Assembly (NCBI GenBank): GCA_903839035.1
Contig: CAIMAQ010000083.1
Location: forward strand, 1-36,494
DNA length: 36,494 nt
Direction of reading: 5' to 3'
From: an uncultured Opitutia bacterium
GTDB taxonomy: Bacteria; Verrucomicrobiota; Verrucomicrobiia; Opitutales; Opitutaceae
Below, piece by piece: positions 1-36,494 of the stretch (its first letter is position 1; each line of letters starts with the position of its first letter). Both the position numbers and the translations under genes were made by a program. The notes beneath the pieces were generated by a model that ran no database searches, was not told the DNA's origin, and saw only the letters and a list, made by a program, of their open reading frames with translations.

Positions 1-1417
1 AAGAGAGCTTCGAGGTGAATTTGACCTCGTGCTGCCAGAACGCCGCGGGATTCCAGAGCGTGCTGTTGTCCGTTTCCGGGCTGCCCCACGCCGCCGGGAC
101 AGACGGCCGGCCCCCGGGCCCGGTGAGGCCGGGATCATACGAGTTCGGGTACTGCTCCGCCTCGTTGAAGACGCGCGTCGGGTCGGTCAGGTCGTAGTTG
201 TAGATGTATTCGTTGAAATAGTTCTCGTAGCTGAGCGTGTGCGCATAGCGGACGGTGAAGCCCGCGACCGCCGTCGACGGCAGCGCAGCCCCGCTCCAGT
301 CGAAGTGCAGCTCCGTGCGATTCTCGAGCGTGTGCTGCGTGACGTACTCCGCGTATTCAAACTGTTGGAAACGGCGGCGGTTCATGTACTCGAACAGCGT
401 GCGGTTCACGAGGGTCAGCGCGGGCGAGAACACGTGCGTGGCGATGAGCTGCGCACGCACGACGTTGGCGTTGGAGAAATCCCCCTTCGAGAACAGCGAG
501 GCCTCCCATGGCAATTTCACCACGCCGGTCGCCGGAATCGGGCCGGGGAAAGGGTAATTGTCGGCGGACGCGCCCGTGTAGTACTGCTCGTGCCAGATGA
601 GGTCCTGGTTGACACGGTTGACGCCCAGCGTCTCCGGCGGGTTCTGCCAGAAATACTGCGCGCTGAAGTCCAGTGTGGTCGCGGCGCCGGGTTTCCATGT
701 GACCGCGGCGAAAACATCCTGCCGGCTGTCCGGGGCGTCGTTCTTGCGGAAAAAGGTGTCGCCGCCCTTCGCCTCGTAACTCACGCGCCACGCAAGCTGG
801 TCGTTGACCGGCGCGGTTGCGTCGATCTGTACCGAGCCGTTGAAAAACGAGACCTGCCCCGGCGCCCACGTGCCAAGCCGCGTCGTCACGGTCGTCTCCG
901 GGCCGGAAAACTTCGGCTGCTTCGTGACATAGTTTACGTAGCCGCCCGTGAAATAGCCCGCCCCAAACACCGCCGAGCCCGGACCGCGGACGAGATCGAC
1001 GGCCTCGACGCCGTTGAATGACGGGAAATACCCGTAGTAATTGTAGCTGAGCCGCTGGCCGTTGAGGTAGGTTTCCGCGAGGTCGCCCCGCAGGTTCGGC
1101 ATCGTGATGTTGCCGTACGCCGCGCCGACGTACGCGCTCGGCGAGTAGAGCAGGATTTCCTGCACCCCGTGGATCTGCCGCTCACTGAACAGCGACGTGG
1201 TGATCGTGCTCACGCCGCGCGGCGTATCAAGCGGGTCGCGCGCCTCGCCCATCACGGCCGAGGTCTGGCGCGTGAGCGGGTTGACTGACTGCTCGACCGG
1301 CACGCCGGTGACGGTAAAGCGGGCCAGGGCGGTGGCGTCCGATGCCGGCTGCGCGGCGGCGTCAGCCAGGAAAATCGCGCTGAGGGCGAGGAGAAGGAGT
1401 CGGGCCGGGAGTTTCAT
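1..1417 (-). CDS. TonB-dependent outer-membrane receptor, C-terminus beyond window
   Basis: The minus strand is open from an ATG at 1417 to the left edge (472 codons visible, no stop). The protein starts with a signal peptide (MKLPARLLLLALSAIFLADA, then AAAQ). A plug domain follows at about residues 45-165, with the typical stretches NLRGDLAETYLNGQRL and VEAVDLVRGPGSAVFGAG, and then beta-strand-rich barrel sequence with many aromatic residues. The product should sit in the outer membrane and import a substrate with energy from TonB-ExbBD. A TPP riboswitch lies 78 bases upstream on the same strand, so the likely substrate is thiamine, a thiamine phosphate or a precursor. The visible part shows no carboxypeptidase-like N-terminal extension and no convincing TonB box. 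No clear Shine-Dalgarno precedes the ATG; the upstream bases are C-rich. The receptor class is secure; the substrate is inferred from the riboswitch only. Confidence 0.93.
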   Translation of the reverse strand, partial: MKLPARLLLLALSAIFLADAAAQPASDATALARFTVTGVPVEQSVNPLTRQTSAVMGEARDPLDTPRGVSTITTSLFSERQIHGVQEILLYSPSAYVGAAYGNITMPNLRGDLAETYLNGQRLSYNYYGYFPSFNGVEAVDLVRGPGSAVFGAGYFTGGYVNYVTKQPKFSGPETTVTTRLGTWAPGQVSFFNGSVQIDATAPVNDQLAWRVSYEAKGGDTFFRKNDAPDSRQDVFAAVTWKPGAATTLDFSAQYFWQNPPETLGVNRVNQDLIWHEQYYTGASADNYPFPGPIPATGVVKLPWEASLFSKGDFSNANVVRAQLIATHVFSPALTLVNRTLFEYMNRRRFQQFEYAEYVTQHTLENRTELHFDWSGAALPSTAVAGFTVRYAHTLSYENYFNEYIYNYDLTDPTRVFNEAEQYPNSYDPGLTGPGGRPSVPAAWGSPETDNSTLWNPAAFWQHEVKFTSKLS

Positions 1418-1478
1418 GGGAGGTGGTGGGACCTGACCCAAGACGGACTTCCGGCGAAAGCGGCGTTGTCTGCCCCTC

Positions 1479-1493
1479 GGCGCTGACAGCGCC
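1479..1493 (-). promoter_or_regulatory. Hairpin between riboswitch and receptor start
   Basis: GGCGCTGTCAGCGCC on the minus strand forms a 6-bp stem with a 3-base loop directly after the riboswitch aptamer and about 60 bases before the receptor ATG. It could be part of the expression platform. There is no T-run, so a control of translation or a Rho-dependent mechanism is more likely than intrinsic termination. This is inference from position. Confidence 0.4.
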
Positions 1494-1494
1494 T

Positions 1495-1590
1495 GCTGTT
1501 TCCTTCGTCGGCATGATCCGTTCAGGTTCGAAGGGTCGAGCGGTCGAGCGCACCGCAATCTCAGCCCTCCGCGGAGGGCACCCCTACAGG
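1495..1590 (-). promoter_or_regulatory. Thiamine pyrophosphate (TPP, THI-box) riboswitch
   Basis: Read on the minus strand, the region holds the invariant THI-box blocks in order: TAGGGGTGCC near 1586, GGGCTGAGATTG near 1560, ACCCTTCGAACCTGA near 1535-1525, and GGATCATGCCGACGAAGGA near 1520-1500. Short flanking complementary bases (CTGT and ACAG) can close P1. These blocks match the TPP aptamer arms that grip the pyrimidine and pyrophosphate parts of the ligand. The leader is placed to control the TonB receptor starting at 1417, which should be expressed when TPP is scarce. The family is identified from conserved motifs only, but the match is strong. Confidence 0.94.
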
Positions 1591-1606
1591 CAAGTCCGGA
1601 GAAAGC

Positions 1607-1713
1607 GCGCCGCCTGCAGGCGGCGCAAGCCAATCTTTCCTGGCCTTGGCTGCCGCAGGTGGTCGTCGATATCCACATCGACGATAAGCGCCGGTCGGAG
1701 ACCGGCACCCACC
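1607..1713. repeat. Composite palindromic intergenic repeat, copy 1
   Basis: A perfect 20-base palindrome (GCGCCGCCTG and its complement, 1607-1626) is followed by a block at 1658-1713 made of two hairpins: CGTCGATATCCACATCGACG and GCCGGTCGGAGACCGGC, ending CACCCACC. The block 1658-1713 aligns closely with 5602-5657, downstream of carA, including its GGTGG start and CCCACC end. It looks like a dispersed non-coding repeat. On the minus strand it lies just upstream of the TPP riboswitch. Confidence 0.7.
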
Positions 1714-1715
1714 AT

Positions 1716-1870
1716 AAACACAAGAGCCGCCCCTTGCAGGGGCGGCTCTTTGACCTAACACCAAACAAACCGTAAGAACTACAAACAAGCACCGTCTTAC
1801 CAGGACGATGTTGACTACACCGGGATAGATGCGCCCGGACGCATAACGTTCAAAAGCCGCCAAAAATCTT
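1716..1870 (-). ncRNA. Tandem sRNA-like unit, copy A
   Basis: This is one of two similar non-coding units (the other starts at 1904). On the minus strand it contains TCTATCCCGGTGTAGT, then TTGTTTGTAGTTCTTACGG, TTGGTGTTAGGTCA and a GC-rich 11-bp hairpin (1722-1750) followed by TTGTGTTT. The hairpin plus T-rich tail looks like an intrinsic terminator, so a small RNA read leftwards is plausible. Hairpin changes between the copies keep most of the pairing, and copy A has about 24 extra bases near 1788-1811. No long open frame is shared by both copies. No Rfam family is recognised; function is unknown. Confidence 0.5.
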
Positions 1871-1903
1871 TTGCATATTTTCTGCCCGGATCGCCAAACC
1901 CGG

Positions 1904-2040
1904 AAACACAAGAGCCGCCCCCTTGCGGGAGCGGCTCGAGTGACCTAACACCAAGCAAACCGTAAGAACTACAAACAATATCTGACTACACTGGGATAGA
2001 CGGGCCTCACCGCGAAATGCTCAAAAAAAGTCCGGTTTTT
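1904..2040 (-). ncRNA. Tandem sRNA-like unit, copy B
   Basis: This is the second copy of the unit at 1716. It shares AAACACAAGAGCCGCC, GACCTAACACCAA, CAAACCGTAAGAACTACAAA and TGGGATAGA (plus-strand reading) with copy A. Its hairpin (about 1911-1936) differs in sequence but keeps a long GC stem, and on the minus strand it is followed by TTGTGTTT. A promoter-like pair of hexamers lies upstream at 2052-2080. A transcript starting near 2045 would read the unit and end at its hairpin. The direction is inferred from the promoter and the T-rich tail. Confidence 0.5.
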
Positions 2041-2051
2041 TGTGAATAACT

Positions 2052-2085
2052 ATCATATTACATAACCTGTTGTTTATCAGGTTAT
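2052..2085 (-). promoter_or_regulatory. Candidate promoter with overlapping inverted-repeat operator
   Basis: On the minus strand, CTGATA (2080-2075) and TATGAT (2057-2052) are 17 bases apart, matching 4 and 5 of 6 bases of the housekeeping sigma consensus. An inverted repeat, ATAACCTG and CAGGTTAT with an 8-base spacer (2062-2085), covers the -35 box and part of the spacer, as expected of a repressor site. The local AT-richness contrasts with the GC-rich surroundings. It faces the tandem sRNA-like units. The SIMPL gene starting at 2157 is divergent and could also be affected. Confidence 0.4.
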
Positions 2086-2156
2086 ACAGGTTTGTGAATG
2101 ACTTGGATTGGACAATTTTGCGCATCTGGCGGAGGGCTGGATGAGCCCAATTTCCC

Positions 2157-2900
2157 ATGGAAAACCACTCCTCCCGTCCGCACCTGTTCGGCCTCCTCGC
2201 AGGCCTGTTTCTCGCCGTCGGCCTCTGTTTCGCCTCCATCGTGTTTACCCGCACCTGGACCCGGCTCCACGAATCTCAGGTCATTGATGTGACCGGTTCC
2301 GCACGAAAAAACGTCCAGTCCGATCTCGTCGTCTGGCGCGCCAACTTCGGGGTGGACGACGAGTCGCTCCTGTCGGCGCACGAAAAACTCAAGGCCGCCC
2401 TGGTGCAGGTAGACGCCTTCCTGCGTGCGAAGGGCGTGAAGGAATTCATCCTCCTCCCGGTGCAGATTCGCGAGATCACGGCGCGCGCGAAAAGCGACGA
2501 TGATGAAACCGTGACGAAGCGCATCGGCTACCGGCTCAGCCAGCGGATCGAGATCAAGTCCGCCGACATCGCGACCACCACGCGCCTCGGCACCGAGTCC
2601 GCCGTGCTCCTGGAACAGGGCATCGCGCTCGTTTCCGAGGGACTCGAGTTCATCTACACCAAGGCGAGCGAGGCCAAGATCGAGATGATGGCCGAGGCAA
2701 CGAAGGACGCCCGCGCCCGCGCCGAGCAGATCGCCGGCCAGGGCGGACGGCAAATCAAGGAGCTGCGCACCGCCCGCATGGGCGTCGTGCAGATCAACCC
2801 GCTGTACTCGAGCGCGACGAGCTGGGAGGGCAACAACGACAACTCCTCGTTCGAGAAAACGATCACCACCACCGTCAGCGCGACGTTCTCGCTCGAGTGA
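2157..2900 (+). CDS. SIMPL-domain (DUF541) protein, membrane anchored
   Basis: This 247-residue protein has one N-terminal hydrophobic segment (about residues 10-30, LFGLLAGLFLAVGLCFASIV) followed by a SIMPL (DUF541) domain over most of the remainder. The domain opens with VIDVTGSARKNVQSDLVVW and includes YRLSQRIEIKS and the helical AEATKDARARAEQIA. Such proteins are usually periplasmic or anchored on the periplasmic side; some relatives are linked to oxidative stress, but the biochemical role is not known. The ATG at 2157 places the hydrophobic anchor at the N-terminus. The gene stands alone: the sRNA-like units lie upstream, and kamA is convergent downstream, separated by an imperfect inverted repeat at 2931-3009. 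Confidence 0.85.
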   Translation: MENHSSRPHLFGLLAGLFLAVGLCFASIVFTRTWTRLHESQVIDVTGSARKNVQSDLVVWRANFGVDDESLLSAHEKLKAALVQVDAFLRAKGVKEFILLPVQIREITARAKSDDDETVTKRIGYRLSQRIEIKSADIATTTRLGTESAVLLEQGIALVSEGLEFIYTKASEAKIEMMAEATKDARARAEQIAGQGGRQIKELRTARMGVVQINPLYSSATSWEGNNDNSSFEKTITTTVSATFSLE

Positions 2901-2930
2901 GCGGCGGGTAAAAAAAACCATCCGGAAGTC

Positions 2931-3009
2931 ATCGCAAAAGCGCGAAGAGGCAAAAACGCGAAATCAGGATTCTGGTTTCCGCGCTTTCGCCCTTCTGCGC
3001 CTTAGCGAT
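2931..3009. repeat. Long imperfect inverted repeat between convergent genes
   Basis: The left arm 2931-2968 (starting ATCGCAAAAGCGCGAAGAGG) is roughly three-quarters complementary to the right arm 2972-3009 (ending CTGCGCCTTAGCGAT), so the whole can fold into one long hairpin. It lies between the ends of the SIMPL gene and kamA and may serve as a two-way terminator. Its purine-rich wording resembles dispersed intergenic repeats rather than a classic terminator. Confidence 0.55.
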
Positions 3010-3055
3010 CGGATCGAATCCGTATCGTCGCGCGGAGCGCGCCGACCACCTTTCC

Positions 3056-4273
3056 TTACGGCTGGCCGGTGGCCGCGGACCGTTCCGCCTGCACCTTCTC
3101 GGTCGCCACCACGACGGCGGGAGTCTGGTCCGGCACCGGCGTGCTCTTGAGCGGGTACCCAAAGCGCTGGCCCTCGTAATTGCGGAACACCACCTCGTCG
3201 TCGGTGATGCTTTCAACGTAGTCCGGATTCACCGGCACTTTGCCGCCGCCGCCGGGGGCATCGATGACGTACTGCGGCACCGCATAGCCGGTCGTGTGGC
3301 CGCGCAGCGCCCGGATGATCTCGATACCCTTGCGGACATCCACCTTGAAGTGCGCGCCCCCCGTGATGAGGTCCATCTGGTAGAGGTAATACGGCCGCAC
3401 GCGCATCCGCAGCAGGCGGTGGACGAGGGCCTTCATCACGTCGGCGTCGTCATTCACGCCCTTGAGCAGCACGCTCTGGTTGCCGAGCGGCACGCCGGCG
3501 AACGACAGCCGCTCGCACGCGGCCTTCAGCTCCGCGGTGCACTCCTTCGGGTGGTTCACGTGGATGCTCATCCAGACCGGCCCGTACTTTTTGAAAATTT
3601 CGCAGAGCTCCGGCGTGATGCGCTGCGGCAGGAACACCGGGATGCGCGAGCCGATACGGATGAACTCCACGTGCTTGATCGCGCGCAGCCGGCTGATGAG
3701 GTGCTCCAGCTTCTTGTCCGAGAGCAGCAGCGGGTCCCCGCCCGAGAGCAGCACGTCGCGCACCTCGGGATGGCCCTCGATATAACGGAGCGCCTGCTCG
3801 TATTCCGGGTGAAAATTGTAGTCCTGCGCGTTCGAGACGAGGCGGCTCCGCGTGCAGTAGCGGCAATACGCCGCGCACCGGTCCGTCACCAGGAACAGCA
3901 CGCGGTCCGGATAGCGGTGCACCAGCCCGGGCACCGGCGAATGCTCGTCCTCGCCCAGCGAATCGAGCTGCTCCTCGGCCGCGAGCTGCGTCTCCCCCGA
4001 CCGCGGGATGACCTGCTTGCGGAGCGGGCAGTCCGGGTCGTTGCGGTCGATCAGGTTGAAAAAATATGGCGTGATCGCCAGCGAGAGCTTCTTGTCGGCG
4101 AAGTAGCACCCGGCCTTCTCGTCCGGCGTCAACGTCATGAACTGCTCGAGCTGGGCGACGCTGGTGATCCGGTTCTTCAGCTGCCACGTCCAGTCCTGCC
4201 AGTCGCTTTCGGGTACGTGTTGCCAAAGCCCCTGCCCTTCGAACCAGGTGGAGCGGTCTTCAGTGTAGGGCAT
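3056..4273 (-). CDS. kamA: Lysine 2,3-aminomutase family radical SAM/PLP enzyme
   Basis: This 405-residue protein belongs to the KamA family, which interconverts L-lysine and beta-lysine with a [4Fe-4S] cluster, S-adenosylmethionine and PLP. The radical SAM motif is C133-x3-C137-x2-C140 in TDRCAAYCRYCTRSR. The PLP-lysine region DAPGGGGKVP and the motif YQMDLITGGAHF are both present. The aspartates in these two motifs match the lysine-binding aspartates of true lysine aminomutases, which argues against a glutamate aminomutase. The length is usual for the family. The start at 4273 gives MPYTEDRSTW, a normal N-terminus. No beta-lysine acetyltransferase (ablB) is adjacent, so use of beta-lysine as an osmolyte is not shown. 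It is divergent from carA with 120 bases between starts. Confidence 0.9.
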   Translation of the reverse strand: MPYTEDRSTWFEGQGLWQHVPESDWQDWTWQLKNRITSVAQLEQFMTLTPDEKAGCYFADKKLSLAITPYFFNLIDRNDPDCPLRKQVIPRSGETQLAAEEQLDSLGEDEHSPVPGLVHRYPDRVLFLVTDRCAAYCRYCTRSRLVSNAQDYNFHPEYEQALRYIEGHPEVRDVLLSGGDPLLLSDKKLEHLISRLRAIKHVEFIRIGSRIPVFLPQRITPELCEIFKKYGPVWMSIHVNHPKECTAELKAACERLSFAGVPLGNQSVLLKGVNDDADVMKALVHRLLRMRVRPYYLYQMDLITGGAHFKVDVRKGIEIIRALRGHTTGYAVPQYVIDAPGGGGKVPVNPDYVESITDDEVVFRNYEGQRFGYPLKSTPVPDQTPAVVVATEKVQAERSAATGQP

Positions 4274-4393
4274 GGGTGAGGGGACAATTGGTAAGGGGGC
4301 TAACCAGTCCTGTCAAATGGCGGGGTAATATTGCCAGAAAAGCCGTGGTTTGCCCTTGGCAGACCCCAGCTGACGCCTTTTCGTCAGGCTTTA

Positions 4394-5566
4394 ATGTCCA
4401 CGCCGAAGCCCGCAATTCTTGCCCTCGAGGATGGTTCGATTTTCCGGGGCCTCGCCTTTGGCGCCGACGCCACCATCGCCGGCGAATGCGTCTTCAACAC
4501 GTCGATGACCGGCTACCAGGAGATCCTCACCGACCCCTCCTACTTCGGCCAGATTGTCACGATGACCGCCGTCCAGATCGGCAACTATGGCGTGACCGCC
4601 GCCGACACCGAGGCCGCCGCGCCCAAGTGCTCCGGCTTCGTCGTCCGTGAGCTCTCCCCCGTCGTCAGCAACTGGCGCAGCCACGAGTCGCTCGGCGACT
4701 ACCTCCGCAAATACGGCATCCCCGGCATCAGCGAGATCGACACCCGCGCCCTCACCAAAAAACTCCGCGTCGACGGCGCCATGAAGTGCTGCCTCAGCAC
4801 CCTGCCGCTCAGTGACGCGGAGGCCGTCTCGCGCGCCCGCGCCTGGCGCGACATGGCCGGCGCCGACTATGTGAAGGACGTCACCTGCAAGGAGCCCTAT
4901 CTCTGGCGGCTCGAAGACCCCGCGAACTTCAACACGCCCTACCTGCCCGTTGGCACCACGATGAACGCCCCGGGCATCCCGGCGAAAAAGTTCCGCGTGG
5001 CCGCCTTCGACTACGGCGCGAAGCACAGCATCTACCGCAAGCTCGTCCACCACGGCTTTGAGGTGCAGGTCTTCCCCGCCACCGCGACGCATGAACAGGT
5101 CCGCGAGCACCAGCCCGACGCCGTGTTTCTCTCCAACGGCCCCGGCGATCCCGCCGCGCTGCCCTACATCCACCGGACCGTCACCGGCCTGCTGCCGGAT
5201 TTCCCGATCTTCGGCATCTGCCTCGGCCACCAGATGATCACGCACGCGCTCGGCGGCACGACCTTCAAGCTCAAGTTCGGCCACCGCGGCGGCAACCAGC
5301 CGGTGAAAAATCTCGAGACCGGCAAGGTCTCCATCACCGCGCAGAACCACGGCTTCGCCACCGACCCGAAATCCATCGAGGGCCGCGGCGCCAAGGTCAC
5401 CGAGATCAACCTCAACGACCAGACCGTCGAGGGCCTGCGCCACACGAAGCTCCCCGTTTTCTGCGTGCAATACCACCCCGAGGCCGCGCCCGGCCCGAAC
5501 GACGCCGACCCGCTCTTCGTGGATTTCTACAAGATGGTCGAACAGCGCAAGGCCGGGAAGATTTGA
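4394..5566 (+). CDS. carA: Carbamoyl-phosphate synthase small (glutaminase) subunit
   Basis: CarA hydrolyses glutamine and passes ammonia to the large subunit CarB for carbamoyl phosphate synthesis, which feeds pyrimidine and arginine pathways in the cytoplasm. The 390-residue product has the N-terminal CarA domain (LALEDGSIFRGLAFG, then FNTSMTGYQEILTDPSY) and a C-terminal class I glutamine amidotransferase domain. Its triad is visible: Cys276 in GICLGHQ, and His361 and Glu363 in QYHPEAAPGP. The ATG at 4394 is chosen because the family homology starts with it; the frame is open 21 codons further upstream. A small stem CTGACG/CGTCAG lies just upstream (about 4371-4388). carB is not in the window, so the two subunits are not in one operon here. 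Confidence 0.97.
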   Translation: MSTPKPAILALEDGSIFRGLAFGADATIAGECVFNTSMTGYQEILTDPSYFGQIVTMTAVQIGNYGVTAADTEAAAPKCSGFVVRELSPVVSNWRSHESLGDYLRKYGIPGISEIDTRALTKKLRVDGAMKCCLSTLPLSDAEAVSRARAWRDMAGADYVKDVTCKEPYLWRLEDPANFNTPYLPVGTTMNAPGIPAKKFRVAAFDYGAKHSIYRKLVHHGFEVQVFPATATHEQVREHQPDAVFLSNGPGDPAALPYIHRTVTGLLPDFPIFGICLGHQMITHALGGTTFKLKFGHRGGNQPVKNLETGKVSITAQNHGFATDPKSIEGRGAKVTEINLNDQTVEGLRHTKLPVFCVQYHPEAAPGPNDADPLFVDFYKMVEQRKAGKI

Positions 5567-5572
5567 GGGCGG

Positions 5573-5657
5573 GCGCGACCGCTGGTCGCGCGGCTTGTTT
5601 AGGTGGCCGCCGATTTCCAGATCGGCGATTGCGTCGGTGGGGACACCGGCGCCCACC
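5573..5657. repeat. Composite palindromic intergenic repeat, copy 2
   Basis: A hairpin, GCGCGACC with GGTCGCGC (5573-5591), is followed by a block at 5602-5657 that aligns with 1658-1713. It begins GGTGGCCGCCGATTTCCA, carries ATCGGCGATTGCG and ends ACCGGCGCCCACC. The layout (hairpin, short spacer, two-hairpin block) is the same as in copy 1, although the leading hairpins differ in sequence. It lies between the convergent ends of carA and the glycosidase-like gene and may help end transcription. Confidence 0.7.
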
Positions 5658-5660
5658 CGA

Positions 5661-7763
5661 TCAGCGCGCCGGAATCTCCAACCCTTGCTCCCGCCCGAGG
5701 TGCGTGACCCGCACCGTCGCCGGCAGCGCCGACGCCGGCAGCACCGGTTTCGCCGTCACCCCGTCAAACGTCAGCTCGATCCCCAGCAGCCAGCGCGGCA
5801 GGGCGCACGCGACCAGTCCCTGGTCGGCCAGAAACGGCTCCGCGGCGATCAAATCATAGGAAAGAAAAGCCTTCGGGATCATCACTTCCTCGACCACGGT
5901 CCGGCTCGGTTTGCCCTCGAAGTCCCAGTAGTTGGAACCCTCGACCAGTGACGTCTGGGCAACCCTCGCCATGAATTTCCGCCACGCCGCGATGGCCTCG
6001 TCCACGTGGCCCACTTTCACCAGCGCGCCGATCCATTGGTAGTTCCACGACGCCAGGCAGCCGCCGTTCATCGTCTCGCCAAAGCGCGTCACGTCGGCGC
6101 TGAACCGGCGCTTCATGAACGAAAATTCCTCGGCGTCGTAGAGATTCGTCTGGATGGACCAGCAATTTTCCCACTCCGGCCCCAGTTTGTGCCGCCGCGC
6201 CAGCACCGCATCCACGACGCGCCGCGCCCGTTCCGGCGGCACCATGCCCGCGCAGATCGCCATGAACTGCGGCGGCCCGTACAGGTAAAACCGCGGCACG
6301 CCCGCCGTATCGATCCAGTCGGCGTAGAATCCGCGCTCCTCGCTCCAGAAATCGCGGTCGTACTTTGCGCGCACCACGTCGGCCTGCGCCGCGAGGGTGG
6401 GAATCTCGGCTGCGTGTCCCAGCCACTGCGCCACCTCCGCCGCCGCGCGCAGCGCCATCCACGCCAGCACGTTCACGTACCCGATGTGGCCGTTGCGCGA
6501 AATCCAGTCCCAGTAGTCGTTTCCTTCCTCGTTCGCCGTGTAGATCATCCCGCGGCCTTCCGCGATCTGCCGGTTAAGCTGGACCAGCGCCCGGCGCGCA
6601 CCCTGCCAGAGTCGTTCACCCATGGCCCGGTCGCCCGTCAGCAGGAGCACGTCGCGCATGCACACGAGGTACGACGTGTACAAATCCAGCGAGGTCGTGC
6701 TCTGGTAACCCGGCCCCACGGTGTCGTCCTTCACCAGGTGGTCCGCCATGCGGATGACCTCGTCGATCAACACGCGCTGCAGGTCCGTGCTGTCCGGCCC
6801 CAGCGGCCCGCGCGCCACCCCAAACTTCAGCATTTCCGCATGCATGTGCCGGCACAGCAGCGCCACGTAGCCCGACGGCGAGTTGCCGATGCGCCAGTCA
6901 TGCGTGTCCGCCATCAGCCCGCAGTTGGCATAGTTGTCGAAAAACCGCCGGTTGACCGCCGCCTCGGCTTGCAGCGGCCCGCGCAGATTGACGTCGAGCG
7001 CGACGCCCGTCTCCGCCGTCACGAGTTCCAGCGTAAAGGTGGTTTCAGCGACCTCGCCCGCGCGCATCAGGCGCGGCCCCGCCGCATCGCACCACGGGCT
7101 CTGCGCCAGCACGGAGGAAAAATTCTGGATCTCGCCCTTCTTGACGTGATGCGAGGTTGTCACCCGCCAATCCCCGTTGGGGCCCGCCCGCGACAGCAGC
7201 TTGGCCATGCACCACCCGCCGGCCGCGGTCCGCGTGTGCCGGGTCGTCAGCGTCTGGCACTCGGGTCCCAGGATGCTTCCCGATCCGTAGAACGCGTCCT
7301 TCGTCATGCCGCGCTCCCACAGCATGAACACCGTCGGCTCGCCCCACGGGGTCTGCGCCGAGAAAAATAATCCCGGCGAGAAGGCATCCGCGACGTCCGT
7401 CTCCTCCCGCCAGGTTTGCCGGATCGTCCAGACCAGCTTCAACCCGTCCAACCGGAGGTGCCACCGTTCCTTCACCGCCCCGTAGTGGATGCCGTCAATT
7501 TCGACTTCCGTCCCGCTGATCACCCGCGTCACCGCCGGAACCGAACTGGAGCTCAGCTGCCAGCTGCCCGCCACATCCACATAGCCGCTCTGGCCACCGC
7601 AGGGCCCTGTCAGGGGCAGGTGCGAGGCACGGGGCGTGTCGGTCTTCAGCAGATTCGCACTCCAGCGGGAGGCCCCCGTGGCGTCGAAACCCAGTGAAGT
7701 CAGCTGGGGCCGGTCGGACTCCAGGCTGATCTGCCAGTAGGGGTTTTGCAGTCGGGTCGGCAC
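5661..7763 (-). CDS. Six-hairpin glycosidase-like protein
   Basis: This 700-residue protein resembles (alpha/alpha)6-barrel glycoside hydrolases. Residues 1-300 form a beta-rich N-terminal part. The second half is helical and rich in Trp, Tyr and acidic residues, for example ANEEGNDYWDWISRNGH, YDRDFWSEERGFYADWID, LYGPPQFMAICAG, MNGGCLASWNYQWIGALVK and EGSNYWDFEGKPSR. Candidate catalytic acids are the Glu/Asp residues in EEGNDYWDW and the Glu in WENCW, but I cannot assign them. There is no signal peptide, so it probably acts in the cytoplasm on imported oligosaccharides. It is divergent from the gene at 7894 (130 bases between starts) and has no transporter nearby. Exact GH family and substrate are unknown. 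Confidence 0.7.
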   Translation of the reverse strand: MPTRLQNPYWQISLESDRPQLTSLGFDATGASRWSANLLKTDTPRASHLPLTGPCGGQSGYVDVAGSWQLSSSSVPAVTRVISGTEVEIDGIHYGAVKERWHLRLDGLKLVWTIRQTWREETDVADAFSPGLFFSAQTPWGEPTVFMLWERGMTKDAFYGSGSILGPECQTLTTRHTRTAAGGWCMAKLLSRAGPNGDWRVTTSHHVKKGEIQNFSSVLAQSPWCDAAGPRLMRAGEVAETTFTLELVTAETGVALDVNLRGPLQAEAAVNRRFFDNYANCGLMADTHDWRIGNSPSGYVALLCRHMHAEMLKFGVARGPLGPDSTDLQRVLIDEVIRMADHLVKDDTVGPGYQSTTSLDLYTSYLVCMRDVLLLTGDRAMGERLWQGARRALVQLNRQIAEGRGMIYTANEEGNDYWDWISRNGHIGYVNVLAWMALRAAAEVAQWLGHAAEIPTLAAQADVVRAKYDRDFWSEERGFYADWIDTAGVPRFYLYGPPQFMAICAGMVPPERARRVVDAVLARRHKLGPEWENCWSIQTNLYDAEEFSFMKRRFSADVTRFGETMNGGCLASWNYQWIGALVKVGHVDEAIAAWRKFMARVAQTSLVEGSNYWDFEGKPSRTVVEEVMIPKAFLSYDLIAAEPFLADQGLVACALPRWLLGIELTFDGVTAKPVLPASALPATVRVTHLGREQGLEIPAR

Positions 7764-7893
7764 GCGGGGTGCGTCAATCGGAGGCCGAATCCCCGCGGGT
7801 TCAAGTCCGCATCCAGGCCGGCTTGAAAATTGTCCCGGTGTTCCAGCGTCCCGGCGCTTGCCTCGACCCGGCTTTTCCCCGACACCGTCCCCC

Positions 7894-8481
7894 GTGAAAA
7901 AATTCCTTTTCTTCGCGGTCCTCGCGGTGGCGGGGTGGCTTTATTTTCACGAGCCCGCCGCCGCCTGGCGCGGGATGCCCGCCGCCAGGGATCCCCTCCA
8001 GTCCGCCTCGGACCTCCCTCCGCCCTTTCTTCACGCCGGCTACACCCTCACCCCGCTGGCCAGCTATACCGTCACCGCGGTGGTGCTCAGCCGGGAGCGT
8101 TACCGCAACGACCATGAGGCCGACCTTTCCCCGGTGGACCTCGCGCTCGGCTGGGGCCCGATGTCGATCGCCGGCGTGATCAACGACCTCAAGATCAGCC
8201 AGTCGGGCCGCTGGTACGAGTACAGTTACCCCGGTGAGCCGCCGCTCGAGCCCGGCCAGATCGTAACCCATTCCGCCAACACGCACTGCCTGCCCGCTGA
8301 CGACGTGCGCAGCGAATTGCTGGCCGTAAAACGCCACGAGCTCGTCACGCTTGAGGGCTACCTCGTCGAGGTCGCCGGCGATGGCGGCTACCACTGGAAA
8401 TCCTCACTGACCCGCGAGGACACCGGCGCCCACGCCTGCGAGGTGATGTGGGTCACCCGCGTGGAGCACCGGCCGCTGTAA
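7894..8481 (+). CDS. Conserved hypothetical protein with N-terminal membrane anchor
   Basis: This is a 195-residue protein starting at a GTG, chosen because it puts the hydrophobic segment VKKFLFFAVLAVAGWLYF at the very N-terminus; a TTG 36 bases upstream is possible but gives a Pro-rich leader. The rest is globular, with SQSGRWYEYSYPGEPP, HSANTHCLPADDVRSELL, LEGYLVEVAGDGGYHWKSS and LTREDTGAHACEVMWV. These stretches look like a widespread conserved hypothetical family of bacterial exported or anchored proteins whose function I do not know. The conserved Cys, His and Asp residues could bind a metal, but this is speculation. A GC hairpin followed by T residues lies directly after the stop. Confidence 0.7.
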   Translation: MKKFLFFAVLAVAGWLYFHEPAAAWRGMPAARDPLQSASDLPPPFLHAGYTLTPLASYTVTAVVLSRERYRNDHEADLSPVDLALGWGPMSIAGVINDLKISQSGRWYEYSYPGEPPLEPGQIVTHSANTHCLPADDVRSELLAVKRHELVTLEGYLVEVAGDGGYHWKSSLTREDTGAHACEVMWVTRVEHRPL

Positions 8482-8490
8482 CCAGAACCA

Positions 8491-8515
8491 CGCGGCGTCC
8501 TCGCCGCGGTTTTTA
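8491..8515 (+). terminator. Intrinsic terminator between convergent genes
   Basis: CGCGGCG (8491-8497), loop TCCT, CGCCGCG (8502-8508), then GTTTTTA. The T-run follows on the plus strand, right after the stop at 8481, and overlaps the kdsB stop codon on the other strand. Confidence 0.75.
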
Positions 8516-9256
8516 CCCCAGCCACTGCTCGAACTTCACCGCGTCCTCAGGCGTGTCCACACCGATGGTCGGGTCCTCCGTCACGCCGCACGCGATGTCG
8601 TAGCCGTTTTCCAGCGCGCGCAGCTGCTCGAGTTTCTCCGCCTGCTCGTAGCGGCCCGGCGGGAGCTGGGTGAATTTTTCCAACAGGTCCGCCTGATACG
8701 CATAGAGGCCGAGGTGCTTGAAACACGGGTTCGCCTTCACCCAAGCGTCATCCACCGCGGTGCCCCGCTCGCGCGGGAACGGGATGATGGCCCGGGAAAA
8801 ATACAGCGCCCGGCCGTCCTGCCGCATCACCACCTTCACCTGGTTCGGGTTGGTAAAATCCACCGCGCGCTGAAACGCCGTCGCCAGGGTCGCCATCGGC
8901 GCCCCGCCCTCCAGCAGCCCCGCCAACGCCCGGATCTGCCCGCCTGTGACCAGCGGCTCGTCCGCCTGAACATTGATCACCCGCCGGGCGCGGAGGGTCC
9001 GGTTGGCCTCCGCGATGCGATCCGTGCCGCTTTGGTGCGCCGGGTCGGTCATAATCGCCTTAAATCCCTGCCCGGCGACGCAATCGCGCAAAAGCTCATG
9101 ATCCACCGCGAAATACAGCGGAAACTCGGGCGCCTGCTGCGCAATGCGCTCCGCCACCCACAGCAAGAGCGGCCGGCCCTTGATCTTGTGTAAGAGCTTG
9201 CGGGGGAACCGGCTGGATTCCAGCCGGCATGGCACGATGATTGCGGTTGCGGTCAT
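8513..9256 (-). CDS. kdsB: 3-deoxy-manno-octulosonate (CMP-Kdo) cytidylyltransferase
   Basis: KdsB activates Kdo with CTP to CMP-Kdo, the donor for the inner core of LPS, and acts in the cytoplasm. The 247-residue product starts MTATAIIVPCRLESSRFPRK, in which the PxRxxSxRxPxK nucleotide-binding loop is clear. Further family marks are INVQADEPL (the metal-binding Asp region), YFSRAIIPFPR, HLGLYAYQADLLEKF and EQLRALENG, with VDTPED near the C-terminus. I chose the ATG at 9256 over one 12 codons upstream because homology starts there. The presence of kdsB supports a Gram-negative envelope with LPS. It stands alone, convergent with the gene at 7894. Confidence 0.95.
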   Translation of the reverse strand: MTATAIIVPCRLESSRFPRKLLHKIKGRPLLLWVAERIAQQAPEFPLYFAVDHELLRDCVAGQGFKAIMTDPAHQSGTDRIAEANRTLRARRVINVQADEPLVTGGQIRALAGLLEGGAPMATLATAFQRAVDFTNPNQVKVVMRQDGRALYFSRAIIPFPRERGTAVDDAWVKANPCFKHLGLYAYQADLLEKFTQLPPGRYEQAEKLEQLRALENGYDIACGVTEDPTIGVDTPEDAVKFEQWLG

Positions 9257-9337
9257 CTTTTGACACGATGCCCACTGGTTTTTAGGTTGCAAGCCGGGGT
9301 CTCATCCCGGATTTAGGCCGGCTCTCCCCGCACACTC

Positions 9338-9637
9338 ATGAATAAAAGCGACGCACCTTCTGCCCACCCGCAGCTCACCAAGGAGCTTCTGGTACAGAAC
9401 AAGATGGGCATTCACGCCCGTCCCGCCGCGATGATCGTGCGCATTACCAACAAGTTCAAAGCCGACGTGTTTGTGGAGAAGGACGAGGAGCAGGTGAACG
9501 GCAAGAGCATCATGGGCCTCATGATGCTGGCCGCCGGCAAGGACTCGAAGGTCAAGTTTCTCGCCACCGGCGATGACGCCCCGCAGATGCTCGAGGAACT
9601 CGAGCAGCTCTTCGCCCGCAAGTTCGACGAGGCGTAA
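9338..9637 (+). CDS. ptsH: HPr-family phosphocarrier protein
   Basis: This 99-residue protein is an HPr. The phosphate-accepting His26 is in NKMGIHARPAAM, and Ser56 in VNGKSIMGLMML sits where HPr kinase/phosphorylase acts in many bacteria. It has about ten extra N-terminal residues compared with the usual 85-90. HPr passes phosphate from enzyme I to sugar-specific IIA proteins; with the Ser site it can also work in regulation. No enzyme I, EII or HPr kinase gene is in the window, so its job in transport or purely in regulation is open. Just downstream lies a 28-bp near-perfect inverted repeat. Confidence 0.92.
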   Translation: MNKSDAPSAHPQLTKELLVQNKMGIHARPAAMIVRITNKFKADVFVEKDEEQVNGKSIMGLMMLAAGKDSKVKFLATGDDAPQMLEELEQLFARKFDEA

Positions 9638-9650
9638 GGCCACTAGGCCG

Positions 9651-9732
9651 GCCCACGGAATACACGGATCACACGGAAGGGATCCGGACCGTTTCAGGGA
9701 TATTTTCCGTGTGATCCGTGTGTTCCGTGGGC
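9651..9732. repeat. 28-bp near-perfect inverted repeat
   Basis: The left arm 9651-9678 (GCCCACGGAATACACGGATC and following) and the right arm 9705-9732 are complementary at 27 of 28 bases, with a 26-base loop. It sits between the convergent ends of ptsH and tatD and can work as a two-way transcription stop. Its regular CACGGA wording looks like a member of a dispersed family. Confidence 0.75.
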
Positions 9733-9766
9733 ATCTCCAGATTCGAGTTTTTCGTGTCTTTCGTGG

Positions 9767-10645
9767 TTACAATCCGAAGAACTTCCGCGCGTTCGCGGTC
9801 GTGACCGCCGCCAGCTCGTCGTAGCTCACACCGAAGACTTCCTCTGCCGCGTATTCCGCCGTGTGCCGCACAAACGCCGGCTCGTTCGGTTTACCGCGGT
9901 GCGGCATCGGCGTGAGATACGGCGCATCCGTCTCGACCATCAGCCGGGCCAGCCCCTGCGCCTTCGCCGCGGCGCGGACATTCGGCGCGTTCTTGTAGGT
10001 CAGGATGCCGGTGAATGAGGCAAAGCCGCCTCGTTCCCTGAGCACCGCCAGCTCGGTCTCGCCCTCGACGAAGCAGTGAAAAACGATCTTTTTCCAGTCC
10101 ACGCCGCTCGCGTCGATCATCGCCACGCACTCCGCAAACGCGCCGCGCGAGTGGATCACGACCGGGCCGCCGAGCTGTTTCGCCAGCTTCAGCCCCTCGG
10201 CAAACGCCGCGCGCTGCCACCCAAAGATCCTCTCCGCCTCCGCTGGCTCCTTCGGCAGGTGAAACCGGTCGAGCCCGATCTCACCCAGCGCGACCGGAAC
10301 GGGTCCGGGGGAAAGCGGACCTGAAGGGACCGCCGCTATCGATCCCGTCCCGCCCTCCGTAGCCTTGGCGAAGGAGGGCAATTCCGCCCGACCCCAAAAC
10401 CCCGCCACCTGCGCCTGCGCACTTCCCCATTCCGCGGTGACCTCGCAGGGATGCAGCCCAACCGTGTAATGCACAAATCCCGGATGCTCCCGGGCATAAC
10501 CCTGGTTCAGGGTCCAGTCATCGGGCGCCGTGCCGATGGCGATCATCGCCTCGACTCCCGCCGCGCGGGCCCGCATCAGGACCGCGGGCAGCGTGCCGGC
10601 GCGGTCAAAACCGTCGAGGTGCGTGTGCGTGTCGATGAGCCCCAT
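9767..10645 (-). CDS. tatD: TatD-family metal-dependent hydrolase with repeat-derived insertion
   Basis: TatD proteins are metal-dependent nucleases or hydrolases of the amidohydrolase fold in the cytoplasm. The start MGLIDTHTHLDG (ATG 10645) carries the HxH metal motif; GEIGLDRFH, PVVIHSRGA, VFHCFVEGE and METDAPYLTPMPHRG supply the other metal ligands and the classic C-terminal signature. Between about residues 86 and 115, before VALGEIGLD, there is extra sequence including SFAKATEGGTGS that is not typical of the family and is encoded by a palindromic repeat (10352-10379). An alternative ATG 13 codons upstream is less likely. The gene lies 40 bases downstream of the M32 peptidase on the same strand and probably shares its transcript. 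Confidence 0.92.
   Translation of the reverse strand: MGLIDTHTHLDGFDRAGTLPAVLMRARAAGVEAMIAIGTAPDDWTLNQGYAREHPGFVHYTVGLHPCEVTAEWGSAQAQVAGFWGRAELPSFAKATEGGTGSIAAVPSGPLSPGPVPVALGEIGLDRFHLPKEPAEAERIFGWQRAAFAEGLKLAKQLGGPVVIHSRGAFAECVAMIDASGVDWKKIVFHCFVEGETELAVLRERGGFASFTGILTYKNAPNVRAAAKAQGLARLMVETDAPYLTPMPHRGKPNEPAFVRHTAEYAAEEVFGVSYDELAAVTTANARKFFGL
10302..10379. repeat. Palindromic repeat inside tatD
   Basis: Two hairpins lie within the tatD coding sequence: GGTCCG (10302-10307) with CGGACC (10316-10321), and GCCCTCC (10352-10358) with GGAGGGC (10373-10379), whose core contains CTTCGCCAAGGCTACGG on the minus strand. That wording is typical of dispersed intergenic repeats in many bacteria. It adds about 25-30 residues without breaking the frame. 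Confidence 0.6.
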
Positions 10646-10684
10646 GGTTCCGTTCGGTCGTCGGTCGGGTTTTATGCCCGACAT

Positions 10685-12184
10685 TCACCGCAAATAGAGC
10701 GCGCCGTAGCGTTCGCGCAAATAGCGCAGGAGGGAGCGCGGCGACAGTTCCTCGCCCGTCACACGCCGGGCCAGCTCGAGCGCGTCGTAGCGCCGGCCCT
10801 GGGCGTGGATGTTTTCCCGCAGCCAGCCGAGCAGCCAGGTGAAATCCCCGCGCACAAAGTCCTCCTCCAGCTGGGGCCGCAGCGCGAGCGCCCGGTACCA
10901 CAGCTGTGCCGCCAGCATGTTGCCGAGGCAGTAGCTCGGAAAATAGCCAAAAGCACCGCCGCTCCAGTGCACGTCCTGCAGCACGCCCTCGCGGTCGTTC
11001 GGCGGGGTGAGCCCCAGCAGTTCCGCCGCCGCCGTGCGCCAGGCCCCGGGCAGGTCGGACACGGCGAGTTCGCCGGTGAAGAGTTTTTTCTCGAGCTCGA
11101 AGCGCAGGATGATGTGCAGGTTGTAGGTCACCTCGTCGGCATCCACGCGGATCAGCGTCGGCTGCACCGCGTTGATCGCGAGGTACAGTTCCTCGGTCGA
11201 AATCCCCGCCGTCTGCGCGGGAAACACCGCCCGCAGGCGCGGTTCGAAGCACCGCCAGAATCCGCGGCTGCGCGCGACCTGGTTTTCCCACAGCCGGCTC
11301 TGCGACTCATGCACCGCCATGCCCGCATGGATGCCCAGCGCCGTGCCGAGCTGGTCCGCCGGCAGGCCCTGCTCGTACAGGCCGTGACCCGTCTCGTGGA
11401 TCGAGCTGAAGAGCGAGTCCAGCGGCTCGTGCTCCTTGAACCGCGTCGTCATCCGTACGTCGGAGCCGGTGCCCGAGCAGAAGGGATGCAGCGACACGTC
11501 AATCCGGCCACGGTTGTAGTCGAAACCCAGCCGTTCCGTCACCTCGCGCAAAAACACCTGCTGGCCCTCGGTGGAAAAGCCCCGCAGCGCATCCGCCCGC
11601 GGCTTCACCTTCGACGCGGCGATTTCCCGCACCAGGGGAACAAGCTCGCGCTTGAGTTCGTCAAAGAGCCGCCCGATGACCTCCGCCGTCATGCCGGGGT
11701 CGTGCTTGTCGACCATGTAGTCGTACTCGCGCCCGGCCCAGCCGAGGTAGCCGGCCTCGCGCTTCACCAGCTCCAGGTTTTTCGCCAGCACCGGCGCATA
11801 GCCGGCAAAATCATCCGCCGCCCGCGCCTTCGCCCAGGCATGGTAGCCCCGGCTGTCCTGCGTCGCCTTCTCGCGGACAAACTCCGCCGGCAGCTTCGTC
11901 GCGCGGTCGAAGTCCTTGCGCGCATTCTTCACCACCGCGCGCTGGTCCGCGGTCAATCCGGCCGACCCCGCCTCCAGCTGCGCCAGCCAGCCGCCCAGCC
12001 GCGGATCGCTCGTCGCCCCATGCGCCGCCTCGGCCAGCGCCGCCTGCTGGCCGGCGCGCTGCTCGGCCGCACCCGGCGGCAGGTTCACCTGCTCGTCCCA
12101 GCCGAGCAATTCGCCCACCGTGCCGAGGGCATGCACGCGTTGGATCCAGCGGGTGAGTTCTGCATAGGTGGTTTCGGTGGACAT
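10685..12184 (-). CDS. Metallocarboxypeptidase, peptidase family M32 (Taq type)
   Basis: This 499-residue protein has the size and motifs of thermostable carboxypeptidase 1 (M32), which removes C-terminal amino acids in the cytoplasm with a metal ion. The zinc motif is H263-E264-T265-G266-H267 in SSIHETGHGLYEQG. The family signatures HPF (233-235), DVRMTT (242-247) and HESQSRLWEN are present, and the C-terminal part has NAVQPTLIRVDADEVTYNLH. The start MSTETTYAEL at 12184 fits the family. It precedes tatD by 40 bases on the same strand. The upstream gene at 12282 is divergent, with a 97-base shared control region. Confidence 0.95.
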   Translation of the reverse strand: MSTETTYAELTRWIQRVHALGTVGELLGWDEQVNLPPGAAEQRAGQQAALAEAAHGATSDPRLGGWLAQLEAGSAGLTADQRAVVKNARKDFDRATKLPAEFVREKATQDSRGYHAWAKARAADDFAGYAPVLAKNLELVKREAGYLGWAGREYDYMVDKHDPGMTAEVIGRLFDELKRELVPLVREIAASKVKPRADALRGFSTEGQQVFLREVTERLGFDYNRGRIDVSLHPFCSGTGSDVRMTTRFKEHEPLDSLFSSIHETGHGLYEQGLPADQLGTALGIHAGMAVHESQSRLWENQVARSRGFWRCFEPRLRAVFPAQTAGISTEELYLAINAVQPTLIRVDADEVTYNLHIILRFELEKKLFTGELAVSDLPGAWRTAAAELLGLTPPNDREGVLQDVHWSGGAFGYFPSYCLGNMLAAQLWYRALALRPQLEEDFVRGDFTWLLGWLRENIHAQGRRYDALELARRVTGEELSPRSLLRYLRERYGALYLR

Positions 12185-12281
12185 GGCGTCATTCCAAACC
12201 CCGCCGCCCCGCGATGGCCAGTGCGATGTGGCCGGGGCAATATCGCTTGCGACCTTTCCGCGGTGACTGGAGCCTGACCCC

Positions 12282-13427
12282 GTGGCCCTTTCTCCTTCCT
12301 CCCCTGCCGCACCTCCCCCGCGGCTCTGGTCGCTCGATGTGCTGCGCGGCGGTTGTGCGATGGCGGTCTTTCTCTGCCACTGGCACCTCTGGTCGGATTT
12401 TACGCCGCAGGCCGGATTCGAGCACGGGGTGCGGATGGTCGGAGAAAAGGCCTATGATCTTTTCACGACGCTCATCTGGCCCACCGGTGGCCATCATCCT
12501 GCGGTGATCGGGTTTTTTGTGCTGAGCGGGTTTTGCATCCACTACCCCTTCGCCCAGCGGGCCCGCGCCGGCCTGCCGCTGCCTGGCTGGCGGGAATATT
12601 TCTCCCGCCGGTTCCGGCGCATCATGCCCATGTTTTGGACCGCCTGTGTGTTCGGTCTGATTTTCGTCCTCGCCGAATCCAACCGCCCCAGCGGCGACCT
12701 GCTGCTGTCCACCCATGCCGCGGGCTCGCCGGGCGAGATCGCCGTGCGGTTCGCCGCGCTGGCGGGACTCTACCCGCATGAAATTTTCGCGGGAAACTAC
12801 CCGCTGATCACCGTCGCCGTGGAGCTCCTGATGTATGCCCTCTACCCCTTGGTCCACGCCCAGGCGGCCCGCGGGCGCTGGCTTGGACTCGGACTCGGTT
12901 TTGTCTTCCTCCAGCTGGTCGCGGTCTGGCTGCTGCAGTACGTCACGCCCTACTGGGTGTTCAACAGCGTCCTGATGTTCGGCTTGTTCTGGTATGCCGG
13001 CGCCCTGGCCGCCCACCTCTATGTCAACCGGGGCACGGTCGTCCGCGGCAGTTGGTTGCTGGCCGTGTGGCTGGCGTATCTCGCCCTGAAGGCCGCGCCG
13101 CACTTTTACGGCATCACCCTGTTTAAGCAGGCCGCGTGGGCGCTCGTCTGCACCTTCGGCCTCCTCTGGGCCCTGCGCCGCGAGGCCCTGCATCCGGCCG
13201 CCAAGTCCCGTCCCGTCGTGGTGGCGCTGCGCTACTCGGGCCGGATCAGTTACAGCCTCTATGCCATGCACACACCGGCCATCATGTTGGCCACGTGGGG
13301 GCTGCTGAGTTTCACCGGCAACCGGGACTACCTGGTGCAGCTGGCCGCCACGTTCACCGCCACCGCGGCCCTCACGCTGCTGACCTACTACGGCGTCGAG
13401 CGGGTGTTTTACCGGCCGCGCGTCTGA
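12282..13427 (+). CDS. Acyltransferase family 3 membrane protein
   Basis: This 381-residue integral membrane protein belongs to the acyltransferase-3 (OafA/YrhL/NodX) family, which transfers acetyl or other acyl groups to sugars of surface polysaccharides, antibiotics or peptidoglycan. The typical opening LWSLDVLRGGCAMAVFLCHW has the conserved Arg and His; the segments IGFFVLSGFCIHYPFAQRAR and YFSRRFRRIMPMFW follow. About ten hydrophobic segments are present, and near the end SYSLYAMHTPAIMLATW. Translation starts at a GTG (12282) with a Pro/Ser-rich leader of about 15 residues; a later start is possible but would cut near the first motif. The substrate cannot be told; no polysaccharide cluster is adjacent. 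Confidence 0.9.
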   Translation: MALSPSSPAAPPPRLWSLDVLRGGCAMAVFLCHWHLWSDFTPQAGFEHGVRMVGEKAYDLFTTLIWPTGGHHPAVIGFFVLSGFCIHYPFAQRARAGLPLPGWREYFSRRFRRIMPMFWTACVFGLIFVLAESNRPSGDLLLSTHAAGSPGEIAVRFAALAGLYPHEIFAGNYPLITVAVELLMYALYPLVHAQAARGRWLGLGLGFVFLQLVAVWLLQYVTPYWVFNSVLMFGLFWYAGALAAHLYVNRGTVVRGSWLLAVWLAYLALKAAPHFYGITLFKQAAWALVCTFGLLWALRREALHPAAKSRPVVVALRYSGRISYSLYAMHTPAIMLATWGLLSFTGNRDYLVQLAATFTATAALTLLTYYGVERVFYRPRV

Positions 13428-13454
13428 GGTTCAGCGCGGCCGGATAGGGACGTT

Positions 13455-14396
13455 TCAGCGGGTCTGGACGATGATGTCGCCGCCGCTGGAGCGGAGCTTC
13501 AACAGGGAACCGCCACCATTGACCTTGCCCGCCAGTCGGCTCCGGCCGGAGCCGCCGCGTTCAATCGTGATCGTGAGCCCGGTGGCATCCACGTCGCCGC
13601 CGCTGGTGGAGGCGTCGAGATCGAAGGCCGCGCTCCGGTCCACGGCCACACGGACGCGACCGCCGGAGGTCGAAAGCTTGCAGTCTCCCTTGAACGGCCC
13701 GGCGATGCCGGCGCTCACGTCGCCGCCGCTCGTCGCGGCGTGCAGCGTGTTTTCCACCGACTTGATGTCGATGTTGCCGCCCGAGGTGCCGAGATCCGTC
13801 GGGCCGAGCGCCCGGCCCACGCGGATGTCGCCGCCGGACGTGCCGAGCTTCACCTCGGCCGAGCCTTCCTCCAGGCGGACGTTGCCGCCGGACGTGCCGC
13901 CGTCGATGTCGCCCGTGATCTTCCCGAGCGTGATATCACCCCCGGAGGTCCGCGCGTAAACTTTCCCGTTGAGGTTGCCCACGGTGATGTCCCCGCCGGA
14001 GGTCTTGAGCTCGACATTGTAGTTCACCGGCACCGTCACGGTAAAATCCACCTGCACCGGCGGCCAGGAGCCCCAGTGGAACCCCCCCATTTTCTTTTCG
14101 TACTTCGCGGACGCGGACACCCCTTCGGCCGACTGGGCGATGTCCAGCGTGAGCTTCTTGAGGATTTCGTCCGCCTCGGCGTCGGTGCGGGCGCGGATGC
14201 GCTCGCGGGCCGTGACCTTGACGGTGGCGTCGGCCGAGGTTGAAACGCGGACATCGCCGCCTTGGGTTTCAATCTTGAGGACGCCGCCCGGTTGGGCGGC
14301 AAAGGTCTTTTCAACGATGCGCTCGATCTTGGCGTGCGCGGCAAACGGGGTCATGGCCAGCAAGCCGGCCGTCACAAGCAAGGAGGGAAATTTCAT
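13455..14396 (-). CDS. Exported DUF4097-type beta-repeat protein
   Basis: This 313-residue protein has a signal peptide (MKFPSLLVTAGLLAMTPFAAHA) and a beta-helix-like body of DUF4097/adhesin-like type. The phrase TSGGD or TSGGN recurs at least seven times at intervals of about 16-25 residues (ELKTSGGDITVG, ARTSGGDITLG, DGGTSGGNVRLE, LGTSGGDIRVG and so on), giving a regular solenoid. It probably lies in the periplasm or on the surface. The function of this family is not established. It is the last gene of a minus-strand series that starts with the ArsC/Spx-like gene at 15706 and follows the small gene at 14457 by 60 bases. Confidence 0.85.
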   Translation of the reverse strand: MKFPSLLVTAGLLAMTPFAAHAKIERIVEKTFAAQPGGVLKIETQGGDVRVSTSADATVKVTARERIRARTDAEADEILKKLTLDIAQSAEGVSASAKYEKKMGGFHWGSWPPVQVDFTVTVPVNYNVELKTSGGDITVGNLNGKVYARTSGGDITLGKITGDIDGGTSGGNVRLEEGSAEVKLGTSGGDIRVGRALGPTDLGTSGGNIDIKSVENTLHAATSGGDVSAGIAGPFKGDCKLSTSGGRVRVAVDRSAAFDLDASTSGGDVDATGLTITIERGGSGRSRLAGKVNGGGSLLKLRSSGGDIIVQTR

Positions 14397-14456
14397 GGGA
14401 AGGTATCCTCGAAAACCCGGCCACGCCGAAAAAGTTACAAAAATCCGCCGGCGGGC

Positions 14457-14714
14457 TCAGACCTTGGCGCTGTTGTCGCAGACGTAATGCACCTTGCTGC
14501 GGCGATATGCATAATCCCGCGCCGCTGCGTCCTTCGCTCCATCCCGCGACTTGATCAAATGCCGTGCACCCGCCAGGGCGGCGGCTTCCTCTGCCGCAGC
14601 CAGGGCCGCCACGCAGAGCAGCGTTTCCGCCTTGGTCTCCAGCCGGCTCGCCGGGAAGCGGGCATGCGCACTGAGCCAGCGCACGGTGTCGCGAAGCGGG
14701 TCGGATAGGTTCAT
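14457..14714 (-). CDS. Small hypothetical protein
   Basis: This is an 85-residue product with no family I recognise. It begins MNLSDPLRDTVRWLSAHARF and ends RSKVHYVCDNSAKV. The middle is Ala/Glu-rich and predicted helical (CVAALAAAEEAAALAGARHL). The protein appears cytoplasmic. It lies 79 bases after the membrane-protein gene and 60 bases before the DUF4097-like gene on the same strand, so co-transcription is plausible. The ordinary GC-rich codon use and conserved spacing support it as real. Confidence 0.6.
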   Translation of the reverse strand: MNLSDPLRDTVRWLSAHARFPASRLETKAETLLCVAALAAAEEAAALAGARHLIKSRDGAKDAAARDYAYRRSKVHYVCDNSAKV

Positions 14715-14792
14715 CGCTCCGACAATGCCCTACTCCAGTCCGTTTCGTCAAAGCCGATCAGCAATTCCTTTCCGCGCGGCCCAACGTCCCTT

Positions 14793-15344
14793 TCAAGCGG
14801 TGGCCGGGGCCGGCGGCACCAGGCGCACGCTCATTCGCGCCAGTCGCAGAAACATCGTCTGCTCCTCGCGCACCGGCCACCAGTCGTAGAGGAAAATCTG
14901 GAGTGGCCGCCACATCGCGACCCAACCCACGATCGCCAGCCCCTCCTTTGCCACGATCGCGAGATGCCCAGCGCTGAGGTAGCTGATCAACAGCCCCAAC
15001 AAGTAGCACCCGCTGAGAAACAGGACTCCCACCAACAGACTGAGCCGGCCGCGGCGCAGCAACTCCCGCAGTTCGCGCCGCTTCACCTCCGCCCGGCTCC
15101 CGAAATAGCGTTGGACGGCATTCTCGGCCCCCGCAGCCCGGTCGGGGGGCGGAATAATCTCCAGGTGCACGACCAACTCGAACTCGCGGTCGGCGGGGTG
15201 CTCGCGCGCCCAGCCGTTGATGAACTCCTCAGCGTCCTGGTCGAGGTCGCGGTCCACGAAGGGCGAAGGATCCATCGAGTTGAACAGCTGCGCCAGTTCG
15301 CGCAGACGCAGCTCGATGCGGGCGGGTTCGGCTTGCGGGCTCAT
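14793..15344 (-). CDS. Hypothetical membrane protein
   Basis: This 183-residue protein has a soluble N-terminal half with LAQLFNSMDPSPFVDRDLD and EEFINGWAREHP, and two hydrophobic segments at about residues 102-128 (LLVGVLFLSGCYLLGLLISYL) and 130-152 (AIVAKEGLAIVGWVAMW). The stretch after them, QIFLYDWWPVREEQTMFLRL, resembles a conserved hypothetical family in other bacteria. I do not know its function. Its start overlaps the stop of the ArsC/Spx-like gene by four bases (ATGA), so the two are translationally coupled. Confidence 0.75.
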   Translation of the reverse strand: MSPQAEPARIELRLRELAQLFNSMDPSPFVDRDLDQDAEEFINGWAREHPADREFELVVHLEIIPPPDRAAGAENAVQRYFGSRAEVKRRELRELLRRGRLSLLVGVLFLSGCYLLGLLISYLSAGHLAIVAKEGLAIVGWVAMWRPLQIFLYDWWPVREEQTMFLRLARMSVRLVPPAPATA

Positions 15345-15706
15345 TTCCTCAGGAGCGCCGCCGCCCAGGTTGCCTCGTCAAAGCCGGTCAGCGCCACCTT
15401 CCCGCCCAGCAGGAACGGCCGTTTGACCAGGTTGCCGTTGCCGGCGAGCAGTGCCAGCGCCGCGGCCGGGGACAGCGTCGGCAGCTTCTCGCCGAGCTTC
15501 TGTTCGCGGTAATCGCCACCGGAGGTGTTGAAGAGCCGGCGCAACTCGCCGTCGTACGCGGCCAGCATCGTGCGCAACTCCGCCGGCGTCGGCGGCGTCT
15601 CGCGGATCGGGTGCTCGTCAAACCCGAGGTCGTGCGCCCGCAGCCATTTCACCGCCCGGCGGCAGGTGTCGCAGTTCTTGTAGGTGTAGACCTTCAGGGC
15701 GCTCAT
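15341..15706 (-). CDS. ArsC/Spx-family thioredoxin-fold protein
   Basis: This 121-residue protein of the ArsC/Spx/YffB family has a thioredoxin-like fold. It opens LKVYTYKNCDTCRRAVKW, with the Cys12-x-x-Cys15 motif typical of Spx and YffB types. IRETPPTPAELRTMLA and LLAGNGNLVKRPFLLGG follow, the latter holding the KRP signature. Members are arsenate reductases, RNA-polymerase-binding regulators or proteins of unknown role; with no arsenic genes nearby, a YffB-like or redox role is more likely. The frame stays open far upstream over the ABC ATPase on the other strand, but homology starts at the ATG at 15706. It is first in a coupled minus-strand series. Confidence 0.85.
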   Translation of the reverse strand: MSALKVYTYKNCDTCRRAVKWLRAHDLGFDEHPIRETPPTPAELRTMLAAYDGELRRLFNTSGGDYREQKLGEKLPTLSPAAALALLAGNGNLVKRPFLLGGKVALTGFDEATWAAALLRK

Positions 15707-15791
15707 GGCTCCCTTGTCATTGCGCCGCCGGCGCCGGCTAGGCAATCCCTCTTGCGCCAAGGCTCCGAACCCCCCGAAATTCACGGACGCC

Positions 15792-16577
15792 ATGCAACCC
15801 ATCCTCGACGTCACCGGCCTGCGCGTGGTCCGCGGGCGGACCACGATTTTGTCGGACGTCGCCTGGACGGTCCGCCCCGGCGAGCACTGGGTCATCCTCG
15901 GTGCCAATGGCTCGGGCAAAACCTCCCTGCTCAAGACGCTGACCGGCTTCCTCACCCCCACCGCCGGCGAGATCACCGTGCTCGGCCAGCAGTATGGCGA
16001 CAGCGACTGGCGCGCCCTGCAGCTGCACATCGGCCTAGTCACCAGCGCGTTTGCCGCCGCCATCCCGCTCGCTGAGACCGCCCTCGACACCGTCATGAGC
16101 GGCAAATTCGCCCAGCTCGACCTCTGGAAAAAAACCAGCCGCGCCGACCGCGCTGCGGCCGCGCGCCTGTTGCGGCTCGTGGGCGCGAGCAGCCTGGCCC
16201 GGCGCGAATGGGTGCACTTCTCACAGGGCGAGCGCCAGCGCGTGATCATCGCCCGGGCCCTCATGGCCCGGCCCCGCCTGCTCATCCTCGACGAACCCTG
16301 CGCCGGTCTTGATCCCGTCGCGCGCGAGCATTTCCTGAATTTCGTGGACCGGCTCGCCCGGCGGCGCGGCGCACCCGCACTCGTCCTGGTCACGCACCAC
16401 GTCGAGGAAATCACCCCGGCGTTCACCCACGCCCTGCTGTTGCGCCGGGGCCGCGTCGTGGCGGCCGGCCCGCGCGCCGCGTTGCTCACCTCGGCCCGGC
16501 TCTCCGCCGCCCTGGGCGCGCCACTCAAGCTCATCCGAGCCGGCCGCCGCTACCGGCTCGGCTTCGCCCGCCCGTGA
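15792..16577 (+). CDS. ABC transporter ATP-binding protein
   Basis: This 261-residue ABC ATPase has Walker A GANGSGKTS (38-46), the signature FSQGERQ (143-149, in place of LSGGQ), Walker B LLILDEP (163-169), and the H-loop histidine in LVTHHVEEI. The HHVEEI ending and the overall layout recall stand-alone ATPases of the YlmA/ModF type that act with metal or molybdate transport. The ATG at 15792 is chosen because the domain starts there. No permease or binding protein is next to it; instead its stop overlaps the GTG start of a CaCA exchanger by four bases, so the two are coupled. Any functional partnership between them is inference. Confidence 0.9.
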   Translation: MQPILDVTGLRVVRGRTTILSDVAWTVRPGEHWVILGANGSGKTSLLKTLTGFLTPTAGEITVLGQQYGDSDWRALQLHIGLVTSAFAAAIPLAETALDTVMSGKFAQLDLWKKTSRADRAAAARLLRLVGASSLARREWVHFSQGERQRVIIARALMARPRLLILDEPCAGLDPVAREHFLNFVDRLARRRGAPALVLVTHHVEEITPAFTHALLLRRGRVVAAGPRAALLTSARLSAALGAPLKLIRAGRRYRLGFARP

Positions 16578-17596
16578 ATCCCCTCGCCGAGTCCATTGAC
16601 GGCCTGGGGCTCACCAGCGTGTGGACCTACCTCGGGCTGTTCCTCACCGCCTCCCTGCTGATGATCTGGCGGCTCGAGGCCCTCCTCGACCACGGCCTCG
16701 AGGGCACCGCGCTCGGCACGCTCGTGATGCCTTACTGTTCCGGTTTGGGCAACCTGGTCTTCGTCGCCATCGTCGTCAGCCGCCACGGCCCGGTGCAGGA
16801 GGTCCTGACCAACTGCCTCGTCAACAATGTCACCAACCTCACCCTCATCCTCGGTCTGCCCGCGCTGTTCTGGGGGCTGAGCCTGCGGTCCGAGTCGAAG
16901 CTCAAAAAGAAACGGGGCGCCCGGGCCGCCAAGGGCACGGCCTCCGCCGAGACCGAGCAGAAAATCAACCGCCTCTCGCTGCTGCTCACCCTCGCCGCCG
17001 TGGTCTTTTTCAGCGGTGTCACCTGGGCGCTCGGCGCCGACGGCCGGCTCGACGCCACCGACGGGCTCGTCCTCATCGCCCTGTTCCTTTTCTGGCAGTG
17101 CTTCCAGGTGTTCGATGTCCTCAAGCACAACGTCCGCCAGCGGAAATCCTTCGGCCCGCTCTTCTACCTCGACCTGTTCATCGTCCTGGTCGCGGCCTAC
17201 GGGATCTACGCCAGCACCGACTGGCTCGTGGACTGGATCTCGGCGCAAAAGGGCGGCTTCATCAGCGCCGCCCACCTCGGCTGGCTGAGCGGCTGGCTCA
17301 TGGTCGTGCCCAACGCCCTGCTCGCGTTCTACTACGCCGCCAAGCGCCGCGCCGACATCGCCTACGCCTCGCAGGTCGGCGACGGCCATATCTGCATCCC
17401 GCTCTGCATCGGGCTCTGCGCGCTGGTCCAGCCGCTGCCCGTGCCGAATTTCTTCGAAACCGGCCTCGCCATCCTGATCGGCGCCGCCGTGCTGCACGCG
17501 GGCTGCGTGCTGTTTGCCGGCGGCCTGCCGCGCTGGATGGGATGGCCGCTCCTCACCGCCTACGGGTGGTTCGTGGCCACGGGGCTGATGGGCTGA
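16574..17596 (+). CDS. CaCA-type sodium/calcium exchanger family protein
   Basis: This 340-residue integral membrane protein has about ten hydrophobic segments. Two alpha-repeat-like stretches of the cation/Ca2+ exchanger superfamily can be seen: GTLVMPYCSGLGNLVFVAIV with LTNCLVNNVTNLTLILGLPA in the first half, and QVGDGHICIPLCIGLCALV in the second. A charged cytoplasmic loop (SESKLKKKRGARAAKGTASA) separates the halves. It probably exchanges a cation for protons or sodium across the inner membrane. Some of the usual acidic ion-binding residues seem replaced (NNVTN), so the ion is uncertain. The start is a GTG overlapping the stop of the ABC ATPase. Confidence 0.8.
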   Translation: MNPLAESIDGLGLTSVWTYLGLFLTASLLMIWRLEALLDHGLEGTALGTLVMPYCSGLGNLVFVAIVVSRHGPVQEVLTNCLVNNVTNLTLILGLPALFWGLSLRSESKLKKKRGARAAKGTASAETEQKINRLSLLLTLAAVVFFSGVTWALGADGRLDATDGLVLIALFLFWQCFQVFDVLKHNVRQRKSFGPLFYLDLFIVLVAAYGIYASTDWLVDWISAQKGGFISAAHLGWLSGWLMVVPNALLAFYYAAKRRADIAYASQVGDGHICIPLCIGLCALVQPLPVPNFFETGLAILIGAAVLHAGCVLFAGGLPRWMGWPLLTAYGWFVATGLMG

Positions 17597-17776
17597 GCGG
17601 GCCCACACCCGCGCCGGGGGACATCAGCGTGGGTTATCCGCCTCAGCGGCCCGGCTCAATACGTGCCGCGGCGGCCATTTCCTGCGGGCCTTCCACTCGG
17701 GAAGCAGGTTGGCTGCGAACGTCAGTCTGCGCCCAGCCGGTCTGCCTTTCTCCCCCTGTTGTCCGAACCCTCCCCG

Positions 17777-18862
17777 ATGAACTCCAAAGAACGCGTTCTC
17801 ACGGCCCTGGCCTGCCAACAGCCGGACCGCGTGCCCATCGACTACTTTGCCAACGAGGACATCGACCGCCGGTTGAAAGGGCACTTCGGCCTGAAGCCCA
17901 CGGATGACGAGGGGCTCCGGCAGGCCCTGCATGTCGACTTCCGCGGCCTCTGGGCCCCGTACACCGGACCCAAGCTCCACGCGGACATTCCCGAGCGCGG
18001 GGTGAAGGTGGACGACTGGGGCATCCACCGGATGTGGGTGGAACACGCCTCGGGCGGTTACTGGGATTTCTGCGACTTTCCGCTGCAGGAGGCGACCGAG
18101 GAGCAGGTCGCAGCCTGGCCCATGCCCTCACCCGACGATTTCGACTACTCCGCGATTTACGACCAGTGCCGGCAATACGCCCAGTTTGGCGTCTTCGCAG
18201 GCAACGCGGGTCTGCCCGATGTCATCAACGGCAACGGCATGCTTCGCTCCATGGAGCAGACGCTCGTGGACCTGATCACCGACGATCCGGCCGGGCTGCT
18301 GCTGACGCGACGCCGGTTCGAAATCCAATTCGAGATTTTGCGCCGGACACTCGAGGCCGCGAAGGGCGGCATCGACTTCGTCTGGCTGGGCGAGGATCTC
18401 GGCACGCAGATCGGGCCCACGATCAGCCCCGAGCTGTACCGCCGGCATATCCGGCCATTGCACCAGCAGTTCACCGATCTGGCCAAGTCGTACGGCCTGC
18501 CCGCCATGATCCACTGCTGCGGCTCGAGCAGCTGGGCGTTCGAGGACTTCATCGCGGTCGGCATCAAGGCCGTCGACACCCTGCAGCCCGAGGCGAAAAA
18601 CATGGATCCCGCCTACCTCAAGGCGCACTTCGGCGGCCGGCTGGCGTTCCACGGCTGCATCAGCACGGCCGGCCCGGTGGCGGCGGGCACGGCGGAAGAA
18701 ACCGCGGCGTATTGCCGGCGGACACTCGAGATCATGATGCCGGGCGGCGGCTACTGTTTCTCCCCGACGCACCAGCTGCAGGACAACTCGCCGACCGAGA
18801 ACGTCGTGGCGATGTATGCCACGGCCCAAGAGTGCGGCGGGTACGGTCCCGCGGCGCGCTAG
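17777..18862 (+). CDS. URO-D superfamily protein (MtaA/CmuA-like)
   Basis: This 361-residue protein belongs to the uroporphyrinogen decarboxylase superfamily, not to HemE itself. The opening MNSKERVLTALACQQPDRVP is typical of the branch that includes cobamide-dependent methyltransferases (MtaA, CmuA) and many uncharacterised catabolic proteins. Later marks are FVWLGEDLGTQIGPTISPELY, MIHCCGSSSWAFEDFIAVGI (with a candidate zinc-binding His/Cys pair) and FHGCISTAGPV. The HemE signature for porphyrin binding is absent. The ATG at 17777 is chosen because the family starts MxxKERVLxAL; the frame is open 38 codons further upstream. A related gene follows convergently (18859-20037), overlapping by four bases. 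The substrate is unknown. Confidence 0.88.
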   Translation: MNSKERVLTALACQQPDRVPIDYFANEDIDRRLKGHFGLKPTDDEGLRQALHVDFRGLWAPYTGPKLHADIPERGVKVDDWGIHRMWVEHASGGYWDFCDFPLQEATEEQVAAWPMPSPDDFDYSAIYDQCRQYAQFGVFAGNAGLPDVINGNGMLRSMEQTLVDLITDDPAGLLLTRRRFEIQFEILRRTLEAAKGGIDFVWLGEDLGTQIGPTISPELYRRHIRPLHQQFTDLAKSYGLPAMIHCCGSSSWAFEDFIAVGIKAVDTLQPEAKNMDPAYLKAHFGGRLAFHGCISTAGPVAAGTAEETAAYCRRTLEIMMPGGGYCFSPTHQLQDNSPTENVVAMYATAQECGGYGPAAR

Positions 18863-20037
18863 GCCGGCACTGCGTTCTCCTCGTAGGTGCAGTGGCGCGC
18901 CTCGTCCGCGAAGGCCTCGAGCAGGCGGGTGTCCGCCGCGAAGAACTGGTCCGAGGGACACAGGATGTAACCGCCGTCACGACCGGCTTCGTCAAAACAC
19001 CGCCGCACTTCCCGCCGGGTCTCCTCCGGGCTGCAACCCACGAAATGGTGGTACTGGTCAAAGCCGCCGATCATGCAGATGTCGCGCGGTATCCGCCGGC
19101 GCGCCTCAGCCAGATCGGTGTCACCGCCCATGGCAGGCGGCGTGAACGTCTCCATGGCGTCGGGTTTCATGGCGGCAATGCGCTCGAGCAGCGGCATCAT
19201 CCCGCCGCAGGTGTGGTAGGCGATGCGCTGGCCGCGCCGGTGGGCGATGCGGATCAGCTCCGCGTCATACGGGGCCACGAACTCATCGAAGATTTTCGGG
19301 GAGATAACCGATGACGACGCGCTGCCGCCGCCCAGTTCGAGCAGGTCGAAGCGCGCCCCCGCCATGGAATCGAGGTAGGTTTTCTTCCGCCGCTGCAGGA
19401 TGCCCAGGAATTCGTGCACCCAGGCCGGATCGTCGAACGTCGCCATGATCATCTCCTCGGTGCCCGCGAGGCACGTGGCGTCCTGCCATGTGCCCGGCTG
19501 GCCGAAGATGTCGAAACAGCAGACGTACGACCGCACCAGGCCGCGCTCGCCGAACTGCTCGGCGGCCCGGTTGACGGTCGCGACGTCGCACAGCGGGGCG
19601 GTGCAGAATTCGCCGATGAGATCAATGTCGCGCCGTTCCTTCACCAGCGGCTCAACCACCCACGCGCTATAGCGGTCAGACTCCAGCACCATGCTCAGCG
19701 TGCCCTTGGGGGTGACAAAGCTCCAGCGGGTGGCTGGGTACTGGCGGCCGGAGATTTTCTCGCTGCGCACCCGCCACTGGTCACTGGCCACGCGGCGGCT
19801 CTCCAGAAAGCCAATCGGCCCCTGGTCCGGATCATGGTACTGGCCGAGGGCGGGGTCGGGCAGGTGCGGCGCCAGGTAGAGAATCGGGTCCAACCCGAAG
19901 CGGTCATAAAAATCCTGCTCCGCCAGCTGCACGACGTTTTGCAGGAAATAACCCGGAACCCAGTGAGTGGTGACGGGCAGCCGGTCCGGCCGACCGCCGG
20001 CCAGGGTCGTGAGAAACCGTTGCTTGGAGGTCATCAT
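18859..20037 (-). CDS. URO-D superfamily protein, second paralogue
   Basis: This 392-residue member of the URO-D superfamily opens MMTSKQRFLTTLAGGRPDRL. It has LLELGGGSASSSVISPKIFDEFV, IAYHTCGGMMPLLERIAAMKP (candidate zinc His/Cys) and ICMIGGFDQYHHF, ending with GGYILCPSDQFF. It is only distantly similar to the neighbour at 17777, so the pair is not a recent duplication. The genes are convergent and share four bases at their ends (stop codons interlocked). No corrinoid protein, MtrH-type or methyltransferase activation gene lies nearby. The protein is probably cytoplasmic. Function and substrate are unknown. Confidence 0.87.
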   Translation of the reverse strand: MMTSKQRFLTTLAGGRPDRLPVTTHWVPGYFLQNVVQLAEQDFYDRFGLDPILYLAPHLPDPALGQYHDPDQGPIGFLESRRVASDQWRVRSEKISGRQYPATRWSFVTPKGTLSMVLESDRYSAWVVEPLVKERRDIDLIGEFCTAPLCDVATVNRAAEQFGERGLVRSYVCCFDIFGQPGTWQDATCLAGTEEMIMATFDDPAWVHEFLGILQRRKKTYLDSMAGARFDLLELGGGSASSSVISPKIFDEFVAPYDAELIRIAHRRGQRIAYHTCGGMMPLLERIAAMKPDAMETFTPPAMGGDTDLAEARRRIPRDICMIGGFDQYHHFVGCSPEETRREVRRCFDEAGRDGGYILCPSDQFFAADTRLLEAFADEARHCTYEENAVPA

Positions 20038-20149
20038 GGGGCGGGGTGCCTTTCTGGCCGCCCCTCATTCAGTCCGGGCGGTTGACCCAGACTGGCTGTT
20101 GGGACGGCATTTGTCCATCCCCGGCCCGCCCCTGACGGAGCGGGCGACC

Positions 20150-20569
20150 CTAGACCACCAGCGGGTCGACGCGGAATTTCTCGCTCAGGTCCACAAACGC
20201 CGCCTGCGCCTTCAGCCACCGCGCATCGGCGCGGATCTCCGCCATGGATTTGGCGGTGTTGTTGCCGACCAAGTAGCTGTTGACGCCGAGCTTGAGCAGG
20301 ACGTCGTGCCGCGTGCCGTCGCCCGAGTGGGTGAACTCGAAGTCGCCCGTCTCCAGCTTCAGCCCGCTCACCTGCGCGAGCAGGGGTTTGACGTCATCCG
20401 GCAGGCTCTTGCGGAACTCCTCCACCCGCGGCCCGATGTAGGCCAGGATGCCGCTTTGTTGCGACCCCGGAGCGAGGATGACCCACTCATCGAACACCGG
20501 CGTGAAATAAAGCGCACGCATGCGTTCAAAGCTGGCGGTGATCTGTTGGCGGGCGGTCGCGAGGTCCAT
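20150..20569 (-). CDS. Hypothetical protein
   Basis: This is a 139-residue protein from an ATG at 20569 (MDLATARQQITASFERMRAL); an upstream start adding 12 residues is possible but that part overlaps the dienelactone hydrolase remnant. It is soluble and mixed alpha/beta, with FDEWVILAPGSQQSGILAYI, LETGDFEFTHSGDGTRHDVL and SEKFRVDPLVV. The WVIL and GDFEF stretches look like a conserved bacterial hypothetical family, but I cannot name it. It reads in the same direction as the pseudogene upstream and the URO-D gene downstream. Confidence 0.7.
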   Translation of the reverse strand: MDLATARQQITASFERMRALYFTPVFDEWVILAPGSQQSGILAYIGPRVEEFRKSLPDDVKPLLAQVSGLKLETGDFEFTHSGDGTRHDVLLKLGVNSYLVGNNTAKSMAEIRADARWLKAQAAFVDLSEKFRVDPLVV

Positions 20570-20624
20570 GACTGGTGAAGAAGGCAAAACTTCCGCCCGT
20601 GGCAAGCCGCCGGACGGTCCGGCC

Positions 20625-21330
20625 CGCAGGTTTTTTCATTTTTCGCGAAGATCGCGGCGAAGAAATCCTGCATATGCTGCCAGGAGCAGCGGGCGGTCGC
20701 GGCGTTGTGGCCGTTCTTGCCCTGCATCCCGGGCGCCGCCGCCAGCCGGTCGGCCGACGGGCTCGTGAAGGCGTGGATCGCATCCGTGGAGCTGATAAAC
20801 TGGTAGTCGAACTTCCCGGCATTCATCGCGGCGGTGAAGGCGTTGATGTCCTTCACCGGGACAAACCCGTCGGCGCCGCCGTTGCAGATCAGGATCTTCG
20901 CCTTGGTCTTTGCCGCGGCATCCGCCGGCACTGGGATCAGCCCGCCGTGAAAGTTCACGATGCCCGCCAACGGAGCGCCGGAATAGGCCAGCGCCGGCAC
21001 CGTCGAGCCGCCAAACAATAGCCAATGGCTGCGACCCGCGCCGGATCCACCAGCCCCGTCGCCAGCAGTTGGTCGAGCCCCGCCGGCGCCCACTGCGCCA
21101 TCAGGGGCGAACCGTAAAATTGCCCGGACCAGACCCCGGCCTGCTACGCCTCGGTCGTGCTCTGCCCGGCGCCATACATGTCGAGCGCGAACGCCACGTA
21201 GCCCAGCTTCGCCAGCTGCCGGCCGAACCGTTCCCGCAGGGCGCCGACGACCAGGACGAACTGTCCAACAGCGTCGAGGAAATCGACTGAAGCTCGCCCA
21301 CGCCGCCCGTGAGCGGCGATTCGTCGCATC
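20625..21330 (-). pseudogene. Dienelactone hydrolase family pseudogene
   Basis: Pieces of a dienelactone hydrolase can be read in two frames. One frame (upstream, about 21144-21260) gives RQLAKLGYVAFALDMYGAGQ and is then cut by an in-frame TAG right after STTEA. The other frame gives GGSTVPALAYSGAPLAGIV, KILICNGGADGFVPVKDI and DAIHAFTSPSADRL, which hold the catalytic Asp and His regions. At about 21020 the nucleophile motif GYCFGGS is broken: the bases read GGCTATTGTTTGGCGG, one T short. The N-terminus is also not readable as a normal family start. At least one stop and one frameshift, together with the missing start, make this a decayed gene. Its 3' part stays open into the next gene. Confidence 0.8.
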
Positions 21331-21340
21331 CCCGCTCCGA

Positions 21341-21369
21341 TCCAGTGTAACCCAATAGGTTACACTGGA
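21341..21369. repeat. 12-bp perfect inverted repeat after hrpA
   Basis: TCCAGTGTAACC (21341-21352) and GGTTACACTGGA (21358-21369) flank a 5-base loop. It starts 45 bases beyond the hrpA stop and could end its transcription, although there is no T-run. It could equally be an operator-like site left from the decayed gene beside it. Confidence 0.55.
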
Positions 21370-21413
21370 GGGCAGGCCTGGGTACAAAAAGAGGCGGGCA
21401 CACCGCGGCGGGA

Positions 21414-24400
21414 TTACCGGGGAAACAGTTTGTCGAGTGCCCCGAGATTCTTGAGCGGCGCGGATTTTTTCTCCCGCACCGGCGCCACGACGATCGGCTT
21501 CGCGGCGACCGCCGGTTCCTCCCGGCGCACCACCACGCCGGATTGCACCGCGGCCAGTAGCCGGTCGAGTTTCACCGCCGACACCGGTTCCGCCGTGCCG
21601 AGTTCCTGCGCAAACAGGCTCACCCGGAATTCCTCGACCAGCCAGCGCAGCGCGTCCCCACCCTCGCGGTCGCGCAGCTTGGCCGCCGCCGCCAGATACG
21701 GCGCCAACTGCGCCGTGCGCTCACCGTCCTTCGCCGAATTCTTCCGCCACCGGTCCGCGCGCAGTTTCATCGCCTTGAGGTAGCGCGGCAGTTGCGCGAG
21801 CTGCGCATAGGGAGTGGTTCGCAGGAAGTCCGTACCCAGCAGGGACCCCATGTCGCGTTCCAGCCCCGGGGGCGGCGTGGCGTGCACCAGCAACGCCTGG
21901 CGCAGCGTCAAAATTTCGCGCAAAAGGTCCGTCAACCGCGGCACCAGACCGCGCAGGTCGGCCTTCGCTCGTTCCAGCACCGTCGTGAACGCCGCCGTCG
22001 TCAGTGGCAGCACGGGGCGTTCGCAGACCCAGCGCCGGATCGACTCCAACGCCTGTGCCTGCAGCTCCTCCAACGGCAGCAGCGTTGCAGTCAGCGTGCC
22101 GAGTTCCCGCAGCGCCCGCAGGTCGCGCTCCAGCCAGCCGAGGTCGTGGCCGAGCTGACGCCCCAGCAGCGCCGCGAGCCCGTGGCGGGTCGCCGCCTGG
22201 GCTTCCTCGGGGGTTTTGAACAGACGCAGTTCAATTCCTCCGTCCGCCGGCCGGAGTCCGGGAAACGCGACGACCGGCACTCCCGCCGCGTCCGCGACCG
22301 GCACGCGTTCCGGGATATCCCCGAACGTCCAGGTGGTCTGCGCGGACATTTCCCATTTCGCCCGCGCGGTGCGCCACGCCACCGGATCCTCCCGCGCCAC
22401 GCTTGCGCTGGCGGCGCGCGACTGCAGGTGCAGCGCGGCATGAATCTCCGCCAGTTCCCGGCTGGCGCACAACTCGCGCCCGTCGGCATCGAGCACCCGG
22501 ATGCGCACGCGCAGGTGGTCGGACAGCGGCTTGTCGGCCCACTGCGCCGGATCCACCGTCACGCGAAACCGCTCCGCAATCTGCGCGGCCAGCGCCATGG
22601 TCAATGACTCCCGCCGGGCGGTGAGCCGGTCGCGCGCCGCCACCTGCGTGACCAGGCTCTTCGCCGTGTCCGCCAGCGGGACAAACGCCCGCCGCAACTC
22701 CTTCGGCAGCGCCCGCAGGTAATGCTCCACCTTCGCCTCCAGGTGGCCCGGCACTGCCCAGTCAAGCGCCGCAGGGGTGAGCAATTCCGCCTCGCGCACG
22801 CTCACATCGAGGGTCACGCCGTCGTCGGCCTGGCCGGGCTTGTAGGCATAATTGAGGGGCAGCGCGGAGTTTTCCAGCGGCAGCTCCGCCGGGAACGCCG
22901 CCACGTCATGCGCCAGTGCCTCGGGGTCGCGCAGGTCATCCGGCTCCATCATCAGGAACTTCGGCTCCTTGCCGCGCCGTTCGCGCACGAGGTCCACCAG
23001 TTCGCCGACGGAGGAGATTCCGAGGGATAATGCCGGTGAACGGTCATGGGTCATGGGTGATAGGTTGGACTTCAGCGGCTGCCTCCCCTCCCCCATCACC
23101 AATGACCCATGACCCGGCGCGCTCCGCGCGTCCGGCATCAGCTGGGCCGCATAAAACCGGTACGCGGCCTCGTCGAGGTTGAGATAACCGCTGTCCCGCG
23201 TCCGTGTGAGAATGACCTCGATCTGTTCGCGCACCCGGCGGTTGTGCGCGATGAAATCCAGCGGGAACACGATGGTGTCGTTCACGAGCCCTTCGCGGAT
23301 GAAAATCTCCGTCGCCTGCACCGGGTTGACCTTGCCGTAACTCACCGCCTTGGTCTCCAGCTCGAGCCCGTACAGCCGGGTCCGTTGCTTCACCAGCACC
23401 CGCCCGCCCTCCTCGTTCCAGAACGGCTCGCTGTGGGCCACGCGCACGAGATGCGCCCCGAGGTCCAGCGCCCACGCCGGGTCCAGCCGCGCGCAGGTCC
23501 GGGCATACAGCCGCGTCGTCTCCATGATCTCGGCAGCCATCAGCCACGCCGGGGCCTTGCTGGGACGCGGCTTCTCCTTCGGTCCCTTGGCCATGGTGGA
23601 TTTCTTCTTCGGGTCCTCCCGCACGAACAGCACCGAGCCGGGAAACAGCGTCACGCGGCGGTCATGCGTGGCTTTGTAGCCACCGTTCTCCTCGTCGCGG
23701 TGCGCGATGTTGCCCAGCAGGCCGGCGAGAATGCTGCGGTGGATCGCGCGGAACGGCGGCGTGCCATAGGCGGTCGCCGCCGCCTCGTCGGTCTTCAGCC
23801 CGGTGAACGCCGACGTGAGCTTGAATCCCTCCCGCTCCTTCAGCACGTCGAGCAGCTGCGTGTAGATGTCGCGCCACTCGCGCATCCGGGTGTAGCTCAG
23901 GAAGTGATCGCGGCAGAAGCGGCGCAGCTTCGACTGCGCCAGCGTCTCAAACTGGTCGTGATAGGTTTCCCAGATGTTGAGCAGCGTGAGAAAATCCGAG
24001 TCCGGGTGCGCAAACCGCCGGTGCGCCGCATCCGCCTGCGTCTGCTTGTCCATCGGCCGCTCGCGCGGGTCCTGGATCGACAGGCCCGCCGCAATCACGA
24101 GCACTTCGCGCACCGCCTTTTCCGTCCGCGCCTGCAGGATCATCCGGCCCACCGTCGGATCCACCGGCAGCCGCGCCAGCTCGCGGCCGACGGGAGTTAA
24201 CTCCCGGGTGAAGGGTAATGGGTGCTGGGTGCTGGGTTCGGATTTCTCCGGCCCATGACCCATGACCTCTGACCCATGACCATTAGCCTCTTCGATCGCC
24301 CCCAGCTCCTCCAGCAGCGCATAACCCGCGCGGATGGATTTTACCGCGGGCATGTTGATGAACGGAAACCGCTCGATGTCGCCCAGCCCGAAGGCCTTCA

Positions 24401-25583
24401 TCCGCAAAATGACATCCGCCAGGTTGGCGCGCTGGATCTCCGGCTGTGTAAAGCGCGGCCGCTCCAGGTAATCCGCCTCCGCGTAAAGCCGGATGCACAC
24501 GCCATCGGCGACGCGCCCGCAGCGGCCCTTGCGCTGGTCGGCGCTCGATTGCGCAATCGGCTCGATCGGCAGCCGTCGCGTGCGCGCCTGCGGGGCGTAG
24601 CGGCTGAGCCGCGCCAGGCCGGTGTCCACGACAAAGCGGATGCCCGGGATCGTCAGCGAGGTCTCGGCGATGTTCGTCGCGATGACGATCTTCCGTCGCT
24701 GGCTCGGCGCAAACACGCGGGCCTGCTCCGCGTTGGAAAGCCGGCCAAAGAGCGGGACGAGCTCGGGCTGCTGCCCAAATGAGCGCAGCCGGCCCTCGAG
24801 CAGGTCGCTGGCCTCGCGGATGTCGCGCTCGCTCGGCATGAACACGAGGATGTCGCCCGACTGGCTGTCGCGCACGATGCGCTCCACCGCCTCCACCGCG
24901 CCGTCGATGTAGTGTAACGCTTCAGACTTCGCGGTCTGTTCGTCACCCTCGGCGGCGTCGCTGCCGAGGGAATCGAGCGGCGCGTAGATCACCTCGACGG
25001 GAAACGTGCGGCCCTCGACCTTGAGCACGGGGGCACCGTCGAAGGCCGCACTGAACATCTCGGTGTCGATGGTCGCCGACGTGATGATGATCTTCAGCTC
25101 GGGCCGCTTGTACCGCAGCGTGCGCAAGTGGCCGAGCAGGAAGTCGATGTTCAGCGAGCGCTCGTGCGCCTCGTCGATGATCAGCGTGTCGTACTCGCGC
25201 AGCAGCGGATCGCCCTGCACCTCGGCCAGCAGCATGCCGTCGGTGAGGAACTTGATCACGGTCGCCGGCGTGGTCTGGTCGTTGAAGCGGATCTTGCAAC
25301 CCACCTCGCGGCCCCAGGTCACACCGAGCTCCTCCGCCACGCGGCGCGAGATGGACAGCGCCGCCACGCGCCGCGGCTGGGTGCAGGCGATGCGGCCGGT
25401 CATGCCGCGGCCGGCGGCGAGGCACATCTTCGGGATCTGCGTGGTTTTGCCGGAACCCGTCTCACCGGCCAGGATCACCACCGGGTGCGCCTGGATGGCC
25501 GCAACGATTTCCTCCGCCCGGCTGCTGATGGGCAGCTCGGGCGGAAACTCGAGGCGGAAGCGGAAGGGTTGGTTGGGCGGCAC
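21414..25583 (-). CDS. hrpA: ATP-dependent RNA helicase, HrpA type (DEAH box)
   Basis: This 1389-residue helicase acts on RNA or RNA-protein complexes in the cytoplasm; E. coli HrpA (about 1300 residues) is linked to mRNA processing and rescue of stalled ribosomes. Motif I is GETGSGKT (40-47), motif Ia TQPRRVAA, motif II DEAH (137-140), motif III SATID, and motif VI SADQRKGRCGR, followed by the HA2/OB region and the long C-terminal DUF3418 part. The two stretches at about residues 433-459 and 824-847 (GHGSEVMGHGPEKSEP and GHGSLVMGEGRQPLKS) are not typical and are encoded by short inverted repeats (see repeats). The ATG at 25583 gives a normal start. A repeat element separates it from the divergent gene at 25739. 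Confidence 0.94.
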   Translation of the reverse strand: MPPNQPFRFRLEFPPELPISSRAEEIVAAIQAHPVVILAGETGSGKTTQIPKMCLAAGRGMTGRIACTQPRRVAALSISRRVAEELGVTWGREVGCKIRFNDQTTPATVIKFLTDGMLLAEVQGDPLLREYDTLIIDEAHERSLNIDFLLGHLRTLRYKRPELKIIITSATIDTEMFSAAFDGAPVLKVEGRTFPVEVIYAPLDSLGSDAAEGDEQTAKSEALHYIDGAVEAVERIVRDSQSGDILVFMPSERDIREASDLLEGRLRSFGQQPELVPLFGRLSNAEQARVFAPSQRRKIVIATNIAETSLTIPGIRFVVDTGLARLSRYAPQARTRRLPIEPIAQSSADQRKGRCGRVADGVCIRLYAEADYLERPRFTQPEIQRANLADVILRMKAFGLGDIERFPFINMPAVKSIRAGYALLEELGAIEEANGHGSEVMGHGPEKSEPSTQHPLPFTRELTPVGRELARLPVDPTVGRMILQARTEKAVREVLVIAAGLSIQDPRERPMDKQTQADAAHRRFAHPDSDFLTLLNIWETYHDQFETLAQSKLRRFCRDHFLSYTRMREWRDIYTQLLDVLKEREGFKLTSAFTGLKTDEAAATAYGTPPFRAIHRSILAGLLGNIAHRDEENGGYKATHDRRVTLFPGSVLFVREDPKKKSTMAKGPKEKPRPSKAPAWLMAAEIMETTRLYARTCARLDPAWALDLGAHLVRVAHSEPFWNEEGGRVLVKQRTRLYGLELETKAVSYGKVNPVQATEIFIREGLVNDTIVFPLDFIAHNRRVREQIEVILTRTRDSGYLNLDEAAYRFYAAQLMPDARSAPGHGSLVMGEGRQPLKSNLSPMTHDRSPALSLGISSVGELVDLVRERRGKEPKFLMMEPDDLRDPEALAHDVAAFPAELPLENSALPLNYAYKPGQADDGVTLDVSVREAELLTPAALDWAVPGHLEAKVEHYLRALPKELRRAFVPLADTAKSLVTQVAARDRLTARRESLTMALAAQIAERFRVTVDPAQWADKPLSDHLRVRIRVLDADGRELCASRELAEIHAALHLQSRAASASVAREDPVAWRTARAKWEMSAQTTWTFGDIPERVPVADAAGVPVVAFPGLRPADGGIELRLFKTPEEAQAATRHGLAALLGRQLGHDLGWLERDLRALRELGTLTATLLPLEELQAQALESIRRWVCERPVLPLTTAAFTTVLERAKADLRGLVPRLTDLLREILTLRQALLVHATPPPGLERDMGSLLGTDFLRTTPYAQLAQLPRYLKAMKLRADRWRKNSAKDGERTAQLAPYLAAAAKLRDREGGDALRWLVEEFRVSLFAQELGTAEPVSAVKLDRLLAAVQSGVVVRREEPAVAAKPIVVAPVREKKSAPLKNLGALDKLFPR
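23042..23114. repeat. Inverted-repeat element inserted in frame in hrpA (1)
   Basis: GGTCATGGGTCATGGGTGAT (23042-23061) and its near-complement (23095-23114, one mismatch in 20 bases) enclose 33 bases. The 73-bp element is part of the hrpA reading frame and encodes an extra low-complexity segment. The same ATGACCCATGACC wording recurs at 24252-24283. Confidence 0.7.
24207..24285. repeat. Inverted-repeat element inserted in frame in hrpA (2)
   Basis: The left side (24213-24236) reads GGGTAATGGGTGCTGGGTGC and the right side (24252-24283) repeats CCCATGACC three times, the two being roughly complementary. It falls between EELGAIEEAN and the conserved LTPVGRELARLPVDP of the helicase, where other HrpA proteins have only a short link. 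Edges are approximate. Confidence 0.6.
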
Positions 25584-25593
25584 GGAAAGGGAT

Positions 25594-25680
25594 TGTCATC
25601 GCGAGCCCAGCGCAGGCGGGCGTGGCGATCCATCTGATTCCCGATGGATTGCTTCGTCGCTGCGCTCCTCGCAATGACAA
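25594..25680. repeat. MITE-like palindromic repeat upstream of hrpA
   Basis: The ends TTGTCATCGCGAGCCCAGCG (from 25594) and GCGCTCCTCGCAATGACAA (to 25680) form imperfect terminal inverted repeats of about 38 bases, with a short centre. The phrase ATTGCGAGGAGCGCAGCGAC on the minus strand is widespread as a dispersed repeat in unrelated bacteria. A fragment of a similar element (CAGCGGGAATGACAAA) follows at 25718-25733. It occupies the divergent promoter region between hrpA and the gene at 25739. Confidence 0.72.
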
Positions 25681-25738
25681 CCATCCAACAGGAAAGAGGC
25701 TTGAGATTCCGCGTCCCAGCGGGAATGACAAACCTTCC

Positions 25739-26242
25739 ATGCAGCCTCCCCTCCTTCCCGAAGCCGCCCTGCACCGCGTGCTCCGCCTCGCGCGGATGGA
25801 CGGTTTGGGCGTGCTGTGGCTGGCCACGTTCTTCGCCCTGACCGCGGCGGCCATGGGCGATCTCCCGGGAGCGGTCGCCTGGCTCCTCGTCGCCGGCGCC
25901 GGCGCGATCGAGTTGCATGGCGCCGTTCTGCTGCGGGGGGCGGAAAAACGCGGGCTGGGCTGGCTCATCGCCAGCCAGCTCCTGTTCATGGGCGCCGTGT
26001 TCGCCTATTGCGCGTTCCGGCTGACGCACTACGACCCGACCGCGCTCCGCGAGGCGCTCACCCAGGAGATGAAGGCCACACTCACCCAGGCCAACTATGA
26101 CCAGGAGGACTTTCTGCTCACCGTCTATCGCACCACCTACGGCCTGATGGCGGGAGTGGCCCTGATCTACAAGGGCGGCCTGACCGTTTACTTTCTCCGG
26201 CGCCAGACGGCCGTCGCCGCGGCGGTGGAAATGGCCGAGTGA
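25739..26242 (+). CDS. Hypothetical membrane protein
   Basis: This 167-residue protein starts at the ATG at 25739 (MQPPLLPEAALHRVL); the open frame continues 39 codons upstream, but that part is repeat sequence and not a credible N-terminus. Four hydrophobic segments are visible: LGVLWLATFFALTAAAMG, GAVAWLLVAGAGAIELHGAV, GWLIASQLLFMGAVFAYCAF and TYGLMAGVALIYKGGLTVYF. An acidic loop (about residues 99-122) separates the last two. It is an inner-membrane protein of unknown role. It resembles small membrane proteins often seen in Opitutaceae-like genomes, but I cannot name a family. A hairpin lies just downstream. Confidence 0.72.
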   Translation: MQPPLLPEAALHRVLRLARMDGLGVLWLATFFALTAAAMGDLPGAVAWLLVAGAGAIELHGAVLLRGAEKRGLGWLIASQLLFMGAVFAYCAFRLTHYDPTALREALTQEMKATLTQANYDQEDFLLTVYRTTYGLMAGVALIYKGGLTVYFLRRQTAVAAAVEMAE

Positions 26243-26256
26243 GTGGTCAGGGGGAG

Positions 26257-26331
26257 GGCGGGTCTCTGACCCGCCTTGGCTCGACGGCCGGGATTTACCG
26301 AAGCCCTCAGGGCAGTTCAAAGACCTGCCCT
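26257..26331. repeat. Two-hairpin palindromic repeat between convergent genes
   Basis: GGCGGGT and ACCCGCC (26257-26275, 5-base loop) are followed by AGGGCAGTTCAAAGACCTGCCCT (26309-26331), which has 7-bp arms. The layout resembles the composite repeats at 1607 and 5573 in kind but not clearly in sequence. The second hairpin overlaps the stop of the MobA-like gene. Confidence 0.5.
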
Positions 26332-26935
26332 ACTTCGCCGCCGGTTCGTTCCAATTGGTGAACAGCGGCACCTCCACTACGGTAATCTCCCGCACCTGGA
26401 GCAAACCCTGCGCTTCCGCCGCCGTGAGCAGCTTTTGCAGCGACAGCTCGCGCCGCGCCAGCGCCGCCCGCGCCAGCGCCAGCAGCTCGCGCGGATAAAC
26501 CGCCGCCAGCGGTTCAAACCACTTTCCGTTCCGGCCCACCGCCCCGCGCCCCGGCGCGCAATCAGCCAGCAGCGTCGCAAACCACGCCGGCGTCATCTGC
26601 GGCAAATCCACGGCCAGGACCGCGAGCAGACCCGACCCGCACTGTTCCAGCCCGGCCACGATCCCGCCGAGCGGCCCGCTGTCCGGGCTGGCGTCGCGCA
26701 CCACGCTGACAAACCCCGGCGCCTCCCCGGCCCACGTCTGGTCCTCCCGGGCCGAGAGAAAAACCTGCTTCGCGCCCGCGCGATCCAGCACGTCGAGCTG
26801 ACGCTCCCAGAGCAGCCCGCCTTCATGCGGGAGCAGCGCCTTGTCCCGCCGCATGCGGATCGAGTGGCCCGCGGCGAGGAGGACGGCGTCAAAGCTGGCG
26901 GCGGACGCGGCCACGCTAGGTTTTGAAGGCGGCAT
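26330..26935 (-). CDS. MobA-like nucleotidyltransferase
   Basis: This 201-residue protein of the MobA-like NTP transferase family would attach GMP (or another nucleotide) to molybdopterin in cofactor synthesis. The nucleotide loop is AVLLAAGHSIRMRRDKALLP (residues 17-36), close to the usual LAGGxSxRMGxDKA but with Ala for one Gly and Arg for the Gly after RM. Further marks are GPLGGIVAGLE, VLAVDLPQMTP (metal Asp) and WFEPLAAVYP. The substituted loop makes the true substrate less certain. Its start overlaps the end of the symporter gene by 20 bases, so the two are likely co-transcribed. No other molybdenum cofactor genes are in the window. Confidence 0.82.
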   Translation of the reverse strand: MPPSKPSVAASAASFDAVLLAAGHSIRMRRDKALLPHEGGLLWERQLDVLDRAGAKQVFLSAREDQTWAGEAPGFVSVVRDASPDSGPLGGIVAGLEQCGSGLLAVLAVDLPQMTPAWFATLLADCAPGRGAVGRNGKWFEPLAAVYPRELLALARAALARRELSLQKLLTAAEAQGLLQVREITVVEVPLFTNWNEPAAK

Positions 26936-28235
26936 CGCCGAAGTTCGCCTCGGCTTTCTTATCGTCGAACTCCCCTTCCCACCGCGCGACCACCACGCTG
27001 GCGAGGCAGTTGCCGACGACGTTCACCGACGTGCGCGCCATGTCGAGCAACGCGTCCACGCCGAGGATCATCGCCGCGCCTTCCAACGGCAGATTGAACG
27101 ACTGCAGCGCCGCGATGAGCACGACGAGCGACGCGCGGGGCACTGCGGCCACGCCCTTCGACGTGAGCATGAGCGTGATCATCATCGTGATCTGCTGGCC
27201 GAGACCAAAGTGGATGCCCGTCGTCGCCTCCGCCGCCTGCGCGACAAACACCGAGGCGACCGCGAGGTGCAACGTCGAGCCATCGAGGTTGAACGTGTAG
27301 CCCGCCGGCAGCACAAAGCCCACGATGCCGCGCGGCACGCCGAGCTTTTCCATGTTGGCAAACGCGTCCGGCAGCGCCGCCTCGCTGTTCGCCGTGGCAA
27401 ACGCCAGGGCAAACGGCTCGCGCACCGCGCGCACGAAGGCCTTGAGCGGCACCTTTGCGAACCAGATCACGGCGCCAAACACGACCACCACGAAGATCAC
27501 CAGCGCGAGGTACAGCGTGAGCACGAGCTTGCCGAGGTTGAGCAGCACGCCGAGTCCCTGGTGCCCGACCGTCACCGCGATGGCCGCGCCCACGCCAAGC
27601 GGCGCGAACTTCATGATGAGCCCGGCGAACTTGAACATCACCTGCGTGAGGCTGGCGCAGAACGTCAGCACCGGCTTGCCCGCCTCGCCCGCGGCGATGA
27701 CCGCCGTCGCGAAGATCACGGAGAACGCCACGATCTGCAGCACGTCGTTGCGCGCGAGCGCGTCGAGAAAGCTCGTCGGAAAGATGTGGAGCAGCGTCTC
27801 CACCAGCGTCAGCGGCTTGTTCTGCGCCGCGGCGCCGAGGGCGGCCGCGCTGGCCGGGAGTTTCACCCCGACGCCCGGCCCGATGAAGTTGACCACCGTC
27901 AGGCCGACCACGAGCGCGGCCGTGGTGACGATTTCAAAATAGAGCAGCGCCTTCGCGCCAATGCGGCCCACCTTCCGGATATCCCCCGTGCCTGCGATGC
28001 CCTGCACGATGCTGGCAAAGACCAGCGGCGCGATCATCGCCTTGATCAGGTGCAGGAAGATGTCGCGCACCAGCGTCATCCCCTCGTCCCAGCCCGCCTT
28101 CGTCGCCGGGGCCAGGCGGCTCATCCACCAGCCCACCAGGCAGCCCACGACCAACCCCAGGAGAATCTGCTTCGTGAGGCTGGGGCGATACCAGGGTCCG
28201 CGGGTCGGGCCGGCGGCAGAGGGTGAACTGGCCAT
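26916..28235 (-). CDS. Dicarboxylate/amino acid:cation symporter (DAACS, GltP/DctA type)
   Basis: This 439-residue inner-membrane symporter takes up C4-dicarboxylates or acidic amino acids with Na+ or H+. Family marks are FANMEKLGVPRGIVGFVLPA followed by GYTFNLDGSTLHLAV (the hallmark motif), the serine-containing re-entrant region before it, MMITLMLTSKGVAAVPRASLV, and GVDALLDMARTSVNVVGNCLAS. Eight hydrophobic segments and two re-entrant loops fit the fold. The start MASSPSAAGPTRGPW is the only sensible one. It is first of a two-gene unit with the MobA-like gene. The substrate within the family cannot be fixed from sequence. Confidence 0.93.
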   Translation of the reverse strand: MASSPSAAGPTRGPWYRPSLTKQILLGLVVGCLVGWWMSRLAPATKAGWDEGMTLVRDIFLHLIKAMIAPLVFASIVQGIAGTGDIRKVGRIGAKALLYFEIVTTAALVVGLTVVNFIGPGVGVKLPASAAALGAAAQNKPLTLVETLLHIFPTSFLDALARNDVLQIVAFSVIFATAVIAAGEAGKPVLTFCASLTQVMFKFAGLIMKFAPLGVGAAIAVTVGHQGLGVLLNLGKLVLTLYLALVIFVVVVFGAVIWFAKVPLKAFVRAVREPFALAFATANSEAALPDAFANMEKLGVPRGIVGFVLPAGYTFNLDGSTLHLAVASVFVAQAAEATTGIHFGLGQQITMMITLMLTSKGVAAVPRASLVVLIAALQSFNLPLEGAAMILGVDALLDMARTSVNVVGNCLASVVVARWEGEFDDKKAEANFGDAAFKT

Positions 28236-28303
28236 GGGTCTTTGTTTCAGCGGGTCCCGCCGACGCCAAGCCTGAAGGCGCTGGCGGAGGCGATGGGGCC
28301 CGT

Positions 28304-29143
28304 TTACCCGCGCGCCGGCTCGGTCATCCGGGCCTTCGCCTGGCGGGACAACTCCGCGATGTGCCCGTCGTTCGCCATCACCTGCTCGAGGTGCCGCCGG
28401 CGCTGCGGGCCCGCGGTGTTCATCATGACGTCGCCGTACGCGCGCTCGACCCAGAAGCGGGAGACGCCGTTCAGGTACTCGCGCAGCTCATGGAGGCGCG
28501 CCTCGGGATAACGCTGGCAGAGGTTCATCGTGAACATCCGCCGCCACCCGCTGCCACCGAACGCCGCGTGCTTGGTGTTGTGGTTGAACACGAGGATGTC
28601 GCCCGGCTTGGTCTCCAGTGCGATCGCGGGCACGTCCCGGCCATGCAGGCCCCATTTTTCCTGGCAGCTGTAAATCTCGTCGTTCAGCGCGTTCGCAAAC
28701 GCGTCGCCAATCTTGTGGCTGCCGGGAATCACCCGCAGACAGCCGGTGTCGCGCGTCAGGGGGTCGAGGTAGAACGCGATCTTGATGTGCAGCGTTTCCG
28801 GGTGCCAGCCGTCCGAGTGCCAGCCGGTGTCGCCGGCATAGTAGTTCCCGTCGCTCGGCATGAAGTTGAAGTCGTCGCCGAGCAGCCCGCTCGCGATCCC
28901 ATGGATGCGCGGGTCGTCCAGTAGGCTGGAAAGCACCGCGTTCTGGTCAATAAAGGGCACGATGCAGGAGCGCTGCTTGCCCTCGTGCGGCTTGCCCGCA
29001 TGGCCGCCGCCGCGCGTGGCGAAAATGGCCTCAAACTCGCGGATGATCTCGTCAATGCGGTCCTGGAGGAGACCGGGAAATGCGAGAAAGCCGAAAGTCT
29101 TGAACTGGATCAGCTGCTGTTCGGTGAGCTTGAGGTCGGGCAT
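28304..29143 (-). CDS. Phytanoyl-CoA dioxygenase (PhyH) family protein 1
   Basis: This 279-residue non-haem Fe(II)/2-oxoglutarate oxygenase of the PhyH family hydroxylates small molecules. The iron triad is His109 and Asp111 in GWHSDGWHP, and His192 in NHNTKHAAF; Arg201/202 after it would hold 2-oxoglutarate. The protein begins MPDLKLTEQQLIQFKTFGFL, the usual family start, so the ATG at 29143 is preferred over one 59 codons upstream. RVIPGSHKIGD is the family loop. It is divergent from the SH3-like gene at 29329. The substrate is unknown. A second PhyH gene lies at 32926, but the two are not close relatives. Confidence 0.9.
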   Translation of the reverse strand: MPDLKLTEQQLIQFKTFGFLAFPGLLQDRIDEIIREFEAIFATRGGGHAGKPHEGKQRSCIVPFIDQNAVLSSLLDDPRIHGIASGLLGDDFNFMPSDGNYYAGDTGWHSDGWHPETLHIKIAFYLDPLTRDTGCLRVIPGSHKIGDAFANALNDEIYSCQEKWGLHGRDVPAIALETKPGDILVFNHNTKHAAFGGSGWRRMFTMNLCQRYPEARLHELREYLNGVSRFWVERAYGDVMMNTAGPQRRRHLEQVMANDGHIAELSRQAKARMTEPARG

Positions 29144-29328
29144 GGGGTCAGGGGGTGGACAATGCGCTGCGATGGAAGAAGGTTCGGCCGCGGGGTTACA
29201 ATCCAAATTCCCGCCCCCCGCCGGTGCGGGGCCCGTCCGGAGCTGTATCGGGTTGAACCGGACGCCCCGTCTGGCACCCTGCGATTCAGCCGCGCCTGCG
29301 GCCGGCTGATTCCGCACCACCCCTCCCC

Positions 29329-29766
29329 ATGAAACTCCTCTTCGCCCTGCTTTGTCTTTCCGCCGGCGCCGCCCTGGCGGAGGACGCCACGCTCGTCGCC
29401 AACACCGTCCTGCGGACCGCGCACAGCCTCGTGATCCTCAAGGCCGGCACCACCGTGCAGGTCCTCGCGCGCAATGATAAGACCGTCACGATCAAGTCCG
29501 GGGACAAGACCGGCCAGATACCCGTGAGCGCCCTGGAGGCGTATTCGGACGCCGATATGATGTCCGCCCCGCGTACCGCACCCGTGACTCCCCCGCCCGC
29601 CCCTGCTCCCGTCGCCGCCACCTTGCCGGCACCCGCCGCCGCCCCGGTCGAGCCCCGCAAGGCCCAGACGATGTACGGCAAGGCCGTGGAAAAAGCCCGG
29701 GACAACGCCGCCAGCCACGAGAAAACCCTCGTGCAGCCGACGGACGAAATCCTCGGCGGAAAATAA
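29329..29766 (+). CDS. Exported SH3-like hypothetical protein
   Basis: This 145-residue protein has a signal peptide (MKLLFALLCLSAGAALA, cut before ED). An SH3-like beta domain follows at about residues 20-75 (LRTAHSLVILKAGTTVQVLA, KTVTIKSGDKTGQIPVSALE), then a Pro/Ala-rich linker (about 82-108) and a charged helical tail. It is probably periplasmic, perhaps binding the cell wall, but this is inference from the domain type. The Coa1-like gene starts 12 bases after its stop, so the two form an operon. Confidence 0.75.
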   Translation: MKLLFALLCLSAGAALAEDATLVANTVLRTAHSLVILKAGTTVQVLARNDKTVTIKSGDKTGQIPVSALEAYSDADMMSAPRTAPVTPPPAPAPVAATLPAPAAAPVEPRKAQTMYGKAVEKARDNAASHEKTLVQPTDEILGGK

Positions 29767-29778
29767 TCCCCGGCCCTC

Positions 29779-30216
29779 GTGGAATCCCGTCCCCTCCCCT
29801 GGCGGCAGCGCCAGCCCAAGCTGTTTTACACCGCCATCGGGGTGGGCTCCGCGCTGGTCCTGGCCGGCGTCATCGCGCTGGTGTTCACGGTCATCGTCGG
29901 GTTCATCAAATCCTCCGACGCCTACGTGGGCGCCCTCGCGCGCGCGAAAGCCGCCCCGGCCGTCGTCGCGGCCTTGGGTTCCCCACTCGCGGAAGGCTGG
30001 CTCGTCACGGGCAACATCCACGTCAGCGGCCCCACCGGCCTGGCCGAACTCGCGATTCCGGTTTCCGGACCCAAGGGCAAGGCCACGATCTACGTCGAAG
30101 CGACGAAACACCTTGGCGAATGGCAATTCGACCATCTCGTCCTCCAGCTTGAGCCCACCCACGAGCGGATCGACCTCGCGCCGCCCAAGCCGCTCCCCGC
30201 GCCCCCCACGCGCTGA
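29779..30216 (+). CDS. Coa1-like (cytochrome oxidase assembly factor 1 family) membrane protein
   Basis: This is a 145-residue protein from a GTG start (29779). One transmembrane segment (residues 19-43, AIGVGSALVLAGVIALVFTV) is followed by an outside domain with SDAYVGALARAKAAPAVVAA, GSPLAEGWLVTGNIHVSGPTG and IPVSGPKGKATIYVEATK. These stretches match the bacterial Coa1/DUF1783-like family, whose eukaryotic member helps assemble cytochrome c oxidase. Bacterial members are often linked to no oxidase gene, and none is here. The function is therefore only a family hint. Confidence 0.78.
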   Translation: MESRPLPWRQRQPKLFYTAIGVGSALVLAGVIALVFTVIVGFIKSSDAYVGALARAKAAPAVVAALGSPLAEGWLVTGNIHVSGPTGLAELAIPVSGPKGKATIYVEATKHLGEWQFDHLVLQLEPTHERIDLAPPKPLPAPPTR

Positions 30217-30546
30217 CCGCCCGGCACGCCCCCCCTCTCTTTCCACAGATTCCGATTGGAGGCAGGGTGAACCCTCCGGAGGAGCCGTTCGCTCCGCGGC
30301 ACCAATACTTTGAGCTCACGATGAATCGGCTCATCCGGAGGATTCGCCCCACCCACCGGATATCCAAACGCCCAACCTGGATCAGGAGCCCAACGTCAGG
30401 CCGACCACGGGCCCGTCGATTTCACTTAATAAGTGAAATCGCCCGGGCGTCCCGCCCACCCGAAAAGCACCATCCCCTCTCGATCCAATGTCACCTATTA
30501 CGTGACCTTGATCCTCCGCCCCGCGGTGGGTGCGGCCGGTGCGCAA
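30217..30546. repeat. Palindrome-rich convergent intergenic region
   Basis: No gene is seen in these 330 bases. They hold several inverted repeats: CCTCCGGAGGAGCCG (30273-30287) with its near-complement at 30327-30341 (one mismatch); TCACTTAATAAGTGA (30422-30436), extended to a 10-bp stem by flanking bases; and TCACCTATTACGTGA (30491-30505), a related palindrome 69 bases away. They may be terminators for the two convergent genes or protein-binding sites. Confidence 0.6.
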
Positions 30547-32367
30547 TCACTTCGGGTTCTTACGGGCCTCGATGGCGGCCCAAATCGCCGCACTGCGCAA
30601 GCGCGCGGCTTGGACGCCGGCCGGGCCCACTCGGCTTTCGGCGAACCGGCGGTTGCGTTCGGCGTCGGGATCGCCCGCCCGTGCGGCGAGGGTAAACCAC
30701 ACCAGCGCCTCCACTTCATCGCGCGGCACGCTCTCGCCCTGGGCGTACATCATCCCGAGACCGGACTGCGCCGCGACATTGCCCTGCTCTCCCATCAGGC
30801 GCACCTCGTCGAGCGGCGAAGTCACCGCCTCGCCCTGGCCCTGCGCGTTGAGGTGCATCATCGGCAGGTACTCGCCCTCCAGCACCTTGTGCCAGAAGGC
30901 GCCCGTCGCCCGGTGCGTGGCGGCGTCGGTAAAGGTGAGCCGGTACGCGGGCATCCGGATGATCGCCGGCGGCCGGCCGGAAAAGGGATTGTGGGCAAAC
31001 AGTCCCGTCACGGCGGGATCGCCCTGGAGCAGGTGGGTGGCGACCAGGCCGTAAAGCGGCGACGCCGTGCTGCGCGTGGCCTCGATCTGCAGCGTCGCCT
31101 CGAACCGCGGATACCACGGCGCAATGTACGGGCAGATGCGGTCCACCCGCTGCGGCTGAAAGTGGTACTCGTAGGGTCGCCAGGTCACGCCGCCGTCGTT
31201 CGAACCCTCGAACTCGATGCCAAACCGCGCCGGCAACAGTCCGCCGAAGAGCGTGAAGGAATTCGCACTGTGCAATCCCCCGAAGAGAAACTTCACCGGC
31301 CGGCCCAGCTCCGTCGGAAATCCCGCCACCGCCCCGCCGCAGAACAGCACGAAGACGATCACCGTCAGCGCAAAGTGCGTCCACAGCCCGGTGCGCAGCG
31401 CGTAAAGTTTCCACGGGGCGAGCCCCGGCGCCGCCAGCTTCACCGCGCGGGCGGTGAGAACCCCCCCCAGCCGATGCAGCCGGAGTGTGGCCGCCGCCGC
31501 CGCGAGCATTTGGTCGTCGAGCAGCAACAGGCCCAGCGCGATCGAGGCCGTGTTCAGCCAGCCAAAATTATTCGTGAGCTGGATGCCCGCCTGGAACATC
31601 ACCCAGATCGCCAGCGCCACCCAGCGGCCCCGCCGCCCGCCAAACACGATCAGCGCCGGCGCCAGAAACTCCGCGGCATAGGTCAGCACCGCCTCAAACA
31701 CATGGTGGGCATGCGGCAGCTGGTGGTCGAGATAGCCGAGGATCGTCGGGAACGGGCTCGTCTCGTACAGGACGTCCATCGCCGTCAGGTCGCGCCAGCG
31801 GGGATCCCCGGAGATCACCTTCACCACGCCGTTCTCAAACATCACGCGGAAGAGCAGCCAGCGCATCATGAACAACGCGACCGGCCGCGGCGGCGACGCC
31901 GCGCCCAGGCCCGGCCGATAGCCCGCCGGTGCAAAGGGGATGCACAGCAGCGCCACCTCGAGCATCAACTGGTCCACCTGGCTCCCCGACCAGATGCTCC
32001 ACGCCGTCACGAACGACAGGTGGATCACCCAGCAGGCGGCCAGTGCCATCCGCGGCCACAGGTTCAACACCAGCGCCACGGCCACGAGCAGCCCGAGCCA
32101 CGACAGCAGCGAAATCATCCCCGCCCCCGTGCCCAGCCAGAACAGGCTCGGTGCCTGGATGAACGCCGCGAGCGTGGAGGGAAACCGCACGTGCAGGTCC
32201 GTGAAAAAATTCGCGAGCGGGATCAGCCCGTGCGGTCCGACCAGCGCCTGGCCTTCCTGCAGGATGCCCGCAAAAACCAGCACGTAGACCAGCCCGACCG
32301 CCCGCAGGACCAGCCACCGCGGCCACAGGTAGGTCGCGTCACCGCCCGCCCCGGCAAAATCCTGCAC
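30547..32367 (-). CDS. Lipase maturation factor family protein with C-terminal Sel1-like repeat
   Basis: This 606-residue membrane protein of the lipase maturation factor (LMF1) family has an N-terminal part (about residues 1-340) with eight to ten hydrophobic segments, opening YLWPRWLVLRAVGLVYVLVF. It contains MMRWLLFRVMFENGVVKVIS and HHVFEAVLTYAAEFLAPALI. The LMF domain then continues outside the membrane (EFEGSNDGGVTWRPYEYHFQ, then ICPYIAPWYPRFEATLQIEA). The last 80 residues depart from the family: EQGNVAAQSGLGMMYAQGES and DEVEALVWFTLAARAGDPDA form a Sel1-like (TPR-type) repeat. In animals LMF1 helps lipases fold in the ER; the bacterial role is not known. The gene lies next to no lipase. 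Confidence 0.88.
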   Translation of the reverse strand: MQDFAGAGGDATYLWPRWLVLRAVGLVYVLVFAGILQEGQALVGPHGLIPLANFFTDLHVRFPSTLAAFIQAPSLFWLGTGAGMISLLSWLGLLVAVALVLNLWPRMALAACWVIHLSFVTAWSIWSGSQVDQLMLEVALLCIPFAPAGYRPGLGAASPPRPVALFMMRWLLFRVMFENGVVKVISGDPRWRDLTAMDVLYETSPFPTILGYLDHQLPHAHHVFEAVLTYAAEFLAPALIVFGGRRGRWVALAIWVMFQAGIQLTNNFGWLNTASIALGLLLLDDQMLAAAAATLRLHRLGGVLTARAVKLAAPGLAPWKLYALRTGLWTHFALTVIVFVLFCGGAVAGFPTELGRPVKFLFGGLHSANSFTLFGGLLPARFGIEFEGSNDGGVTWRPYEYHFQPQRVDRICPYIAPWYPRFEATLQIEATRSTASPLYGLVATHLLQGDPAVTGLFAHNPFSGRPPAIIRMPAYRLTFTDAATHRATGAFWHKVLEGEYLPMMHLNAQGQGEAVTSPLDEVRLMGEQGNVAAQSGLGMMYAQGESVPRDEVEALVWFTLAARAGDPDAERNRRFAESRVGPAGVQAARLRSAAIWAAIEARKNPK

Positions 32368-32547
32368 TAGCCGCCACGTTTTCCGGAGCAGGCCCGGCGG
32401 CGAATTTTCGCCGCCGGCCTCCGGGGGACTCGGGGGCGCAGCCGGCTGCAGCTTGGATTGGGGCGGGGTAATGCCCCGACGCTCGCGAAACTTACCCGCG
32501 AGTCAGGCCAAAAATGGGCGAGGGCCGCGGCGGCGCGCCGTGCCGCG
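32368..32547. repeat. Intergenic GC hairpins
   Basis: A long hairpin at 32391-32419 (GGCGGCGAA paired with TTCGCCGCC, extended by GGCC ends, one bulged C) and a small one at about 32466-32480 (CGGGG with CCCCG) lie between two minus-strand genes. No T-run follows on either strand. They may end the transcript of the gene at 32548 or be dispersed repeats. Confidence 0.5.
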
Positions 32548-32838
32548 TTACGCGTTCAGCCCGGCCGTGACCGCGTACAGCGCGGACGTGGCGGCATGTT
32601 TCGCCTCAAGCTGGCTGGGTTCGTGGCCGTCCTGCAGGACCCGGCCGCGGGCGCTGACGATGGCCCACCGCCAGGTGCCGGGCTCTTGCTGTTCGATCAG
32701 CGCAAAACTTTTCGTCGCGGGATCACAGTCCACCTCCAGGGTCGCCAGCGAGTAGCGGCAGCATTCCGCGAAGGACGACGCCTCCGCCCCCGAGGAGACC
32801 GTTTCGAAACAACGCCAGTGGGGAATGAGCAGGGACAT
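32548..32838 (-). CDS. Small hypothetical protein
   Basis: This 96-residue protein, MSLLIPHWRCFETVSSGAEA to YAVTAGLNA, is soluble and predicted mixed alpha/beta. The stretch SFALIEQQEPGTWRWAIVS followed by RGRVLQDGHEPSQLEAKHAA resembles small conserved proteins in which a WRW strand precedes a helix, but I cannot name a family. It follows the PhyH gene at 32926 on the same strand by 87 bases. Amino acid composition and codon use look genuine. Confidence 0.62.
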   Translation of the reverse strand: MSLLIPHWRCFETVSSGAEASSFAECCRYSLATLEVDCDPATKSFALIEQQEPGTWRWAIVSARGRVLQDGHEPSQLEAKHAATSALYAVTAGLNA

Positions 32839-32925
32839 GGTCGCGGAAGTGAACCGCGGCTGAAGATAGCCCCGCGGCGCATCCGGAGCTATGGGGTCTT
32901 GCCCGCGTCCCGCCGCGGGCGGGAC

Positions 32926-33774
32926 TCACCCCCACCGTTGCTCGGGCGGATCGAAGACGAAGCCGTGGAAGAGCTTGCGCTGCGCCTTCGACAGCGAGCG
33001 GTTGTAGAAGTCCTTGCTGTAGTTCCAGTGCCCCTGGGCGCCAACCATCCACGGATGCTCGTAAGCGTAGTACAGCATCGTGCGGCGGTGCGCCGGCGAG
33101 GCGAACGGCGCGGCCGCGTGCCAGAGCGCGTTGTGAAAGAGGATCGCGCTGCCCGCGGGCGCGCAGACCTGCACGGAACCGGGATGGGTGTGCTGGGCCT
33201 CGAGGTCGCGGAGCGAGGGGACATGCCTGGCCTTGTGGCTGCACGGCACGACCGTGAGGTTGCCGTTCCCCGGCTGCGTCATGTCCGTGAGATAATAGCC
33301 GACCTTGAGCTGCAGCAGCGGGATCGGCCAGCCGAAGCCCCGGTAGCCCTGGTCATTGCCGTCAATGTGCCAGCCGCCCTTGCGCGCCATCAGCTCGCTT
33401 CCGTGCTCGAGGATGGCGTCCGACGCGTGGTAATGCGGCATCGGGTTGATCAGCGCCTTCACGTACGGCATGAGCGGCGCCCAGTCCATCAGTTCCAGGA
33501 ACAGCGGGTCGTCCTCGAGGATGTAGAGCAGCCGCGTGCTTTTTTCGCCGTTGATGAGCGTGAGGCGGGCCTCGTCCGGATTGACCGCCACCTTCGCGCG
33601 GCGGCGGGCAATCGCCCCGTCCAACGCGGCCAGCAGGCGCGCCACGTGGGCGGGCTGCAGGAAATTCTCGAGCACCAGGTAACCGGTGTTATCGAAGGTG
33701 AACCGCTCCGCGTCGGTCGGTCCGGCATGAGCCGGGGCGCTGGCGGAAGCATCGAGGGTCGCAGTCTGGGTCAT
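32926..33774 (-). CDS. Phytanoyl-CoA dioxygenase (PhyH) family protein 2
   Basis: This 282-residue Fe(II)/2-oxoglutarate oxygenase of the PhyH family has the iron triad His136, Asp138 (GGWHIDGNDQ) and His219 (FHNALWHAA), with Arg229/230 for 2-oxoglutarate. The family loop TVVPCSHKARHVP and the start region DAERFTFDNTGYLVLENFLQ are clear. A 20-residue Ala/Ser-rich leader precedes the domain. Upstream the region is gene-poor; downstream on the same strand is the small gene at 32838. The substrate is unknown; the two PhyH genes here differ in length of leader and in the sequences around the metal site. Confidence 0.9.
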   Translation of the reverse strand: MTQTATLDASASAPAHAGPTDAERFTFDNTGYLVLENFLQPAHVARLLAALDGAIARRRAKVAVNPDEARLTLINGEKSTRLLYILEDDPLFLELMDWAPLMPYVKALINPMPHYHASDAILEHGSELMARKGGWHIDGNDQGYRGFGWPIPLLQLKVGYYLTDMTQPGNGNLTVVPCSHKARHVPSLRDLEAQHTHPGSVQVCAPAGSAILFHNALWHAAAPFASPAHRRTMLYYAYEHPWMVGAQGHWNYSKDFYNRSLSKAQRKLFHGFVFDPPEQRWG

Positions 33775-34391
33775 GGGGAAAGAGGGTTCGGCGCGAAGAT
33801 GCCCGGGGCGCCCTCCAGCGCAAAGCTTTTGGGGCGCCTAAACGCCAAACAACGCGACGTTCGACAGCCCCACCACCACCCGGCTCAGTCCGGAACCCGG
33901 CTGGCCACGCATCAGCTTGCAGTCACTCGCCAGGCCCTCGCCGGTGACCATGCCGGCGCGCGCCCCCCGCCATCGCGTATGTGGCGAGGCCGGACGGATC
34001 GTCATCCGCCACCCTGTGAACACCACCGGACCCATCATCCGGAAAACCCGCACGAAGATATTACCGGGTTGGGTTGGGGGCTTGGATGACGTCAAGCGGC
34101 ACGGCAGTTTGTTTGCCCAGCCGGGATCACCCACATCCGTCAATTATTCCATCCCGCCGAAAAGATCTCAGGTCTTTTTCGCTGAGTAAAATCGGCGCCG
34201 GTCCAGACGCTCACCCGGATGCACCCAAATACCCGTGAATGCATCCGACCCATCCCAGGCCCCCAGGATGTCCCGGCGAAAACCACGCGCCGGGATCAGG
34301 TTGTCCCGCTTCCACCGCAAGGCCCGCGATCAATGCCGTCGCGACAGGGCCGGGCCGGCCGGTTGCACCGGGAATAGGCGCGGGACTAAAC
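33775..34391. other. Gene-poor stretch
   Basis: I see no convincing gene. A 101-codon minus-strand frame (33838-34143) is open but has unusual composition and no recognisable domain. Inverted repeats are present: CGGATGCA and TGCATCCG (34213-34244), and AAAAGATCTCAGGTCTTTTT near 34162-34182. The pseudopilin gene ends at 34392 on the minus strand, so the latter could lie downstream of it as a terminator, though about 210 bases away. Confidence 0.4.
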
Positions 34392-34748
34392 TTATGGCGA
34401 GTAGGTTATCGTTCGCGCGCCCCCGACCCCATTGATCGTAATGGCTTCTCCTGCCGTGAAGTACCGGGGGTAAGTTTCAGCCGCAACAATTTCGAGATTC
34501 TTCACATAGGCATGACTGCCCGCCAAGTCATCCAAGGAGACGCAGGTATACCCCAACTCCAAGAAATACTGCTGTGACGCATTCGCCAGCTGCCGCGCGT
34601 TGTTAATCACGGCTGTATCCTGTGATATTTGTCGCAGTTTGATAAAACGCGGCACGGCAATCGCCGTCAGCATACCGATCAGCACGACCACAACCATGAT
34701 TTCAACTAATGTAAAACCTTGGTTAAAAGGCACTTTGTAGTTTTTCAT
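34392..34748 (-). CDS. Type IV pilin-like / type II secretion pseudopilin
   Basis: This 118-residue prepilin has a 10-residue leader MKNYKVPFNQ, a cleavage glycine (G11), and the mature start FTLVEIMVVVVLIGMLTAIA with Glu at position 5 (E16). The hydrophobic helix runs about residues 12-34. The globular part is short (IKLRQISQDTAVINNARQLA, QYFLELGYTCVSLDDLAGS). It would be cut by the prepilin peptidase and built into a pilus or pseudopilus. A strong Shine-Dalgarno-like AAGAGGAG lies just before the ATG, unusual for this window. The upstream 120 bases are very AT-rich. No other pilus gene is near, so the gene is orphaned. Confidence 0.88.
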   Translation of the reverse strand: MKNYKVPFNQGFTLVEIMVVVVLIGMLTAIAVPRFIKLRQISQDTAVINNARQLANASQQYFLELGYTCVSLDDLAGSHAYVKNLEIVAAETYPRYFTAGEAITINGVGGARTITYSP

Positions 34749-35223
34749 ACTCCTCTTGGAAAGGGTCAGGAGGCGGCACCGTCAAATTCAAATATATACT
34801 ATGTGTGTAGATAGTTATCGTATCATGCCCTATATAACTTTATAATTGTTATAATATATTCGATAAACTTTCCTTCCTCTCCGCCCGAATGGCCGGCCCG
34901 ACGGATCCATGGCCGCCGTGCCGCAAGCCAGCCTTCGTATTGTTACCTCCTTGCCTTCACGCTTTTGTAAAAGTCTCACACCCGAAATGGCGATTGGTGG
35001 TGTTCCACCCCATCATACGAGCCTTTTCCCCCGTTCCGAGGCAGGGAAAGCCCGGTGTATCGCCGCCTTCCCCGCAGGCTTCCCTAGAATTCTGGGATAT
35101 CGGGTCTAAATTGGCCCAAGATTGTCCTTTGCGAGAACGCGGCGGCGAACCCAGAAGTTCTCCCGCCCAGAGGGAAAACGCCGCTTTTGGACATGGCCGT
35201 CCCAACTTGGGAAAGCTCTGAGA
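34749..35223. promoter_or_regulatory. AT-rich upstream region of the pseudopilin and flank
   Basis: From about 34785 to 34875 the sequence is strongly AT-rich (runs such as TATAACTTTATAATTG), in sharp contrast to its surroundings. It lies directly upstream of the pseudopilin and probably holds its promoter, but no single hexamer pair stands out. From 34880 to 35223 I see no gene. Confidence 0.45.
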
Positions 35224-35254
35224 TGGTGCCCGAGGGGGGACTCGAACCCCCACG
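35224..35254 (-). tRNA. 3' fragment of a tRNA gene (Leu-like), not a full gene
   Basis: On the minus strand, GGGGGTTCGAGTCCCCC (T-arm, 35251-35235) is followed by CTCGGGCACCA (acceptor 3' strand with discriminator base and encoded CCA). The acceptor CTCGGGC fits many leucine tRNAs. The matching 5' strand GCCCGAG is not found in the 1,000 bases upstream on that strand, and no anticodon arm can be folded, so only the 3' end is present. Such fragments are typical of attachment sites left when an element integrates into a tRNA gene. Confidence 0.65.
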
Positions 35255-35783
35255 CTTTTAGGCACAGGCTCCGTTGCGCCCATGCGATGATACCGACTTC
35301 ACGATTGGGGAGTGCTCTAACTTGTTCAGTCCGACGTAGGTCTCTCTTGGATGAGGAGCCCTTATCTGAGCACCCTCGCGGATAAGCATCAATAAAGGCA
35401 GCGAGAAAGCCCCAAAACACCGCGGAAACCGTGGCCGTTTGCGGCTATTTCGCGATTATTGTGGTATGGCTATCTTTGTCGGCGCGTGATGCGAGATGGC
35501 TTTTGTGTAGAAGGCTATACCACGGGCATTGAAATAGAGCCAAGGTACGTGGACTACGGCTATTTTGCCCCGGATTCCTTCCACGCACGCGACTTTTACT
35601 TTCCAGCCGGCCTTTGATCCTACCGCACTTCCGGTAGTTTTCTGCGGTGCGGATGCTCTAATGACATGCAACCGTGGGGATAACCGCCACAAAACATGTC
35701 TGCCGGTGGGATACAAGCAGCACGCCCTGCCAACCGCTCGGTAATTGGCTTCCACGATTTCGAACACAACCAATCCTACTGCA
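35255..35783. other. AT-richer stretch without a clear gene
   Basis: The base composition and codon wording change here from the GC-rich style of the rest of the window. A 42-codon frame on the plus strand (35489-35617) reads IEPRYVDYGYFAPDSF and could be a gene remnant. A minus-strand frame (35456-35953) overlaps the McrB-like gene for a third of its length and has no known domain. I would not call either a gene. Confidence 0.45.
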
Positions 35784-36335
35784 ATGGCCAATAACCTATC
35801 CAGTGAATGTCTCGCAGTCCTGAAGCGTCTGAGAGAGAACAAGAACGTCTTGCTCTCCGGGGCTCCAGGGACAGGGAAATCACGACTATTGGGTGAAGTC
35901 GCGTTGGCGTTCTCGAAAGGTGCTTTACAGGGCGTAGGAAGTGCCCCGCCCACACATGTTCCAGGAGCGGCAGTACCGATTCCCGCAAAACCACCTGCAG
36001 CCGATGCGGAACTACTGGCGGCAATACCAGCCCCAACAAAATCAGACCGTCACGTATTTCGCACAGTGTTTCATCAAAACTCGAAGCATCGTGACTTCAC
36101 TACTGGAATGTTGCCGGATCCGAAACGAGCGGCAGGTAGCCCAGACTTCTTTGTTACCGAAGGGCCCTTGTACAAGGGCTGTGAACATGCAAAGAAAGTA
36201 CAAGGAGCGACACTGATTGTCATCGATGAGATCAACCGAGGGCCAGCGGTGCAGGTTTTCGGGGGTGCCACCAAGTCATCGCGATGCCCCACTGCGCCAT
36301 GGCGCACGCCGGATCCCGCCGGGCCACCTCCGTAA
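35784..36335 (+). CDS. McrB-like AAA+ ATPase, truncated
   Basis: From an ATG at 35784, this protein begins MANNLSSECLAVLKRLRENK and has Walker A GAPGTGKS (residues 26-33) and Walker B TLIVIDEINRG, the form seen in McrB-type AAA+ GTPases/ATPases of modification-dependent restriction. A Pro/Ala-rich stretch (about 55-85) links them, and NSKHRDFTTGMLPDP lies before Walker B as in this family. Right after PAVQVFGG the family sequence stops (about 36266); the remaining 22 codons run antisense to a TPR gene and are not McrB. Sensor 1, the arginine finger and the C-terminal part are missing, so it is probably non-functional or cut by an assembly join. Its codon use is less GC-rich than that of the neighbours. 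Confidence 0.75.
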   Translation: MANNLSSECLAVLKRLRENKNVLLSGAPGTGKSRLLGEVALAFSKGALQGVGSAPPTHVPGAAVPIPAKPPAADAELLAAIPAPTKSDRHVFRTVFHQNSKHRDFTTGMLPDPKRAAGSPDFFVTEGPLYKGCEHAKKVQGATLIVIDEINRGPAVQVFGGATKSSRCPTAPWRTPDPAGPPP

Positions 36336-36494
36336 ACACCCGGCGCGATTCCTCGTAGAAAAAGGAGTGCAGCAGCGCGACGCCGCGGGAGAATTCCGCC
36401 TGGACCTCCGGCGCGCAGGTGACGGGAAAATTTACGGAGCCCGCGGAGCGCAGGTCGCCCGGCTCGGGAAACGCGGCCGGCGTGGCGCCCCGGC
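36262..36494 (-). CDS. TPR-repeat protein, internal fragment, cut at left and by the window edge
   Basis: The minus strand is open from the right edge to about 36262 and reads FPEPGDLRSAGSVNFPVTC, then FSRGVALLHSFFYEESRRVF and DPACAMAQWGIAMTWWHP. This is the first TPR-like unit of a known type of exported TPR protein, in which a similar HSFxYEEAxxxF and CAMAxWGxAMxxWHP occur near the N-terminus. The reading frame leaves the family right after WWHP, where McrB-like sequence begins on the other strand. The rest of this gene is not in the window to the left. The start codon lies beyond the right edge. Confidence 0.75.

Follow-up and report, generated by a model that had tools for sequence, protein, structure and literature searches.

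A tandem pair of candidate small RNA genes in an Opitutaceae genome and the conserved family of putative regulatory RNAs that it represents

We find that the tandem repeats at positions 1716-2040 of the window (the whole 36,494-nucleotide stretch of DNA that was analysed, from an uncultured member of the Opitutaceae) almost certainly represent a real, conserved family of small RNAs, as judged from comparison of related sequences. Family-wide, the conserved unit is a predicted assembly of promoter motif, hairpin, near-invariant unpaired G/U-rich stretch and terminator, and it often occupies one and the same site, on the downstream side of a kamA-like gene. Each unit is most likely an sRNA gene with its own promoter and terminator, and we lean towards an overall explanation, mechanism included, in which the pair comprises two sibling genes for trans-acting, base-pairing sRNAs. 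The family is apparently undescribed; no account of it was found among the open-licence papers listed, judged on titles and abstract openings. An earlier sequence-only reading of this DNA recognised no Rfam family, and indeed none in Rfam 15 reaches threshold within the pair. At gathering score the only match in the whole window is a TPP riboswitch, outside the pair, and a search down to an E-value of 5 within the pair returned four weak matches, all on the opposite strand.

The tandem pair and its conserved unit

A repeat search of the window recovered the two copies at 1716 and 1904, with common blocks, that the sequence-only reading had described: an 18 nt block identical in both (1716-1733 and 1904-1921), a 38 nt block at 97% identity (1751-1788 and 1941-1978) and a 44 nt block at 75% identity (1812-1855 and 1983-2026). 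The linker is identical between the copies, as had been claimed, and, read on the minus strand, both copies close with a GC hairpin, of 13 and 11 pairs, and a T-rich tail behind it. The pair is found at one place in its own genome.

All features of the pair lie on the minus strand. The upstream unit (1902-1990, approximately 88 nt) is matched by our covariance model, R1, with 89.9 bits (E 4.8e-16). It is preceded by a promoter-like motif at 1997-2026 (TTTTGAGCATTT-N12-CGTCTA, 0 mismatches, conserved in homologous units), and contains a conserved G/U-rich stretch at 1941-1978, delimited by the repeat and the unit alignment, and a putative intrinsic terminator at 1904-1937 (stem 1912-1937, tail TTGTGTTT), recognised by hairpin and tail. 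The downstream unit (1714-1819, approximately 105 nt) has the complete form, and scores 113 bits (E 5.7e-21) against R1, being itself among the 35 units from which that model was built. Its promoter-like motif lies at 1826-1855 (TTTTGAACGTTA-N12-CATCTA, 1 mismatch), and is followed by hairpin 1 at 1790-1810 (from folding and covariation), by the G/U-rich stretch at 1751-1788, again delimited by repeat and alignment, which is the proposed pairing region, and by a terminator at 1714-1750 (stem 1722-1750), for which hairpin, tail and covariation all speak. Several parts of the earlier reading need amendment: its hairpin-and-tail element stands, but the unit is larger than claimed, the promoter-like motifs having been missed; the copies are tandem siblings, but unequal ones, hairpin 1 being absent from 1902-1990 and present in 1714-1819; and the RNA is structured, but its most constant part is the unpaired stretch, which went unnoticed.

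The wider anatomy emerges from an alignment of 44 units taken from the loci of our DNA searches, with duplicate loci (L017, L019, L027 and L035) left out beforehand. From 5' to 3', these units consist of a T-rich run with TTTTGA(A/G)C(G/A)TTT, 12 nt of freer sequence, and C(G/A)TCTA, mostly followed by TC; then, after a few nucleotides, hairpin 1, which is variable in sequence, the near-invariant stretch UGUUUGUAGUUCUUACGGUUUGCUUGGUGUUAGGUCA, a GC terminator and a U-rich tail. The G/U-rich stretch extends over approximately 36 nt and is nearly invariant. Hairpin 1 has been lost from the upstream unit in all nine pairs of the window's genus, where the distance from C(G/A)TCTA to GGTGTTAGG is 43-44 nt, as compared with 56-67 nt in the remaining units, with the exception of two degenerate ones.

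Folding of single sequences gives a modest gain over shuffles (z of -2.84 and -2.26 for the two copies), and the case therefore rests on comparison rather than on folding. Homologues with compensatory changes, set beforehand as a test of the structured-RNA claim, were found. In an alignment of 35 units made from sequence only, both sides changed in 16 of 23 pairs, with 74 both-side cells versus 28.6 in shuffles (0 of 500 reaching the observed value); one of the five measures was weak, the number of further pair types being reached by 31 of 500 shuffles. When 91 matches were aligned by fitting to the model, a procedure that favours the structure, both-side changes extend to 23 of 23 pairs and 376 cells versus 95.6, and no measure was reached by any of 500 shuffles. 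Covariation is seen in hairpin 1 and terminator alike, and the lower stem of the latter is CAC/GUG or CAU/AUG, its two sides changing together. RNAalifold favours another pairing of the hairpin-1 5' arm, one without any both-side change. The covariance model was built from 35 units with hairpin 1, excluding the promoter; five odd units of 40 (L012, L034, L053, L058 and one of L043) and all units lacking hairpin 1 were left out.

Distribution and promoter motif

Searches at the DNA level (E<=1e-4, 57 genomes) detected the family in 28 of 37 genomes of the same taxonomic family, including that of the window, and in 0 of 20 from other families. The window's genus is represented by 12 genomes, 9 of which show the pair on one contig (L001 and L009-L016). 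The covariance model, although blind to the promoter, matched 105 of 150 Opitutaceae genomes, in 33 of 49 genera, and it is these covarying homologues that bear out the earlier proposal of a structured sRNA present as a tandem pair. In a class-wide sample of 286 genomes, matches occurred in 22, all within the same family, and none was found outside it. A scan of GTDB species for a 19-nt core yielded at least 119 stretches in at least 80 loci. The loci listed are filed under Opitutaceae, Opitutus, Lacunisphaera, Rariglobus, Ereboglobus and Synoicihabitans, or under broader Opitutae, Opitutia, Opitutales and Verrucomicrobia bins, together with one bin of Candidatus Zixiibacteriota, whose core-bearing contig (L193) is probably a misplaced Opitutaceae contig. 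Loci carry between 1 and 4 copies.

The motif in front of each copy has the consensus TTTTGA(A/G)C(G/A)TTT-N12-C(G/A)TCTA. In the window's own genome, it occurs at up to 2 mismatches at the two positions given above and nowhere else, as against 1 match for a control. Among the named loci listed, 75 of 87 distinct units carry it with at most 4 mismatches in 18 positions (0 of 87 for a reversed control); as the promoter was excluded from the covariance model and is nonetheless present in its units, we count this in favour of the promoter being real. When the motif alone was searched for in 61 genomes of the family, at most 1 mismatch being allowed, 45 matches were obtained in 34 genomes, with 2 control matches. 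Among them are matches in genomes without a clear hit in the DNA search (G012, G016, G023 and G029) and in others absent from that search (G080, G083, G086 and G087), where the motif is followed by a diverged RNA. In G029, four tandem diverged units, approximately 180 nt apart, adjoin an rsmE-like gene (L077:1501-2193, plus strand).

Regions downstream of motif matches were judged by eye first and then counted by a fixed rule. Under this rule, a terminator-like hairpin lies within 175 nt after the motif in 30 of 35 matches in the family versus 13 of 417 random windows, and in 13 of 25 order-wide matches, two of which (L261 and L262) belong to the window's own family, versus 6 of 331 random windows. 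The rule misses some units that look real by eye (L053 and L248-L250), and by eye no such unit is present at L050, L065, L071, L078, L243, L244, L251, L252, L259 or L264. Some units of families f11, f14, f20 and f21 appear, again by eye, to carry (G)UUUGUAGUUUG or GUUUGUUGUUUGG before the terminator. Two further observations concern the motif in the wider order. In the small genomes of f79 (L253-L258), it precedes a shorter RNA of approximately 65 nt, with a different common stretch like ATGTATTCCTTTTATAACCTT and a terminator, as seen by eye; and at L244:1501-1700 (plus strand), it stands with 1 mismatch before a gene with a secreted or outer-membrane-like start, which is possibly a protein-coding member of the same regulon.

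The motif is probably an ECF-type promoter. GAAC-N16-CGTCTA resembles the sigma-E promoters of Streptomyces coelicolor, modelled there with spacers of 16 or 17 bp (PMC6767563), and the general form of GAAC, 16-17 nt and CGTC, as taken from the promoters printed in that paper, is present in the motif. A sigma-70 promoter was considered and rejected: the -10 region CGTCTATC is by eye a poor fit to TATAAT, and the motif is absent upstream of tmRNA genes of the same family: of 24 such loci (L277-L300), 20 could be read, and these show 6 to 10 mismatches. By eye, approximately 9 of these 20 readable regions show a box like GTTCTTTGA(C/T)TGG upstream of the tmRNA gene. The genome of the window encodes 12 proteins with sigma region 2; none of their genes has an upstream match of the autoregulatory kind with fewer than 2 mismatches to a shortened motif, and matches with 2 mismatches, found upstream of 9 of the 12, are chance-like.

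Proposed mechanism and candidate targets

Several features sought in a trans-acting sRNA are represented: a promoter motif near the 5' end, recognised from sequence only, an intrinsic terminator, a conserved unpaired stretch and compensated hairpins. Under the mechanism that we propose, transcription of the units would depend on an alternative (ECF-type) sigma factor that responds to some signal from the envelope or from nutrients, and the resulting RNA would expose its G/U-rich stretch between two hairpins. This stretch could then bind A/C-rich sites at and near the start codons of several mRNAs; the likeliest partners would be mRNAs of TonB-dependent receptors. Pairing would block translation initiation without Hfq. 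Hfq was found in 0 of 19 genomes of the order, by a search that was positive in 5 of 14 control genomes. An RRM-domain protein may perhaps serve as partner or antagonist; an RRM_1 protein is present in 13 of 15 genomes, and none was found in the window's own assembly. Duplication would yield sibling copies, of which the one lacking hairpin 1 presumably has another stability or other targets.

The RNA family may turn down outer-membrane nutrient receptors, a lead that comes from one genome, G014. Of 31 receptor matches in this genome 30 loci were used, and 11 of these 30 TonB-dependent receptor genes contain, within -50 to +36, an exact complement of the stretch that is 8 nt or longer. Dinucleotide-shuffled stretches gave a mean of 2.85, with 0 of 1000 reaching 11, the reversed stretch gave 4 of 30, and shuffled start regions of all 30 receptors a mean of 1.41 and a maximum of 7 (0 of 300); such complements occur in 1.9% of 821 other genes of G014. 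This exact-match test was devised after the start regions of G014 had been viewed, and both the receptor starts, picked by signal-peptide likeness, and the gene starts, called by a simple script, include some that are wrong. The first five receptors gave a mean of -18.1 versus -14.4 (0 of 60 permuted stretches), and among the 25 outside these five, 9 have at least 8 nt (shuffle mean 2.41, reached in 1 of 1000), the stacking score being reached in 1 of 200. The complements fall at different parts of the stretch, namely ACCTAACACC, CCTAACACC, AACACCAAG, CACCAAGCA, AGCAAACC, ACTACAAAC and others.

Complementarity is not in excess when all gene starts called in 1.2 Mb of G014 are considered (30 versus 33 for control 8-mers); 177 starts score -16 or better, and for 15 shuffles the mean is 229 and the range 135-306. 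Outside G014, only 1 of 32 receptor starts has at least 8 nt, in a set where the receptor of this locus was the best query for 25 of 31 and where some starts are clearly mis-chosen, so that the signal is not repeated. The seven remaining receptors of this set (L157, L172, L401, L408, L413, L415 and one of G015) gave 0 of 7, an outcome that the G014 rate would yield with a chance of approximately 4%. Because receptors outside G014 do not repeat the signal, receptor repression is a one-genome lead and not a family-wide result, and that receptor mRNAs are the main targets seems to us plausible, if somewhat short of an even chance.

Alternative readings and known systems

The genes around the pair raise the question of a role in cis. 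On the minus strand, a KamA-like radical SAM gene (3056-4273; LAM_C and Radical_SAM domains) lies upstream of the RNA, while the TPP riboswitch (1483-1595; 66.1 bits, gathering 54.3) and the receptor gene that it precedes (2-1417; Plug domain, cut by the window end) lie beyond it; a gene with a SIMPL domain (PF04402) occupies 2157-2900 on the plus strand. As a TPP riboswitch precedes its gene, the window receptor is probably a receptor for a thiamin compound; this combination recurs close to the sRNA at several loci, including some beyond the window's genus. One could read the RNA pair as a cis-acting leader or attenuator of the receptor gene, working with the riboswitch. In favour of such a reading, the pair lies upstream of riboswitch and receptor on one strand in the window; a window-type receptor follows the RNA, again on its strand, in 11 of 28 DNA-search loci, all in the window's genus, and in 13 of the 80 named loci listed (with at least 1800 nt downstream in 57 of the 80), and also in L095, of another genus; and a TPP riboswitch was found in 6 of 8 receptor-downstream loci checked. 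We nevertheless regard a leader function as very unlikely. Each unit is ended by its own terminator, the kamA-like gene upstream on the same strand is the more constant neighbour (25 of 28 DNA-search loci in the family, 49 of the 80 named loci listed), extra and relocated copies have different neighbours (by eye, for example, rsmE-like or valS-like genes), and the window receptor matches the G/U-rich stretch over no more than 5 nt.

Three further readings dispense with pairing to mRNAs. That the unpaired stretch binds a protein, as a sponge or decoy for, e.g., an RRM-domain protein, is in our view unlikely, yet it deserves more weight than the rest: the stretch is repetitive, with recurring GUUUG elements (GUUUGUAGUU and GGUUUGCUUGG), GUUUGUUGUUUGG occurs in some units of other families of the order, copies have multiplied, up to the tandem four of G029, and RRM_1 proteins are as widespread as stated above. 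However, a long near-invariant stretch better suits pairing with many partners than a short protein motif, and the complementarity at receptor starts in G014 also points away from a sponge. That the conserved stretch encodes a short peptide (FVVLTVCLVLG), for instance a small hydrophobic toxin, is suggested by a frame that stays open across it in many units with a hydrophobic reading, but is highly improbable: the frame is preceded variously by TTG, GTG, ATG, CTG, AAG and TCG, with no conserved start codon, single-base indels break it while the surrounding letters are kept (in a single unit of L018, a single unit of L044 and the viral L438), departures at codon positions 1, 2 and 3 number 6, 12 and 14 over 35 units, with no third-position pattern, and diverged relatives lack it. 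On these same grounds of indels, starts and codon positions, a type I toxin or small ORF was rejected as a class. Least credible of all, and close to negligible, is that the copies are repeated terminators or other repeats that do not function as RNAs in their own right; the GC hairpins and their T tails do stand out more than anything else in the pair, and terminators do recur, but here the terminator stems change by compensation while a near-invariant unpaired stretch is kept, as is a promoter motif at a constant distance.

Considered as a base-pairing sRNA, the Opitutaceae RNA, which matches no family of Rfam 15, invites comparison with several well-known systems. MicA and RybB of Enterobacteria are sigma-E-dependent sRNAs with an ECF-type promoter, an unpaired seed and a terminator, which lower outer-membrane proteins and depend on Hfq. 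The Opitutaceae RNA is likewise short, with an ECF-type promoter form, an unpaired stretch and a terminator, and differs in occurring in hosts where Hfq was not found (0 of 19, as above). GcvB possesses a linear G/U-rich region that can base-pair with C/A-rich sites in numerous mRNAs, a likeness that does not extend to size, promoter or hosts. AbcR1/2, PrrF1/2 and NgncR_162/163 are sibling or tandem sRNAs whose similar copies may act together, whereas the two copies described here differ by one whole hairpin.

The nearest working parallel is FopS, although no test makes the Opitutaceae RNA a member. According to PMC11697453, FopS and GibS of Bacteroides are sRNA paralogues in which a conserved unpaired seed adjoins an intrinsic terminator; FopS represses SusC-like transporters next to the start codon, and is countered by the RRM-1 protein RbpB. 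The hosts lack classical RNA chaperones and possess an RRM-1 protein, and a phage carries a copy. The likeness comprises paralogous copies, an unpaired stretch, here a putative seed, by the terminator, hosts with RRM-1 proteins in which Hfq was not found, and a possible phage copy. The differences are two hairpins rather than one, 1-4 copies per locus rather than 14 paralogues, and an ECF-like promoter form in another phylum rather than sigma-ABfr promoters with motif PM2. FopS was deposited in Rfam according to the same source (PMC11697453), and the Opitutaceae RNA matches no family of the Rfam 15 copy searched here, which may or may not include FopS.

More speculatively, and with rather less confidence than we place in receptors as the main targets, one might envisage an order-wide circuit built on a class of ECF-type promoters that drives chiefly sRNAs, one or a few per genome, whose G/U-rich seed sets TonB-dependent receptor levels without Hfq; such a circuit would parallel FopS in Bacteroidota and the sigma-E sRNAs of Enterobacteria but have a separate origin, and a promoterless copy of its RNA would lie among the structural genes of at least one phage. 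With the RNA in most sampled Opitutaceae genomes, behind a promoter form that chiefly precedes RNAs of this kind, the family gives direct access to post-transcriptional control in Verrucomicrobiota in which Hfq was not detected, and lets one ask whether sRNAs that silence receptors arose independently in several phyla.

A search for receptors in viral contigs found no relative. On viral contig IMGVR_UViG_3300005529_000089 (L438:3975-4086, minus strand), we observe a promoterless copy of the conserved stretch, with one base missing, plus a GC hairpin without a T tail, which the covariance model matches with 45.2 bits (E 2.4e-8). It sits in an intergenic gap, after the gene that follows a major head protein (PHROG 1328), and may be a copy of the host RNA, or a mimic of it, carried by a phage.
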